59,656 nucleotides of DNA from an uncultured Caulobacterales bacterium. GTDB lineage: Bacteria; Pseudomonadota; Alphaproteobacteria; Caulobacterales; Maricaulaceae. Below the pieces are notes generated by a model. The model was not told where the DNA came from, made no database searches, and saw only the letters and a program-made list of their open reading frames with translations. The stretch is taken from the NCBI GenBank assembly GCA_938003545.1, contig CALKXY010000010.1, forward strand, positions 1 through 59,656, in the 5' to 3' direction. Both the position numbers and the translations under genes were made by a program. Of the stretch, positions 1 through 59,656 are shown piece after piece (the first letter of the stretch is position 1; each line of letters starts with the position of its first letter).

Positions 1-58
1 GCCGAACAGAACAGTCTAGGCTCAATCAGCTCGCGATAGGCCACCCAATTCTGCTGAC

Positions 59-246
59 GTTACCCAGCATCATCCAATGACAAGCGCCGCTCCCCACCGA
101 ACAAGCCAACGTACGCTTGGTCGCCCGTTGTGAGAAGACAAGTTTAAACTAGCCTACAAATATAGACCCAAGGACGCATCTCTTGATATTTTTATAAGCG
201 ATTGAAACTGCACACATTTATTTTTCGCAAGACGCGGATTAAGTTT
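59..246. repeat. Left copy of 188-bp terminal inverted repeat
   Basis: This segment is the reverse complement of 59469-59656 without gaps. I count about 7 differences in 188 nt, one in the outer 150 and the rest clustered near 208-231. It includes the 3' end of a small minus-strand ORF. The repeat may extend beyond what can be compared, because the right copy ends with the window. The two copies point outward in opposite directions. It could be the edge of a mobile or rRNA-type repeat at which an assembly stopped. Confidence 0.9.
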
Positions 247-402
247 CAAGACCTCTATATCTATCTCGTCCATCATAGCTTTCACTGGGATGGACGGAGA
301 GTTTGAGTGTTTTCGAGTGCTCAGCAGGCTTCGTAATAGGACCGAATATAGTAAAGTAAAACTTCGCCTAAAGTGCATCTGGGTAAATCGGACGTATGTC
401 AT
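154..402 (-). CDS. Small hypothetical ORF, 82 aa, doubtful
   Basis: The reading frame is open for 82 codons, and its last 30 or so residues lie in the terminal inverted repeat. In the other copy the same frame reads very similarly (LNPRVAKNKDV then a stop codon, then FQSLIKIS), so the right copy is interrupted. The frame also crosses a half REP-like sequence at 285-297 and overlaps the end of the peptidase gene. I do not recognise the product. It may be a remnant of a repeated element or not a gene at all. Confidence 0.2.
   Translation of the reverse strand: MTYVRFTQMHFRRSFTLLYSVLLRSLLSTRKHSNSPSIPVKAMMDEIDIEVLKLNPRLAKNKCVQFQSLIKISRDASLGLYL
285..297. repeat. Half REP-like sequence
   Basis: CTGGGATGGACGG here is identical to the outer half of the right arm of the REP-like pair at 33955-33967. 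No complete partner arm is seen next to it. Confidence 0.4.
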
Positions 403-2047
403 AAGGAATGTCGTCTAGATCACTCAGGACGGTTTCCGCGGCAGCGTCTAGGGGTAGATATGCATCTAAAAATGCTTTGGCTTTATCATAATCTCCATCG
501 CCTTGGATCATGACAACTTTCGCGGTAAGGTCTGTTATCGCCTGCTCCAACTTATCAAAATCGAGTCTGAAACGTTTTTGGTCTGGCAACCATTCGGCGG
601 CCCCAACTTCACGAATATAATTATATTGATAGGCGGCGCCTTTGGCATGGGCCGCCCCTGTACCGAAGCGCATCGAGCGAAATTTACCCGTGAAATATGT
701 CGCCAGAAAGGCTTCGCGGCCTGCAATATCTAATTCACCGCGGTCCATCATATAAAGAATATTATAGGCGCCCATAACATCGGCTTTGCCTTCTTCAAGG
801 CCCGAGGACAATTCTTTCAATTGCGCATTCACAGTCGTTTTTTGACCATTGACCGTAATCGTACCTGGTCCAAGCGAGTGAGATAATTCGTGGAAGAGCG
901 TATTATTCCCCATCCATTTTTTTGCTGTCAAACTAGCTTGGTCGGCCACTAAAACGCGTTCGCCAATAGGGGCGAGGATGCGGTCATATTTTGCACCCAG
1001 TACATTATTTAAAATAACTTTCTTCGCACCTTTGGCTTCACGAACACGTTCGTCATTGGGGAGGTTAAAGGCAATGGTTTGGACGCCGTTCTCATTGTCT
1101 CCGCCGCCATGAACTTGATATGTTACCGCAATTGGACTTTCAAAACCGCGTGAGAAGTTTTTATAGCTTTCAGGAACAGGGAGGTTTTTCTCCATGTCTT
1201 TCAAGAAGTCTTTGTACTTGTCCAACGCCGCGGATTCTTCTGGGTTCTTAACTGTGACAAAACTCTCATAGGCCGTTTTATAGGCAAATAGACCGTCATC
1301 ATAAACTTCGTAAGGGCCAATGGCGATTTCGATTGGGCCGTCCAAATCCATCCAGGCCATTTCACTCTCGAAATAATCATCGGATAAAAAGGCCTCGGCA
1401 CGCAAATTCAGGAAGCGTTTCAAATTTGCATTTTCAGTTATGTCTGCAGCTTCGCGCATCAAGGCGGCGGCAGGCTTAAGGTACTCTGCATATTCGACGC
1501 GATAAGGAATGGCTTTCAATCCGCCATCATCGGTGCGGCGAATGACGGTATAGCCTGATGTGAAGGCGTCTTTATCAGCGGGATGATCGGCAATCCATTG
1601 CTCGAATTCTGCCTTAGTCATATCGACGGGATAGAAACCTCCGCCTGCTGGGCAAGGTGTATCCCCGACGAAAGCGTGGTTATCATCTTCTAATCCGTCG
1701 CAAGGACCAAAATGAAGGTCGAACATGGCGAGTTGGGTTTTCGTCGCTGTTTTTTCTAAAGCCGCGCGGCGCGCAGGGTAATCTACGCCGCGTTGCAGTA
1801 AATAAATTTTTGAGAGATAATCACTTGCATCGATGAGTTTGTTCACGACCTTACGCTCTGTGGCTGTCAAAAATGACACATCTGGGTTCATCGGAACTTC
1901 GGCGAATTTCGCATATTGCCGCGCGATGTCATATCCAGTTGTTTCTACACTCTGTTCGACGGTCTTCTGCGCGGGTGTTGAGACGTTCGCCTCTCCACAG
2001 GCCGTCAAAAATGTGGCAGCGGCAATTGTTGTCAGTAAATTACGCAT
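368..2047 (-). CDS. Dipeptidyl-peptidase III-like (M49 family) lipoprotein
   Basis: The predicted protein has 559 aa. I place the start at the ATG of MRNLL because a GGAGACAGG ribosome-binding site precedes it and because it opens a lipoprotein signal peptide (FLTAC lipobox, Cys at about residue 17). The middle of the protein carries a zinc-peptidase pair, HELSH followed about 30 residues later by EEGKAD. These match the HExxxH/HExxH and EExxAE/D metal sites of M49 dipeptidyl peptidases and relatives. It is probably a membrane-anchored periplasmic metallopeptidase. The start overlaps the end of the HIT gene by 8 nt, so it is the last gene of a minus-strand operon. The substrate is unknown. 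Confidence 0.8.
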   Translation of the reverse strand: MRNLLTTIAAATFLTACGEANVSTPAQKTVEQSVETTGYDIARQYAKFAEVPMNPDVSFLTATERKVVNKLIDASDYLSKIYLLQRGVDYPARRAALEKTATKTQLAMFDLHFGPCDGLEDDNHAFVGDTPCPAGGGFYPVDMTKAEFEQWIADHPADKDAFTSGYTVIRRTDDGGLKAIPYRVEYAEYLKPAAALMREAADITENANLKRFLNLRAEAFLSDDYFESEMAWMDLDGPIEIAIGPYEVYDDGLFAYKTAYESFVTVKNPEESAALDKYKDFLKDMEKNLPVPESYKNFSRGFESPIAVTYQVHGGGDNENGVQTIAFNLPNDERVREAKGAKKVILNNVLGAKYDRILAPIGERVLVADQASLTAKKWMGNNTLFHELSHSLGPGTITVNGQKTTVNAQLKELSSGLEEGKADVMGAYNILYMMDRGELDIAGREAFLATYFTGKFRSMRFGTGAAHAKGAAYQYNYIREVGAAEWLPDQKRFRLDFDKLEQAITDLTAKVVMIQGDGDYDKAKAFLDAYLPLDAAAETVLSDLDDIPYDIRPIYPDAL

Positions 2048-2483
2048 GTCCTGTCTCCATTTCATTTCTGATAAGTTCGGCAAGTTTAACGAGATCATTC
2101 ACGTCTGCCATCTCATCGCCATGCCCGCCCAGTGCCTCGTCCTCATAGCGCGGAATGACATGAACATGGGTATGAAAAACGGTTTGCCCCGCTGGCGCGC
2201 CGTTAAATTGTGTCACGACAATACCGTCTGGCTTTAAGGCTTTTTCCACCGCGATCGCCACGCGCTGCACTGTCCCAAAGAGGCGGCCAATGTCTTTAGG
2301 CCTGACGTCTAAAAGATTACTTGACGGTTTGCGGGGGATGATGAGGCAATGTCCACGCGATTGCGGAAAAGCGTCCATGATGACCAGCGTGCCGCCGTCT
2401 TCATATACTTTGGCGCAAGGCATCTCGCCTCGTAGAATTTGGGCGAAGATATTCTTCTCATTATAGGCGGGATGTAAGGTCAT
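2040..2483 (-). CDS. HIT family nucleotide-binding hydrolase
   Basis: The predicted protein has 147 aa. It carries the histidine triad HTHVHVIPR near residue 104 and the N-terminal pattern IFAQILRGEMPCAKVYED typical of bacterial HIT (Hint-branch) proteins. These hydrolyse phosphoramidate or ester bonds of purine nucleotides in the cytoplasm. It overlaps the upstream acyltransferase by 4 nt (ATGA) and the downstream peptidase by 8 nt, which indicates translational coupling. The exact substrate is not predictable. Confidence 0.93.
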   Translation of the reverse strand: MTLHPAYNEKNIFAQILRGEMPCAKVYEDGGTLVIMDAFPQSRGHCLIIPRKPSSNLLDVRPKDIGRLFGTVQRVAIAVEKALKPDGIVVTQFNGAPAGQTVFHTHVHVIPRYEDEALGGHGDEMADVNDLVKLAELIRNEMETGHA

Positions 2484-3625
2484 GAAACGTCTTTCCGAAA
2501 GGGCGTGTGCTTCGCCAAAATCTTGACCTCGTGTTCTACTGCGGCGCGCTCGCGGTCAAGATAGTCTTCCACTGCGCCCATCAATCCGGGATGGGATAAC
2601 CAATGCGCTGAATGTGTCACAACAGGCTCATATCCGCGCGCGAGTTTATGCTCGCCCTGTGCGCCGGCTTCAACGCGAGATAGGTTGAGATCTATGCCTG
2701 CTTCAATGGCTTGGTAATAACACAGCTCGAAATGCAAGAACGGCTTATGCACGAGCGCGCCCCAGTTTCGGCCATAGAGTGCGTCGCTGCCGATAAAATT
2801 TAGGGCTGCTGCGATAGGCGTGTCGTCTTCCCAGGCGAGGACCAGAACAATATCGTCACGCATCGTCTGTTGCATGTGATCGAAAAAGGCGCGGTTGAGA
2901 TAGGGGTGCCCCCATTTACGTTCACTGGTATCGAGATAACATTTGTAAAAAACGTCCCAATGTTCGTCTTTTAGATCATCACCCGTCAGTCGTTTAATAG
3001 TGACGCCGTCCTGTGCGGCTTTGCGTTCTTTGCGGATGTTCTTGCGCTTTCGAGAGGCGAGGCTGTTCAGGAATGCATCAAAGTCCGCATAGTCGCGATT
3101 GATGAAATGAAACTGGCGATCTTCGCGTGCCGCAAATCCCAATGTGTTTAATGTTGTACGATCTTCAGGCGTCAAGAATGTTAGATGCACGCCCGACATG
3201 CCCCATTCCGCGCAGGCCTGCATCATTGCGCTGGCAACGGCGCTGCGGCCGTCTTCTGTACGCGCAAGCAGGCGCGGCCCTGTGGCGGGCGTGAAGGGGA
3301 CAGAGCATTGCAGTTTGGGGTAATACGCCATGCCTGCGCGCGCCAGAGCATCCGCCCAGCCATGATCAAAGACATATTCGCCTTGGCTGTGCGATTTCAC
3401 ATAAAGCGGCGCGGCCCCAACCGCGTTGCCAGTGTTGTCTTCAACCCAAATATGCCGCGGCGCCCACCCTGTTTCCGCACTGGCGCAACCGCTCTCTTCC
3501 ATTGCCAATAAAAAGCGATGCGACAGAAAAGGGTGTGCCCCATAAGGGATGAGAGCATCCCAATCAGACGCAGACACCTTTGAAATTTGCGGAAGAATAC
3601 GGGCCGTATAGGCAGGTGAGGTCAT
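2480..3625 (-). CDS. FemAB/GNAT-fold protein (COG3146, DUF482)
   Basis: The predicted protein has 381 aa. The middle (SLASRKRKNIRKERKAA) and the C-terminal part (VEAGAQGEHKLARGYEP, THSAHWL) are hallmarks of the COG3146/DUF482 family, GNAT-fold proteins related to FemAB peptidyltransferases. The family is often annotated as peptidoglycan-related N-acyltransferase, but I know of no proven reaction. The gene is coupled to the HIT gene by a 4-nt overlap and lies 9 nt downstream of ridA. The four genes from ridA to the peptidase probably form one transcript. Confidence 0.85.
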   Translation of the reverse strand: MTSPAYTARILPQISKVSASDWDALIPYGAHPFLSHRFLLAMEESGCASAETGWAPRHIWVEDNTGNAVGAAPLYVKSHSQGEYVFDHGWADALARAGMAYYPKLQCSVPFTPATGPRLLARTEDGRSAVASAMMQACAEWGMSGVHLTFLTPEDRTTLNTLGFAAREDRQFHFINRDYADFDAFLNSLASRKRKNIRKERKAAQDGVTIKRLTGDDLKDEHWDVFYKCYLDTSERKWGHPYLNRAFFDHMQQTMRDDIVLVLAWEDDTPIAAALNFIGSDALYGRNWGALVHKPFLHFELCYYQAIEAGIDLNLSRVEAGAQGEHKLARGYEPVVTHSAHWLSHPGLMGAVEDYLDRERAAVEHEVKILAKHTPFRKDVS

Positions 3626-3634
3626 GCAACGGTC

Positions 3635-4102
3635 TTACGCGTTGATCTCAACAACCGCATCAATTTCAACTGCGACATCCAGTGGCAGGCTGGGGGCGGA
3701 CACGGCGAAACGTGCGTGACGCCCCGCATCACCAAAGACCTCAACCATGAGGTCCGAGCAGCCATTGATGACTTTTGGAATATCGGCTTGCGTCGCGTCG
3801 GTCGTGGCTTGAACAAAGCCACCCAATTTCACGATGCGTTTGACCTTGGACAGGTCTCCGCCGCAGGCTGACTTCATTTGCGCGATAAGGTTTAACGCAG
3901 AGAGACGCGCGGCCGCTTGGCCTTGTTCAATACTCATGCCTTCGCCTAAACGGCCTTTGACCTCTTCGTCGCCAATTTTGGAAATCTGTCCAGAGATAAA
4001 GACGAGATTGCCACTAATGACATAGGACACATAATTCGCAACGGGCGCAGCGGGGACGGGAAGTGTTAAGCCGAGGTCAGCTATTTTTTGATCAGGAGTC
4101 AT
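3635..4102 (-). CDS. RidA/YjgF family protein
   Basis: The predicted protein has 155 aa. It belongs to the longer RidA branch (YjgF/YER057c/UK114), with NLVFISGQ near residue 33 and the conserved tail RFAVSAPSLPLDVAVEIDAV. Canonical RidA deaminates reactive enamines and imines released by PLP enzymes such as threonine dehydratase IlvA, which is encoded 3 kb away. Members of this longer branch often lack the catalytic Arg of true RidA, so activity is not certain. It is probably the first gene of the operon running to the peptidase. Confidence 0.9.
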   Translation of the reverse strand: MTPDQKIADLGLTLPVPAAPVANYVSYVISGNLVFISGQISKIGDEEVKGRLGEGMSIEQGQAAARLSALNLIAQMKSACGGDLSKVKRIVKLGGFVQATTDATQADIPKVINGCSDLMVEVFGDAGRHARFAVSAPSLPLDVAVEIDAVVEINA

Positions 4103-4114
4103 GATTGAGAGTAC

Positions 4115-4513
4115 CTATTTTAAGTTATCTAAAAATGGAGAGATGAATTTGGCCGAGAGGCTATGTGTTTGCCATAAATAATTTCGGTAAATGACCCTCA
4201 TGAGTGCGCTGGTGACGACGAACCCGATGAATGGAATGACAAGGAATATGAACCCCAAAAAGTGACCGGTCAAAAAGAGAGGGGCAAATAGAAACCAAAG
4301 CGACCCCAAAAGTGGAAGCGCCGCGATAACGCCGCTTATTATCGACACGACAAGCAAGACAGATTTTGCCTTTTGATCTGTGAGATAATTGGTTTCTTCA
4401 CATATATCGCAGGGAATACTGTCTTTAGGTTTTTGGTAAAAATATCTTATTCTATCATTGAAAACGAAAGGTCGTTTACAATGCATGCATTGACGTTTGT
4501 GGGGCTTAGTCAT
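4115..4513 (-). CDS. Zinc-ribbon membrane protein (downstream paralogue)
   Basis: The predicted protein has 132 aa, starting at MTKPHKR. An N-terminal zinc ribbon has CMHC at 9-12 and CDIC at 35-38 with 22 residues between, followed by TNYL and then two to three hydrophobic segments. It is a diverged tandem paralogue of the gene just upstream, sharing the same Cys spacing and the [RT]NYL motif. Start and upstream stop overlap as TAATG, so the pair is coupled. The layout resembles small cxxc_20_cxxc-type proteins. Function is unknown. Confidence 0.7.
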   Translation of the reverse strand: MTKPHKRQCMHCKRPFVFNDRIRYFYQKPKDSIPCDICEETNYLTDQKAKSVLLVVSIISGVIAALPLLGSLWFLFAPLFLTGHFLGFIFLVIPFIGFVVTSALMRVIYRNYLWQTHSLSAKFISPFLDNLK

Positions 4514-4899
4514 TATCCGAAATCCAAAATAGATTGTTTGTGATCGTCCAGCGTTAATTCGCCATTGCGCCAATTCCAGAGTTTAAGCACGAACCGCGCT
4601 AAGGCGACACTTACGATGATACCGACGCCAATGAAGATGGTGGCGAAGATTGCGCCCATAATACCGGGGCGCAGGCCCATGAAGCGCATCAGATCAAAGA
4701 CAAGACTGAAGATGAAGAGTCCAAAGGCTGTCGCCACGCAAAACATCCCCCAATATCCCGCCGTTTTTTTGGGAATAAGATAATTGCGATCCAAACAATG
4801 TATGCAATTTACCGTATTGCCCGCACGCATAAAAAGAAAAGGAATCAGGTCGTGACGGTCGAAAGGTTCTGTGCAGTTTTGGCAGGTCCGTAGAGTCAT
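4513..4899 (-). CDS. Zinc-ribbon membrane protein (upstream paralogue)
   Basis: The predicted protein has 128 aa. It has an N-terminal CQNC (6-9) and CIHC (32-35) pair, then RNYLIPKK, then two strongly hydrophobic segments (about residues 48-70 and 80-103) and a charged tail. It is paralogous to the next gene downstream. The zinc ribbon should face the cytoplasm. The start lies 52 bp from the divergent nitroreductase start, so a short shared promoter region serves both directions. I do not recognise a named function. Confidence 0.7.
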   Translation of the reverse strand: MTLRTCQNCTEPFDRHDLIPFLFMRAGNTVNCIHCLDRNYLIPKKTAGYWGMFCVATAFGLFIFSLVFDLMRFMGLRPGIMGAIFATIFIGVGIIVSVALARFVLKLWNWRNGELTLDDHKQSILDFG

Positions 4900-4951
4900 T
4901 ACGCATACCTAAGTGGTTTAAATTTGACCGTCCAGACGTTATGTAAACTCT

Positions 4952-5563
4952 ATGACATCTTTACCACAGACCTTCCCGCTCCCGACGCATCGACCCGAGC
5001 TTATTGATTTTCTTGCGACGCGCAGATCTAATCTAGCAAAGGTCATGGCTGCACCAGGGCCAGATGCTCAAACACGTGATGCGATGCTAGACATCGCGGC
5101 GCGTGTGCCGGACCACCGAAAACTTGCGCCTTGGCGCTTCGTTATATTCGAAGGAGATGCGCGGTCAGATTTTGGACAACATATCGCGGCTGGATTTATG
5201 GCAGGGAATCCAACGGCTGCTGCGGATCGTGCGATTTTCGAAGGCGCCCGCCTGACCCGGGCACCACTTGTCGTGGCTGTAATTTCTGCCACTGTTGACT
5301 GTCCGCGCGGCACGCCGAAATGGGAACAGGAACTTTCGGCGGGAGCTGTGTGCTTTAATTTATGCCTTGCGGCGCAGGCCTATGGATTTGGTGCGCAATG
5401 GCTGACCGAATGGTATGCCTATGACGTTGCCGTCAACGCAGCCTTGGGTTTGAAGGACACTGAAAAAGTCGCTGGCTATATTTACATTGGCACGCCTGAG
5501 GTAAAAGCCGTACCGCGTACGCGTCCTAGTGTCGCTGAGAAAACGCAAATTTGGACATCCTAA
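4952..5563 (+). CDS. Nitroreductase family protein (YdjA-like)
   Basis: The predicted protein has 203 aa, the usual length for short YdjA-type nitroreductases. FMN-binding features are visible: RRSNLAK near the N terminus, PDHRKLAPWRF around residue 51, and the GFGAQWLTEW segment near 145. It would be a flavin-dependent NAD(P)H oxidoreductase in the cytoplasm. Substrate is unknown. It stands alone on the plus strand. Confidence 0.9.
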   Translation: MTSLPQTFPLPTHRPELIDFLATRRSNLAKVMAAPGPDAQTRDAMLDIAARVPDHRKLAPWRFVIFEGDARSDFGQHIAAGFMAGNPTAAADRAIFEGARLTRAPLVVAVISATVDCPRGTPKWEQELSAGAVCFNLCLAAQAYGFGAQWLTEWYAYDVAVNAALGLKDTEKVAGYIYIGTPEVKAVPRTRPSVAEKTQIWTS

Positions 5564-5666
5564 GCCTTAAACCGTGTAAACTCACGGTGCTTCACTTCAT
5601 AGTGAGGTGACAGCACAAAAAAAATGCGTATGGAGGCATTGAGGTTTGGCCTTTGGGTCTGACTTA

Positions 5667-5703
5667 GCTCTCGGCCACCATTGCGCCCCGTGTGGTCGAG
5701 AGC
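5667..5703 (+). terminator. Hairpin terminator candidate after nitroreductase
   Basis: GCTCTCGGCCAC at 5667-5678 pairs with GTGGTCGAGAGC at 5692-5703, 12 bp with one G-U pair. It is followed by GACTTTTCTTTG. It lies about 100 bp downstream of the nitroreductase stop. The rest of the 294-bp gap (5564-5857) shows only a weak TCACT/AGTGA hairpin and no convincing gene. Confidence 0.5.
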
Positions 5704-5857
5704 GACTTTTCTTTGTAATTTATTTATTTTGTTTCGTTGAACAGCTCCTGTCTGATCAACGCGAGACGAATTTCACGGGCCTAGCTAATTTCTATCAGTT
5801 TTCCGCTATACGTAATTCGTTACTGTAATTTGCGTTCTAATCGCCTATTCATCGGGC

Positions 5858-6964
5858 ATGTCTGAACCCACACTTAAAACACCTGCTGACCAATCGCTTG
5901 TTCGCGAGAGCGGATATGAGGGCCGAGGCTTAGACTTTATCGTTGATGAAGCCCCTGAGAGCGGTAGCGCAACAGAGGTCGCGCCTGGCGTATTCTGGCT
6001 GCGCTTCCCGCTGCCCATGCGTGGATTAAACCACATTAATCTCTGGGCATTACGAGATGGGGACGGCTGGGTCATTGTCGATACGGGTATCGCCGATAAG
6101 GTCAGCCGCGAGATTTGGGAATCGCATTTTACAACTTTATTAGAAGGTCGACCCGTCAACCGCGTCATCTGTACCCATTTGCATCCTGACCATACTGGCC
6201 TTGCAGGGTGGATATGCCGAAAATTTGGTGCGCCCCTCTTGATGACGCGAGGCGAATATTTTCTCTGCCGTCTTATGGCTGCGGATACGGGGAAAGCTGC
6301 GCCAGATGAGGGCATTCGGTTTTACCGCAAATGCGGATTTACGGATGATCAGATCGAATTATATAAAATGCGATTTGGCGGATTCGGCAAAGCAATCGTC
6401 CCACTACCGCAAAGCTATGACCGTTTGATAGATGGAGAATTGGGCATGATTGGAGGGCGCGAGTGGCGCGTCGTCATCGGATCTGGCCATTCACCTGAAC
6501 ATGCGTGTCTCTATTGCCCTGAGTTAAATGTGGCACTGACGGGAGATCAACTGCTGCCGAATATCAGTTCAAATGTGTCGGTCTGGCCAACAGAGCCAGA
6601 AGGGAATCCGTTGGAAGATTGGATTACGTCTTGTCATAAATTGATGGTTGAACTGCCAGAAGATGTACTTGTCTGTCCTGCACATGGTATTCCATTTCGC
6701 GGGGCGCATAAACGTCTATCGAAATTGATCGAACATCATGAAAAGGCCTTGGTGCGACTGGCAGAACATTGCCGTACACCACGCCTTTCGACGGGCGTCT
6801 ATTCAGCTCTCTTTCGGCGTGAAATTAATGATGGTAACCGTATCATGGCGGTGGGTGAATCTGTGGCGCATTTAAACTGTTTGAAACAGCGCGGTGTTGT
6901 GAGTAGGCGCCTGAATGACCGCGGGCAATTTACATATAAAACGCGGACAGGATGGGAGCCTTAG
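5858..6964 (+). CDS. Metallo-beta-lactamase-fold hydrolase
   Basis: The predicted protein has 368 aa. The binuclear metal motif THLHPDHTG is at about residues 107-115. Further metal ligands are likely at GSGHSPEH (about 208), TGDQ (about 228) and PAHG near 272. It resembles the bacterial branch of LACTB2-like hydrolases, with a C-terminal winged-helix-like segment ending RRLNDRGQFTYK. It would be a cytoplasmic hydrolase of unknown substrate. No strong ribosome-binding site precedes the chosen ATG. Confidence 0.85.
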   Translation: MSEPTLKTPADQSLVRESGYEGRGLDFIVDEAPESGSATEVAPGVFWLRFPLPMRGLNHINLWALRDGDGWVIVDTGIADKVSREIWESHFTTLLEGRPVNRVICTHLHPDHTGLAGWICRKFGAPLLMTRGEYFLCRLMAADTGKAAPDEGIRFYRKCGFTDDQIELYKMRFGGFGKAIVPLPQSYDRLIDGELGMIGGREWRVVIGSGHSPEHACLYCPELNVALTGDQLLPNISSNVSVWPTEPEGNPLEDWITSCHKLMVELPEDVLVCPAHGIPFRGAHKRLSKLIEHHEKALVRLAEHCRTPRLSTGVYSALFRREINDGNRIMAVGESVAHLNCLKQRGVVSRRLNDRGQFTYKTRTGWEP

Positions 6965-6987
6965 CTCTCATCGCTAAGGGCGTTATT

Positions 6988-7152
6988 CTAACCGAGGATT
7001 TTAATAACGCCGAGGGTTAAAAGCGTAACAGCGGCGGCACTCATGACGGCCATACCATAATAATAAAATGCGCGTTTTGTCCGGCCAATGAGGCAAAGCT
7101 CTTCCTTTGGCATGCCTGATTTCAACAGGTAACTATCAATCAAATTCGTCAT
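6988..7152 (-). CDS. 54-aa single-span membrane protein
   Basis: This short ORF starts at an ATG with AAAGGACATAAT upstream, a good ribosome-binding site. The protein begins MTNLIDSYLLKSGMPKEEL and has a hydrophobic segment at residues 29-53 (YYYGMAVMSAAAVTLLTLGV). It lies between the ilvA terminator region and the MBL-fold gene, on the same strand as ilvA. Function is unknown. The ribosome-binding site, the amphipathic head and the clean TM tail make it a likely real small protein. Confidence 0.6.
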   Translation of the reverse strand: MTNLIDSYLLKSGMPKEELCLIGRTKRAFYYYGMAVMSAAAVTLLTLGVIKILG

Positions 7153-7203
7153 ATTATGTCCTTTCTGAAGACCTTATATGTGAATACAGACTGAATGGTC
7201 AAT

Positions 7204-7245
7204 AAGTGAGTTATCACTTAGGTGTGAGGGGCAAGTTAGCCCCTC
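7204..7245 (-). terminator. Double hairpin at the ilvA 3' end
   Basis: On the minus strand GAGGGGC-TAACTT-GCCCCTC (7245 to 7226) is a perfect 7-bp stem whose loop contains the ilvA TAA stop codon. It is followed by a second stem AAGTGA-TAAC-TCACTT (7219 to 7204). No long U run follows, so this is either a weak intrinsic terminator or a 3'-end stabiliser for the long ilv-leu transcript. Confidence 0.5.
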
Positions 7246-8774
7246 AAGAAAAATCCATAGGCTGGATTATCTGTCTCTTTTGCCATGGGGTATCCCGTAC
7301 CAGAAAGCTGCGTCTCTAGCGCCTCTATGTCGTCATTTGGAACATGAAATCCGCAAAGCACATGACCTTCTGCTGCGCCGTGATTAGAGTAATGGAACAG
7401 GGAAATATTCCACCGCGCGTCCAGTGTTTCTAAAAATTTCGTCAATGCGCCTGGGCGCTCTGGAAATTCGAACCGATAGATAACCTCGGCACGATTGTCA
7501 CCGCGTCCGCCAACCATGTGGCGCAGATGTCGTTTGGCGAGGCGATCATGGGAAAGATCGGTTACATTTATATCTTGCGCGGCCATATCCGAAATCACTT
7601 GCGCGCGATCATCGAGGTCACGTGTTTTTAACCCGACCAAAACATGTGCTTCTATGGTTTTTGCAAAGCGGTAATTAAATTCTGTCACAGCGCGTTGACC
7701 CAATGCCCGTACGAAATTCAAAAAAGCTCCAGGTCTCTCCGGGATTGTCGCTGCAAATAGCATCTCTTCGCCTGCGCCAAATTCTGCGCGGTCGACCATA
7801 TGACCAATGCGGTCGAAATTTACATTTGCCCCTGAAATGGTGACGACAAGGTCCCCGTCGGGGGCAAGGTCGTCTTTGATGTGTTTGATGACGCCTGCCA
7901 ATGCGACCGCACCTGCAGGTTCAACAACCGTGCGGGTGGCTTCAAATATATCGCGAACGGCCGCGCAAATTTCGTCATTTGTCACTGACATTTGGGTGTC
8001 CACAACTTGCACGCAAATTTCATATGTCAGCGATCCAAATGTCCGAACAGCCACGCCATCTGCAAAGCCATCGACCGTGTTTAGAGCAACGGGCCCGCCC
8101 GCCTCTAACGCCGCGCCTAAAGTTTGCGCGCCTGCGGGTTCAACTGCAATGACTTTGCTATTCGGGGCATGACGGTCAAACCATGCGCCAATACCAGACA
8201 CTAAGCCGCCGCCGCCGGTGCAGACGTAAACCGCGCCAGGTGTGCGGGGCAGTTGTTCCAAAATTTCTTTCCCAACGGTGCCTTGGCCGGCAATGACGTC
8301 GCGTTCGTCAAAGGGATGAACAAAGACAGCGCCCGTGTCATTGGCATGGGCAATGGCCGCCATACAGGCATCGTCATAGGTGTCCCCGATCAGGCGCGTC
8401 GTTGCGCCCATGGCTTCTACGGCTGCGACCTTAATCGGCGGCGTCGTAATGGGCATGAAGATGAGGGCTTTGGTTTTATAATGGCGGGCTGCAGCTGCGA
8501 CGCCCTGCGCGTGATTGCCTGCGCTGGCGGCGACAACGCCGCGTGTGCGTTCCGTTTCATTTAATGCGGAAATGCGATTAGCCGCTCCGCGAATTTTAAA
8601 TGAAAACACATCCTGTAGGTCTTCGCGTTTCAACCAAATATCACGACCAAGTGCGGCCGAGAGCTTTGGTGCGAATTGCGTCGGTGTGCGCCGCGCAAGG
8701 CCATAGACCTGCGCGGCATCAATCCGCGCGCACAGGTCGTCTAAATCAACAGGGGAAGACTTAGGCTTTGACAT
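7236..8774 (-). CDS. ilvA: Threonine ammonia-lyase, biosynthetic (IlvA)
   Basis: The predicted protein has 512 aa, close to E. coli IlvA. It deaminates threonine to 2-oxobutanoate, the first committed step to isoleucine. The PLP lysine lies in FSFKIRGAA (Lys60). The glycine-rich phosphate loop is CTGGGGLVSGIG near 190. Two C-terminal ACT-like regulatory repeats (IPERPGAFLNFVRAL at about 345 and FPERPGALTKFLETL at about 440) should allow isoleucine feedback. It is the last gene of the BCAA locus, and its start overlaps the leuB end by 14 nt. Confidence 0.96.
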   Translation of the reverse strand: MSKPKSSPVDLDDLCARIDAAQVYGLARRTPTQFAPKLSAALGRDIWLKREDLQDVFSFKIRGAANRISALNETERTRGVVAASAGNHAQGVAAAARHYKTKALIFMPITTPPIKVAAVEAMGATTRLIGDTYDDACMAAIAHANDTGAVFVHPFDERDVIAGQGTVGKEILEQLPRTPGAVYVCTGGGGLVSGIGAWFDRHAPNSKVIAVEPAGAQTLGAALEAGGPVALNTVDGFADGVAVRTFGSLTYEICVQVVDTQMSVTNDEICAAVRDIFEATRTVVEPAGAVALAGVIKHIKDDLAPDGDLVVTISGANVNFDRIGHMVDRAEFGAGEEMLFAATIPERPGAFLNFVRALGQRAVTEFNYRFAKTIEAHVLVGLKTRDLDDRAQVISDMAAQDINVTDLSHDRLAKRHLRHMVGGRGDNRAEVIYRFEFPERPGALTKFLETLDARWNISLFHYSNHGAAEGHVLCGFHVPNDDIEALETQLSGTGYPMAKETDNPAYGFFLRG

Positions 8775-9816
8775 AATCCGCGATCCACGCGCCGACTTGG
8801 GATGTGCTTAATGTGCCGCCCAAATCGCCCGTTGTTTGCCCTTGTGTGAGGGCTGCAGAGACAGCGGACTCAACCGTTTCGGCCTCGGCATTTAATCCAA
8901 AACTTAAGCGCAACATCCATGCCGCGGAGAGGATCATCGCGAGAGGATTGGCTTTACCTTGCCCTGCAATATCTGGTGCGCTGCCGTGGATTGGCTCATA
9001 CATACCCATTTCGCCATCAGACAGAGACGCGGACGGAATGACACCCATTGAACCGCACAGCACAGAGGCTTCATCGGTGAGAATATCGCCAAACATATTT
9101 TCGGTCAGGACGACATCAAAATCTTGCGCGCGTGTCAGCATATGCATGGTCATCGCATCGACCAGAAGATGTTCTAATTCAACCTCAGGATAAGAGGCAG
9201 CAACATCAATGACGGTTTCGCGCCACAGGCGAGATGTCTCCAAGACATTGGATTTATCAACGCTGGTGACTTTCTTGCGTCGTGTCATAGCAAGGTCAAA
9301 AGCCTTGATTGCAATACGGCGGACTTCGGCCTCGGAATAACGGCACTCATCATAAGCTCCGTTTTCATCACGGCCTTTGTCGCCGAAATAAATACCACCC
9401 GTTAGTTCACGCATCACAACAAAGTCGACGCCTTCGAGGCGTTCTCGCTTCAGCGGAGCGCGGTCAATGAGTGCCGGATAAGGTTTGCACGGACGGATGT
9501 TAGCATAGAGATTGAGGCGCTTACGCAAAGGCAAGAGCGATCCTAATTCAGGGCGATCTTCGCCCTTTAAGTGATCCCATTTCGGCCCGCCTACTGCGCC
9601 TAACAAGATTGCGCCGGTTCGCTTTGCGGATTCATAACTCTCATCAGGCAGAGGTTTTAATCCCGCATCAATTGCCGCGCCGCCAACTAAAAATTCTTCA
9701 GTTTTGAGGACGTGTCCAAATTTAGCTGCGACAGCGTTCAGGACAGCGATGGAGGCTGCGCCGACTTCGGGGCCAATCCCGTCGCCAGGTAAATATGTAA
9801 AATTAATCTCAGCCAC
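8761..9816 (-). CDS. leuB: 3-isopropylmalate dehydrogenase
   Basis: The predicted protein has 351 aa. I choose a GTG start ([18 protein letters not shown]) because the family begins directly before this motif, a GAGG sits upstream, and the longer frame only adds unrelated residues from inside leuD. The start overlaps the leuD stop by 8 nt. The substrate and metal site NMFGDILTDEASVLCGSMG and the NAD site EPIHGSAPDIAGQGKANP are intact. It oxidises and decarboxylates 3-isopropylmalate to 2-oxoisocaproate in leucine synthesis. Confidence 0.96.
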   Translation of the reverse strand: MAEINFTYLPGDGIGPEVGAASIAVLNAVAAKFGHVLKTEEFLVGGAAIDAGLKPLPDESYESAKRTGAILLGAVGGPKWDHLKGEDRPELGSLLPLRKRLNLYANIRPCKPYPALIDRAPLKRERLEGVDFVVMRELTGGIYFGDKGRDENGAYDECRYSEAEVRRIAIKAFDLAMTRRKKVTSVDKSNVLETSRLWRETVIDVAASYPEVELEHLLVDAMTMHMLTRAQDFDVVLTENMFGDILTDEASVLCGSMGVIPSASLSDGEMGMYEPIHGSAPDIAGQGKANPLAMILSAAWMLRLSFGLNAEAETVESAVSAALTQGQTTGDLGGTLSTSQVGAWIADYVKA

Positions 9817-10390
9817 GGTTTGCCTCAAACTCTGCAATCGCGTCGGATTGCTTTTGTAAATATCCCATCTCATCCACGCCTTCCATGAGGCAATGGCGAG
9901 AGAAAGAATCGATTTCAAATTTATAGGTCCCGCCATTGCGCGGCAGGCGTACTTCGCAGGCGTCCAGATCAACAGTGACTTCGGCGCCGGGATTGTCCAA
10001 CAGCCATTCATGCGCGCGTTTCTCTATCACGACAGGAAGCAGTCCGTTTTTCAAACTATTCCCGCGGAAAATATCTGCAATCTCCGAACTGATCACAACA
10101 CGAAGGCCGTAATCGGTTAGGGACCACGGGGCGTGTTCACGTGACGAGCCACAGCCGAAATTATGACCACCGACAAGGATTTGGCAGGCCTTGGCTGCAT
10201 CGCTATTTAGAGGGTGGTCTGTTTCCGACCCGTCATCATTATAACGCCAATCATTAAAGGCATGTTTCCCAAGTCCTTCGCGCGATGTCACGGTTAGGAA
10301 ACGCGCAGGAATAATTTGGTCTGTATCGATGTTCTCAGCTGGTAAAACGAGTGTCGTCGAGGTGACAGATTTCAAGGGTTCAAAGCTCAT
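9809..10390 (-). CDS. leuD: 3-isopropylmalate dehydratase small subunit
   Basis: The predicted protein has 193 aa. The aconitase swivel-domain signature [15 protein letters not shown] is at about residues 77-91, and [12 protein letters not shown]-type residues ([14 protein letters not shown]) lie near 20. It partners LeuC to isomerise 2-isopropylmalate to 3-isopropylmalate. The start overlaps the leuC stop by 4 nt, as expected for two subunits of one enzyme made in equal amounts. Confidence 0.97.
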
Positions 10391-11784
10391 GCCGCTGCTC
10401 CCTTTAATGTGCGAGCATCTGTGATGACGCCCATCACGGCTGCGGCAGCGGCCGTTTCCGGCGACGCCAGCACGGTACGTGCGCCCGGACCTTGCCGACC
10501 TGCGAAATTTCGGTTGGAGGTAGAAACAACGAGTTCACCTGGCGCAGCTTTGTCGCCGTTCATTGCGATACACATAGAGCAGCCGGGCTCGCGCCATTCC
10601 GCGCCAGATGCTATTATGACGTCATGCAGGCCTTCCGCTTCGGCTTCGGCTTTAATTTGCTCACTGCCAGGGACGACGATTGCTTTGACGTGGCTTGCGA
10701 CTTTGCGGCCAGAGAGAATGCTTGCCGCCGCGCGCATGTCTTCGATCCGCGCATTGGTACAAGACCCGATAAAGACGCGGTCCACACGCAGGCCTGTCAT
10801 CGGTGCTCCGCCTGTGACTTGCATATACTCAAGTGCAGCCGTTTCGGTATCATCCGTTGCGACAGGCACCATTGCATCAATTGGCATCGCCATGCCAGGA
10901 TGCGTGCCATATGTGATCATCGGGCGAATATCTTCGGCCTTCATCGTCACGACTTTATCGAAATCTGCACCATCATCTGTTGCCAATGAAGCCCAATCTG
11001 CGCAGGCTGCGTCATAATTTTCTGGTGCGAATTTTCGACCTTTGAGATAATTAAATGTCGTTTCATCTGGCGCAATCATACCGCAACGCGCACCAGCTTC
11101 GATGGACATGTTACAAACCGTCATGCGGCCATCCATGCTCATTTCGCTAAAGACATTGCCACGATATTCCAACGCATAACCTGTCCCGCCACCCACGCCG
11201 ATTTTGGCGATGATTGCGAGGATGACATCTTTCGGTGTGACGCCCGCTTGCAGTTCGCCATTGACCTCAATTGCCATTGTTTTGGGTTTACGCATGAGAA
11301 TGGATTGGTTCGCCAGAACATGTCCGACCTGCGTCGTGCCAATGCCAAAAGCAATCGCGCCAAACGCGCCATGGGTTGAGGTGTGGCTATCGCCGCAAAC
11401 AATCGTCATGCCCGGTTGGGTCGCGCCCAACTCTGGCCCCATCACATGTACCACGCCGCGATACGCGCTTTCCCAGCCATGGGTTTCGATACCATGTTCT
11501 GCCGTGTTCGCGAGCAACATTTCAACCTGCTTACCAGCCTGCTTGGTCACGAAAGGCCGTGACCCGTCAGTGTTAATGAGGGTTGGTGTCGAATGGTCAA
11601 TCGTAGCCAAGGTCCGATCTGGACGGCGAACCTTCAACCCACGCTCGCGCAGAACCGTAAAGGCTTGCGGAGACGTCACCTCATGGATGAGATGCAAATC
11701 AATATAAAGCGTCGCAGGATGCGCGTCCGTTTCCGTCACAACAATGTGCCTATCCCAGACTTTGTCGAAGAGTGTCTTAGGCAT
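10387..11784 (-). CDS. leuC: 3-isopropylmalate dehydratase large subunit
   Basis: The predicted protein has 465 aa. The cysteines that bind the [4Fe-4S] cluster are in [14 protein letters not shown] (near 345) and [10 protein letters not shown] (near 405). The [20 protein letters not shown] motif near 130 is also present. It is the catalytic subunit of isopropylmalate isomerase. Its first 8 nt overlap the end of the 158-aa membrane-protein gene upstream. Confidence 0.97.
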
Positions 11785-12253
11785 TAATAATATCCGTTTC
11801 TGATTTTTGAATTGTAATGCGGTGGTAGAGATAGATGGCTGCGAAGACGATTAATACTTGTCTCAGTATGTGGGCGGCTAGACCAATCTCGAAATAATCA
11901 AAGTCTAGCATATGAATGATTTCGCGTAGAAAGAAAGAACCGCTTAGCATCGCGATGACACCTACGATTATGCAAACAGTTCGTAAGAGACGATAGGTCT
12001 TGGGTTTTGCTATGATCTCTAGTTCTGAAATCAAAATTGCAGCCGGTATTAATGCCACGATCAAATCGTCAAGACCGAACACAAAGGCAGAACTTCTTGC
12101 AACAGGCCGATTTTGGTTCAAGTAATAAGCTTCGATCACGATGTTGTAGAAAAGCTTTCCAGAATAGAAGCATACCACACTTGCGGCTACGAAATAGCGC
12201 AACCACCTGAACCTGCGGCTTTGGAAGAACAATGTGTCGTCCAGCAGCAGCAT
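11777..12253 (-). CDS. Four-span membrane protein inside the leu operon
   Basis: The predicted protein has 158 aa, with hydrophobic stretches at about 18-40, 63-77, 88-107 and 122-141. I do not recognise a family. Its start overlaps the leuA stop (TAATG) and its stop overlaps the leuC start by 8 nt, so it is translationally coupled on both sides. It is AT-richer than the leu genes. Possible roles include a membrane anchor or transport accessory for the pathway, or a late insertion that kept the operon intact. Confidence 0.75.
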
Positions 12254-13812
12254 TAATGCTGCGCGGCAATCGCGCGCTCCCCTGAGGCGTTACGGGATTG
12301 GCGGCGGTCGATACGATTGATCACATCTAGATATGCGAGCGCAGACGCCAGCACCGTATCCGTATCTGTGCCGCGCCCTTGGTAAGTCTCGACCTCTGTG
12401 GCGACGCGTACCGTGGCTTCGGCCATGGCGTCTTTGCCGCCTGATACGGATGTCACAGCGTAATGTTCAAGTTCCATCGGGATTTTTGCGATCTCTGAAA
12501 TGGCGGCGAAAACAGCATTCATCGGGCCTTTGGCGCGGCTGACATGTGTCTCTGTACGGCCATCTTCATGGGAGAGACGGACAATCGCTTCGGGTTCGCG
12601 TTTATCATCCGAGCCAGCAGAGACAAAGAGCGAGTCTATCGTCCACGGTCCTTGTACGCCGACGGCTTCGCCCAAAACGAGGGCCTCAATATCTGAATCA
12701 AAGACTTCCTTCTTGTCATCTGCCAAAGCTTTGAAGGCTGCGAAGACAGAGGCAAGTTGATTATCCGCGAGGGTAAAGCCGAGCTTTTCAGCGCGCGACT
12801 TTAGGGCGGCCCGTCCCGAATGTTTGCCAAGCACGAGGTTGTCTGTGCTGACGCCGACATCTTCGGGCTTCATGATTTCATAGGTTTCGCGGTTCGCCAA
12901 AACGCCGTGCTGATGAATACCGCTTTCATGTGCGAAGGCGTTCTTCCCAACGATGGCTTTATTTCGCGGCACGGGATTACCCGTAATAGTCGCAAGCAGT
13001 TTTGATGCGGCATAGAGGCCTTGAGTTTCAATGCCTGTCGTTATGTCAAAGAAATCCTTGCGTGTGCGCAGCGCCATGACGACTTCTTCTAAAGCGCAAT
13101 TGCCCGCACGTTCGCCAATACCGTTCAGGGCGCATTCGACCTGACGCGCGCCGCCGCGTATCGCCGCAAGAGAGTTTGCAACAGCCAAGCCCAAATCATT
13201 ATGACAATGGGCGGAGAAGATGACTTTGTCCGCGCCTTCAATCTCTGTCGTTAAGAATTGGAATAAGTCCTGAATTTCTTCGGGCGTTGTATATCCGACG
13301 GTATCAGGAATATTGATTGTCGTTGCGCCCGCTTTGATCACGGCTTCGCAAACCTCTTTCATATAATCGCGTTCCGTGCGGATCGCATCTTCGCAGGAAA
13401 ACTCAACGTCATCCGTATAGGTTCTCGCAAGTTCAACCCCCGCCACGGCGCGGCGCAGAATTTCTTCCTTGGACATCTTTAATTTGAATTCACGATGCAA
13501 CGGACTGGTTGCGATAAATGTATGAATACGTCCGCGTGCGGCAGGCTTTATCGCTTCGCCACTGGCGCGGATATCACCATCATTACAGCGCGCGAGAGAG
13601 CAGACGATGGAGTCTTTCACTTCTGTTGCGATTGTTTTGATCGCTTCGAAATCACCGGGGGACGCGGCGGCAAAGCCGGCTTCCATCACGTCAACTTTGA
13701 GGGCTTCTAGAGCTTTGGCCAGACGGAGCTTTTGCTCACCTGTCATGGAAAACCCTGGCGCTTGCTCGCCGTCGCGTAATGTTGTGTCGAATATTTTAAC
13801 GTGTTCAGTCAT
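12253..13812 (-). CDS. leuA: 2-isopropylmalate synthase
   Basis: The predicted protein has 519 aa, the usual size of the long form. It condenses acetyl-CoA with 2-oxoisovalerate, the first step of leucine synthesis. The catalytic TIM barrel starts with IFDTTLRDGEQAPGFSM, and metal ligands are in SAHCHNDLGLAVANS. The C-terminal LeuA dimer domain (from about 380, ending near DVINRIDRR) normally binds leucine for feedback inhibition. It follows ilvM by 28 bp on the same strand. Confidence 0.97.
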   Translation of the reverse strand: MTEHVKIFDTTLRDGEQAPGFSMTGEQKLRLAKALEALKVDVMEAGFAAASPGDFEAIKTIATEVKDSIVCSLARCNDGDIRASGEAIKPAARGRIHTFIATSPLHREFKLKMSKEEILRRAVAGVELARTYTDDVEFSCEDAIRTERDYMKEVCEAVIKAGATTINIPDTVGYTTPEEIQDLFQFLTTEIEGADKVIFSAHCHNDLGLAVANSLAAIRGGARQVECALNGIGERAGNCALEEVVMALRTRKDFFDITTGIETQGLYAASKLLATITGNPVPRNKAIVGKNAFAHESGIHQHGVLANRETYEIMKPEDVGVSTDNLVLGKHSGRAALKSRAEKLGFTLADNQLASVFAAFKALADDKKEVFDSDIEALVLGEAVGVQGPWTIDSLFVSAGSDDKREPEAIVRLSHEDGRTETHVSRAKGPMNAVFAAISEIAKIPMELEHYAVTSVSGGKDAMAEATVRVATEVETYQGRGTDTDTVLASALAYLDVINRIDRRQSRNASGERAIAAQH

Positions 13813-13840
13813 GGTAGGTCTTTTAAATTTAGGCGCTCAT

Positions 13841-14143
13841 TTAAGCGCGTTCGGCGCGTTTACGGCGGCCAACTTTTTCTGCACTGACGACATTGTAAAG
13901 ACGTTCCAATTGAAGACATAGCGTGTTCAAATCATTGGGTCCGCCCGTATCCTCAACCGCAACCAGCAGATCGAAATCGCCGTCTACGCGTTGGGTACAA
14001 TGTACGTCGCGATAGTCATATCCACGGCGCTCGATCGTGCCGAGCGCCCTGATAAGGGTTCCAGACACGTCGTGGAGCACGATCTTGAGTTTCCCAGAAA
14101 CCCCGGACGGTTCAAAGGTTTTATCGCGTTGAAGTTCGGTCAT
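13841..14143 (-). CDS. ilvM: ACT-domain protein, IlvM-type acetolactate synthase small subunit
   Basis: The predicted protein has 100 aa with a single ACT domain (KLKIVLHDVSGTLIRALGTIERRGYDYRDV at about 18-47). It sits in the ilvB-leuA interval where the acetolactate synthase regulatory subunit is expected. It is far shorter than the usual alphaproteobacterial IlvH (about 170-180 aa) and resembles E. coli IlvM (87 aa). No full-length ilvH occurs in the window. The start overlaps the preceding 53-aa ORF (ATGA). The assignment rests on context and fold. Confidence 0.75.
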   Translation of the reverse strand: MTELQRDKTFEPSGVSGKLKIVLHDVSGTLIRALGTIERRGYDYRDVHCTQRVDGDFDLLVAVEDTGGPNDLNTLCLQLERLYNVVSAEKVGRRKRAERA

Positions 14144-14301
14144 TTCTTACTTTCTTGGCGCATGCGTTTTCGGTTAGTTCTTTGTCTAATTTTCGCGGCA
14201 CGTTTCAATGTTGCCTCTGTTTCTACATCCAAGCGTAATATGTACTCGAAAAAGACGTGCGACCCAAAAAATAGCACGGTGATCAGGATGACCCAGAACA
14301 T
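14140..14301 (-). CDS. 53-aa membrane protein with basic tail
   Basis: The ATG is preceded by GGAGGGGTAAT, one of the best ribosome-binding sites of the region. The first 22 residues are hydrophobic (MFWVILITVLFFGSHVFF). The C-terminal half is charged and strongly basic (KRAAKIRQRTNRKRMRQ), as in a single-span protein with a cytoplasmic tail. Its stop overlaps the ilvM start by 4 nt. Its ribosome-binding site is provided by the end of the truncated ilvM copy at 14303-14386. Function is unknown. Confidence 0.6.
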   Translation of the reverse strand: MFWVILITVLFFGSHVFFEYILRLDVETEATLKRAAKIRQRTNRKRMRQESKK

Positions 14302-14302
14302 A

Positions 14303-14386
14303 TTACCCCTCCATCACAAGAGTATGGCCAAGTGACCGTGACACGCCGGACGGTTCAAAAGTTTTATCGCGTTGGAGTTCGGTCAT
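14303..14386 (-). pseudogene. Truncated upstream copy of the ilvM start (27 aa)
   Basis: The first 16 codons encode MTELQRDKTFEPSGVS, identical in protein to the start of ilvM at 14143. The DNA differs at five third-codon positions and at no other, then the frame diverges and stops after 27 codons. Its ATG overlaps the previous ORF stop (ATGA). It looks like the remains of a tandem ilvM duplication, or a short peptide kept under selection at the protein level. The following GGAGGGG serves the 53-aa gene. Confidence 0.7.
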
Positions 14387-14643
14387 GTGATGTACTCGTC
14401 TGAACCAAGAATTTGATTGCGAAAGAAAAGGCCAAGAAAAATGAATATGGTAAGACTGTTACCAAGTAAGGATACGCTTACACTCGCAAGGTTATCCAAA
14501 AGTCCCGTCATGCCAAAAATCATATCTGAATGTTTCAGCATATACCAAATATAGCTCAAAGAGCCAAAACTCGCGATTGTTGAGGCAATAGCCCCAATCA
14601 CGCCAATGATGATGGACAGAGTTATGAGGCGTGTGCGGATCAT
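14383..14643 (-). CDS. Small membrane protein, 86 aa
   Basis: I start at MIRTRLITL because that ATG overlaps the stop of the preceding gene by 4 nt. The longer frame would begin inside the neighbour. There are two clear hydrophobic segments, about 5-35 and 60-78. The stop overlaps the ATG of the truncated ilvM copy. Family is not recognised. Confidence 0.6.
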   Translation of the reverse strand: MIRTRLITLSIIIGVIGAIASTIASFGSLSYIWYMLKHSDMIFGMTGLLDNLASVSVSLLGNSLTIFIFLGLFFRNQILGSDEYIT

Positions 14644-14882
14644 TTGCTCGTGACCGTGATCAGGAAAAGAAATATCCAAGTGATCAATCCATAAGCTATT
14701 AAAACAATGCCCCAATAAAGAGGTGCGATAGACTGCAACGCGCCCTCGTCTTTGACATGCGTATTCTGGTTCCGCCGCGCCATGCCTTTAAGAAAGCAAA
14801 TCACGCCGAGGATAGGTGCGCCAATAAAGCCGAAGGCTATGACTATGAGGAGAACAGCGCCCACGGGCTTAGATTTCCACAC
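14640..14882 (-). CDS. Small two-span membrane protein, 80 aa
   Basis: The frame opens at a GTG (read MWKSKPVG). Hydrophobic spans are at about 8-31 and 54-76, separated by a charged loop with RRNQNTHVKDE. It is coupled by ATGA to the next gene. No ATG start is available. Family and function are unknown. Confidence 0.55.
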   Translation of the reverse strand: MWKSKPVGAVLLIVIAFGFIGAPILGVICFLKGMARRNQNTHVKDEGALQSIAPLYWGIVLIAYGLITWIFLFLITVTSK

Positions 14883-14943
14883 TGTTGGTGGAGACCGGAA
14901 AAGTTAAGGCCTTGATCGTGATATGACGTTGTCGTTGGATCAT
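14869..14943 (-). CDS. Tiny coupled ORF, 24 aa, doubtful
   Basis: This 24-codon frame (MIQRQRHITIKALTF...) starts on an ATGA overlap with the stop of the 79-aa gene and ends inside the start of the 80-aa gene. It may simply carry ribosomes across the gap between its neighbours. No ribosome-binding site or homology is visible. Confidence 0.25.
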   Translation of the reverse strand: MIQRQRHITIKALTFPVSTNSVEI

Positions 14944-15179
14944 GAAAAAGTTTGGTCTGTAATCGTCGTCTTCTTGTTTTTTAATGTCATTCGTAAATGA
15001 GAAACGGACACCCAAAATGTGAGAAGGAAGAATCCAAATGTCATGATTGGGGTTACAATATTGGCGGAAGGTACATTTTTATACGTTAAGAATATTGTGG
15101 CGAAGGCTACGGCTAATATTAAACCTTGAAAAACAATAGTGGCGTATAAAATCCATGTGTGTTTGATGATTGGAAACAT
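14940..15179 (-). CDS. Small two-span membrane protein, 79 aa
   Basis: The ATG lies two bases after the ilvB stop codon, so ribosomes ending ilvB could restart here. Hydrophobic segments are at about 9-31 and 43-62, with a basic tail (RMTLKNKK). It is the first of a string of coupled small membrane ORFs between ilvB and ilvM. Function is unknown. Confidence 0.6.
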   Translation of the reverse strand: MFPIIKHTWILYATIVFQGLILAVAFATIFLTYKNVPSANIVTPIMTFGFFLLTFWVSVSHLRMTLKNKKTTITDQTFS

Positions 15180-15181
15180 GG

Positions 15182-16936
15182 CTACCGCTCCATCATATCA
15201 GCGTTGCTGCGTCCCGGAGGGACGAGCGGCCAGACATTTTCATTTGGATCGATTTTGACGTGCATGAGGACTGGGCCGTCCGTTGACAGCAGGCGCTCAA
15301 TGCCCGCGTCCATTTCATCGGCGGTGTTGACGGTGAAGGCGTCGATCTGGAAGGCTTTCGCGAGGAGGGCGAAATCGGGATTATCGTCCAAATTGGTTTC
15401 AGAATAATTCTTGTCAAAGAAGACCTCTTGCCACTGACGGACCATGCCCAAGACTGAGTTGTCCAGCAGAACAATCTTCAACGGAATGCCATAACGATGG
15501 AGCGTGGCGAGTTCCTGAATATTCATCATGATCGAGCCATCGCCAGAAACGGTAATGACTGTGCGCTCAGGCGCGCCCAATTTTGCGCCAAGACCTGCGG
15601 GCAGGCCGAAGCCCATCGTGCCGAGGCCACCGGATGTGATGTGATCTTTGGGTTCGTCGAAATAACAATGTTGCGCGACCCACATTTGATGCTGGCCGAC
15701 ATCGCAGGTGAAAATCGCTGCGGATTCTTCTTTAAACATGGCGTCCGCGCGTCGGGACAAATCATGCAGCAGTTTTGGTGCGTAAATACCCGGTGAAGCT
15801 TTGGCCTGCGCGCTGGCGTAATCCCACTCATGTTCCTCGCGGCGACCATAGCAAAGCTCGGTCCACTCAGAAATATTTGGCGCAATGCCTCCGTCAAATG
15901 GGTCGAGGGCGGCGAGGTTCTTTTTCAAACTCCCGTCCAGACCGACATTCACGCGGCGGAGTTTATTTATCTCCGCAATATCAATATCCATGTGAATGAT
16001 TTTTGCATGCGGTGCGAATGTGTCGAGCTTGCCCGTGGCGCGGTCATCAAACCGTGCGCCGACCACGATCAAAAGGTCGCATTCTTGCACGGCGTAATTC
16101 GCTGCGCGAAGGCCATGCATCCCGAGCATTCCAAGATAGTTTGGATGATCAGACGGCAGAGAGCCTAGGCCTTTAAGTGTCGATACACCTGGAATTTGTG
16201 TGCGCTCAACGAGTTCTCGCAATTCCGCAACGCCGTCACCTTGGGCCACGCCGCCGCCGATATAGAACAACGGCTTCTTGGCGTCACGCATCAGTTGTTC
16301 AGCTTTTGCGATATCTGCGCTCTGGCCCATCTCAGGCTTTTGCTTCGGGTAAGGCCGCCATTTGTGACGATCTGTTGTCAGCGCGTTTTGTACGTCTTTC
16401 GGAATATCAATCAACACAGGACCGGGACGACCTTCGGCCGCGATGAAATAGGCTTCGGCAATCATGCCTGGCAAATCTGCTGGGTCGCGCACGATATAGC
16501 TATGTTTGACGATGGGCATAGTGATGCCGATGATGTCAACTTCTTGGAACGCATCTGTGCCCATGAGGTTTGTTGGGACTTGGCCTGTGACAAAAACAAC
16601 GGGAACGGAATCCAAATAAGCATCAGCAATGGCGGTGACGAGGTTCGTTGCGCCCGGACCAGATGTGGCGAAAGCTGTACCGACTTTACCTGTTGCGCGC
16701 GCATAACCAATCGCCGCCATACCGCAGCCTTGTTCGTGTCGGCAGAGGATATGACGCAGCTGCGGGTAATTCGGCAGCTCGTCATAGACGGGCATGATCG
16801 CCCCGCCAGGATAGCCAAAGATCAAATCCACACCCTGCGCAGCGATAGATTCAAGCAGGAGTTTGGAGCCAGATTTCGGCGCGCGGTCCGCTAGGATTTC
16901 TGTCTGCTGACGGTCGAATTGCGTTGCTGTGGTCAT
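15182..16936 (-). CDS. ilvB: Acetolactate synthase large subunit
   Basis: The predicted protein has 584 aa and is a thiamine-diphosphate enzyme. The catalytic Glu is in the LCRHEQGCGMAAIGYARA segment near residue 68. The ThDP/Mg site is SGDGSIMMNIQELATLHRYG near 468. It makes acetolactate or acetohydroxybutyrate, the common step to Val, Leu and Ile. The symbol could equally be ilvI or ilvG. Its regulatory partner is probably the short ACT protein about 1 kb downstream. Confidence 0.96.
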   Translation of the reverse strand: MTTATQFDRQQTEILADRAPKSGSKLLLESIAAQGVDLIFGYPGGAIMPVYDELPNYPQLRHILCRHEQGCGMAAIGYARATGKVGTAFATSGPGATNLVTAIADAYLDSVPVVFVTGQVPTNLMGTDAFQEVDIIGITMPIVKHSYIVRDPADLPGMIAEAYFIAAEGRPGPVLIDIPKDVQNALTTDRHKWRPYPKQKPEMGQSADIAKAEQLMRDAKKPLFYIGGGVAQGDGVAELRELVERTQIPGVSTLKGLGSLPSDHPNYLGMLGMHGLRAANYAVQECDLLIVVGARFDDRATGKLDTFAPHAKIIHMDIDIAEINKLRRVNVGLDGSLKKNLAALDPFDGGIAPNISEWTELCYGRREEHEWDYASAQAKASPGIYAPKLLHDLSRRADAMFKEESAAIFTCDVGQHQMWVAQHCYFDEPKDHITSGGLGTMGFGLPAGLGAKLGAPERTVITVSGDGSIMMNIQELATLHRYGIPLKIVLLDNSVLGMVRQWQEVFFDKNYSETNLDDNPDFALLAKAFQIDAFTVNTADEMDAGIERLLSTDGPVLMHVKIDPNENVWPLVPPGRSNADMMER

Positions 16937-16986
16937 CTCTGTGTCCCGGGTCTGCGTGTCGTAGACATGCGCCTCTTGTTTCGTGT

Positions 16987-17012
16987 CCCTCTCTCCGAGA
17001 TAGGAGAAAGGG
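16987..17012 (-). other. Stem-loop between ilvC and ilvB
   Basis: CCCTTTCTCC and GGAGAGAGGG (minus strand) form a 10-bp stem with one G-U pair and a 6-nt loop, 25 bp after the ilvC stop. No U run follows in the direction of transcription. It could slow exonucleases or set an expression difference between ilvC and ilvB. Confidence 0.5.
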
Positions 17013-17036
17013 TGTTTTAGTTAATTTAGGTTTTGA

Positions 17037-19759
<2,723 letters not shown>

Positions 19760-19807
19760 ATTCCTAAACTCAAAACCAGATCATCAAAATCACTGCGTCC
19801 CAAACAC

Positions 19808-19835
19808 AAAAAAACCCGCGTCCTCTCGGAGCGGG
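19808..19835 (-). terminator. Intrinsic terminator (attenuator) ahead of ilvD
   Basis: On the minus strand CCCGC-TCC, loop GAGA, GGA-C-GCGGG is followed by seven U residues, a textbook intrinsic terminator. It lies 25 nt after the leader-peptide stop and about 50 nt before the ilvD start. No complete gene separates it from ilvD, so its use must control ilvD. A GCGGG at 19870-19874, over the last codons of the leader ORF, could pair with the 5' arm CCCGC and act as antiterminator. Confidence 0.8.
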
Positions 19836-19859
19836 TGGTTTATGTTCGAGGTGTTCTCT

Positions 19860-20009
19860 CTACATAAGTCCCGCGCTTGGCCCGATCAGGACCACGACAG
19901 ATAGAAGCAGAATGAGGACGAGGCCGCCAAATAGGGCAGCATCATTCGAGAGCGTCTGTTGACGCGTCGCGACCTTCACTTTAACTTCGTATTTGTCCTG
20001 CGAGTGCAT
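19860..20009 (-). CDS. ilvL: Ilv leader peptide or small membrane protein, 49 aa
   Basis: The ATG has AAGGA six bases upstream. Residues 30-42 read LVLILLLSVVVLI, twelve of thirteen being Leu, Val or Ile, followed by GPSAGLM and a stop. This layout recalls the E. coli ilv leader. The ORF ends 25 nt before the U-tailed terminator in front of ilvD. Stalling at the BCAA run would leave the downstream GCGGG free to disrupt the terminator. The same run could also be a membrane helix, so it might be a translated small protein in its own right. The N-terminal 20 residues are longer than in classic leaders. Confidence 0.65.
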   Translation of the reverse strand: MHSQDKYEVKVKVATRQQTLSNDAALFGGLVLILLLSVVVLIGPSAGLM

Positions 20010-20101
20010 AGCTATCCTTAAACTCGTCCTTCGTTAACGAGTCAAGCGTGGACCCTCAAGAAAAAAATTTGCGTTTCATGATGATAATCGCGGTATGAAG
20101 T

Positions 20102-20131
20102 GAGAAAATATTTCTCCATATCACGATATGG
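20102..20131. promoter_or_regulatory. Twin palindromes at the metB 3' end
   Basis: GAGAAA-ATA-TTTCTC (20102-20116) and CCATATC-AC-GATATGG (20116-20131) are two adjacent perfect palindromes. The second contains the stop codon of the metB-type gene. They may form the end of the met transcript or an operator upstream of the ilv leader. Confidence 0.4.
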
Positions 20132-21269
20132 AAGAAAAACTTTTTGCCAAATCGGCCAAAAGGTCTGTTTCGTCTTCAATCCCAACCGAGAGACGTAGCA
20201 AACTATCGCTAATTCCAGCTTCGCGCCGTGCCGTTTCGGCCATACCGCGATGCGTCATTGTTTCTGGCAGGCAGATAAGGCTCTCTACGCCGCCTAAACT
20301 GGCCGCGAGTTTGAAAATTTCGAGCGATTGACAGAACTGTGTCGCGGCGCTTAACCCCCCTGCGACTTCAAAGGATAACATCGCGCCAGGACCAGATTGC
20401 TGAGCTTTTACAATGTCGTGGCCTGTATGTGTCGCAAGGCCAGGGTAATGGACGGCTGTGACTTGGCTTTGTTGTGTGAGGAAGGTCGCAATCGCTTTGG
20501 CGTTTGATTCTGCCGCATCAAGACGCAGGGATAATGTCCGTAACCCTCGCAGTGTTTGATGACAGTCAAAGGCACTGGCTGTAATGCCTGCCGCATTTGC
20601 CCACCACGCGAGTTGTTCTACGTGTTCTGCGGATTTCGCCACAACGCAGCCGCCAATGATGTCGCTATGGCCGTTGATATATTTCGTTGTCGATTGCAGC
20701 GCGATATCCGCGCCGAGATCAAGCGGCCGCAACCGAAGCGGCGATAGAAATGTATTATCGACAACAGTAATTGCGCCGACGGCTTTCGCTGCGGTGCAAA
20801 TGGCTTTCACATCCACAACGCGCATCAGCGGGTTGGACGGTGTTTCAATAATGACTAGCGCGGGTTTGCTGGCGAGAGCGGCGGCTAAGGCTGCGGGGTT
20901 GTTCTGATCAACGAAGGCAACACGAATGCGGCCTTGTGCGGCGCGGTGCGTCAGCAGGCGGTGCGTCCCGCCGTAACAATCATGCGGCGCGATGACGAGG
21001 TCATCTGCCTTGATCAAGTTCAATACCAGATCAATTGCCGACATGCCCGAAGATGTCACTACCGCGCCTGCGCCGCCGTCTAGCTCTGTCAGGGCGTCCG
21101 CTAGTACATCACGGTTCGGATTATTCGAACGACCATAATCATACTGTCCCTTCTCGGAGGGGGTCGGCCAAAGATATGTCGACGAGAGATATAACGGCGG
21201 CGGTAGAGAGCCATGTGCAGGGTCCGTACCGATGCCCGCTTGAACGATTTTAGTTTTATGGTCTGTCAT
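20121..21269 (-). CDS. metB: Cystathionine gamma-synthase-type PLP enzyme
   Basis: The predicted protein has 382 aa in the Cys/Met-metabolism PLP family. The PLP lysine is in LQSTTKYINGHSDIIGG (about residue 200). The cofactor-binding TSSGMSAIDLVL and ETPSNPLMRVVD segments are present, and the C-terminal ASLGGVESLICLPETMTH is conserved. Its place two genes after metX and behind a SAM riboswitch argues for cystathionine gamma-synthase or O-acylhomoserine sulfhydrylase (MetB or MetZ) rather than a lyase. Sequence alone does not decide which. The start overlaps the preceding gene by 4 nt. Confidence 0.9.
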   Translation of the reverse strand: MTDHKTKIVQAGIGTDPAHGSLPPPLYLSSTYLWPTPSEKGQYDYGRSNNPNRDVLADALTELDGGAGAVVTSSGMSAIDLVLNLIKADDLVIAPHDCYGGTHRLLTHRAAQGRIRVAFVDQNNPAALAAALASKPALVIIETPSNPLMRVVDVKAICTAAKAVGAITVVDNTFLSPLRLRPLDLGADIALQSTTKYINGHSDIIGGCVVAKSAEHVEQLAWWANAAGITASAFDCHQTLRGLRTLSLRLDAAESNAKAIATFLTQQSQVTAVHYPGLATHTGHDIVKAQQSGPGAMLSFEVAGGLSAATQFCQSLEIFKLAASLGGVESLICLPETMTHRGMAETARREAGISDSLLRLSVGIEDETDLLADLAKSFSSIS

Positions 21270-21538
21270 GATTTTATCTTTTCGCGACGTGCGAGCTTCT
21301 TTTTATTGTTGCGGTCAATGCGCCAGCTTTTGAGGGCAAGATAAAGCGCCAGTAATGTCCCGAATATGCCGCCAACATAACCGCCATAACGAAGGGCTGT
21401 GATGAGCCTTTCGGAGAGGGATAACCCATCAGCTTCGCTGCCGACCACAAAGAGAATGAGAATCAAGATCGTTGAGATGATCCAGATGAAAGCGACGCAC
21501 CGCAGGATAAGCCAGAGGAAATTGATCATGGACTTCAT
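21266..21538 (-). CDS. Small membrane protein between metX and metB, 90 aa
   Basis: I start at MKSMINFL, whose ATG overlaps the metX stop by 4 nt. The stop overlaps the metB start by 4 nt. Two hydrophobic segments (about 7-33 and 48-68) are followed by a basic tail (DRNNKKKLARREK). It is therefore coupled on both sides inside a SAM-controlled operon. Function is unknown. Confidence 0.65.
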   Translation of the reverse strand: MKSMINFLWLILRCVAFIWIISTILILILFVVGSEADGLSLSERLITALRYGGYVGGIFGTLLALYLALKSWRIDRNNKKKLARREKIKS

Positions 21539-22512
21539 GTGGAAAGTCCTTTGCAAAATGCGCTCAAGCGCGGTTCCATCGCGTCATATTCTTTTAAAAA
21601 CGCATCATGCCCGTAAAGAGATGTGAAGGTATAAAGCTCACTTGGTCCGCTCAATCGATCTCGCAATTCGCGCATGTCTGTCAGAGGTGCGAGTTGGTCA
21701 GAAATCGCGGTCATCAATAGCGTCGGCGTTGAAATCGCTTCTGGCTCGACGCGGTGCAAGTCTACGGATTCAGAAAGAGCGAGGAACCGTCGCGCATCCA
21801 TATTCCCTGCGAAAACATCACCTCGGCTCCCGAGGTAATTACAAATATCAAATTGTATGGGGTCGGTTGTGGTCTCTGCCAGATCAAAACGATGCGCAAA
21901 TTCTTCGGGTGTGCGATACGTCGTCATGGCCAGCTCGCGTGCGAGCTTTAGGCCGGTCTCTGGATTGCCAGCATCTAAGCCTAGGCGCACAATGCGGCGT
22001 TGAATGCCGCGCCAACCGACGCCAATGGGGTAAGGGCGATGGGCCGCGCCAATGACGCAAAGTTGCCCGATCATATCTGGATAATCCCGCGCAAAGGCCA
22101 AGCCGCACATTCCGCCATAAGAGCTGCCAATGAGGGCCGCGATATGCGATACGCCTTGACTGTCGAGCAAAGCCTTAAGTCGCCGCGCTTGATCGGTCGT
22201 GGTAATTGTTTCTGGGCAATTTAAGCCCCCATTATTTGGCGCGAAATCATAACCGATGACTTTGAACTTATTTAAATCAATCGCGCCGCCTTCGCGAACC
22301 AATCGTGACCACCAGCCGCGATTGTATCCTTTTTTAGCACTTGGGCTGCCATCGGACACAAAGCGCGTGGCGGAAATGCCGCCTAGAACAACAAGTGCAG
22401 GACCGTCAGGGTTTCCATAGACACGCCCACGCACAACGTCATCGGGCAGTGAACAGCCTCGGTCCAACGTATATGTGCCTAGCACAGTTTCTATGTCATG
22501 ACCGATCGCCAT
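21535..22512 (-). CDS. metX: Homoserine O-acyltransferase, MetX-type alpha/beta hydrolase
   Basis: The predicted protein has 325 aa. The oxyanion region is LVVLGGISATRFV, the nucleophile elbow is IGSSYGGMCGLAFA (Ser about 129), and the catalytic His is in LYGHDAFLKEYD near the end. It activates homoserine by O-acylation, the first committed step to methionine. MetX-fold enzymes may use acetyl- or succinyl-CoA, and this short GGISA-type protein could be a succinyltransferase. GAGG precedes the ATG. The gene is controlled by the riboswitch directly upstream. Confidence 0.9.
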   Translation of the reverse strand: MAIGHDIETVLGTYTLDRGCSLPDDVVRGRVYGNPDGPALVVLGGISATRFVSDGSPSAKKGYNRGWWSRLVREGGAIDLNKFKVIGYDFAPNNGGLNCPETITTTDQARRLKALLDSQGVSHIAALIGSSYGGMCGLAFARDYPDMIGQLCVIGAAHRPYPIGVGWRGIQRRIVRLGLDAGNPETGLKLARELAMTTYRTPEEFAHRFDLAETTTDPIQFDICNYLGSRGDVFAGNMDARRFLALSESVDLHRVEPEAISTPTLLMTAISDQLAPLTDMRELRDRLSGPSELYTFTSLYGHDAFLKEYDAMEPRLSAFCKGLST

Positions 22513-22556
22513 GTTGACCTCTTTGTTCTAGATGCAATGCGTAAAGGGGAGGGGTA

Positions 22557-22571
22557 AGCGGAGTATCCGCT
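22557..22571 (-). other. Expression-platform hairpin of the met leader
   Basis: AGCGGA-TAC-TCCGCT (minus strand) is a perfect 6-bp stem just after the SAM aptamer. A C-rich tract (TTACCCCTCCCC) follows instead of a U run, so control is more likely at translation or by Rho than by an intrinsic terminator. Confidence 0.4.
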
Positions 22572-22578
22572 GTCGTCC

Positions 22579-22694
22579 TCATCTTCGCGGCTTGCACCCA
22601 AGCTGCAGGATTTGGCACCGTTCACACATTTTCTATGAAAATGCTCGAGGTTGCCCCAGCTTCAAAGGGCCTGTCCCTCTGCCGGTCTTGATGA
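22579..22694 (-). promoter_or_regulatory. SAM-I (S-box) riboswitch upstream of metX
   Basis: Core S-box sequences occur in order on the minus strand: TCATCAAGA, AGAGGGACAGGCCC, GAAGCTGGGGCAACC and CGGTGCCAAATCCTGC. P1 pairs TCATC (22694-22690) with GATGA (22583-22579). P2 pairs CCGGC-type bases with GCTGG. P3 is GCATTTTC-ATA-GAAAATGT, and P4 is AGCTTG-GGTG-CAAGC. This is a complete aptamer. It should turn off metX and the genes behind it when S-adenosylmethionine is plentiful. SAM-II is the more familiar class in this bacterial group. Confidence 0.92.
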
Positions 22695-22701
22695 TGAACG
22701 G

Positions 22702-22730
22702 CATATGGAGGTGTGCAGGGTGGGCGTCAA
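22702..22730 (-). promoter_or_regulatory. Candidate promoter of the metX operon
   Basis: TTGACG, a 17-nt spacer and CATATG on the minus strand end 7 nt before the 5' base of the SAM aptamer, so transcription would start at the first riboswitch nucleotides. The -10 match is only partial. Confidence 0.45.
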
Positions 22731-22732
22731 GG

Positions 22733-23647
22733 TTAGAAAAAGGCGCCGAAATCCGCATCGGCTATATCTGCGGTCGCGGATTGGTCTTCCAGGTCGTCGA
22801 TGCTGACCCATCCGCCATTCGGCCCGTTGAAATAGATTCCGTCAATATTAGACAGAGTATCCCGGCCCCAAAGGGCGCTGGTTATAATAACTATGCCATT
22901 GGCATTTGTTTGAACGCTGTAATCTGCCAAATCGCCGTCATAATTGACTTGGTCATACGCGTTGTTGCGCCCTAGAAATGTATCATTCCCTGTCCCGCCG
23001 TAGAAATTTGTACCGCTGGCGTCTGCTTGCATGCGGTCATTTCCGGGCGTGCCGTTCAAAACATCATCGGCATCCAGCCGGAACCGAGGTAGCCCTGACG
23101 TAATCTCAATTGCATCTTCTATGGAATACCAAGCGCCTTCGCGGGTGAACCACATGCCATCTATGTCAGATAAGGTGTCCATGCCCCATGTCGGATGACT
23201 AACGGTGACGTCGCCATTGTTGAGGCGCGTGAATGTGTATTCGATAAGCTCGCCATCATATTCGGCTTGGTCATATTCATCACCGCCGCCAATGATGCGA
23301 TCATTGCCCATGTCCGCGTAAAAGATGTCCTCTGTGCCTGCCGTGCCGCGTAGCACATCATTGCCTTGCGTCCCGATCCATGCGCCGCTCTCATCAATAT
23401 AAGGCGCGTCCGTTGTTAGGCGGATGGCATCTTCGATCGAATACCATGCGCTTTCGCCGTTAAACCAAAAGCCATTTATATCGAAAAGCGTATCTGTGCC
23501 CAATGTCGGATGCGTGACTGTTACGGAGCCATTTGCGTTTTGCGTAAAAGCGTAATCGGCCAAATTGCCCGAATAATCGACTTGATCATACTCACTGGCT
23601 TGCCCGCGAAAAGATTGATCGCCTGCACGATTGTTAAAAACTGCCAT
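22733..23647 (-). CDS. RTX-type secreted protein with three 58-residue repeats
   Basis: The predicted protein has 304 aa and no cleavable signal. Three copies of a 58-residue module begin YDQ[VA].Y.G.L..Y and end .[IL].G.[WY]F......SI[ED]D (about 20-77, 125-182, 231-288). Between them lie Ca-binding RTX-like stretches such as GTQGNDVLRG, GNDRIIGGGDE and GGTGNDTFLG. The acidic C terminus ending DADFGAFF fits a type I secretion signal. It would be an extracellular calcium-binding protein. No type I transporter genes are nearby. It lies just upstream of the met promoter in the same direction. Confidence 0.8.
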   Translation of the reverse strand: MAVFNNRAGDQSFRGQASEYDQVDYSGNLADYAFTQNANGSVTVTHPTLGTDTLFDINGFWFNGESAWYSIEDAIRLTTDAPYIDESGAWIGTQGNDVLRGTAGTEDIFYADMGNDRIIGGGDEYDQAEYDGELIEYTFTRLNNGDVTVSHPTWGMDTLSDIDGMWFTREGAWYSIEDAIEITSGLPRFRLDADDVLNGTPGNDRMQADASGTNFYGGTGNDTFLGRNNAYDQVNYDGDLADYSVQTNANGIVIITSALWGRDTLSNIDGIYFNGPNGGWVSIDDLEDQSATADIADADFGAFF

Positions 23648-23758
23648 TGCTACACATCCTTAACCAAGACGTGTCCCGAAGTAGAACACTCAGGGTGAGG
23701 CGAGCATTTACTATGCCAACACAGTTTTTATGCCAATCCGAGTGGGCGCGAGCGAACT

Positions 23759-24154
23759 TTAACTATCCGTCGTGCCTTTCGCCCAAATGATGGCCATGAA
23801 CAGGCCCTTCATTGGCGGTAATGCGATGAGGCAGATGGCGGTTGCAATTACGCAAAGGATTGAGGTGAGCTGCCAATTCGGCATATCCGTCTGCCAGAAG
23901 AAGAAATGCCAGATCAAAACCGTCACATGTGCCGCAATTGTCATGGCAGCCCAGGCTGGGGCAAGGTCTGCCCGAACATTACCCCAATGTTGTGTGCAAT
24001 TAGAACAATGTTCTACAGGCTTTAGATAACTGCGAAATAATTTGCCTTGTGCACATTTTGGGCAACGCAACTTTATCCCGCGCCAGAGGCGTGGCCAGAT
24101 AGATCCATTCTGTGGAGCCTTGCCAAAATTGGAGTTTGTAGAATTTTTTTCCAT
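23759..24154 (-). CDS. DUF983 membrane protein
   Basis: The predicted protein has 131 aa. A zinc-ribbon-like CPKC (31-34) and CSNC (50-53) pair with GKLFRSYLK between is followed by two transmembrane segments (about 67-88 and 95-115), the DUF983 layout. Members are inner-membrane proteins of unknown function, often near cytochrome oxidase genes, which is not the case here. The start is 86 bp from the divergent homoserine dehydrogenase gene. Confidence 0.85.
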   Translation of the reverse strand: MEKNSTNSNFGKAPQNGSIWPRLWRGIKLRCPKCAQGKLFRSYLKPVEHCSNCTQHWGNVRADLAPAWAAMTIAAHVTVLIWHFFFWQTDMPNWQLTSILCVIATAICLIALPPMKGLFMAIIWAKGTTDS

Positions 24155-24184
24155 TTAGAATACACTTTCAATGACGGTCTTGGA

Positions 24185-24213
24185 TTGACACGTGACGGGT
24201 CCACGCTTAGCTC
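24185..24213 (+). promoter_or_regulatory. Candidate promoter of the homoserine dehydrogenase gene
   Basis: TTGACA, a 17-nt spacer and TAGCTC precede the start by about 28 nt. The stretch GGGTCCACGCTT at 24197-24208 also occurs upstream of the ilv leader (minus strand, about 20056-20045), followed in both by a similar CTCG. Confidence 0.35.
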
Positions 24214-24240
24214 GCATTCTTTCTAACACGAGAGCCGATC

Positions 24241-25908
24241 ATGCCCGTTCCCGTCATTGTCCTGAATTTTGGTCATAGCGTTTTAAAATCGCTTGAGGAT
24301 TACACCCAGGCCGCCTCTGAAATCTACCGTCATTACAGGCAGGGACAAAATGTCGTTGCTGTAACATCCGCCCAGGGTGATCAGACGGATGTCTTGATGG
24401 CTGAAGCTCGCCGTATTGGCCCCGAAGGCGATGCCAAGAACTTGCCTGAATTGCTCCAGTTGGGCGAACGACGCTCTGCAGCCTTATTGGCGCTGGCGCT
24501 GGAACGGATCGGCGCGCCGGCCTTTGTTCGCCAAGCGCGAGATTTAGGCCTGACGGCTGAGGGCAGTTTCACTGAAGCCCGCCTAACGGGATTGGACACG
24601 CCGCAACTGCTCGAAGACTTGCGCGACCATGATATTGTTGTGATGCCCGGATTTGTCGCCATTGGCGAAAAAGATCGTGCCGTCCTTTTGGGTGATGGCG
24701 GGGCGGATTTGACGGCGCTCTATGTCGCAGATCAGCTCGGTGTCGAAGCGGTCTTGCTGAAAGATGTGAACGGTATTTATGAGGTGGACCCAAAATCAAA
24801 CCCGAACGCCGCACGCTATGATGAAATTTCATGGGACGATGCGATCCGTGTTGCAGGGCCTCTTATTGCGCCGCGCGCATTGGGCTTTGCCCGCAAGCAC
24901 GAAGTACCCTTCCGCGTCGGTATACCGGGTCTGCCGTCCTACACACGTGTCGGCGCAACAACGGGCGCGATGAAACCTGCGCCGTCGCCAAAAAAACTAC
25001 GCGTCGCGATGATGGGCCTTGGCATTGTTGGCGGGGGTGTCTTCCGCCGCGTCGCCGCCCATTCGGCCCAATTTGAAATCGTCAAGATCATGGTACGCAG
25101 CCCAGATAAATATATTGATCAAGGCTACAAACCTGAAATCTTAACAACGGAATTTGAAGACCTGCTTGCGGCAGAACCCGATATTTTTATCGATGTTTCG
25201 GGCGGTGTTGATCCGGCGCTTCCGCATTGTAAAGCGATGTTGTCGCGCGGAATCCATGTCGTATCTGCCAATAAGCAAGCCATTGCAGCGGGCGGCCAAG
25301 ACCTGTTGGACTTTGCCGTGGAACATGCGGCGCAACTGCGTTTCTCTTCTTCTGCAGGCGGTGGCATGCCCGTGCTGGAAATGTGTATTCGCGAAAAGGG
25401 CCGCATCACGCGTGTGCAGGCTCTGCTGAATGGCACAACGAATTATATGCTGGACGAAATCGGAAAGGGCCGCAGCTATGCGGAAGCCTTGAAAGATGCC
25501 CAAGATAAAGGCTTCGCAGAAGCCGACCCAACTGCTGATGTTGGCGGCGCGGATGCAGGGGCGAAAATTCGCCTGATCGCGATGCTAGGGTTTGGCGAGA
25601 CGATTGGATTGGAAGATATTCCGCTGGATACGATCGAAAACTTCCGTCCTAACGCCGAAGCTAAAGGCGCGTGGAAACGTATCTCCACGCTTTGGAGTGA
25701 CAAGAATGGATTTTCATCTGCCTTGGAACTGAAAGACCTGTCGAGAAACAACTTCCTTGCACAAGCCGACGGAGAAGAAGCTCATGCCGTCTTTGATTTT
25801 GAGGATGGAGACCAATATCGGATTCGGGGCAAAGGTGCTGGCCGCTGGCCCACGACGGAATCCGTCATGGCCGATCTTTTCGATATTTCAGAGACAACGC
25901 TAGGCTAA
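24241..25908 (+). CDS. Homoserine dehydrogenase with degenerate aspartokinase-like domain
   Basis: The predicted protein has 555 aa. Residues 1-240 have the amino-acid-kinase fold pattern but changed motifs: NFGHSV replaces KFGGSS, LGDGGADLTA replaces LGRGGSDTTA, and KDVNGIYEVDP replaces TDVDGVYTADP. The catalytic Lys is gone. Residues 255-555 form a homoserine dehydrogenase with GLGIVGGGVFRR, SANKQAIAAGG, LNGTTNYMLDE and EADPTADVGGADAGAKI intact. The C-terminal ACT domain of ordinary Hom proteins is missing. It should reduce aspartate semialdehyde to homoserine. The kinase part is probably inactive or regulatory. Its 3' end overlaps the convergent gene by 9 nt. Confidence 0.85.
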   Translation: MPVPVIVLNFGHSVLKSLEDYTQAASEIYRHYRQGQNVVAVTSAQGDQTDVLMAEARRIGPEGDAKNLPELLQLGERRSAALLALALERIGAPAFVRQARDLGLTAEGSFTEARLTGLDTPQLLEDLRDHDIVVMPGFVAIGEKDRAVLLGDGGADLTALYVADQLGVEAVLLKDVNGIYEVDPKSNPNAARYDEISWDDAIRVAGPLIAPRALGFARKHEVPFRVGIPGLPSYTRVGATTGAMKPAPSPKKLRVAMMGLGIVGGGVFRRVAAHSAQFEIVKIMVRSPDKYIDQGYKPEILTTEFEDLLAAEPDIFIDVSGGVDPALPHCKAMLSRGIHVVSANKQAIAAGGQDLLDFAVEHAAQLRFSSSAGGGMPVLEMCIREKGRITRVQALLNGTTNYMLDEIGKGRSYAEALKDAQDKGFAEADPTADVGGADAGAKIRLIAMLGFGETIGLEDIPLDTIENFRPNAEAKGAWKRISTLWSDKNGFSSALELKDLSRNNFLAQADGEEAHAVFDFEDGDQYRIRGKGAGRWPTTESVMADLFDISETTLG

Positions 25909-26541
25909 TCGCCGCGTTGTCAAAAGGGCGAGTCCGAAGACAATGACATGCGTCACATTCATTGCGGCGGGCAAAACATAGCCTCCAATATTTGGAACCG
26001 TAAAATAGAGCGCAAAAATAGATACTAAAATGGCGAGGGGGCTGAATATTGCCATCCATCGGGGCAGCGCCGAACGGCCTGCCGCAATGGCCCAAATCCA
26101 AAATATAGACCAAAGTAAAACGGCAACACGTAAGACATTGACGAAGGGTTCATTATAGCCCGCGATGATCGCCTGAAGATCAACCCAATCTGTACCCGCC
26201 GCAATACCATGTGATGTTACGGCCAGATCAATGCGTCCGCCCATCCAAACCGCGCCAATAATAAAGGCATAAGCCATCAGAACAAATCCAGCCGTTGCAA
26301 GTTTTTGATCGCGCGGGAATTGCCGGCTGAGAAACCAATAACCTGGCAGGTAAAGGGGCGCTGCCAAGACGGCAATCCAATGACCCATGGATTGTCGTGC
26401 CAAAGGAATATCTGCCAAATAGGCATATCCAACTAAATCACCACCTGGAGAATATTGTAGCATGGCTTCGCCAATGCCGACCAGAACCGCGCCTAAGAGT
26501 CCTACCCAACCGCATAGGCGGGCTGTCGCTAGTTTTTCCAT
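25900..26541 (-). CDS. Multi-span membrane protein, 213 aa
   Basis: Hydrophobic segments occur at about 10-30, 52-72, 83-103, 136-156, 163-183 and 187-208, suggesting six or more spans. It resembles small uncharacterised DUF-type inner-membrane proteins; DUF6796 is possible but unverified. Its start overlaps the end of the FG-GAP protein gene by 13 nt, so the two are co-expressed. Confidence 0.7.
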   Translation of the reverse strand: MEKLATARLCGWVGLLGAVLVGIGEAMLQYSPGGDLVGYAYLADIPLARQSMGHWIAVLAAPLYLPGYWFLSRQFPRDQKLATAGFVLMAYAFIIGAVWMGGRIDLAVTSHGIAAGTDWVDLQAIIAGYNEPFVNVLRVAVLLWSIFWIWAIAAGRSALPRWMAIFSPLAILVSIFALYFTVPNIGGYVLPAAMNVTHVIVFGLALLTTRRLA

Positions 26542-28115
26542 GTGAGTGTACCATCAATAGCCGTTTTAAACATCTGACGTGAACCATCACGCAGGATAAT
26601 TTCGGCCTGCGTGAACTCTGCATCACCTAATCCGAAGATAAGTGTGCGGGACGAATCTGACCCCAAACCTTCCCCCGTAATAAGGCGTTTGGATTGTTGC
26701 CGTCCTGTGCTGTCCGTGACGCGGACGAGGGCCCCAAGAAATTCTGTGCGATTGGGCAGCGGCACACGTATGGAGGTGCCTGTTCCACCAGCCGAGACCC
26801 ATGCGCGGCTTTCACCTGCCAAGTTCGCCCAAACTAAATCTGGCGCGCCGTCGGCATTAAAATCTGCAACAAGCGGTGAAATGCCAAACCCTGCATCAGG
26901 CGAAACGGCGGTCGCATCTGCGAAGGTCCCGTCAGTTTGTTGTAGGAGGAGTTTCCCAGGATAACTCCGCAGGAGTCCATTTCCCGGTAGGCGCGCATAA
27001 TTTTGTGCCGCCAATAAATCTGCGCGTCCGTCTAAATCCATATCGGCAATGACACTGCCCCAGCCAAACCCCAGCCGTGCGACACCTTTTTCTTTCGCAA
27101 CATCCGTGAATTTACCCGTGCCGTCATTTTCGAGTAAATAATAATCTGTATTAAAGAGAGCGTCCTCTGGTAAGTCACCGCGGAGTAATTTTCCGGGTAG
27201 TGTGTGGCCGACATTGGACGCCCAAATATCGACGTCCCCATCATTATCAATATCACCAAAACCAAGACCCATTGGATAGGAATTGACGCTAGGGTTTTCC
27301 GTGCGTGTTAGCGGAAGGCTGTTCGAATTTTTCCACGTTTCAATGACGCCTGTATCTTGCGCGACGACAAGATCTTGAAGGCTATCTCCATCTAAATCTA
27401 CAAATCCAGCCGTGAAACTATTGTGCTGTCTCAACACTCCTGCTTGTGAGGTGGCATCCGTCCATGTTCCGTTTGGTTGTCCAAGATAGAGTGCGGAATA
27501 TCCACCATAATTTCCGGTGAAAATTGTCTCGCCTTCGATCCTGTCAATCTTGAGATAACCCGAGATATAAAGATCAACATGTCCGTCTGAATTTATATCA
27601 CCCAATGCGATGGATAACGGCGTTGTATTTTCAGCGAGGGGGAAAGTTGCAGAGCTTTTCGTGTATTCTCCATTTTGATTGATGAAGAGTGCAACAGCGT
27701 TGGAGCGGGCCAGAAATAAATCTGTGTCGCCGTCGCCATCAACATCTAAATGGGCTGCGCCATGTGTTGCGGCTGTATCGAGTTTTTCGAACACGACATC
27801 TGTGCGTTTGAATGCGCCATCTACATATTTAAAAAGCGCGTCGGCCTGTCCAACACCGCCGCCTAGGAATAATTCTGGACGGGTGTCCCCATCCATATCA
27901 AAGGCGGCGCTCGCCAAAAAGGGCAACATAGCCTCCGCGTCAAACGCATGTGTGAAATCGAGGGCGGCACGGTCAAACTTTAGTTGGGTCTCGGCTTTGG
28001 GTAAATCTTCCGCTTGATAGCTGCGAATGCCAAAAATGGCGAGAGCCGCAAAAATGCCAAGTCCTGCGACTCCGATTAAAAGCCGCTTTTTCCGAGATGT
28101 TCTAGATTTTGTCAT
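26529..28115 (-). CDS. FG-GAP/VCBS repeat protein with ASPIC/UnbV-like C terminus
   Basis: The predicted protein has 528 aa. The chosen ATG (MTKSRTSRKK) has GGAGGACAGT upstream. A basic head and one N-terminal transmembrane helix (about 11-30) anchor it. About ten repeats of the DxDGDxxxDL type (DVDGDGDTDLFLA, DINSDGHVDLYIS, DIDNDGDVDIWAS, DMDLDGRADLLAA, DFNADGAPDLVWA) predict a calcium-binding beta-propeller. The last 80 residues look like the ASPIC/UnbV domain of the CRTAC1 family. It is probably a periplasmic or surface protein for binding or adhesion. Confidence 0.85.
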   Translation of the reverse strand: MTKSRTSRKKRLLIGVAGLGIFAALAIFGIRSYQAEDLPKAETQLKFDRAALDFTHAFDAEAMLPFLASAAFDMDGDTRPELFLGGGVGQADALFKYVDGAFKRTDVVFEKLDTAATHGAAHLDVDGDGDTDLFLARSNAVALFINQNGEYTKSSATFPLAENTTPLSIALGDINSDGHVDLYISGYLKIDRIEGETIFTGNYGGYSALYLGQPNGTWTDATSQAGVLRQHNSFTAGFVDLDGDSLQDLVVAQDTGVIETWKNSNSLPLTRTENPSVNSYPMGLGFGDIDNDGDVDIWASNVGHTLPGKLLRGDLPEDALFNTDYYLLENDGTGKFTDVAKEKGVARLGFGWGSVIADMDLDGRADLLAAQNYARLPGNGLLRSYPGKLLLQQTDGTFADATAVSPDAGFGISPLVADFNADGAPDLVWANLAGESRAWVSAGGTGTSIRVPLPNRTEFLGALVRVTDSTGRQQSKRLITGEGLGSDSSRTLIFGLGDAEFTQAEIILRDGSRQMFKTAIDGTLTWKN

Positions 28116-28242
28116 ACTGTCCTCCAATTTTCGGATGCGCGTGTATGGCCTCACAGGCTAGCTACATTATGTCACATCCGCGTGAGAATGGGTAAAGTGA
28201 ACTGTTGTGCAACGCTTTGCGATGGTGTTTCGTATATATCAT

Positions 28243-29664
28243 ATGTCTCATCAAAGCCCCGTCATAATTTGGTTCCGCCGCGACCTGCGTCTGGCCGATA
28301 ACCCTGCCCTCCACAAAGCCGTGGAGAGCGGAAAACCGCTAATTCTGCTATATGTGAAAGAGAGTAATGCAGGGCGTGACCACGGCGGGGCTTCAAAGGT
28401 TTGGCTGCATCATTCCCTCACGGCACTCACTCAAGACATTGAAAGCAAAGGCGGGCAGTTTATTCTGCGCGCAGGTGAAGCTGCGACCCTTTTGGACGAG
28501 ATCATAGAACAAACAGGCGCTGATGAAATCCATTGGAATCGACGCTATGAAGGCTGGGCACGGGAGATTGATGCAGCAATTAAAACGCATTTAAAATCGC
28601 GGGGCCTGAAGGTGGAAAGCCACAAAGCCAACCTCCTCATTGAACCATGGGAAGTTGCGACGAAAACAGGCGGGTTTTATAAGGTCTTCACACCGTTTTG
28701 GCGCGCGGCGAAAACTGTTTTCACGGTTGATGAACCTTTACCTGCGCCTAAGACACTGTCTTGCGTCGCGGGTAATTTGGGGTCTGATGATTTAGAAGAT
28801 TGGACTTTACTGCCGACACATCCTGATTGGGCGTCTAAAATGCTAATGCTACATAGGCCAGGAGAGGCAGGCGCAGCAGAGCGATTGGCGAGTTTTCTGG
28901 ATGGGCCTGTTGAACATTACGCAGAACAACGTGATCGCCCAGATGATGAGAGCGGAACGTCAAAACTCTCACCGCATTTGGCCTTTGGCGAAATCTCTCC
29001 GAGGCAAATTTGGACGGTTACGAAGAATAATTATTATGTGTCCGATAAATTTTTGACCGAAATTGGTTGGCGCGAATTTTCTTATACGCTCTTATTTTAT
29101 AATCCGAAACTGGCGTCAGAAAACTATAAGCCAGATTTCGATAAATTTGAATGGGCTCCCGACGCAGAAAAAACCGAGGCTTGGCGACGCGGCAAGACGG
29201 GATATCCCTTTGTTGATGCGGGTATGCGAGAGCTCTGGCAGACAGGCTGGCAGCATAACCGCGTAAGAATGGTCTGTGCCTCTTTCCTGATCAAACATTT
29301 GTTGACGGATTGGCGGGTTGGCGAAGATTGGTATTGGGACACACTGCTGGAAGCTGATCCCGCGTCAAATGCAGCGAGCTGGCAATGGGTCGCAGGTAGC
29401 GGTGCGGATGCTTCGCCGTATTTCCGTATCTTTAATCCATTCAGCCAAGGCGAAAAATTCGATAAGAATGGCGATTATGTGCGTAAATATGTGCCAGAGC
29501 TAAAGAACCTACCGAATAAATACCTCAATCAACCTTGGACCGCGCCAAAGGACGTCTTGGAAAAGGCGGGTGTGAAACTGGGCGAAACATACCCTAAGCC
29601 CATCGTAGATCATAAAGAGGCCCGAGAATTGGCCTTGGGCGCGTATAAGGCGTCCCGCGCTTAA
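28243..29664 (+). CDS. phr: Deoxyribodipyrimidine photolyase (cryptochrome/photolyase family)
   Basis: The predicted protein has 473 aa, with the start placed at MSHQSPVIIWFRRDLRLADN, the family N terminus. The FAD-binding region contains GWREFSYTLLF, GYPFVDAGMRELWQTGWQHNRVRM and ASWQWVAGSGADASPYFRIFNP, all characteristic of class I CPD photolyases. It repairs UV-induced pyrimidine dimers using light, which suits a surface-water organism. It reads divergently from the FG-GAP gene. Confidence 0.96.
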   Translation: MSHQSPVIIWFRRDLRLADNPALHKAVESGKPLILLYVKESNAGRDHGGASKVWLHHSLTALTQDIESKGGQFILRAGEAATLLDEIIEQTGADEIHWNRRYEGWAREIDAAIKTHLKSRGLKVESHKANLLIEPWEVATKTGGFYKVFTPFWRAAKTVFTVDEPLPAPKTLSCVAGNLGSDDLEDWTLLPTHPDWASKMLMLHRPGEAGAAERLASFLDGPVEHYAEQRDRPDDESGTSKLSPHLAFGEISPRQIWTVTKNNYYVSDKFLTEIGWREFSYTLLFYNPKLASENYKPDFDKFEWAPDAEKTEAWRRGKTGYPFVDAGMRELWQTGWQHNRVRMVCASFLIKHLLTDWRVGEDWYWDTLLEADPASNAASWQWVAGSGADASPYFRIFNPFSQGEKFDKNGDYVRKYVPELKNLPNKYLNQPWTAPKDVLEKAGVKLGETYPKPIVDHKEARELALGAYKASRA

Positions 29665-29716
29665 TGCAGGCCTAACGCAAACGTCATTGGTAGTTGAGGT
29701 GTCGAGAAGGAATAAT

Positions 29717-30391
29717 GTGAGCATGAAATATTTAATTACAGCTGCATCTCTTCTCATTCTCACGGCTTGCGCGCCTGCACAATCGGTTGAGGCCAATAAT
29801 AGGCCTGTTGAGACGCAAGTCTTATCGGCCACATCAGGCCCGCAAGCGCCATATAAATCTACGCGCACCGATGGTTTGGAAGAAATGATCGTCGCAGGCG
29901 GTTGCTTCTGGTGTGTCGAATCTGATTTCGAGAAAATCGACGGTGTCCGCGAAGCGATCTCTGGCTATACAGGCGGGACGCTGGACAACCCAAAATATAA
30001 ACAAGTCGGTACAAACCGCACAGGTCATTTTGAAGCCGCGAAAATTATCTATGATCCCAAAGTTGTGAGCTACCGCAAGCTGGTCGATTACTATTGGAAA
30101 ACCATTGATCCCACGGATACGCGTGGTCAATTCTGCGATAAGGGCGAAAGTTATCTCTCCGCGATTTTCGTGACGCCAGAACAACGCGCGGATGCCCAAG
30201 ACTCGCTAGAGAAAATCAAAGCAACCAAGCCATTTTCTGCCGAAATCGTGACGCCCATCCTACCTGCCGTGACATTCTACGATGCAGAAGATTACCATCA
30301 GGATTATTATAAGAAAAATTCGATACGTTATAAATATTATCGTAATGGATGTGGGCGCGATAGAAAATTAGAGCAGCTCTGGGGGAAATAA
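29717..30391 (+). CDS. msrA: Peptide-methionine (S)-S-oxide reductase, lipoprotein form
   Basis: The predicted protein has 224 aa. The catalytic motif GGCFWCVESDFEKIDGV lies near 60, and the C-terminal pattern EDYHQDYYKKNS is typical. A lipoprotein signal with LTAC precedes it, so this MsrA should work in the periplasm, repairing oxidised methionine. AAGGA suits the GTG at 29717 (5-nt spacing) better than the in-frame ATG at 29723. A Cys near the end (NGCGR) may be the resolving residue. Confidence 0.95.
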   Translation: MSMKYLITAASLLILTACAPAQSVEANNRPVETQVLSATSGPQAPYKSTRTDGLEEMIVAGGCFWCVESDFEKIDGVREAISGYTGGTLDNPKYKQVGTNRTGHFEAAKIIYDPKVVSYRKLVDYYWKTIDPTDTRGQFCDKGESYLSAIFVTPEQRADAQDSLEKIKATKPFSAEIVTPILPAVTFYDAEDYHQDYYKKNSIRYKYYRNGCGRDRKLEQLWGK

Positions 30392-30410
30392 CTTTCCTGT
30401 TCATGAGGGC

Positions 30411-31952
30411 TTAAGTGCGGTCATTTAGGGATGTCTTGCGATATCCCGTCCCGCGCCAGACTTTTAAAACGCGTGTTTTCCCAGTGCCAAGACCGACGGT
30501 GATTGGCGGGAGTTCTTCTAAGGTTTCGAAATCCGCGCGGAAATACTCTTCGAAATTGTGATGATAAGATAAGAGCAAAATAGGCGCATCCGTATCGGGC
30601 AGGGCGCGCGTTAAATTGGCGTGATGGGCGGGCGCGTCATTTAGTGACCACATCACGAGCTCTGTGGTTTCGAGCATTTCATTTGTTACGCGATAATAAT
30701 TTAGATCGTAAAAAACCAACCGATTATCTGTCGCGACATAGGCGTAAGCATCTGCCATCAATCGCGCCTCAATCTGCGCAGATGTTTCCGGCCACGCCCG
30801 CAGGCGTTTGACTGCATTTGTCAGGCCTACAGCGTCGACGCTGCGTTCACTGGCCGCAACGCCGCCGACAAAGAGGCACACCGCAGTCTGCGCGATTAGC
30901 CCCCATTTTAACCACGCCAGACGGCGTGGTGATCGCGTTGCCCAAACGGCAACTAAGATTGGTCCGGCAACATAGGCGGTCACGGCCCAATTCGCATTTG
31001 CGCGTGAGAGCAAGGCTTCCACTGTAATGGCGGCGAGGGGCAGCGCGCAGAGGGCGGCCAACCAGCGTATAGGTTTGGGCAATGTTCCGCGAAACGCCGC
31101 GACGAGCGCGATTAAAAGCAGGGCAAATGGCACAATACCAAACACGCCAAATTGGTCACCCCAGAATTGAAAGACTTCCTCAGGGTTAAATAAATCGCGC
31201 CCTAAATTTGCATTCTCCGCTGTGTGGGAAATCGTCGCAAAATCATGCGCTGCATTCCACATCAGGTTCGGCATTAATAAGGCGGCGGCAATCGCAGCCC
31301 CGACAAAACCACGTGGCCCCAAGAGCGCGCGGCGTGTGGGTAGGTCCAATAGAACGGCCAGCCCCAAGACGGGTACCATAAATGCCATCGCATATTTCGA
31401 GAGTAAACCAAATCCGAGCGCAAGGCCGAGCTGAATAACGCGGCCCCACCTTCCATTTTCCCGCAGGCAGGCCCACGCATGCAAAGCTATGGCCCAGCAA
31501 AGTAGCAATGCCGCATCGGTGCTCATGATAAAACTCGACAGCCAAACGGCAGGCATCAACGTGTAGGTCGCAGTCGCCCAAAACCCGACCTGTGCGTCAA
31601 AGAACCTGCGCGCCGCGAGAAAGATCATGACACTGGTCGCGATATGTAAAAACGGCGCAGATAAGCGCACGGCCCATTCAGCCTGCCCAAAAATACTCGT
31701 CGTGGCGGCAATGACCCAAGCGATCATGGGGGGTTTAGAAAAATACCCAAAATCTAAGTCTTGCGACCACGCCCAATATTGCGCTTCATCACCATGCAGG
31801 CCCCACGGCGCGATAAACAATGCAATGACGCGTATGATCAACAATCCGATGAGGAGCATCGCTAGCTTGCGTGCGGGGCTATGAGAGGTCTGTATCACAC
31901 CGCGCCTATGCCCCGACACGTCCTGAAATGGAAGACGGCATGTGGTTTGCAT
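30411..31952 (-). CDS. Glycosyltransferase family 39 (ArnT/PMT-like) membrane protein
   Basis: The predicted protein has up to 513 aa. The DEAQYWAWSQDLDFGYFSKPPMIA region after the first transmembrane helix is the hallmark of PMT/ArnT-type transferases, which use polyprenyl-phosphate sugars in the inner membrane. About ten or more hydrophobic spans follow. The C-terminal 120 residues form a soluble, probably periplasmic domain. The start is uncertain: an in-frame GTG at 31898 or a later Met near residue 32 would also keep the first helix. Confidence 0.85.
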   Translation of the reverse strand: MQTTCRLPFQDVSGHRRGVIQTSHSPARKLAMLLIGLLIIRVIALFIAPWGLHGDEAQYWAWSQDLDFGYFSKPPMIAWVIAATTSIFGQAEWAVRLSAPFLHIATSVMIFLAARRFFDAQVGFWATATYTLMPAVWLSSFIMSTDAALLLCWAIALHAWACLRENGRWGRVIQLGLALGFGLLSKYAMAFMVPVLGLAVLLDLPTRRALLGPRGFVGAAIAAALLMPNLMWNAAHDFATISHTAENANLGRDLFNPEEVFQFWGDQFGVFGIVPFALLLIALVAAFRGTLPKPIRWLAALCALPLAAITVEALLSRANANWAVTAYVAGPILVAVWATRSPRRLAWLKWGLIAQTAVCLFVGGVAASERSVDAVGLTNAVKRLRAWPETSAQIEARLMADAYAYVATDNRLVFYDLNYYRVTNEMLETTELVMWSLNDAPAHHANLTRALPDTDAPILLLSYHHNFEEYFRADFETLEELPPITVGLGTGKTRVLKVWRGTGYRKTSLNDRT

Positions 31953-31986
31953 ATCCCATGTTTAACATATCAAAGAGGATTTATGT

Positions 31987-32280
31987 ATGGCGCAACGTAC
32001 ATCTACATCAGGGCAAACATTAACAACATTGGATTGGGTGGAAATCCCCACGCAGGGCGATCAATCGCCGACCAATGATAATACACGTCTGCCATCGTCT
32101 GGCCTTCGCTTTCGGGAACAAAAATCTCTCCGCAGACGAGCCGGTGATTTATCTTGGCAAATGAAGTTTGCGATGATGAAGCTTCATCACTGGCATGATC
32201 CGGACAATCCTGAATGGGACCCATTGGATAAATTTTTACGGGTTGCGAAAGCCGAGTTTAAAAATTTAGGACCTGCCTAA
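31987..32280 (+). CDS. Hypothetical protein, 97 aa
   Basis: This is a soluble, charged protein with no membrane segment and a His/Trp-rich C-terminal half (MKLHHWHDPDNPEWDPLDKFL). AGAGGA lies upstream of the ATG. It stands alone between the divergent glycosyltransferase and the amidohydrolase. I recognise no family. Confidence 0.55.
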   Translation: MAQRTSTSGQTLTTLDWVEIPTQGDQSPTNDNTRLPSSGLRFREQKSLRRRAGDLSWQMKFAMMKLHHWHDPDNPEWDPLDKFLRVAKAEFKNLGPA

Positions 32281-32360
32281 TTTGGTCGTGTTTTGATTTG
32301 GCGTGTGGAATTTTGTGGTCTAGGCGTAAATAAGCCATCAAACAAATTTGGAAATATTGC

Positions 32361-33665
32361 ATGTTTAAAGTTCATCTCTTGAAAACTTTTGGCGCGGCTT
32401 TGGGCCTTTCATTTGCCGTTTCAACGGCCGTAATGGCGGCGGATGAAGCAAGTGTGATTTATGCTGGAACGTTGCTCGATGTTGAAAATGGGACGGTGCA
32501 AACTGACCGTGTGATCGTCATCGAAGATGGCCGCATTACGGCAATCGGATCACGTGCGACTTTGGACGACATTGATGTGCCCTCCGACGCAACGTTAATC
32601 GATTTATCAGACATGACCGTTTTACCAGGGCTTTCGGATAGTCATGTGCATCTGACATCCGACGCCTCAATTCACGGATATAAGCGTTTGCAAGTGTCTA
32701 CGCCGCGCGCTGCGATTACGGGCGTGGTGAATGCGGAAAAGACATTGATGGCGGGATTTACAACCGTCCGAAATTTAGGCGCACCGGGCTTTGCTGATAT
32801 TGATCTTATGAACGCGATTGACGCAGGCGATATTCCGGGACCGCATATGATTCCTGCGGGCAGGTCCATCGGCATTACGGGTGGGCATTGTGACAATAAC
32901 CTTCTGCCTTATGAATATCAGAAAAAAAGCGGCGGTGTCGCGGATGGGCCGTGGGCGGTTCGCGCTAAGGTGCGCGAAAATAATAAATACGGAGCCAAAG
33001 TTATCAAATTTTGTGGCACGGGCGGCGTATTGTCCAAAGGTACAAAAATAGGGGCGCAGCAATTTAGCTTTGAAGAAATGAAAGCCATTGTCGATGAGGC
33101 GCATCTTTTAGGCTTGAAAGTTGCTGTTCACGCGCATGGTGCAGAAGGGGTTGAAACAGCCATTCGTGCAGGTGTGGACTCCGTTGAACATGCCAGCTTG
33201 ATTTCCGATGAAGGCCTACGGATGGCGAAACGAAAAGGCACTTATCTGTCGATGGATATATATGTCTCTGATTATATTTTATCCGAAGGTGAAGCGGCGG
33301 GTATTTTGGAAGAAAGCCTCGCCAAAGAGCGCACCGTTGGCAAGGCTCAGCGTGAACGGTTTCAGGCCGCCGCGAAAGCCGGCGTAAATCTCGCCTTTGG
33401 GTCCGATGCGGGCGTCTACCCGCATGGACAAAACGGTCGCCAATTTTCCTATATGGTAGAGTGGGGTTTAACGCCGATGCAGGCGATACAGGCCTCCACT
33501 ATAGGGAATGCAAAACTCTTTGATGTGGCATCGGACCGCGGATCAATAACCGTCGGAAAACGTGCGGACATCATCGCTGTGGATAGTAATCCGATAGATG
33601 ACGTTAGCGTGCTGGAAGACGTAGGCTTCGTGATGAAAGATGGCGTGGTGTATAAGCAGGACTAG
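32361..33665 (+). CDS. Secreted amidohydrolase-superfamily metallohydrolase
   Basis: The predicted protein has 434 aa. A signal peptide is visible at 1-26 (cleavage near AVMAADEA). Metal ligands are in LSDSHVHLTSD (about 90), the KFCGTGGVLSKG region with the bridging Lys, HAHG (about 256), HASL (about 276) and FGSDAGVYPHG (about 348). It resembles imidazolonepropionase-like Xaa-Pro dipeptidases of the Sgx9260 type. It is probably a periplasmic dipeptidase or amidase. Confidence 0.88.
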   Translation: MFKVHLLKTFGAALGLSFAVSTAVMAADEASVIYAGTLLDVENGTVQTDRVIVIEDGRITAIGSRATLDDIDVPSDATLIDLSDMTVLPGLSDSHVHLTSDASIHGYKRLQVSTPRAAITGVVNAEKTLMAGFTTVRNLGAPGFADIDLMNAIDAGDIPGPHMIPAGRSIGITGGHCDNNLLPYEYQKKSGGVADGPWAVRAKVRENNKYGAKVIKFCGTGGVLSKGTKIGAQQFSFEEMKAIVDEAHLLGLKVAVHAHGAEGVETAIRAGVDSVEHASLISDEGLRMAKRKGTYLSMDIYVSDYILSEGEAAGILEESLAKERTVGKAQRERFQAAAKAGVNLAFGSDAGVYPHGQNGRQFSYMVEWGLTPMQAIQASTIGNAKLFDVASDRGSITVGKRADIIAVDSNPIDDVSVLEDVGFVMKDGVVYKQD

Positions 33666-33876
33666 GGCAGGCGTAACTTCCCTGTTCCGATCATCTTAGC
33701 CATTCACAAAGGTAACCGTAAAAGGCCTAGGTTTAAGCCGAGGATGAGGTCGATGAGGGCTGAGGTAAGAAGAATGATCCTCGGATTGTAAAAATTTACC
33801 TATTCCAATTCAATCCTGAGGGTTGGTTAAGTGATTGGCTAAAGATGAGGTAATTTCTCCTCCAGCTTTTTAACCC

Positions 33877-33967
33877 CCGTCCAACCCCAGCGAAGGCTGG
33901 GGTCCAGATATATGCGCAGACATTCAACATGACCGTACTGGATCCCAGCCTGCGCTGGGATGGACGG
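33877..33967. repeat. Paired REP-like palindromes
   Basis: Two arms of about 30 bp (33877-33907 and 33938-33967) face each other across a 30-bp spacer. Each has its own stem: ACCCCAGC-GAAG-GCTGGGGT and ATCCCAGC-CTGC-GCTGGGAT. The outer ends CCGTCCA/TGGACGG also pair with each other. This is typical of REP/BIME-type elements. Confidence 0.8.
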
Positions 33968-34294
33968 AAGATTGGTGTTTGAAATTTCGATCCTTGTTTT
34001 CGAAAAATAATAATCGTTCCACTTCAACACCTTATAATAAAATCCAAGAGAATGATCCTTGGTCCCAAAACCTATGATACGGTACACAGGTTCTTTCGGA
34101 CACGGGACAGGTAGGAGCTCACCTTCTGGTACCGAGAGACGGTGGGGTTGAGCGGTTTGGTGTGAGCGCCAGACGTGTGCCGGACCTTTTGCGGTGAGTG
34201 TTGACTGCCTGATCTTGAACCGGGTTCTCGAAAATCTTTGGATTTCCAAGTTACTGTCGGAAGGTTTGACTGCAGGACCCCCAACCCCTTCGCT

Positions 34295-34320
34295 GTTATG
34301 TGTCCCCCCAGACACATAAC
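34295..34320. other. Perfect hairpin GTTATGTGTC/GACACATAAC
   Basis: A 10-bp perfect inverted repeat with a CCCCCA loop. There is no U run, so it does not look like an ordinary terminator. It could be a protein-binding site or part of a repeated element. Confidence 0.6.
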
Positions 34321-34462
34321 TAACGCTACGACATCAAAAACCATTGCCGCGTGGTATGCACATGTTGGACTGACATCCCAATGTGTGCGGTATTTGCGTA
34401 AAACACTTTTCTATTCTGGTATTCCATCGCGAATATCGACCACGCGGACTGTCCCACCTTTC

Positions 34463-34564
34463 GGGGCTCTGCCCCTATTTGCGGTTCGCCGCCGACCAAC
34501 CCGAACCGCATTGCGGGGCGCAAGTTGGTATCGCAGTTATCCATGTTGAAACCTTAGTTTCAAC
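34463..34564 (+). ncRNA. Candidate structured RNA (four stacked hairpins)
   Basis: Four perfect stems follow one another within 102 nt: GGGGC-TCT-GCCCC (34463-34475), GCGGTTCG/CGAACCGC with a 13-nt loop (34481-34509), TTGCG-GGG-CGCAA (34511-34523) and GTTGAAA-CCTTAG-TTTCAAC (34545-34564). No protein is encoded here. Strand and function are unknown, and it could instead be a palindromic repeat. It lies 84 bp upstream of the next gene. Confidence 0.35.
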
Positions 34565-34647
34565 GAAGGCTGTGAGGGCTTTCGCTCGCCTGTATATAGG
34601 CCGACAATTCTTTTGTCCTGATGCGCGCGGCGCAGTATGGGGTTTGC

Positions 34648-35061
34648 ATGACCGAAACACGTAAACGCCCTGTTGTCACTCAAACGGGCATACTCACAGC
34701 TTTATTGGCCTTTGCCCTGCCGTTTTTGGCGGACCGCTGGATCGTCGCCGCCATGACCGAGTCGCAAGAGGGCGGCATGGGAGTATTGGTTGGGAACGCC
34801 GTTTATGCTGCCGCGCCATTCTTGCTACTTGATAGTGCCATGTGGCCCCGCCGCCGTGTCCGTATCGCACTTTGGGCAGGCTTGGCTTTGACGGTTCTGA
34901 TTTGGATATTTTTCGCGCAAACAGGCCGCGCGGTACAAACCGACCCTACGGCGGGCAATGCGCATGTCGGGCTCTTTATGCTCACGATGATTTGGCCTGC
35001 GGCCTTAGTCGTCCTGATGGGCGTGGCTGCAAAAGTGGGGGAAACAGAACATGTCGCTTGA
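34648..35061 (+). CDS. Small four-span membrane protein, 137 aa
   Basis: I start at MTETRKRP. The frame allows an ATG nine codons earlier. Hydrophobic segments lie at about 14-32, 48-62, 69-86 and 106-127. The 3' end overlaps gloB by 11 nt, so the two are coupled. Family is not recognised. Confidence 0.65.
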   Translation: MTETRKRPVVTQTGILTALLAFALPFLADRWIVAAMTESQEGGMGVLVGNAVYAAAPFLLLDSAMWPRRRVRIALWAGLALTVLIWIFFAQTGRAVQTDPTAGNAHVGLFMLTMIWPAALVVLMGVAAKVGETEHVA

Positions 35062-35770
35062 AGTCGCACTTTTCCCTTGCCTGTCCGATAATTACGGCTT
35101 CCTGCTGCATGATGTCAAAACGGGCGCGACTGCGGCGATAGACACGCCGGATGCCAAAGAGATCGCGAAGCAATGCGAAGCGCGCGGTTGGACGCTGACT
35201 GAGATTTGGAACACCCACTGGCATCCCGATCATGCGGGTGGGAATGTCGCGCTCAAGCGGCGCTATGACTGCCTCGTGCGCGGGCCACAGCAAGACGCAA
35301 TTCCTGCGAGGGATATCACAATGGCAGGCGGCGAATATTTTGAATTTGCAGGCCATGGCGTCGATGTCATCCACACGCCCGGCCACACGGATGAGCATAT
35401 TATTTATCACATTCCCTCGGCAGAACTGGCCTTTGTCGGCGATACGATTTTCGCCCTTGGATGTGGACGTTTGTTCGAAGGCACGCCAGATGAGATGTGG
35501 AATAGCCTCTCTCGCATCATGGCTTTACCTGAGGCGACAAAGCTCTACTGCGCGCATGAATATACGCTTTCCAATGCGAAATTCGCTTTGTCTGTGGATG
35601 GCCAAAATCCGGACTTATTGGCGGCAGTTGCAGATGCGAAGGCCAAGCGCGCCGCAGATAAACCCACCGTGCCGACCACCGTTGGCGTGGAAAAACGCGC
35701 CAACCCGTTTGTGACAGCGGGCAGCGCGGCCGAATTGGGACGTCGCCGCACCTTGAAGGATAATTTCTGA
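35051..35770 (+). CDS. gloB: Hydroxyacylglutathione hydrolase (glyoxalase II)
   Basis: The predicted protein has 239 aa. Metal motif THWHPDHAGGN is at about 56-66, with later ligands HTPGHTDEHI (about 110), FVGDTIFALGCGRLFEG (about 130) and CAHEYTLSNAKFAL (about 167). The C-terminal RANPF and LGRRRTLKDNF match glutathione-binding GloB proteins. It hydrolyses S-lactoylglutathione in methylglyoxal detoxification. Confidence 0.95.
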   Translation: MSLEVALFPCLSDNYGFLLHDVKTGATAAIDTPDAKEIAKQCEARGWTLTEIWNTHWHPDHAGGNVALKRRYDCLVRGPQQDAIPARDITMAGGEYFEFAGHGVDVIHTPGHTDEHIIYHIPSAELAFVGDTIFALGCGRLFEGTPDEMWNSLSRIMALPEATKLYCAHEYTLSNAKFALSVDGQNPDLLAAVADAKAKRAADKPTVPTTVGVEKRANPFVTAGSAAELGRRRTLKDNF

Positions 35771-35854
35771 CGCTCCCGAAAGTGTCATTACGTATGAACG
35801 TAATGTTAACGTGACTCTCAGTGTTCTCTCAGCTTTAAAGCGGTAGGAGACCTC

Positions 35855-37477
35855 ATGACGATACCCCGCACACCCCGTTTTTGGCTGATGACGACGGCAG
35901 CTTTGATCCTGACCTTTGGCGCGCAAACCGCGCAGGCGCAGACGACTTATCACTCTGGTACGCCGACGATGGTGGCCGCTGCGCCAAGTTTTCCGACCAT
36001 ATCGGCAGAACAAATCGCGCGAGATGTCACGGAAAGCCATAATCCGCGCACAGGTCAAAAAGAATGGATCGCCGCGCCTTTTGATGCATTTGAAGATGAT
36101 CCGACATTGGCGGGTTCCGTTAGGCTTCGATCTGCTGATGGGGCCGTTGCTATTGATGGACAACCGCTGCGCGATGGTGCGCTGCTCGAGATTGATTTCT
36201 ACTATAATTCTCCATCGGATGATCCCTTTGGCGGGCGCGGATATGGTGACGCGGGTTTTGTGAATGGAGAGCTTGCGCCTGTTGTGCTGCGAGATAGCCG
36301 TATTCTTGAATGTTCAACCCGCGTGGAAAATGTCGTTTACGACCATAGCAGCTATTATGATCGTGGGTCGCTTGTTGGACTTTATCGTCCTCGCCGCCAT
36401 TATTCAGGTCATAGCGGATTTGGCTTTGGTTTTGGGAATAATTATTACGGCCCAGGCTATGGTTATTACAACCGCAGCCGCAGCCTTAGTCGTGGATCGC
36501 ATCGTGGATTTGGAAGCCGCTCGAGAGGGTCACGGTCTGGTATTCATCGCCGCATATTAGATGCTACGACGGGTGGAAGCCGTAGACCGACGCGAACACG
36601 TGACCGCGATAGGCATAGTGATGAGAGGCATAGAGGCGATAGTGTCCGTTCGGCCGGCCGAACCAATGCATCCCCTAGGGAACAATCCGATCGTGAGATC
36701 AGAGATCGGTTAAGCAGAATTGAGTCCTATGACGGGCGTTCTTCGAGGTCGACCCGAGGCCCACGGCGTGGGACGCGCGGCGCCATGCGAGGCGTAAATC
36801 CTGAACCGCGTTTGGAATTAGCTCCGCCTGCAACACGCTCCACACCAACGCCGCGTTCAACAACTCCCCGCACGCAAACGCCTCGTGCTGCAACGCCTCG
36901 ACCTACATCGCCGAGGGCAACAACGCAGCCAAACAGAGAGACGCGATCACAACCGCGCCGTTCAGAAACGCGTCGTTCGGAACAACGTAGGTCGGAATCA
37001 CGCCGCGAACGCTCCAAGCCGCCGAAGCGCACTCAGCGTGCGCCTTCGTCGCGTCGAAGCGACGGTTCCAACGTGCGACGACAACTCGAGTTCTTTCCGA
37101 ATGACGGATATGGTGGTCGAAATATTGTGACGTCACAAAGCGTTGATTGCGCGCGCGAGGACAAGCTGCGGGTGTTTATCCCGAATGAACGATTAGACGC
37201 TGCGCGTTTTGATGGGCTGACAATTATTGCCTTGGATTCGCAAGGCGGAGAAACACCGATCTACTTGCCGCCGAATTATATTGAAGGCTACAGACTCGCA
37301 GCCACTGGGCAGGTGCGCGCACAAGGTCTGACATCTAGGCCGCAGACCTCCGCAGCGCCGCAATATAATCCACAGCTGAACCGGATCATCGAAAGTGCGC
37401 CATGTCCGAGCGGAACCTCCAAACAATCCGATGGAACCTGTTTACTCTCGGGATCGTCAGGTTATCCAGCGCGTTAA
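35855..37477 (+). CDS. Secreted protein with long Arg/Ser/Thr-rich linker and Cys-loop C terminus
   Basis: The predicted protein has 540 aa. GGAG lies 8 nt before the ATG. A signal peptide ends near AQA (about 28). Residues about 180-430 are low-complexity, first Tyr/Gly/Ser-rich (HSGFGFGFGNNYYGPGYGYY) and then strongly basic with repeated TPR and RRSE units. The C terminus has CPSGTSKQSDGTC, a Cys-11-Cys loop shared with the 160-aa secreted protein at 56560. The basic linker could bind polyanions such as LPS or nucleic acid. Function is unknown. Confidence 0.75.
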   Translation: MTIPRTPRFWLMTTAALILTFGAQTAQAQTTYHSGTPTMVAAAPSFPTISAEQIARDVTESHNPRTGQKEWIAAPFDAFEDDPTLAGSVRLRSADGAVAIDGQPLRDGALLEIDFYYNSPSDDPFGGRGYGDAGFVNGELAPVVLRDSRILECSTRVENVVYDHSSYYDRGSLVGLYRPRRHYSGHSGFGFGFGNNYYGPGYGYYNRSRSLSRGSHRGFGSRSRGSRSGIHRRILDATTGGSRRPTRTRDRDRHSDERHRGDSVRSAGRTNASPREQSDREIRDRLSRIESYDGRSSRSTRGPRRGTRGAMRGVNPEPRLELAPPATRSTPTPRSTTPRTQTPRAATPRPTSPRATTQPNRETRSQPRRSETRRSEQRRSESRRERSKPPKRTQRAPSSRRSDGSNVRRQLEFFPNDGYGGRNIVTSQSVDCAREDKLRVFIPNERLDAARFDGLTIIALDSQGGETPIYLPPNYIEGYRLAATGQVRAQGLTSRPQTSAAPQYNPQLNRIIESAPCPSGTSKQSDGTCLLSGSSGYPAR

Positions 37478-37589
37478 CTGTTCCGTTTTGGGGCAATGTT
37501 GCCCCGAAATGAGCCACCTGTTTCGATTTTCGTTCTAAATGCGAAAAAAGGCGGCGAAAAACTTGGCACGTGTGTTGCAAGGTATATCT

Positions 37590-37708
37590 CGAACCTAGGG
37601 AGGCATCCCAAGTTCCCACGTTTTGTCTCGAAACTTACTCCCTTTGAGCCAAATCAAGTTAGTTAGTAAAACCCCGTTTGCCTCATCCTGGCAAACGGGG
37701 TTTTCTTT
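37590..37708 (+). ncRNA. Candidate small RNA ending in a strong terminator
   Basis: The 294-bp gap after the secreted-protein gene has a GGGGCAA-TG-TTGCCCC hairpin near 37492-37507, then about 75 nt containing GGGA-GGCA-TCCC, then the terminator. A weak TTGGCA/TATCTC pair near 37564-37591 could start a roughly 115-nt transcript. The terminator might equally serve the upstream mRNA. Confidence 0.3.
37668..37704 (+). terminator. Perfect 15-bp intrinsic terminator
   Basis: AAAACCCCGTTTGCC, loop TCATCCT, GGCAAACGGGGTTTT, followed by CTTTTG. Both flanks are suitable for termination, so it may work on either strand. Confidence 0.9.
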
Positions 37709-37771
37709 TGCTCTGCCGCCTCTAATGTAAGCGCGAAATATAATAAAAAATCACCTATTTTGAGGGTCGTC

Positions 37772-39559
37772 ATGGGCTTTTCTCTCTCTCGCGAGATACA
37801 CTTTGTCAGCGGTTTGTTACGTATGTTGCGCGCCGTAAAAACGGTTGATGCCGCATCCAATTTTCTAATCGCCGATGAGTTGGAAATGCGCGTAGATGCG
37901 TTCGGGCCAAACATCGCCTTTATCGAAGGTGAACGTGAGTGGACGTATGATGACATGGAAACCTACGCGAACCGGGTCGCAGCCTGGGCCAAAGGGCTGG
38001 GGCTGTCGCAAGGCGACACTGTGGCTGTATTTGCGCGCAACAGATTGGAATATATCCCGCTCTGGTTTGGCCTCACGAAGTTGGGCGTTATTCCTGCGCT
38101 GCTGAATTATCAATTAGCGGGCAAAGCTCTCGCGCATTGTGTGAATATCTCCGATGCGAAACATGTGGTCATTGATGTCGAAATGGCAAAACAATGGAAC
38201 GCTGCGAAAAAGCAAGTCGAAGGCGAACAAAAAGTCTGGGCCGCATTCGGCGAGGTTGAGGGCTATGACAGCTTTGACGCCGCCATCTCCGACATGGTGC
38301 CTGACCGTCCTAGCAAATCGGAACGACAAGGCCTCACGGCGGGCGGTCAAGCCATGAAGATGTTTACGTCTGGCACGACGGGTCTGCCCAAGGCCGCAAA
38401 AGTCACCCATGTTCGCGCACAAAATTACATGCGCGGAATGGGAACGGGCGCAAAAGCAAAAGCCACAGACCGTATGATGATGGTTCTGCCGATGTATCAT
38501 GCGACGGGCGGCTTGGTCGGTTGCGGCGCTATGTTAACCTATGGCGGTGCTGTGATTGTGATTCCGAAATTCTCGGCATCGCGCTTCTGGGATGATGCTG
38601 TAAAATATGGTGCGACCATGTTTACGTATGTCGGAGAGCTTTGCCGCTTTCTGCTCTCACAACCGCCAACGGAAAATGAACGCGCGCACAAGATCAAATG
38701 GATCATGGGTAACGGGTTGCGTCCTGAAGTGTGGGACAGTTTTATCAACCGATTTGACATTCCCCATGTCATCGAATTTTACGGCGCAACCGAAGGCAAT
38801 GTCTGCCTCATAAATGTCGACGGTCCCGTTGGCGCAGTGGGTCGTGTGCCGTCTTATTTGGCCTGGAAATTCAATATTGATATTATTCGATATGATGTTG
38901 AAACGGGCGAAAACCCACGCGGGGCAGACGGGTTTTGTATCCGTGAAGACTTGAATGAACCGGGCGAAATGATTGGTGAAATTCGCCAAGATGATCCGAG
39001 GTTTCGCTTTGAGGGCTACGGCACCAAAGCAGATACGCAGAAGAAAATTCTACGTGATGTTTTCAAAAAAGGCGATGCTTGGTTCCGTACAGGTGATTTG
39101 ATGAAACGGGACGCCGATGGATACTACTTCTTCATGGACCGTGTCGGCGATACATTCCGCTGGAAAGCTGAGAATGTTGCGACCAATGAAGTCGCTGCCG
39201 TATTGTCCGTATTCCCAGGCGTCACACAAGCCAATGTCTATGGCGTCGCCGTTCCAGGCTATGATGGCCGCGCGGGCATGGCGTCGATTGTGATTGAAGG
39301 TGAGCCTGATTTGGCGAAATTAAAAGCGCATGTAGACGGTGAATTGCCACATTATGCGCGGCCAGTTTTCATTCGTTTGTCCCAAGATTCAGACACAACG
39401 AGCACCTTTAAGTTCAAGAAAACGAACTTAGTAAAAGCTGGGTTTGATCCTGAAAAAATTTCCGAACCGATTTTCTATGCGAACCCAAAGACGGGTGAGT
39501 TTACGCCTGTTGATGCGGATGTATATGCTGGCATAGTTGGCGGAACAGTTCGTCTCTAA
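37772..39559 (+). CDS. Long-chain acyl-CoA synthetase (FATP/ACSVL type)
   Basis: The predicted protein has 595 aa. The start ATG has GAGGG five bases upstream; a TTG four codons earlier is less likely. The AMP-binding loop is MFTSGTTGLPKAAKVTH near 205. EFYGATEGNVCLINVDG near 333 and the FRTGDLMKRDADGYYFFMDRVGDTFRWKAENV block near 445 are typical of very-long-chain acyl-CoA synthetases/fatty acid transport proteins. It activates fatty acids with ATP and CoA at the inner membrane. It is followed at once by the DUF924 gene. Confidence 0.93.
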   Translation: MGFSLSREIHFVSGLLRMLRAVKTVDAASNFLIADELEMRVDAFGPNIAFIEGEREWTYDDMETYANRVAAWAKGLGLSQGDTVAVFARNRLEYIPLWFGLTKLGVIPALLNYQLAGKALAHCVNISDAKHVVIDVEMAKQWNAAKKQVEGEQKVWAAFGEVEGYDSFDAAISDMVPDRPSKSERQGLTAGGQAMKMFTSGTTGLPKAAKVTHVRAQNYMRGMGTGAKAKATDRMMMVLPMYHATGGLVGCGAMLTYGGAVIVIPKFSASRFWDDAVKYGATMFTYVGELCRFLLSQPPTENERAHKIKWIMGNGLRPEVWDSFINRFDIPHVIEFYGATEGNVCLINVDGPVGAVGRVPSYLAWKFNIDIIRYDVETGENPRGADGFCIREDLNEPGEMIGEIRQDDPRFRFEGYGTKADTQKKILRDVFKKGDAWFRTGDLMKRDADGYYFFMDRVGDTFRWKAENVATNEVAAVLSVFPGVTQANVYGVAVPGYDGRAGMASIVIEGEPDLAKLKAHVDGELPHYARPVFIRLSQDSDTTSTFKFKKTNLVKAGFDPEKISEPIFYANPKTGEFTPVDADVYAGIVGGTVRL

Positions 39560-39560
39560 C

Positions 39561-40124
39561 ATGAAGACGTCAGACGACATTCTCAATTTTTGGTTCTCGG
39601 CAGATGGTGAGGCACATTGGTTTAAATCGACGGATGCGTTTGATTCTAACATTCGGCGTGAATTCGAAACCACAGCCATAACTCTGGCTGCGGCTCAGGC
39701 AAATGCTGATGTGCCGCATGCATGGGAAGTGCAAGGGGCAGAGGCGCATCTGGCTTTGGTTATCGCCCTAGATCAGTTTCCACGGAATATGTACCGTGCG
39801 ACGCCAGCGGCTTTTGCGTGGGATGATAGAGCCTTGGCAGCCGCCAAACGGCTGGTTGCGCGCAAAATGGACTTGCACCTGTCGCAAGCGCAACGGCCTT
39901 TCGTCTACATGCCTTATATGCACAGCGAGAATCTTGCAGATCAGGAAGATTGTGTGCGTCTTTGCGAGACGCGCTTGCAGGGGGAATCCACGCTGGGCTT
40001 TGCCGAAACGCATAGAGATGTCATCGTGAAATTCGGACGGTTCCCACATAGAAATGTTGTTCTGGGCCGCGATACGACGCCAGAGGAACAGGCGTTTTTG
40101 GATGAGGGCGGTTTTTCTGCATGA
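39561..40124 (+). CDS. DUF924 family protein
   Basis: The predicted protein has 187 aa starting MKTSDDILNFWFSADGEAHWF, the standard DUF924 N terminus. LVIALDQFPRNMYR and FVYMPYMHSENLADQE are further family signatures. Members are soluble TPR-like proteins of unknown function. The ATG lies one base after the acyl-CoA synthetase stop, so the two are coupled. Confidence 0.92.
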   Translation: MKTSDDILNFWFSADGEAHWFKSTDAFDSNIRREFETTAITLAAAQANADVPHAWEVQGAEAHLALVIALDQFPRNMYRATPAAFAWDDRALAAAKRLVARKMDLHLSQAQRPFVYMPYMHSENLADQEDCVRLCETRLQGESTLGFAETHRDVIVKFGRFPHRNVVLGRDTTPEEQAFLDEGGFSA

Positions 40125-40259
40125 GCTGCGCCTTTGTGCTCGCATTGATTTTAGGTCGCCCTATTGGAAACACAAATATGATGCTTACGTCTAAACTTAC
40201 GGATCATGCGAAAGCCTAACCAATAATGGGGCAAGCCTGCATGACGGAAGGATGTTTCC

Positions 40260-40874
40260 ATGACGACTGAGGTCGGAATTTTCATTTTTGACGATGTCGA
40301 AGAACTCGATTTCGTTGGGCCATGGGAAGTATGGAATATGGTCAATACGGTTTTGCGCGCGCAGGGCACAGACGATGCCTTTCGTGTTCGTCTCATCAGT
40401 CCTGATGGCGGTCAAATCCGTGCAGTTAAAAATATGCGTGTTCTCGCTGATGCTGCCATGACAGATGTCGACGCGCTTGATATTATTTGTATTCCGGGCG
40501 GCCAAGGTGTGCGGCCTTTGCTTCAACGAACAGATGTTCTTGATTGGATCAAAACTATCGCACCAAATGCTACATGGGTCACGAGTGTTTGCACGGGGGC
40601 CTTTGTTTTGTCCAAAGCAGGATTGACGAAAGACAAACGATTGGCGACCTATTGGGGCGCTTTCGATGAGTTTAAAACGCTTGGGTTGGACGGGACGCTT
40701 GTCCCGCATTTACGATATGTTCGGGATGGAAATCTGTTGAGCTCAGCAGGGGTGTCGGCTGGGATAGACATGGCGCTTTGGTTGGTGGGTGAGATATTTT
40801 CGCCGCAATTTGCCCGCACTGTTCAACGCGCGATGCAATATGATCCGGCCCCGCCATATGCAGGAGATGTATAA
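40260..40874 (+). CDS. DJ-1/PfpI family protein (isonitrile hydratase-like)
   Basis: The predicted protein has 204 aa. The nucleophile elbow with the reactive Cys is VTSVCTGAFVLSKAGL (about 104-119), with the acidic partner in DDVEELDFVGPWEV. It resembles cyclohexyl-isocyanide hydratases and the N-terminal domain of GlxA regulators, one of which is encoded at 52.7 kb. The stop overlaps the next start (TAATG). Confidence 0.9.
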   Translation: MTTEVGIFIFDDVEELDFVGPWEVWNMVNTVLRAQGTDDAFRVRLISPDGGQIRAVKNMRVLADAAMTDVDALDIICIPGGQGVRPLLQRTDVLDWIKTIAPNATWVTSVCTGAFVLSKAGLTKDKRLATYWGAFDEFKTLGLDGTLVPHLRYVRDGNLLSSAGVSAGIDMALWLVGEIFSPQFARTVQRAMQYDPAPPYAGDV

Positions 40875-41860
40875 TGAGTGATACGTTTTTACAGCGTTTG
40901 AAAAAACGCAAAGATGAAGCCCCTGCGGATGAAAAGCCATCTAAGTTTCAGCAACAACTCGCCAAATTTAAATTTGAGCCTGATCAAATTAATATCTTTC
41001 AAGACAGCTTCCGCCGCGTCACAAACCAATTTGATACGCCCGGACCGCGCATGGCGTGCACTGAAAATTTTAATGTCGGTGAGGGTGCAGATGCCATTCC
41101 ATGTCGTCTCTTTGTGCCCTTTGGCGCGGATGAACCCAGCGGGCCGTGTTTGATTTATTTTCATGGCGGCGGTTTCGTCACCTGTGATGTGGAAACCCAT
41201 GAAGGTATCACGCGGCGTTTGGCAAATGGCGCGGTGTGCCGCGTGCTCAGCGTAGATTACCGTTTGGCCCCGCAACACCCTTATCCTGCAGGGCCAGAGG
41301 ATTGCGAAACCGTTTTAAAATGGGCTATGGCCGGACATGGCCTCGCGGAATATGGTATTGATCCTGACAATATTGCGATTGGCGGCGATAGTGCAGGCGG
41401 AAATATGGCCGCCTATCTGGCGCAGAAATATCGAGATGTGATCAAAAGCCAAATCCTACTTTACCCCCTTATGCAGCTCATGGAATTCAAGCCGCCAAAG
41501 CCAGGCCCGCAAGATTGGCTGCAACTTGGGTTTATGGCGTTGAAATTTATTGATGAACATTATGTGGCCGGGGCCGATGCCACGAATACGCGCTTGTCAC
41601 CTTTGCTCGAGACGGATTTAAAAGCCATGCCGCCAGCCTATGTGTTGACGGCGGGGTTAGATCCCTTGCGGGATGAAGGGAAGCTCTACGCCGATAAATT
41701 GGTGCGTCACGGCTGTGATGTGACCTATCATCACGAGAAAGCTATGCCGCACGGATTTTTGAATTTCGCACGCGCATTTCCAAAGGCCAAGTCTATCCCG
41801 CTTGATGCTGCTGACATTCTACGCAAACACTTCCCAAAGCCGCAGCAATTGCGTGAGTAA
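40874..41860 (+). CDS. HSL-family alpha/beta hydrolase (esterase)
   Basis: The predicted protein has 328 aa. HGGGFVTCD (about 97-105) is the oxyanion motif, GGDSAGGNMAAYLA (Ser about 174) the nucleophile elbow, and a catalytic Asp (AGLDPLRDEG) and His (MPHGFLNF) follow. This is the hormone-sensitive-lipase branch (family IV) of short-chain carboxylesterases. It is coupled to the DJ-1 gene before it and to selO after it. Confidence 0.93.
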   Translation: MSDTFLQRLKKRKDEAPADEKPSKFQQQLAKFKFEPDQINIFQDSFRRVTNQFDTPGPRMACTENFNVGEGADAIPCRLFVPFGADEPSGPCLIYFHGGGFVTCDVETHEGITRRLANGAVCRVLSVDYRLAPQHPYPAGPEDCETVLKWAMAGHGLAEYGIDPDNIAIGGDSAGGNMAAYLAQKYRDVIKSQILLYPLMQLMEFKPPKPGPQDWLQLGFMALKFIDEHYVAGADATNTRLSPLLETDLKAMPPAYVLTAGLDPLRDEGKLYADKLVRHGCDVTYHHEKAMPHGFLNFARAFPKAKSIPLDAADILRKHFPKPQQLRE

Positions 41861-43181
41861 GCTATTTCAAGGACGACGTGCGATCCATGAATTGGGTGAT
41901 GCGTTTTACGATGTCGTTGAACCTGCAGATTTCAGTCTAAAAGCGACTCGCTATTTTGATGCGAAGACGGCCGCAACGATTGGCTTGGAGTTGACAACTG
42001 ATCAGGTGAGGGATCACTTCGGGCGGTTCGTCCCTCTGGACGGTAGTTTACCTGAACCGCTTGCGCTGCGGTATCATGGTCATCAATTTCGTCATTATAA
42101 TCCTGATATTGGCGATGGGCGCGGGTTTTTGTTTGCGCAATTTGAGGCCGATGGAAAACTCCTTGATTTTGGCACGAAGGGGTCAGGCACGACTCCTTTT
42201 TCGCGTAGCGGAGATGGCCGTCTAACGTTGCTTGGCGGCGTGAGAGAAGTCCTCGCTGCAAATCATCTGCATGCGCTGGGCGTGAATACGAGCCGAACAT
42301 TCGCATTAATCGAAACCGACGAAGCCCTACACCGCCATGACGAACCTTCTCCAACGCGCGGGGCGGTGATGACACGTCTGTCGCATAGCCATATCCGTTT
42401 TGGGTCGTTTCAACGTCAGGCCTTTTTCGAAGATACGGATGCGCTGGAACAGCTCAGCGCCTATTGCCGTCGTCACTATTATCCTGATGCCGTGAACACG
42501 GCAGAGTTTTTCGATCAGGTCGTGACGGCCAGTGCGGATACTGTTGCGAGTTGGATGGCTGCGGGTTTTGTGCATGGTGTCATGAACACGGATAATATGA
42601 ATATCACGGGCGAGACGTTTGATTTTGGTCCATATCGGTTCCTGCCGAGCTGTGATCCGTCGTTTACGGCGGCTTATTTCGATCATGGCCGTCTTTATGC
42701 TTATGGCCGCCAACCCGAAGCGATGTCTTGGAATTTGGCGCAACTCGCGCAAAGCCTGTCCCAAATCGAAGAGGATGCGCCGTTAATCGAGTCGATCAAT
42801 GATTTTGCCCCGCGCTATCAATTGGCGCTCAATAAACATGTCTTTCGCCGATTAGGTTTGGTTTCAAAATCAGTCGAGACGGATACAAAATTTGTCCAAG
42901 AGACCTTTAAATATTTACAAGAAAGCCGCGTGGCTTGGCCCGAGTTTTGGCATGATTGGCAAGGCGGAGCTGGGCGCGCCGGAGGCGGGCAGATTGGTGA
43001 ATATGAGACTCATTGGGTAAAAAAACTGAATCAGTTTGAGGCCTGCCGTGAACGGCCAAAAACAGAAAAGCCGCAGTCTCTTCTTTATGATGAAATTGGC
43101 GAAATATGGGCCCCAATCGCGCAGGATGATGATTGGTCGGCCTTTGAACAAAAGAACGTGAACATGCTGGCGGGGGATTGA
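41853..43181 (+). CDS. selO: Protein adenylyltransferase SelO (YdiU) family
   Basis: The predicted protein has 442 aa from a GTG that overlaps the esterase stop by 8 nt; the longer frame only re-reads the esterase end. Pseudokinase motifs include YHGHQF, GDGRGFLFAQ, LDFGTKGSGTTPFSRSGDGR and FVHGVMNTDNMNITGETFDFGPYRFL. SelO transfers AMP to Ser/Thr/Tyr of target proteins. It is shorter than typical members (about 480-490 aa), mainly at the ends, and has no C-terminal selenocysteine or Cys motif that I can see. Confidence 0.88.
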   Translation: MSKLFQGRRAIHELGDAFYDVVEPADFSLKATRYFDAKTAATIGLELTTDQVRDHFGRFVPLDGSLPEPLALRYHGHQFRHYNPDIGDGRGFLFAQFEADGKLLDFGTKGSGTTPFSRSGDGRLTLLGGVREVLAANHLHALGVNTSRTFALIETDEALHRHDEPSPTRGAVMTRLSHSHIRFGSFQRQAFFEDTDALEQLSAYCRRHYYPDAVNTAEFFDQVVTASADTVASWMAAGFVHGVMNTDNMNITGETFDFGPYRFLPSCDPSFTAAYFDHGRLYAYGRQPEAMSWNLAQLAQSLSQIEEDAPLIESINDFAPRYQLALNKHVFRRLGLVSKSVETDTKFVQETFKYLQESRVAWPEFWHDWQGGAGRAGGGQIGEYETHWVKKLNQFEACRERPKTEKPQSLLYDEIGEIWAPIAQDDDWSAFEQKNVNMLAGD

Positions 43182-43237
43182 GCGAGACTTTTCAGGGCGT
43201 TCCCCGTAAGTGTTATGCAAATATTATGGAGAGAGAC

Positions 43238-43921
43238 ATGACTATCCGAAATCTTGCACTAATCTCAACAGCAGCCTTACTCATGGCGTGTTCGAACGCC
43301 GCCGAGGTCGCAGACTCGGCATCTGAAACGGTTAAACGCACGGCTGCAGAAGCGGTTACAAGCGTTGCTGGCGAAGTTGAGATGCGCGGCGCTGATATTT
43401 CAGAACTGCCAGCGGGCACCTATAAGTCCGAACAAGGTCATGCCTATGTGGCGTTTCAATATTTGCACCAAGGTTTCTCTCGCCCGATCATTCGTTGGGG
43501 AACAACAGATGCAACGATCGTATTTGATGCAGAAAACCCAGAAAACTCGAAACTTAGCGTGACCTTGCCGACAAAAGACATCGATACGGGTGTTGAGGCA
43601 TGGGACAAACATATCAAATCCGCCGATTTCTTTGACGTTGAGAAATATCCAGAAATTACATTTGTTGCGACGGATATTGACCAAATTAAAGATGGCTACG
43701 GTAAACTAACGGGTGATCTGACCATCAAAGGTGTCACAAAGCCATTCACGCTGACGGGTACAATCAATAAGGTCGGTAAGAACTTCCGCTCTGGTGTCGA
43801 TATGTTCGGTGTTTCCGCAACGGGTACGTTGAACCGCTCTGATTTTGGGGTCGATACATATGCGCCAATGGCTGAAGAAATTTCGATCATTGTCGAAGTC
43901 GAGTTCCAAAAGGCTGAGTAA
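43238..43921 (+). CDS. YceI-family lipoprotein
   Basis: The predicted protein has 227 aa. The ATG has GGAGAGAGA upstream. A lipoprotein signal ends at LLMAC. The YceI lipocalin-like barrel runs from about 60 to the end (YVAFQYLHQGFSRPIIRWG, SVTLPTKDIDTGVEAWDKHIKS, DLTIKGVTKPFTLTGTI). Such proteins bind isoprenoid or quinone-like lipids in the periplasm. It is coupled (TAATG) to a cytochrome b561 gene, its usual partner. Confidence 0.94.
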   Translation: MTIRNLALISTAALLMACSNAAEVADSASETVKRTAAEAVTSVAGEVEMRGADISELPAGTYKSEQGHAYVAFQYLHQGFSRPIIRWGTTDATIVFDAENPENSKLSVTLPTKDIDTGVEAWDKHIKSADFFDVEKYPEITFVATDIDQIKDGYGKLTGDLTIKGVTKPFTLTGTINKVGKNFRSGVDMFGVSATGTLNRSDFGVDTYAPMAEEISIIVEVEFQKAE

Positions 43922-44481
43922 TGTCCGCAGCCGCGCCAATGCATACATATTCTCGCGTTGCAATTGCCCTGCATTGGGCGATTGCTTTGATGATCCTAAG
44001 TCTTGTGGGCTTCGGGTTTCTGATGACGCAGGAATGGATGCCAAACCGTTTCGCCATTTACCAATGGCATAAAAGTTTTGGCATTTTGGTGCTTGTCTTG
44101 TCGCTTTTTCGTCTAATTTGGCGATTGGGGCACAAACCGCCTCCGCTTCCCAGTGATATGAAAACATGGGAAGTTGCCGCGGCCAAAGTGACGCATATCG
44201 GCTTTTATGTCTTGATGATTGCCATGCCTCTCTTGGGGTGGGCGATGGTGTCAGCGTCTAAACTGCCGATAGAAAACAAACTTTTCTATCTTATCCCGCT
44301 CCCTGATCTACCAGGTGTCACGCCGTCGGACGCTCTAACGGATAGGTTTAAATTACTGCACGAGATTGGGGCAAAACTGATCTTACTGTTATTTGTTCTG
44401 CATGTTGGCGGTGCGTTAAAACATCATTTCGTTGCAAAAGATGGCACGCTTGCACGCATGATACCTGCACTGCGTCGTTAA
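43921..44481 (+). CDS. Cytochrome b561 family protein
   Basis: The predicted protein has 186 aa with four transmembrane helices. Probable haem-ligand His residues are in ALHWAIALM, YQWHKSFGI, THIGFYVLM and FVLHVGGALKHH. It likely passes electrons between quinol and a periplasmic partner, possibly the co-encoded YceI protein. Confidence 0.94.
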   Translation: MSAAAPMHTYSRVAIALHWAIALMILSLVGFGFLMTQEWMPNRFAIYQWHKSFGILVLVLSLFRLIWRLGHKPPPLPSDMKTWEVAAAKVTHIGFYVLMIAMPLLGWAMVSASKLPIENKLFYLIPLPDLPGVTPSDALTDRFKLLHEIGAKLILLLFVLHVGGALKHHFVAKDGTLARMIPALRR

Positions 44482-44491
44482 TTGAAATAAA

Positions 44492-44568
44492 TGGCGGCCC
44501 CGGGTGGATTCGAACCACCGACCTACAGATTAGGAATCTGTTGCTCTATCCGACTGAGCTACGGGACC
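44492..44568 (-). tRNA. tRNA-Arg (anticodon CCT)
   Basis: Minus-strand cloverleaf: acceptor GGTCCCG/CGGGGCC, D arm GCTC-GAGC, anticodon stem ACAGA/TCTGT with loop TTCCTAA (anticodon CCT, reading AGG), T arm GGTGG-TTCGAAT-CCACC, discriminator G, and an encoded CCA tail. Confidence 0.97.
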
Positions 44569-44663
44569 GTCTGCTTCCTTTATGAAACCGCTATTCCCTC
44601 CGCAAGGTGAGATGTAGAAGATTCGACGCGCGCATAATTATATGTGACAGTTTCGGCGTGTAT

Positions 44664-45494
44664 ATGAAGCCTGACATACGCCTTAGACTCAACCGCCGGA
44701 CAGCGATCTTGTCTGGGGCCGCGTCTGTGTTCTTGATGGGCAATGCGAAACCCATGTCTGCTCCTGCGCTTTCTAAGGGCGAAAGCGGTCGCGTGGCCCG
44801 CGTCATCGACGGGGACAGCTTCGTCATGACCTTATCGGATGGCGCAGAGTTGTCCGTTCGCTTATCTGCCGTTCAAGCGCCGCGCACGGCGCAACGCGCG
44901 CAAAAGGCTTGGCCCTATGCGCAGGAAGCGAAAGCTGGTCTTGCGGCTCTTGTGCAGGGGCGAAACGTGCAACTTTTTTATGGTGGGGAAACCCGCGACC
45001 GGTTTGGGCGAGCTGTTGCGCAAGTCCATACGGCTGACTCGTTGGGGCAACCTGATTTATGGGTGCAAGGCGAGTTGGTCAGGCTAGGCTTAGCTCGAGT
45101 CTATAGCTGGAAAGGCGAGCTTGCTGATATGTCTGCGCTTTACGCGTTTGAGGCCCAAGCGAGAGACCGTTCGCGCGGCCTTTGGGGCGATCCAGCCTAT
45201 GCCATTCGGCGTCCTGATCCTGATCCTTTGGCGCAAGACGTCGATAGTTGGCAAATCATTGAAGGTATTGTGACCTCGACGGCGGATGTCAGAGGGCGAG
45301 TTTATCTGAATTTTGGCGCGGATTATAAAACGGACTTCACCGTTGCAATTGCGAAAAAGAACACCAAGCATTTTGCGGATATTCAACCGCTGACTTTGAT
45401 CGGTGCGCGTGTACGCGTTCGGGGGTGGATTGAAATGATAAACGGCCCGATGATCTGGATGGATCACCCGGGCCGTTTGGAAATCTTAAGCTAA
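44664..45494 (+). CDS. Thermonuclease (SNase)-like protein with Tat-type signal
   Basis: The predicted protein has 276 aa. I start at MKPDIRLRLNRRTAILSG, which gives a twin-arginine-like signal; the longer frame runs back towards the tRNA. The SNase fold follows (VARVIDGDSFVMTLSDGAELSVRLSAVQAP; RDRFGRAVAQV; LVRLGLARVYSW). A further OB-like domain of about 90 residues follows with conserved NFGADYKTDFTVAI, found in alphaproteobacterial thermonuclease-like proteins. Activity is unproven. Confidence 0.85.
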   Translation: MKPDIRLRLNRRTAILSGAASVFLMGNAKPMSAPALSKGESGRVARVIDGDSFVMTLSDGAELSVRLSAVQAPRTAQRAQKAWPYAQEAKAGLAALVQGRNVQLFYGGETRDRFGRAVAQVHTADSLGQPDLWVQGELVRLGLARVYSWKGELADMSALYAFEAQARDRSRGLWGDPAYAIRRPDPDPLAQDVDSWQIIEGIVTSTADVRGRVYLNFGADYKTDFTVAIAKKNTKHFADIQPLTLIGARVRVRGWIEMINGPMIWMDHPGRLEILS

Positions 45495-45506
45495 CCTGCA
45501 GCGGGT

Positions 45507-45857
45507 TTAAACGCAGCTTAGTTGCGGAAGATCAATACGCCGTCCGCCGCCCGCTTCTAAGAGGTAACACGCCCCTTCGAGCCGCATTAAAGTGAATCGT
45601 GTCGGCGTGCCTGGAACGCGGTCGGTGAGGCCTTTCACAGCAACGGGACGCACGATTAAAATAGATGTATCAACGAGGCGTCCAGGATCCATGCTCAGGT
45701 CGGTACGGCCCATTGCGTCATGCACAGCCGCCATAATGGCTTTGCTTTGCACCTCATCGGGCATTGCGCTTAGTCTCGAGGCTCTCGCATCTGGAACACT
45801 TTGACAAGCTGTCAGAGTGAAGGCTGCGGCTAAAGCGGCTAAGCGTGCAATATTCAT
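45507..45857 (-). CDS. Small lipoprotein, 116 aa
   Basis: The ATG has AAGGA seven bases upstream. A lipobox FTLTAC follows a short hydrophobic signal. The mature part contains one more pair of Cys (EGACYLL and LSCV) that may form a disulfide. It starts four bases after the S41 protease stop and is probably co-expressed. No family recognised. Confidence 0.7.
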   Translation of the reverse strand: MNIARLAALAAAFTLTACQSVPDARASRLSAMPDEVQSKAIMAAVHDAMGRTDLSMDPGRLVDTSILIVRPVAVKGLTDRVPGTPTRFTLMRLEGACYLLEAGGGRRIDLPQLSCV

Positions 45858-45860
45858 CAA

Positions 45861-47477
45861 TTATTCCTTTGTTACGTCGTCTGTAACGCCTCTAATGCGG
45901 CTCGTCCGTATGAATTCATCATAAGCAATACGCGGATCGCTCATCATATCCAAGCCCGTGCTGAAAGAGAGTTTAGCTTTTGATTGGGCGCGTTGCGCAA
46001 CCGCGGCTTCGTCAATGACGGGGCACGTCCCATCAGCGGCAAATTGTAGCGCGGCCGCAAGGAAAGGCTCATCAGCATCCCCGAGTACACCGACAAAGTC
46101 GTCAGCTATGGTGCAGCCTGGAACCTCTTCGCCAAACCCCGCCGCGCCGTCATTGGGCAAGAAACCGTCAGCATAATCGCCAAAGCCTTTGTCATTAGAC
46201 CCTCTGAATTGAACGGTGAAATAGGTTTCACCGCAATTCTCTTCTGGTAGGAACCCGTAAGGTTTCCCGCAGGTTTGAGAGCCAATCAAAATCACTTCGA
46301 CGTCAATCCCGCGAAGGCCGTTGATTACGGCTTCTGAGGCTGAACATGTCCCACTCGTCGACAGGATAAAAACGCGGTTCAAGCTGAGTTCGGGTAAGGG
46401 AGTGCCTTCACTGAGGCTGAATCCAACGCCTGTACTTATAAATTCTTGCGGGGTTCTAGGTGGTGTCTTGTCGTTAAAAATAAGACCGTCAAAAGTCCTT
46501 CCCGAAGAGGCTGTATCACCCGCGACCATATAGCCAACCTGCGCCGCGACCGCGAGAAGGCCGCCGCCATTATAGCGTAAGTCGAGGACAAGATCGTCAA
46601 CATTGGCCGCGTCCATCTCCCTCATGGCCGTATAAATGGCTTCTTCAGACGAGAAGGGCGAGAATGTTGTGAAATGAATATATCCAACTTTTTTGCCGTC
46701 ATCCGTATCAATTATGGACGTTGCCGTAACAGGTTGTTCGACAACATCTGTGGCTGTTACTGTGATGTCGCGTTCCACGCCATCGTCACCGCGCACGGTG
46801 AAATTGTGTTCCACCCCTGCAGTGCGTGGAAAAATACCTTCGTTTAGAATGTCTAAATCGGCTTGCGTCGCGCCTCCATTTACGGCGTCCACGCCGTCGA
46901 CGATCAGGATTCTATCGCCGCGCCTAAACGCACCTGCAGGTACATTAGTTTGCGTGAAGGCTACGCGAATGTCGCGTGGTGGGCGACCTCGATCTTCACC
47001 GTCGCCGACAAATCTGAAACTTGCGCCATAACCAGCACTGGCTTCGCCGTCCCGATTGGCCTCAAAATCTTCCGTATTTACGTTAAAGTGAAACTCATCG
47101 ACGGGTTTGCCTGAGGCAGTGGTCCGCCGCGTTCTAAGCTCGTCAAAATAGTCAATGCGATCAGCGATGGAATTTGGGTCGCGGTCTGTGACTTCATTAT
47201 ACCAAAGATAAGTCTCGTCATTCCACGATCGAATCCAGAATTTTTCAATCAATGTCGATCCTGCTCGATCACTTCGGCCTGGTCGAATGGTTTCGCATTG
47301 GCTTTTAAAGGTAGATGACGCCGCGAATGTTCCCGATTCAAATACAGGGTCAGGACTTGTAGAGACAGGCGGAGCTGTTGTGGTGGGTACGCTTGAACTG
47401 CTGCCACCACCACCGCAAGCGGATAGAAATGCGCAGGTGGCGCCAGAAATTAGAAGGTGGTGGAGGTTAATTTTCAT
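45861..47477 (-). CDS. S41 family peptidase, lipoprotein
   Basis: The predicted protein has 538 aa. AAGGA precedes the chosen ATG, and the lipobox FLSAC is followed by a Gly/Ser-rich linker. A PDZ-like domain spans about 185-255. The protease core has DLVLDLRYNGGGLLAVAAQVGYMVAG, the catalytic Ser in STSGTCSASEAVINGL and Lys in GSQTCGKPYGFLP, as in C-terminal processing proteases. It is anchored to a membrane facing the periplasm or surface. Confidence 0.92.
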   Translation of the reverse strand: MKINLHHLLISGATCAFLSACGGGGSSSSVPTTTAPPVSTSPDPVFESGTFAASSTFKSQCETIRPGRSDRAGSTLIEKFWIRSWNDETYLWYNEVTDRDPNSIADRIDYFDELRTRRTTASGKPVDEFHFNVNTEDFEANRDGEASAGYGASFRFVGDGEDRGRPPRDIRVAFTQTNVPAGAFRRGDRILIVDGVDAVNGGATQADLDILNEGIFPRTAGVEHNFTVRGDDGVERDITVTATDVVEQPVTATSIIDTDDGKKVGYIHFTTFSPFSSEEAIYTAMREMDAANVDDLVLDLRYNGGGLLAVAAQVGYMVAGDTASSGRTFDGLIFNDKTPPRTPQEFISTGVGFSLSEGTPLPELSLNRVFILSTSGTCSASEAVINGLRGIDVEVILIGSQTCGKPYGFLPEENCGETYFTVQFRGSNDKGFGDYADGFLPNDGAAGFGEEVPGCTIADDFVGVLGDADEPFLAAALQFAADGTCPVIDEAAVAQRAQSKAKLSFSTGLDMMSDPRIAYDEFIRTSRIRGVTDDVTKE

Positions 47478-47610
47478 ATTTGAATCCTTAACATCATTCA
47501 CCCCAACTCTGGATGAACGATGTTTAAAGACTCTGAATACGTCAAGCTAGGAAACCTGAAAAATACAGTAAACTGGTGTTGAACCGGTCTATTCTTAGGC
47601 GAAAGCGGCC

Positions 47611-48216
47611 TTAGGCTGCGGCTTCGTCGCCGTTTTCTTTTTCGGCATTCGCAGCTGCTTCTTTTTCGGCTTTCGCAGCTTGTCGGGAGCGAGCTTTGGC
47701 TAATGTCTCCAAAACCTCTTCTAATGCAGCATCGCGAGACTGCTTTTTAATGGCTGCAACTTCGCGGACCATACGGTCAATTGCGCTCTCATAGAGTTGA
47801 CGTTCGGAATAAGATTGATCCGGCTGTGCATCCGTACGGTGAAGATCGCGTACGACTTCTGACACAAGAATTAGGTCGCCTGAATTGATTTTGGCTTCAT
47901 ATTCCTGCGCGCGGCGAGACCACATTGTACGCTTGATACGTGCGCGGCCTTTCAGCGTTGTGAAAGCATCTTTCAGCGTCAAATCATCAGATAATGCGCG
48001 CATGCCAGATGTGGCGGCTTTGTCCGTTGGCACGCGAAGGGTCATTTTGTCTTGCTCGAAAATCACAACGTAAACTTCGATGTCAAAGCCTGCGATGACT
48101 TGTTGCTCAATGCCGATGACATCGCCGACGCCATGCGCAGGATAGACAATGTGTTGTCCAACTTTAAAAATGCGTTTGGATGATTTTTTCTTCGCAGCAG
48201 TTTTTTTAGCAGCCAT
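47611..48216 (-). CDS. CarD family transcriptional regulator
   Basis: The predicted protein has 201 aa. After a Lys-rich head comes the RNA-polymerase-interacting Tudor-like domain (KVGQHIVYPAHGVGDVIGIEQQ). A helical DNA-binding domain with WSRRAQEYEAKINSGD and YSERQLYESAIDRMVREVA follows, then an Ala/Glu-rich tail. CarD/CdnL stabilises open promoter complexes, notably at rRNA promoters. It follows fdxA with a terminator between. Confidence 0.96.
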   Translation of the reverse strand: MAAKKTAAKKKSSKRIFKVGQHIVYPAHGVGDVIGIEQQVIAGFDIEVYVVIFEQDKMTLRVPTDKAATSGMRALSDDLTLKDAFTTLKGRARIKRTMWSRRAQEYEAKINSGDLILVSEVVRDLHRTDAQPDQSYSERQLYESAIDRMVREVAAIKKQSRDAALEEVLETLAKARSRQAAKAEKEAAANAEKENGDEAAA

Positions 48217-48241
48217 TCTAGATATCCTCTATCACTCAAAT

Positions 48242-48278
48242 CAAAAGCGCGGCGGCCTTTTTAAAAGGCATCCGCGCT
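48242..48278 (-). terminator. Terminator between fdxA and carD
   Basis: Minus strand: AGCGCGG, internal loop, GCCTTT-TAA-AAAGGC, internal loop, CCGCGCT, followed by TTTGATTTG. It would end the ferredoxin transcript. Confidence 0.7.
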
Positions 48279-48366
48279 CGGGCAGTATTTAAAGATGTCA
48301 TATCACATTTTTAAGGTAAAAGCGAATCCGTGTTCGCCATGTCGTTTGCCGAGCGGCTAGGCGGAA

Positions 48367-48711
48367 TTATTCGTCACCAGTGCCCGCTTTTTCGCTGAAG
48401 TATTTCTCGAATTTCCCAGTCTCTGATTCGAATGCTTCACGATCCGCAGGCGGTTCTTTTTTGACAGTGATGACAGGCCAAAGCTCTGCATATTTAGAAT
48501 TGATTTCTAGCCACTTGCCATCGGGTTCGTCTTCTGTGTCTGGGACAATGGCGTCGACGGGGCATTCTGGTTCGCAGACGCCGCAATCAATGCATTCATC
48601 AGGGTGGATGACCAGCATGTTTTCACCTTCATAGAAACAGTCGACAGGGCAGACCTCGACGCAGTCCATAAACTTACATTTGATGCATTCATCTTTTACG
48701 ATGTAGGTCAT
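48367..48711 (-). CDS. fdxA: Ferredoxin FdxA (7Fe/8Fe type)
   Basis: The predicted protein has 114 aa from [12 protein letters not shown], the family N terminus; the longer frame adds 22 unrelated residues. Cysteines occur as CIKC...[10 protein letters not shown] and [12 protein letters not shown], the FdxA pattern binding one 3Fe-4S and one 4Fe-4S cluster. The C-terminal half ([18 protein letters not shown]) is also characteristic. It is a cytoplasmic electron carrier. Confidence 0.96.
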
Positions 48712-48873
48712 GGGGCATTCATTCCTTGGCGGTATTAGGCGGTCGTATTGAACGCCGCTGTTTACAACAACAGGCATTCGGGCGCGATGTGGCGGTTCGC
48801 GCGGCGACTGTCAACTGTGCCGCCCTGTCGCTCGCGAAATTGTTTATGTGATTTTACGGCTGCCTAGGTCTCT

Positions 48874-49134
48874 CTATTCGGTTTTCGGCGTCATTTGTTC
48901 ATATAAAGCCTGCGCTTCGGGAGCAGGGCCGCGGCGGGTTCCAGAGCTTATCATGCGTAAATCGAGCAATTCCCTGCCGCGCATAAAGGTGACGCCGTCC
49001 CCTGGTCGTATGAGCGTGTGCGGTTTTTGTGTGCGCTCTGTGAGGCCATTTCGAGTGACACGTACTTTGCCATCGGAAATGAGTTTTGCCGCACCCGTGC
49101 GACTTTTCTGTAACCGCGTCCGAAATAGCCACAC
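48874..49134 (-). CDS. S4-domain RNA-binding protein (Hsp15-like)
   Basis: The frame gives 86 aa from a GTG. The S4 fold is clear: VWLFRTRLQKSRTGAAKLISDGKVRVTRNG and PGDGVTFMRGRELLDLRM. Family members usually begin two to five residues earlier (RLDVWL), and the codons directly upstream do read CRLDVWL in frame. No ATG is available there, so the true start may be a rare codon further up towards the helicase gene. Members bind stalled ribosomal 50S-tRNA complexes. Confidence 0.85.
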   Translation of the reverse strand: MWLFRTRLQKSRTGAAKLISDGKVRVTRNGLTERTQKPHTLIRPGDGVTFMRGRELLDLRMISSGTRRGPAPEAQALYEQMTPKTE

Positions 49135-49213
49135 ATCAAGGCGGCACGCCCCATCATTGGCTGCGGAGGGCTGTGATTTATCAGGATGTGTTGAGCGCGA
49201 GCGTGGCAGGCGA

Positions 49214-52153
49214 TTAGTCTTTCTTTGGGGCTTTCAAAGCGGCGAGAGCTGCGAAAGGTGAGTTTTCGACTTGGCGCTGTGTTGGCGGCTTCGGACCTTT
49301 TGGCTTGTCGTGACGTGGTTTTTGGTTGCGATTTGGCGCTTTGTCACGTTTGCCTTTGAAGGCTGGCTTGCCGCGTCCGCCGGGCTTGAATCCTTTTTGG
49401 CCGCGCGCCGGGAAGTGCCAATATTCTAGATTTTCTTGCTCAACAGCCACGCCATCTTCATTGGTTACGCGGTTACGGTAAAGCGTCAGCGTCTTCTTTG
49501 GGCGCGGCTTGCGTGGCTTTGGCGTGTCCGTCAGAACAGGGGCCGCTTCAGGCACGGCGGCTGGCGGCGTGTCTGACGTTGCATCGGCAGGCGCTGCAGG
49601 TGTTGGGTTTGCTGCAGGGGCTGCACTCTCGACCGCAGGTTCAACCTTGGCAATTGGTGTTTTGGCGGCTTTGACGTCAACAACAGGTTCATCCGATTTC
49701 GTCAGGGACTCTTCAACGGTTTCAGATTTATATCCTAAGGCTGTCAAGACAGCCTGCACATCTTCATGCGTAGAGCCGAGGAGGGCGAGCATCTCGGCCA
49801 TGATCTGGAATTTGTGACCGCGAACATCTGATTTCTTGGACTTTTGGAACTGTTCCTGCGCGTCGCGAATGATGAAGGCTAAACGATTCAGAATATCAAA
49901 TCGGATGATGCGGCTGCCAACAGCGCGGTATCCCGCAAGTAAGAGCGCCTGATTTGAGTAGTGTGTTGAAGCGAGATCGCCTTCATTTTTGATGGATGTA
50001 ACGCCCGCGAATGGAATCCACGGTTTCTTGTCCCCGCCTGCGCCAAAGGCCACGAGAAGGGAGAGCAAGCGCGCAGGTTTAGGTTTCACCATATCCTGCA
50101 AATAGACGTTATAATGGCCAAAGACGACGCCAACGGACCGGAGCTGTCGGCGGGCATCTTGATCCAAGTCACGCACAGTTTGCAAATGTTCACGGCGTTC
50201 AACTGCACCGTTGTTTTCCAGTAAAATATACCCGAACCCTTTGGCGGCGGGCAGCGTGTCTTCCGCTGCAATCAGTTCTTTGAGCGTTTTTAGCGGCTGT
50301 AAGTGGTCATTTACGGCGGCGCGTAGAAACTCGCGCATGCGATCCGCAGCCATTTCACGTAGGGGCGCTTGGCCTAACTCTCCGCCGATGACTTGGGCGT
50401 CGGGTGTAAACACGGACCCGCTGGGTGCGATGCGACCAACGGTCATGCCGCCCCACATAATGTCACCCGTATCAGACAGTGTGAAAATCTGGTGCGTACC
50501 AGAGGAGATCGACGTTAAGCGGCGATCCACTTCTGGACCAACAGCCTTTTGCGCGGCGGCAGCAAGGGCTTGGGCTTCAAGCCCGCCTTGACTGGCGTCT
50601 GCCGTGAATTTCAAACCGTCCAGACGACCAATTAGATCCTCTTCGACATACACCTCTCCGGTGTCTTTAATTGTGGCGCTCATGTCCAGATCGGCTCCTA
50701 TGCCCTTCATTAGCTTCCGCGTTCGCCGATCGACGAAGCGGGCTATCAAGGCCTCGTGTAGCGCGTCTGATAGCCTGTCTTCAACCTCTCGTGCATGATT
50801 TATCCAATGTTCTCGTCCGCCGTTCGTATTTCGCATCCAATTCGTCTTAGACGCGCAATAGGTCCAGGTACGGATATGGGCCAAACGGGCCGAGAGTTGG
50901 TCAACGCCCCCAAAGGTATCGTCGCAGCGGTTAATCTTGCCTTCCATGAAGTCGTCAGACAGTTTTCCGCCGCCCCGCATCAACGTGCGCCAGATATCTT
51001 GCAGCAGCTTTACATGCGTATCGATGGTCAGGTTGCGAAAGTCCGGCACCTGGCAGACATCCCAGAGCATTTTGACCTGTGTGCGTGTTTTGAGGGCGTC
51101 ATGAACCTCATCAATGGCCTTGAGCCGCTCTAGCGCGCCTTCATCGTCCGCGCCTTTGATACGGCGCAGACGGCTGGTTGGGCGCGGCGCGTGCAGGCTG
51201 TCCATCAAGCTGTCGATGGTGGAAAAGTCCAAATCCGAGTTGCGCCATTCGACATAATGTAGCGGGTCAAACTCATGGGCTTCGATCCGTTTGACCAGAG
51301 CTTCATCCATTTCGGGGCAATCGCCGGTCGTCCCAAATGTGCCGTCATTACGGAACCGCCCTGCGCGGCCTGCAATTTGCCCCGCTTCCATTGGCGTAAG
51401 ATAACGCCGCCGCCGCCCATCATATTTGGTCAATCCTGCAAAGGCGACATGGTCCGTATCGAGGTTTAACCCCATGCCAACCGCGTCTGTCGCGACCAAA
51501 AAGTCAACTTCACCAGATTGGAACAACTCGGCTTGGGCATTGCGCGTGCGAGGCGAGAGACCGCCCATGACAACGGCTGCGCCGCCTCTAAACCGCCGGA
51601 TCAGCTCCGCGATGGCATAGACTTCCGTGGTGCTGAAGGCGACGATAACGGAGCGTTTGGGGAGGCGCGTTAGCTTTGTTGGGCCAGAGTAATGGAGTTC
51701 TGAAAAGCGTTCGCGATGATCGAATTTTATGCGCGGCACCAATGTCGCCAGGACATCTCGCGCGGTTTCAGCGCCTAAGAATAGCGTTTCTTCCATACCG
51801 CGCGCATACATGACTCTGTCGGTGAAAATATGACCGCGCTCGTGATTGGCCATGAGTTGGACTTCGTCAATCGCGAGAAAAGCAAATCGTTTTTCAACGG
51901 GCATAGCTTCTACGGTGCAGACGTAATAGCGGGCTTTGGGCGGGATGATCTTCTCTTCGCCCGTAATCAGAGCAACCTGCGCCGCGCCTTTTAGGCCGCA
52001 AATACGGTCATAGATTTCGCGGGCCAGCAGCCGCAATGGCAGGCCGATCACGCCAGAGCTATGCCCCAACATGCGTTCGACCGCATAATGCGTTTTCCCG
52101 GTATTTGTCGGACCTAGGACAGCTTTGATAATGGGGTCGTTGTAGCGGGACAT
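49214..52153 (-). CDS. SUV3-like ATP-dependent RNA helicase
   Basis: The predicted protein has 979 aa. Walker A is GPTNTGKTHYA (14-24) and the DEVQ box is AIDEVQLMANHERG. Helicase motifs V/VI are in VDFLVATDAVGMGLNLD and MEAGQIAGRAGRFRNDG. After the SUV3-type C-terminal domain comes an Ala/Pro-rich linker (about 840-900) and a Lys/Arg/Gly-rich tail, an extension common in alphaproteobacterial members and likely to bind RNA. It probably works in RNA turnover. Confidence 0.93.
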   Translation of the reverse strand: MSRYNDPIIKAVLGPTNTGKTHYAVERMLGHSSGVIGLPLRLLAREIYDRICGLKGAAQVALITGEEKIIPPKARYYVCTVEAMPVEKRFAFLAIDEVQLMANHERGHIFTDRVMYARGMEETLFLGAETARDVLATLVPRIKFDHRERFSELHYSGPTKLTRLPKRSVIVAFSTTEVYAIAELIRRFRGGAAVVMGGLSPRTRNAQAELFQSGEVDFLVATDAVGMGLNLDTDHVAFAGLTKYDGRRRRYLTPMEAGQIAGRAGRFRNDGTFGTTGDCPEMDEALVKRIEAHEFDPLHYVEWRNSDLDFSTIDSLMDSLHAPRPTSRLRRIKGADDEGALERLKAIDEVHDALKTRTQVKMLWDVCQVPDFRNLTIDTHVKLLQDIWRTLMRGGGKLSDDFMEGKINRCDDTFGGVDQLSARLAHIRTWTYCASKTNWMRNTNGGREHWINHAREVEDRLSDALHEALIARFVDRRTRKLMKGIGADLDMSATIKDTGEVYVEEDLIGRLDGLKFTADASQGGLEAQALAAAAQKAVGPEVDRRLTSISSGTHQIFTLSDTGDIMWGGMTVGRIAPSGSVFTPDAQVIGGELGQAPLREMAADRMREFLRAAVNDHLQPLKTLKELIAAEDTLPAAKGFGYILLENNGAVERREHLQTVRDLDQDARRQLRSVGVVFGHYNVYLQDMVKPKPARLLSLLVAFGAGGDKKPWIPFAGVTSIKNEGDLASTHYSNQALLLAGYRAVGSRIIRFDILNRLAFIIRDAQEQFQKSKKSDVRGHKFQIMAEMLALLGSTHEDVQAVLTALGYKSETVEESLTKSDEPVVDVKAAKTPIAKVEPAVESAAPAANPTPAAPADATSDTPPAAVPEAAPVLTDTPKPRKPRPKKTLTLYRNRVTNEDGVAVEQENLEYWHFPARGQKGFKPGGRGKPAFKGKRDKAPNRNQKPRHDKPKGPKPPTQRQVENSPFAALAALKAPKKD

Positions 52154-52206
52154 GACCTGCTTACGGTTCGGACGCGGGTGTGCTGCTAACTATTGATCCG
52201 ATTCGG

Positions 52207-52240
52207 CGGCGCGGTGGAAGCCAAAGCTACCGCCGCGCCG
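52207..52240. terminator. GC-rich hairpin in the helicase upstream gap
   Basis: CGGCGCGGTGG and CCGCCGCGCCG form an 11-bp stem (one G-U on the plus strand) with a 12-nt loop, followed on the plus strand by TGTCTTTTAT. It sits after the minus-strand NTF2-like gene and could end that transcript. Confidence 0.4.
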
Positions 52241-52253
52241 TGTCTTTTATGTG

Positions 52254-52637
52254 CTAAGTGGCTGTGTCAGATATTGTGCGCTGTAAGGTCCAAACTTTGC
52301 AGACGATTTGCCAGCCGTCTGTGCCCTTCACGAAGGACAGGTGATCCACGAAAATAAACTGATGGGCGCGTAGTCTGACTTTGACTGTCGCGCTGAGGGG
52401 CGAGAGACTGTCGATCATTAAGATTTCCTCTTCCCGCGCTTGCCCTGTTGAGGCTGGTGAGGGGCGTCCTCCAACAGTTCTTGAAAAACTCTCAATTGGA
52501 TCGACAAAAATCGCGCCATTATCCGCATCAAATAAGCTGGAGGCAGGGTGAAACAGAGTATCCAAGATGGCGGTGTCGCAAAAATACATGGAATCGAAAT
52601 ATTTTTGGATAGCGGTGTGTAGAGTTTGATCAATCAT
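52254..52637 (-). CDS. NTF2-like (putative lumazine-binding type) protein
   Basis: The predicted protein has 127 aa with the SnoaL/NTF2-like cone fold. It shows IQKYFDSMYFCDTAILDTLFHPASSLF at the start and ATVKVRLRAHQFIFVDHLSFVKGTDGWQIVCKVW at the end. Members bind small ligands or act as enzymes. It is divergent from, and directly abuts, a GlxA-type regulator gene, which may control it. Confidence 0.85.
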   Translation of the reverse strand: MIDQTLHTAIQKYFDSMYFCDTAILDTLFHPASSLFDADNGAIFVDPIESFSRTVGGRPSPASTGQAREEEILMIDSLSPLSATVKVRLRAHQFIFVDHLSFVKGTDGWQIVCKVWTLQRTISDTAT

Positions 52638-52707
52638 GACTGGCCTTTCAGAGGAAAATGTGTATGGCTTTATTTTAGGTTTTTATGAAAAAGCGCCACG
52701 GACATTT

Positions 52708-53736
52708 ATGCCAAAACCACCTGAATTCGTGACAATTACTGAAAAAAGGGTAGGCGGCATCAAAACGACTGAACCCCGAGTGCCGCATAAAGTTGCGGTT
52801 CTAGCCTATGACGGATTGTGTAGTTTTGAATTTGGGATTGTGTCGGAGATTTTTGGCTTAAAACGTCCAGAGCTTGGGTTGCCGCTCTATGATATGGCGG
52901 TATCGGCGTTGGAAACGGGGTCCCTTAAAATGCAGGGTGGTTTGGGGTTTGTGGCGTCTGTGGAGCCAGAGATATTTGATCAGGCTGACACGATTATTAT
53001 TCCAGGTTGGCGTGGGCCTCATGCTGATATTTCGACTGATATTATTCAAATGCTGCAACGGGCCAACGCAAGAGGCGCTCGCCTCGTGTCAATTTGCTCT
53101 GGCATATATGTTTTGGCTGCCGCTGGTTTGTTGTCAGGCGGTCATGCAACAACGCATTGGCGCTATATTGATGATTTCACCCAGCGTTACCCTCTGGTGA
53201 AAATTGATCCTGATGCGCTTTATGTAGAGGACGGAAATATCGTGACCTCTGCTGGCAGTTCGGCTGGCATCGATGCGTGTCTTCATATTGTACGTCAGGA
53301 TTATGGGGCAGGCATTGCCAATACGGTGGCGCGCCGCCTTGTGATGCACGCGCATAGGGAAGGTGGGCAGGCCCAGTTTATTGAGCGCCCAATTCCAACC
53401 GATCAGGCTTCAGGCCGTATTTCACGCCTCATGGTCGAGATTGAATCTAATCTATCAGATGCCTGGTCTATACCTATTATGATTGCAAAAACGGGAATGA
53501 GTAAGCGAACCTTTCAACGTAAATTTACGGCGTTGACAGGGTCCACGCCGTTGCGATGGCTCACGGGCTTGCGCATTGATGCCGCGCGGCAGGCCTTAGA
53601 GGCAACGCAGCTCAGCCTAGATGTGATTGCCTATCAAACGGGCTTTTCGGATGCCGATGCCCTGCATTACCATTTTCAATCAAAATTGGGCGTGACCCCA
53701 AGTTTTTACAGAAAACGGTTCTCTAAACTTACTTAG
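52708..53736 (+). CDS. GlxA-type AraC-family transcriptional regulator
   Basis: The predicted protein has 342 aa from MPKPPEF. An ATG 72 nt earlier is in frame but would overlap the divergent NTF2 start. The N-terminal DJ-1/PfpI-like domain (KVAVLAYDGLCSFEFG...) has a Cys in SICSGIYVLAAAGLLSG. The C-terminal AraC HTH contains IPIMIAKTGMSKRTFQRKFTALTGSTPLRWL and the second helix pair near YHFQSKLGVTPSFYRKRF. It should bind DNA in response to an unknown signal, probably including its own divergent neighbour. Confidence 0.9.
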   Translation: MPKPPEFVTITEKRVGGIKTTEPRVPHKVAVLAYDGLCSFEFGIVSEIFGLKRPELGLPLYDMAVSALETGSLKMQGGLGFVASVEPEIFDQADTIIIPGWRGPHADISTDIIQMLQRANARGARLVSICSGIYVLAAAGLLSGGHATTHWRYIDDFTQRYPLVKIDPDALYVEDGNIVTSAGSSAGIDACLHIVRQDYGAGIANTVARRLVMHAHREGGQAQFIERPIPTDQASGRISRLMVEIESNLSDAWSIPIMIAKTGMSKRTFQRKFTALTGSTPLRWLTGLRIDAARQALEATQLSLDVIAYQTGFSDADALHYHFQSKLGVTPSFYRKRFSKLT

Positions 53737-54695
53737 TTAGGTGTCCGAACGGGGCTTCTTCGAATAGCTTTTGGGACATTTGCGACGGGCGCAACGAATT
53801 CGAGGTCGTCGACTTTCACGACGGCTTTGAACCCGCTGATCTTATAGGTGAAGCGGACAGGTACATGTACGCCGACCTCTGGGTAATATTTGAAATAGAC
53901 ATTGATCGGTGTTGCGGCCTCTTCCTCGCTAGGCAGGTCTTCTGCATCATAACCTGCGATAGGCTCATAATAGGCGCGGCAGTGAATTGTTTCCGATTTT
54001 TTGCCATCAAATTTCACGCGTTTTGTACCAATACGTTCCAGACGCAGATTATAATGTTGCTTGCTGTCGAAAAACGGTACGCGGCCTGTGCAAAGCTCTC
54101 CGTCAAGTTTTGTGCCCATCATCATGAGATGCATAATGCCAGAAATCGTGTCATTTGCGGTATAACGCTCGCGCGGCGTCGCAGGTGGGACCCCTTGACT
54201 GCCGAGCGGTGGAACAATTGCAACATCAATGGCCGCAGCTTGGCGGTCGTAATTCATTTCGACACGGCGATTCTTTTTATCCGTGTTTTGTTGAACGTGC
54301 CAATCTGGGCGCAGGCCAGATTTGTCATATTTGCCCTTTGTAGCGGACCAAATTTCCATTTTCTTGAGTAATGCCGCCAGGCCAGAGGACTTCGCATCTG
54401 TGTAGGCCGCATATTCGTCGTCCGTGAACCATGTGATCAAATCGGCACGGATGACACGAAACCCGAAGACGTAGCCTTTCATCTTCATGCGAATCTGCGT
54501 CCCATTTTCACCTGTCGCGGGGAGGGAGTAGGTCGTGTCGCCAAGGTTTTGCGCATTTAATACAGCCGTATTTGCACCCTTGGAGAGGAGGTTGGCAGCA
54601 GCATCGTCTTGCGAGTTTTGCGCCGTTGCCAGCGCGCCAAACCCTAAAAAGCCAAGGGTTGCTGCGAATCCAAGTGTTTTAAATATCGTTTTCAT
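53733..54695 (-). CDS. DUF3108 periplasmic protein
   Basis: The predicted protein has 320 aa. A signal peptide (cleavage near ALATAQ) is followed by the DUF3108 pattern: GYVFGFRVIRADLITWFTDDEYAAYTDAKSSGLAALLKKM and a later HYNLRLERIGTKRVKF. Members are secreted beta-rich proteins of unknown role. It converges on the GlxA-type gene with a 4-nt 3' overlap. Confidence 0.85.
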   Translation of the reverse strand: MKTIFKTLGFAATLGFLGFGALATAQNSQDDAAANLLSKGANTAVLNAQNLGDTTYSLPATGENGTQIRMKMKGYVFGFRVIRADLITWFTDDEYAAYTDAKSSGLAALLKKMEIWSATKGKYDKSGLRPDWHVQQNTDKKNRRVEMNYDRQAAAIDVAIVPPLGSQGVPPATPRERYTANDTISGIMHLMMMGTKLDGELCTGRVPFFDSKQHYNLRLERIGTKRVKFDGKKSETIHCRAYYEPIAGYDAEDLPSEEEAATPINVYFKYYPEVGVHVPVRFTYKISGFKAVVKVDDLEFVAPVANVPKAIRRSPVRTPN

Positions 54696-54786
54696 AAAAG
54701 ACTTATGGCAAATAGAATGTGGCGCTGGGATGAATGTTTAGGCTTTATAGCATTACAATTGGGTGAGGTTGACCCGTAAAAATCTA

Positions 54787-54815
54787 TTGACGGGCGCGTA
54801 AGCAGCCCTTAGGTC
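54787..54815 (+). promoter_or_regulatory. Candidate rpmB promoter
   Basis: TTGACG, 17-nt spacer, TAGGTC, about 60 nt before the rpmB start. The -35 is strong and the -10 partial. Confidence 0.4.
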
Positions 54816-54874
54816 GCGCCTTCAAGTTATCACCCGCCTCGTGTGGGTCCTTTTTATGTCTGATAGGTGTTCCA

Positions 54875-55168
54875 ATGGCACGTCGCTGCGACCTTCTCGA
54901 TACCGGCCCAATGTCCGGCAATAATGTTTCTCACGCCAAGAACCGCACAAAGCGTCGGTTTGAAGTGAACCTTTGTAATGTCACGCTCGCATCTGATGCG
55001 CTGGGCCAAAAGTTCCGTATGCGTATTTCTGCAAAAACACTTCGCACTGTCGATTTCAAAGGTGGCTTGGACTTCTTCCTACTGGGAACAAAGAACCATA
55101 AGCTGACTGACAAAGCCAAGAAGATCAAAAAACAGCTCGTTAAGCTGGAAGAATCAAAAGCCGCTTAA
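54875..55168 (+). CDS. rpmB: 50S ribosomal protein L28
   Basis: The predicted protein has 97 aa with the L28 features MARRCDLLDTGPMSGNNVSHAKNRTKRRFEVNL and LRTVDFKGGLDFFL. A lysine-rich tail follows, as in alphaproteobacterial L28. It is monocistronic, with its own terminator. Confidence 0.98.
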   Translation: MARRCDLLDTGPMSGNNVSHAKNRTKRRFEVNLCNVTLASDALGQKFRMRISAKTLRTVDFKGGLDFFLLGTKNHKLTDKAKKIKKQLVKLEESKAA

Positions 55169-55193
55169 TCGCGCAACGGTTCAAAAAGACAAT

Positions 55194-55220
55194 AAACCCG
55201 TCCTTTGAGGCGGGTTTTTT
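55194..55220 (+). terminator. rpmB intrinsic terminator
   Basis: AAACCCG-TCC-TTTGA-GG-CGGGTTTTTT, 26 nt after the rpmB stop. Confidence 0.85.
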
Positions 55221-55280
55221 ATTGGGCTGAAATATGTTTTCTTCTGTCTAGACGACTAGAGGCAGAAGAGGCTTTCGTGC

Positions 55281-55883
55281 CTATTTACCAATCACGCGTA
55301 AGAATCGGTCTTGCAGGGCCGGGTTCGTTTTGAACTCACCTGTGAACTGGGTTGTGATTGTTGACACATCTGGGTGATGAACGCCGCGTGTGCTCATACA
55401 TTGATGCACAGCGTCGACCATTACGGCGCAGCCGCGCGGCTTGAGTGCATCCTCAATAGCGTCGGCGATTTGGGCCGTCATGGTTTCTTGCGTTTGCAGA
55501 CGCTTTGCAAAAATCTCGACAACTTTCACAAGTTTAGAAATACCAACGACCTTTTCAGTCGGCAGATAGGCGACCCAAGCTTTGCCGAGGAACGGGGCCA
55601 TATGGTGTTCGCAATGCGATTCTACGTCTATTTCGCGCAGGATGACCATGTCGTCATAGCCCGAGACATCTTCGAACACGCGCGAGAGCACATCCGCCGG
55701 ATCTTGATCATAGCCGCGGAACCATTCTTTATAGGCCTTCACAACACGTTTTGGCGTATCGCGTAGGCCTTCGCGGTCGGGGTTGTCACCTGCCCACGCT
55801 ATTAATGTGCGTACGGCCTCCATAGCTTCGTCTTGCGACGGGCGGGCGGCGGCGGGGACAGTAGATAAGGTCGGCTTGGTCAT
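55281..55883 (-). CDS. folE: GTP cyclohydrolase I
   Basis: The predicted protein has 200 aa from MTKPTLS; a longer frame adds 19 unrelated residues. Zinc and catalytic residues are in [23 protein letters not shown] and the late [21 protein letters not shown]. It converts GTP to dihydroneopterin triphosphate for folate or other pterins. Confidence 0.97.
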
Positions 55884-56045
55884 AGGCGGGCCTATACGGA
55901 ACCTGACCTTGAAAGGCCAGCGTAAGAAACGGCACATCAATGAAACAGGAACATTCAGAAAAACGATAAAGGTGGAATGATTTTAAGTGTGATTTACCTG
56001 AATTTCACCCTTGGCGTGTAAGGGTGTCAAAAAGGGGTGAGTAAA

Positions 56046-56468
56046 ATGGAATATATCATTTGGTGTGTTGGCGGCGGGCTGTTGGGTGCTGCGCTTGGTG
56101 TTCTTGGTTTTTACTACTCGAAATTAGCCTACTCAGCCTTCGTTACGAGTTTGGGGGCCATCGGCTTTGTGGCGAATATGTTTTTATCTGTACCTCAAAC
56201 CTCAATTGGGGACGACACGGGCAGCCTTATGATCATGGGCGTGTTTCGTAAATTCACACAAGCCATTGAGGTTATGGGCTTGTTGCCTGTGCCCGTGCAG
56301 ACTGGAATTTTGGTTTTGATTGTTTCGTTTTTTGCGGCGCGCGTTGCGACGTGGTGGTATCAGCGCGCAAAACCCAAAGCCGCCGATGAAACCCTCGCGG
56401 ACCGCCGGAAACGTGTTCTGGCTAGCTATGGTATGACAAGCATGGATGACGTGCGTAGTCTGCGGTAG
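56046..56468 (+). CDS. Membrane protein, 140 aa
   Basis: I take the ATG after AAGGGGTGAGTAAA; a GTG nine bases earlier is also in frame. There are three hydrophobic spans (about 2-22, 29-47, 81-98) and a charged C-terminal tail ending SYGMTSMDDVRSLR. It lies alone between folE and the convergent hairpins. No family recognised. Confidence 0.65.
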   Translation: MEYIIWCVGGGLLGAALGVLGFYYSKLAYSAFVTSLGAIGFVANMFLSVPQTSIGDDTGSLMIMGVFRKFTQAIEVMGLLPVPVQTGILVLIVSFFAARVATWWYQRAKPKAADETLADRRKRVLASYGMTSMDDVRSLR

Positions 56469-56498
56469 TCAGCTTCGACCGCGCAGGGTCGAAGCTGA
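56469..56498. terminator. 11-bp hairpin after the 140-aa gene
   Basis: TCAGCTTCGAC and GTCGAAGCTGA with an 8-nt loop directly follow the stop codon. A second stem GTGTCCG/CGGACAC is at 56532-56554. Together they probably separate the two convergent genes, although neither has a U run. Confidence 0.5.
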
Positions 56499-56559
56499 AA
56501 GACTGGATCAATAGTCTCCTACCGTCCCCCTGTGTCCGACATTGCGCCGGACACGGCTC

Positions 56560-57042
56560 TTACTCCTGATAATCACCTGTGATCATGCACGTTCCATCCG
56601 CTTGGGCCGTTGTGCCAGCCGGGCAGGCGATTTCGACGGCGACAGGTGCGGGTGCAGATAAGTCTGGTGAGGCCTGAAAAGGCGTTGATTGAGCCGGCAT
56701 GTCCTGAACAGGTGCGGGTTGCATTTTATTTTGCTCTAAGATGGCTTTTTTCATTTGCTCCTGTGTCATCTTAGGCTTTGTCGTGACATCTTTTGGGTAG
56801 AGCTTTGCGGATGAATGGCCTTCTGTGATCTTGTCGCCGTCGGTGGGCGTAATGATACTTTGTGGGGCCTTGATAATAAGGGACTCGCCCGCCGTTACGG
56901 CCGTTCCGTCTTCAGAGGTTATAACCTCTCCGGCGATGGCTTTCATGTCGTCTGCCGTGTCAGGCGCGTCCTGTGCAAAGACAGGGGCCGCGAGCAAAAT
57001 CCAAGGGGCTATAGCGGCAGTTAGGTAATGTGTCGTTCTCAT
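56560..57042 (-). CDS. Secreted protein, 160 aa, with C-terminal Cys loop
   Basis: A signal peptide ends near VFAQ (about 24). The middle is Pro/Ala/Gln-rich, with no membrane span. The C terminus has CPAGTTAQADGTC, the same Cys-11-Cys loop as the 540-aa protein at 35855. It is probably periplasmic or exported. Function is unknown. Confidence 0.7.
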   Translation of the reverse strand: MRTTHYLTAAIAPWILLAAPVFAQDAPDTADDMKAIAGEVITSEDGTAVTAGESLIIKAPQSIITPTDGDKITEGHSSAKLYPKDVTTKPKMTQEQMKKAILEQNKMQPAPVQDMPAQSTPFQASPDLSAPAPVAVEIACPAGTTAQADGTCMITGDYQE

Positions 57043-57180
57043 TTGGGTCTCTCCGAAACCCCCCAGTCCTCACAAATTGACGGTGTAAATGAGTCGAGAT
57101 TATGTCAGCCCTATAAAATTATTCAGTTCGCCGTGTCAGTCGCAGCCTTGCGGCGTTTCAGACCCTTTCAATATACCCGA

Positions 57181-57777
57181 TCAGTTTTCGCATTTTGGGT
57201 CTTCGCTCAGCAGGCCAAATCGCAACATGTCGTCCACGCTCAACCAATATATGTCGTCAGGTCCAGCGGCCTCGCGTGTGAACTCATAAAAATCAGGATC
57301 GACGCCCATACGTTTGAGGAAATATCGCTGCGTTCCACGTTGCCCGTCATAAAGCGTTTGATCACCGCGCTCGCCGAGTTTTGAGCTCCAACTATGCACG
57401 CCAATCATCGCGCCGCAGTCAATCGTGCGCGGCGATCCCGCGATAAACCAATCTACGGCGCCGCTGGCTATTCGTCCGTCCGCGGGCACATGTGTCGCCA
57501 GTTCTGCCGCGCGCAGGCCCAGCACAACGCGGCGGTTGGTGTTCATATCTTGCGTGCCGGGCATGGCCTGTAGGATCAGTGTTTTGACCTGCGGATTTTC
57601 GCGCATCATGTCTTTGATGAGATTATGCGAGCGACCATCCGTTGTACCGCGCACAATGGCCGTGTCGCCGCGGACCTCGAATGAGAGATCATGTGCGTGA
57701 GGTTTATTCATATCCCGAAACGTCAATCCGCCAATAATCAGCATGACGGCGATAACGATGACATGGGCGAATTTCAT
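57181..57777 (-). CDS. ClpP-like-fold periplasmic protein (COG3904-like)
   Basis: The predicted protein has 198 aa with an N-terminal signal anchor (4-20). The core pattern resembles the ClpP/crotonase-fold COG3904 proteins: VKTLILQAMPG, NTNRRVVLGLRAAELATHVPADGRIASGAVDWFIAGSPRTIDCGAMIGVHSW. A nucleophile Ser/His arrangement is not clear. It is divergent from cysS. Confidence 0.65.
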   Translation of the reverse strand: MKFAHVIVIAVMLIIGGLTFRDMNKPHAHDLSFEVRGDTAIVRGTTDGRSHNLIKDMMRENPQVKTLILQAMPGTQDMNTNRRVVLGLRAAELATHVPADGRIASGAVDWFIAGSPRTIDCGAMIGVHSWSSKLGERGDQTLYDGQRGTQRYFLKRMGVDPDFYEFTREAAGPDDIYWLSVDDMLRFGLLSEDPKCEN

Positions 57778-57837
57778 ACCCTTAATCTGCGCGCAATCGG
57801 GCTTTTAAACAAGAGGACGAACGGCTAGGACGCGCAT

Positions 57838-59337
57838 ATGACAGATCAAACGCATCCTCTCACGCTCTATAACTCGCTGACGCGTCAAAAAGAACAATTC
57901 ATCCCGCAAGACCCGTCTCGCGTGACGATGTATAATTGCGGACCAACGGTCTATTCCTACGCCCATATTGGCAATGCGCGCGCGGCCGTGGTCGCTGATG
58001 TCTTGTTCCGCGTACTGCGGCATATCTACGGCGAAGAGGCCGTGGTCTATGCGCGGAATATCACGGATGTGGATGACCGCATCATTCAATCATCCAAGGA
58101 AACGGGTCTGCCGATTTCTGAGATCACAGAGAAATACGCGCGGATTTACAACGAAGACCTCGCGGCGCTAAATTGCCTCGCGCCGACCCATCAGCCGCAT
58201 GCGACGAAACATATCGGTGATATGATTGAGATGATTTCGGACTTGATCGAAAAAGGGAATGCTTACGAGAGCGACGGCCATGTGTTCTTCGATGTTTCGA
58301 CTTATGAGGCTTACGGAAAATTATCAGGCAATACGCTGGACGCGTTACGCGGCGGGGACCGCGTCGGTGAAGGCGAAGTCGCGCGGAAGAAAAACGCAGC
58401 GGATTTTGTACTCTGGAAACCTGAATTACATGGTGTTGGTTGGGACGCACCCTTCGGACGCGGTAGACCCGGTTGGCATATAGAATGCTCCGCCATGGCC
58501 AAGGCAACCCTGACGCAAGATTTAGACACGGATGTCATCGACATCCATTGCGGCGGCGTAGACCTAAAATTCCCGCATCATGAAAACGAAATCGCTCAAA
58601 GCTGTTGTGGGAATGACGAAGAGAAATTCGCGAACTATTGGGTCCATAATGAGTTCCTCAATATGGGCAGTGAAAAGATGTCCAAGAGTTTGGGGAATGT
58701 CACGCTGGTGCATGACCTGCTGAAGGAATGGGACGGCGAGGTTATCCGCTTGGCGTTGTTGAAAGCGCATTATCGGAGTGAATTGAGCTGGTCCGAGGAT
58801 TTGTTGCGGGAGAGTAAGAAAAATTTAGATAGTTGGTATCGTACACTAACCTCACACCCCAGCATCGGTTCGAAGATTTGGTCAGAACAACCAGCACCTA
58901 TAGAATTGAAAGAAGACATGAGGGCAAAGGCTTTGTTTGAGGATTTAAACTTGAAAGAGTATCTCAAAGCTGTTGCTTGGTTTGATGAGGACGCACGTCG
59001 AAGCAATGCAGGGCTATATAGCTCTGCAGGCCAGTATTTAGGCCCTAACGAGGAAGAACTACTATTCGTTAATGGTCAAAGTGGAATAAATCAAAAGTAC
59101 GAGAAGTTCCTTGGCGCACTTCAGTTGTTAGGGTTCTTAAAAAAATCGCCCGAAGCGTGGTCCAAAGGTAATACCTCTTCCGACGATCAATCTAAATTCG
59201 ACGCTATCGCCAAACGCCGCCAAGAGGCGCGCGCCGCAAAAGATTGGGCTGCAGCCGACGCCGCTCGCGACGAAGCAACGGCATTGGGAATTGTCTTGGA
59301 AGATGGCCCTAATGGGACGAGTTGGCGGAAAACGTAG
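57838..59337 (+). CDS. cysS: Cysteinyl-tRNA synthetase
   Basis: The predicted protein has 499 aa. The zinc-binding Cys and HIGH motif are in MYNCGPTVYSYAHIGNARA (31-49). Further zinc ligands are in WHIECSAMA and HCGGVDLKFPHHENEIAQS, and KMSKS is in GSEKMSKSLGNV. The segment between about 340 and 450 is unusual in sequence and its DNA is AT-richer than the first part of the gene. The usual C-terminal FDAIAKRRQEARAAKDWAAADAARD follows, so the frame is intact. Confidence 0.97.
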   Translation: MTDQTHPLTLYNSLTRQKEQFIPQDPSRVTMYNCGPTVYSYAHIGNARAAVVADVLFRVLRHIYGEEAVVYARNITDVDDRIIQSSKETGLPISEITEKYARIYNEDLAALNCLAPTHQPHATKHIGDMIEMISDLIEKGNAYESDGHVFFDVSTYEAYGKLSGNTLDALRGGDRVGEGEVARKKNAADFVLWKPELHGVGWDAPFGRGRPGWHIECSAMAKATLTQDLDTDVIDIHCGGVDLKFPHHENEIAQSCCGNDEEKFANYWVHNEFLNMGSEKMSKSLGNVTLVHDLLKEWDGEVIRLALLKAHYRSELSWSEDLLRESKKNLDSWYRTLTSHPSIGSKIWSEQPAPIELKEDMRAKALFEDLNLKEYLKAVAWFDEDARRSNAGLYSSAGQYLGPNEEELLFVNGQSGINQKYEKFLGALQLLGFLKKSPEAWSKGNTSSDDQSKFDAIAKRRQEARAAKDWAAADAARDEATALGIVLEDGPNGTSWRKT

Positions 59338-59353
59338 CTTCGCGACCCATCAT

Positions 59354-59398
59354 CCTCAGGCTTGACCCGAGGGTCTCTCTCTCTCTCTCTCTCTCTCT
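59354..59398. repeat. REP-like palindrome followed by a (TC)12 tract
   Basis: CCTCAGG-CTTGA-CCCGAGG (59354-59372) is a short imperfect palindrome of a type common between alphaproteobacterial genes. It runs into about 12.5 TC units at 59374-59398. Replication slippage would make the tract length variable. Confidence 0.7.
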
Positions 59399-59468
59399 GG
59401 TTAAACCTAGTTCCTCGAGTTGCGTCCGAGAGGACGGATAGAGTCGAGGGATGTGTAACTGAATTAAA

Positions 59469-59656
59469 AAACTTAATCCGCGTGTTGCGAAAAACAAAGA
59501 CGTGTAGTTTCAATCGCTTATAAAAATATCAAGAGATGCGTCCTTGGGTCTATATTTGTAGGCTAGTTTAAACTTGTCTTCTCACAACGGGCGACCAAGC
59601 GTACGTTGGCTTGTTCGGTGAGGAGCGGCGCTTGTCATTGGATGATGCTGGGTAAC
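59469..59656. repeat. Right copy of 188-bp terminal inverted repeat
   Basis: Reverse complement of 59-246, gap-free, with about 7 mismatches. In this copy the small frame seen in the left repeat is broken by a TAG (KDV, stop, FQSL). It runs to the last base of the window, so its true outer end is not visible. Confidence 0.9.

Follow-up and report, generated by a model that had tools for sequence, protein, structure and literature searches.

A probable branched-chain amino acid attenuator with a long leader peptide ahead of ilvD in a Maricaulaceae bacterium

The window, by which we mean the whole 59,656-nucleotide stretch of DNA analyzed here, belongs to a 2.3-Mb draft genome and carries on its minus strand a cluster of ilv and leu genes headed by ilvD. 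A short reading frame containing a run of Leu, Val and Ile codons and an intrinsic terminator lie just ahead of ilvD, and the features of this locus are as follows.

20032..20060, minus strand: probable promoter of the leader transcript (CTTGAG 20060..20055, 17 nt, TTAACG 20037..20032; putative hexamers)
20015..20019, minus strand: ribosome-binding site AAGGA, 5 nt ahead of the leader ATG, read from the sequence
19860..20009, minus strand: leader peptide ORF of 49 aa (ATG at 20009, stop codon TAG at 19862..19860; the Leu/Val/Ile run is codons 30-42, with one Ser within it)
19962..19985, minus strand: N-terminal motif VKVKVATR, leader codons 9-16, conserved at the amino-acid level in five genera
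19870..19874, minus strand: antiterminator strand GCGGG, over the final leader codons
19840..19867, minus strand: inner hairpin of the antiterminator (UUAUGU/ACAUAA plus GAG/CUC), overlapping the stop codon
19815..19835, minus strand: terminator stem-loop (5′ arm 19835..19828, 3′ arm 19823..19815, C19820 bulged)
19808..19814, minus strand: U7 tract of the terminator, read from the sequence
18086..19759, minus strand: ilvD, dihydroxy-acid dehydratase, the first structural gene after the attenuator
7236..18065, minus strand: downstream genes ilvC, ilvB, small ORFs, an ACT-domain subunit, leuA, an unknown ORF, leuC, leuD, leuB and ilvA, presumably under common control

The 49-aa reading frame and its ribosome-binding site, which had been proposed in a reading of the sequence alone (hereafter the sequence-only reading), are both present on the minus strand, and the frame ends in the C-terminal sequence LVLILLLSVVVLIGPSAGLM given there; the complete peptide is MHSQDKYEVKVKVATRQQTLSNDAALFGGLVLILLLSVVVLIGPSAGLM. 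It had no match in Pfam at E 0.001 or in NCBIfam at E 1, and a search of the genome contigs for it returned no match. CTTGAG precedes the leader in all 13 same-genus sequences when these are read by eye, and transcription probably starts close 5′ of the leader. The same reading had placed an intrinsic terminator with seven U residues just 5′ of ilvD, and it lies there, at 19835..19808. Its sequence is CCCGC-TCC-GAGA-GGA-C-GCGGG followed by U7, and the region 19860..19805 folds at −19.8 kcal/mol (z −4.19), a value equaled by none of 200 shuffles. An automated terminator scan did not list it (0 found), probably because of the one-base bulge in its stem.

Several features of the neighboring genes were also recorded. 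A SAM riboswitch (RF00162, 73.8 bits; 22576..22697, minus strand) precedes genes for an alpha/beta-hydrolase and a Cys/Met PLP enzyme. This methionine-type operon is the immediate upstream neighbor of the ilv attenuator, and no terminator is visible between the two; the end of a Cys/Met-enzyme-like gene also precedes the leader in several relatives of the same genus and of genera g7 and g16. Downstream, the stretch between ilvB and leuA (13841..15180, minus strand) holds small ORFs, part of them with hydrophobic segments. It also encodes a 100-aa protein with an ACT domain (PF13710, 32.1 bits), probably a short regulatory subunit of acetolactate synthase of the IlvM kind. Neither Pfam nor NCBIfam gave a match for the 158-aa ORF at 11777..12253 (minus strand), between leuA and leuC. 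As listed, the leuB ORF (8761..10011, minus strand) shares ∼200 bases with the end of leuD (9809..10390); its LeuB domain starts at residue 72, so the true leuB start is probably later. When 7000..19800 was scanned for terminators, 24 sites were listed on the two strands together, against 14.8 (sd 4.1) in shuffles; all were weak, with no more than 4 G-C pairs. Gene order makes a single transcript, and with it control of the whole ilv-leu locus by the attenuator, plausible.

We surveyed relatives for the same arrangement. The best named ilvD matches include Litorimonas, Hellea, Algimonas and Robiginitomaculum, and ilvD was found at E≤1e-170 in 94 of 137 genomes of the family. The upstream set comprised 96 ilvD regions, 93 from the family and 3 from another family of the order, and was assembled without G111, which has only 56 nt upstream, and without six further genomes of the order with ilvD matches (L051-L056). 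A script placed a terminator near ilvD in 78 of the 96 regions, and two of these candidates (G009 and G012) were rejected by eye because they are located in the preceding gene. The remaining 76 have, like the window, a terminator between a leader and the first structural gene, together with an antiterminator strand, and closer reading added two more (G022 and G098). In G022 the element stands before a second ilvD piece on a different contig. In G098 (Robiginitomaculum antarcticum; L265) it stands further upstream, with a 123-aa ORF between terminator and ilvD that the switch would control too.

A Leu/Val/Ile-rich leader ORF precedes the terminator in every one of the 76 carriers. Leader length is 40-50 aa in 70 of them (median 45), in keeping with the remark in the sequence-only reading that the 49-aa leader is unusually long; the extremes of 29 and 70 aa are probably wrong choices of start codon. 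A match to the ribosome-binding site of at least 3 bases precedes 72 of the 76 leaders, and one of 4 bases precedes 44. After thinning at 75% identity, which left a non-redundant set of 32 leaders, Leu, Val and Ile accounted for 68% of the 16 codons immediately preceding the antiterminator strand (33%, 22% and 13%, respectively), and each of the 76 leaders has at least 8 such codons among these 16.

The 18 regions without the element belong to genera g6 (6 regions), g14 (2) and g15 (10). In all 18, a reading frame that we take, from a sequence motif, to be threonine-synthase-like ends at the ilvD match or within 24 nt of it. We inspected the DNA upstream of ilvC-ilvB in 8 of these 18 genomes (G008 included), and all 8 have a Leu/Val/Ile-rich leader, a terminator with a U tail and a strand complementary to its 5′ arm before ilvC. 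Genus g9 includes two genomes (G032 and G037) that gave no ilvD match; they likewise have the same leader, N-terminal motif included, before ilvC. The element thus keeps to the head of the operon when the gene order changes, whether ilvD or ilvC comes first.

The attenuation logic put forward from the window gains most from this recurrence before both genes, and the same holds for its central claim, that GCGGG over the last leader codons pairs with the 5′ arm of the terminator. The complementarity is real (GCGGG at 19874..19870 with CCCGC at 19835..19831, 5 bp) and recurs in relatives, but it is weak in the window alone, where a pairing at least as good arose in 35 of 200 dinucleotide shuffles of the 71 nt upstream; in only 46 of 78 sequences did this duplex test leave 10 or fewer of 200 shuffles pairing as well. 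We therefore folded, for each sequence separately, the 66 nt upstream together with the first 9 nt of the terminator, which represents the RNA before the 3′ arm is made; separate folds were used since subgroups differ in the register of the antiterminator strand, which is also why RNAalifold on a MAFFT alignment of 40 sequences found the terminator only. The minimum-energy fold contained an antiterminator helix of at least 5 bp in 76 of 76 sequences and in 32 of 32 of the non-redundant set. Shuffled upstream sequence forms such a helix in 60% of cases, so that 19.3 of 32 would be expected. The excess over shuffles is clear across the set and not in single cases. The antiterminator that recurs in relatives and the terminator are mutually exclusive, and its position is at or after the control codons; it is weak in the window alone, and its core lacks covariation.

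The antiterminator encloses an inner hairpin that the sequence-only reading had missed. In the window this hairpin (19867..19840) is strong (z −4.1; 0 of 100 shuffles), and in the relatives its mean z is −1.46 (t −7.2, 32 non-redundant sequences), with sequences that differ between genera. The covariation analysis suggested in the sequence-only reading gave a divided answer. When columns were anchored on the CGC of the arm, as was possible in 30 of the 32 sequences, the core CCCGC was invariant in all 30 and so shows no covariation. The flanking helix columns do vary, with UA 8, GC 7 and CG 3 at −4, UA 5, CG 4, GC 3 and UG 1 at −5, and GC 13, AU 2 and GU 1 at +3; these columns pair in part of the sequences only, and their several standard pair types lend modest support to the antiterminator helix. 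A first count had suggested compensating changes inside the arm core as well, but its columns were out of register, with arms starting CCC or CCCC, and this candidate was dropped. When arms were swapped between genera, a sequence's own arms paired better (p = 0.003 and 0.02, 32 sequences), a modest effect in which the arms of the window were not outstanding. The pairing, hairpin and swap tests treat related sequences as independent and therefore overstate their independence. The core of the antiterminator strand sits in two different leader frames (35 and 34 of 69 sequences), a pattern consistent with conservation of the RNA and not of the peptide.

One alternative for the terminator is that it closes the methionine-type operon, which lies directly upstream on the same strand and has no terminator visible right behind its met gene; ilvD would then have its own later promoter, and there would be no attenuation. 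However, all 76 carriers have a leader with a Leu/Val/Ile run ahead of the terminator, as do the inspected loci in which ilvC comes first, only 48 nt separate the U tract from ilvD in the window, and a plain terminator needs no recurrent alternative partner. We consider this alternative to have hardly any chance of being correct.

The spacing of the parts suits a switch set by the position of a ribosome. The stop codon ends between −8 and +22 nt from the end of the antiterminator strand (+10 in the window) and lies beyond the strand in 73 of 76 sequences, and the last adjacent pair of Leu/Val/Ile codons ends 1-16 nt before the strand (9 nt in the window). A ribosome within the run would thus leave the antiterminator strand free, and a ribosome at the stop codon would cover it. 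A switch in the leader RNA that works independently of ribosome stalling, as a riboswitch or through a released regulatory RNA, seems exceedingly improbable. A terminated RNA of ∼220 nt would arise, and the trp attenuator of S. meliloti yields a trans-acting RNA and peptide, according to the accessible portion of PMC7298713; against such a switch, Rfam at gathering score gave no family in the leader region, its matches within the window being SAM and tRNA only, and conservation is poor beyond the arms, the inner hairpin, the Leu/Val/Ile codons and the N-terminal motif.

A pause hairpin over the last Leu/Val/Ile codons, which appeared conserved by eye, was rejected as a general feature since it showed no excess over randomization with synonymous codons. 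For a pause or protector (1:2) hairpin within the 13 codons that lead up to the antiterminator strand, the mean z was +0.06 (n = 32) with 3 of 32 sequences at the 5% level; the stretch ends at the strand, so that a hairpin including the strand is invisible to this test. The consensus fold of genus g18 (12 sequences) does include a hairpin that overlaps the antiterminator strand. If there is no protector hairpin, loss of leader translation is predicted to give read-through, not super-termination.

The observations cover the parts and the order in which they stand, the fact that they recur in relatives and an alternative pairing that recurs with them; the features of a branched-chain amino acid (BCAA) attenuator that can be sought in sequence, namely a codon run, a terminator and an antiterminator, are present. 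We propose, with a probability of about 0.9, that the element is a transcription attenuator of the ribosome-mediated type, responding to charged Leu, Val and Ile tRNAs; its translation, stalling, read-through, start site and transcript extent are what we infer. It is the recurrence in relatives that makes this case, the window alone offering modest evidence for the antiterminator. With sufficient BCAA, the ribosome would pass the Leu/Val/Ile codons and reach the stop codon, where it would cover GCGGG and open the inner hairpin; the terminator arms would then pair, and RNA polymerase would halt at the U tract. If any of Leu, Val or Ile were short, the ribosome would stall within the run, at least 9 nt before GCGGG, which would be free to pair with the 5′ arm of the terminator around the inner hairpin; no terminator would form, and ilvD and the later genes would be transcribed.

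Unusual for a leader of this kind is its N-terminus. A motif resembling P-K-V-K-V-A-x-R is found in most of 24 sequences from five genera (g1, g5, g7, g9 and g16); the window has V in place of P, and G034 and G050 deviate more. In pairwise comparisons of the KVKVA columns, ∼0.16 of pairs differ at codon positions 1 and 2 and ∼0.53 at position 3, and it is therefore the amino acids that are conserved; between close pairs, leader codons 9-16 gave pN 0.12 and pS 0.39. The motif is absent from g12 and g18. In three genomes of ∼1.8-2.0 Mb (G015, G020 and G021; L147, L145 and L148) the arms and the terminator are kept, the motif is lost, and charged or polar residues break up the Leu/Val/Ile run.

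Conservation of a peptide raises the question of whether the ORF is an ordinary gene for a small membrane protein that has its own terminator and stands before ilvD by chance. The sequence-only reading had noted that the leader could form a membrane helix, and hydropathy does predict one in 75 of 76 leaders, with only G015 below 1.6; this says little, as a run of Leu, Val and Ile scores so in any case, and helix prediction was given up as a discriminator when G020 and G107 were expected to be negative and yet 75 of 76 leaders scored positive. Besides the helix and the motif kept in five genera, apparent constraint on the N-terminal half in one close subgroup of g12 (six sequences, pN/pS 0.28) speaks for such a gene. 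In contrast, the N-terminal half is nearly unconstrained outside the motif clade (pN/pS 1.09 in g12 and 0.78 in g17 and g18), and the antiterminator strand and inner hairpin would have no role in a membrane protein gene, yet they recur. Moreover, a peptide profile searched against the 137 family genomes gave 26 matches at E≤1e-10, all of them beside an ilv gene (ilvD or ilvC) and with a terminator, so that the peptide was never seen without the switch; 23 of the 26 are the profile's own sources, and among the weaker matches (E>1e-10) G098 alone was examined. According to the sequence-only reading, a peptide conserved outside the BCAA run in relatives that lack the terminator would argue against attenuation; the terminator accompanies all 26 matches, and the leader peptide is nonetheless conserved outside the run in five genera. 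We regard a chance-placed membrane protein gene as very unlikely and favor an attenuator leader.

Such a leader might be bifunctional, providing the attenuation codons and also a peptide product with a basic N-terminus (PKVKVA-R) and a hydrophobic C-terminus, which could act as a tail-anchored, BCAA-linked membrane protein or as a nascent chain that tunes stalling. We hold this to be a speculative and rather unlikely addition. The hydrophobic run ends 7 residues short of the leader C-terminus and would thus still be in the ribosome at termination, which argues against co-translational insertion into the membrane. The combination of a long leader with an N-terminal motif kept at the amino-acid level makes a function of attenuator leader peptides in their own right testable, for example in Litorimonas cladophorae and Hellea balneolensis.

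Classical BCAA attenuators provide the frame for comparison. The ilvL, leuL and related leaders of E. coli have a run of control codons and alternative hairpins in the same way, but they are shorter (∼28-32 aa), and the 1:2 hairpin that is well defined in them did not emerge as a general feature here. Within the order, an attenuator of Caulobacter crescentus ilvBN was reportedly described by Tarleton in 1994. For four genomes from three other families of the order, possible leaders of ∼12-17 aa were seen by eye before ilvB, resembling the known alpha-proteobacterial ilvB leader; that short leader stands directly before ilvB, whereas the window has 49 aa before ilvD with ilvB as third gene, and the present element is not a member of that type. 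As the accessible part of PMC4117421 describes it, the C. crescentus ilvBN (ilvL) attenuator relies on Ile and Val codons in tandem, on pausing of the ribosome and on a rho-independent terminator; it comes from the same order (Caulobacterales) and follows the same logic as the present element, but it sits before ilvBN (ilvIH) and not, like the 49-aa leader, before ilvD. BCAA attenuation with an ilvB leader peptide has been predicted in the same bacterial class, the alpha-proteobacteria (Vitreschak 2004, as cited in PMC1273637), but for ilvB rather than ilvD or ilvC. We found no earlier report of an ilvD or ilvC attenuator in Maricaulaceae in a literature collection that lacks most subscription journals, and Vitreschak 2004 could include related predictions.

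The likeness to Staphylococcus aureus is one of position, since an attenuator with Ile and Leu codons precedes ilvD there at the head of the ilv-leu operon; in the portion of PMC5794164 available, its peptide has 26 aa compared with 49 aa here, its antiterminator is proposed to capture the U tract, and CodY exerts control as well. Leader peptides usually have fewer than 20 aa, and the trp leader peptide of S. meliloti acts in trans, as stated in the available text of PMC7298713. With the present element, BCAA attenuation of the classical type would also be found at the start of a complete ilv-leu-ilvA cluster, in a marine alpha-proteobacterial family. Its type is well known, and the long leader and the conserved N-terminus are its unusual points.
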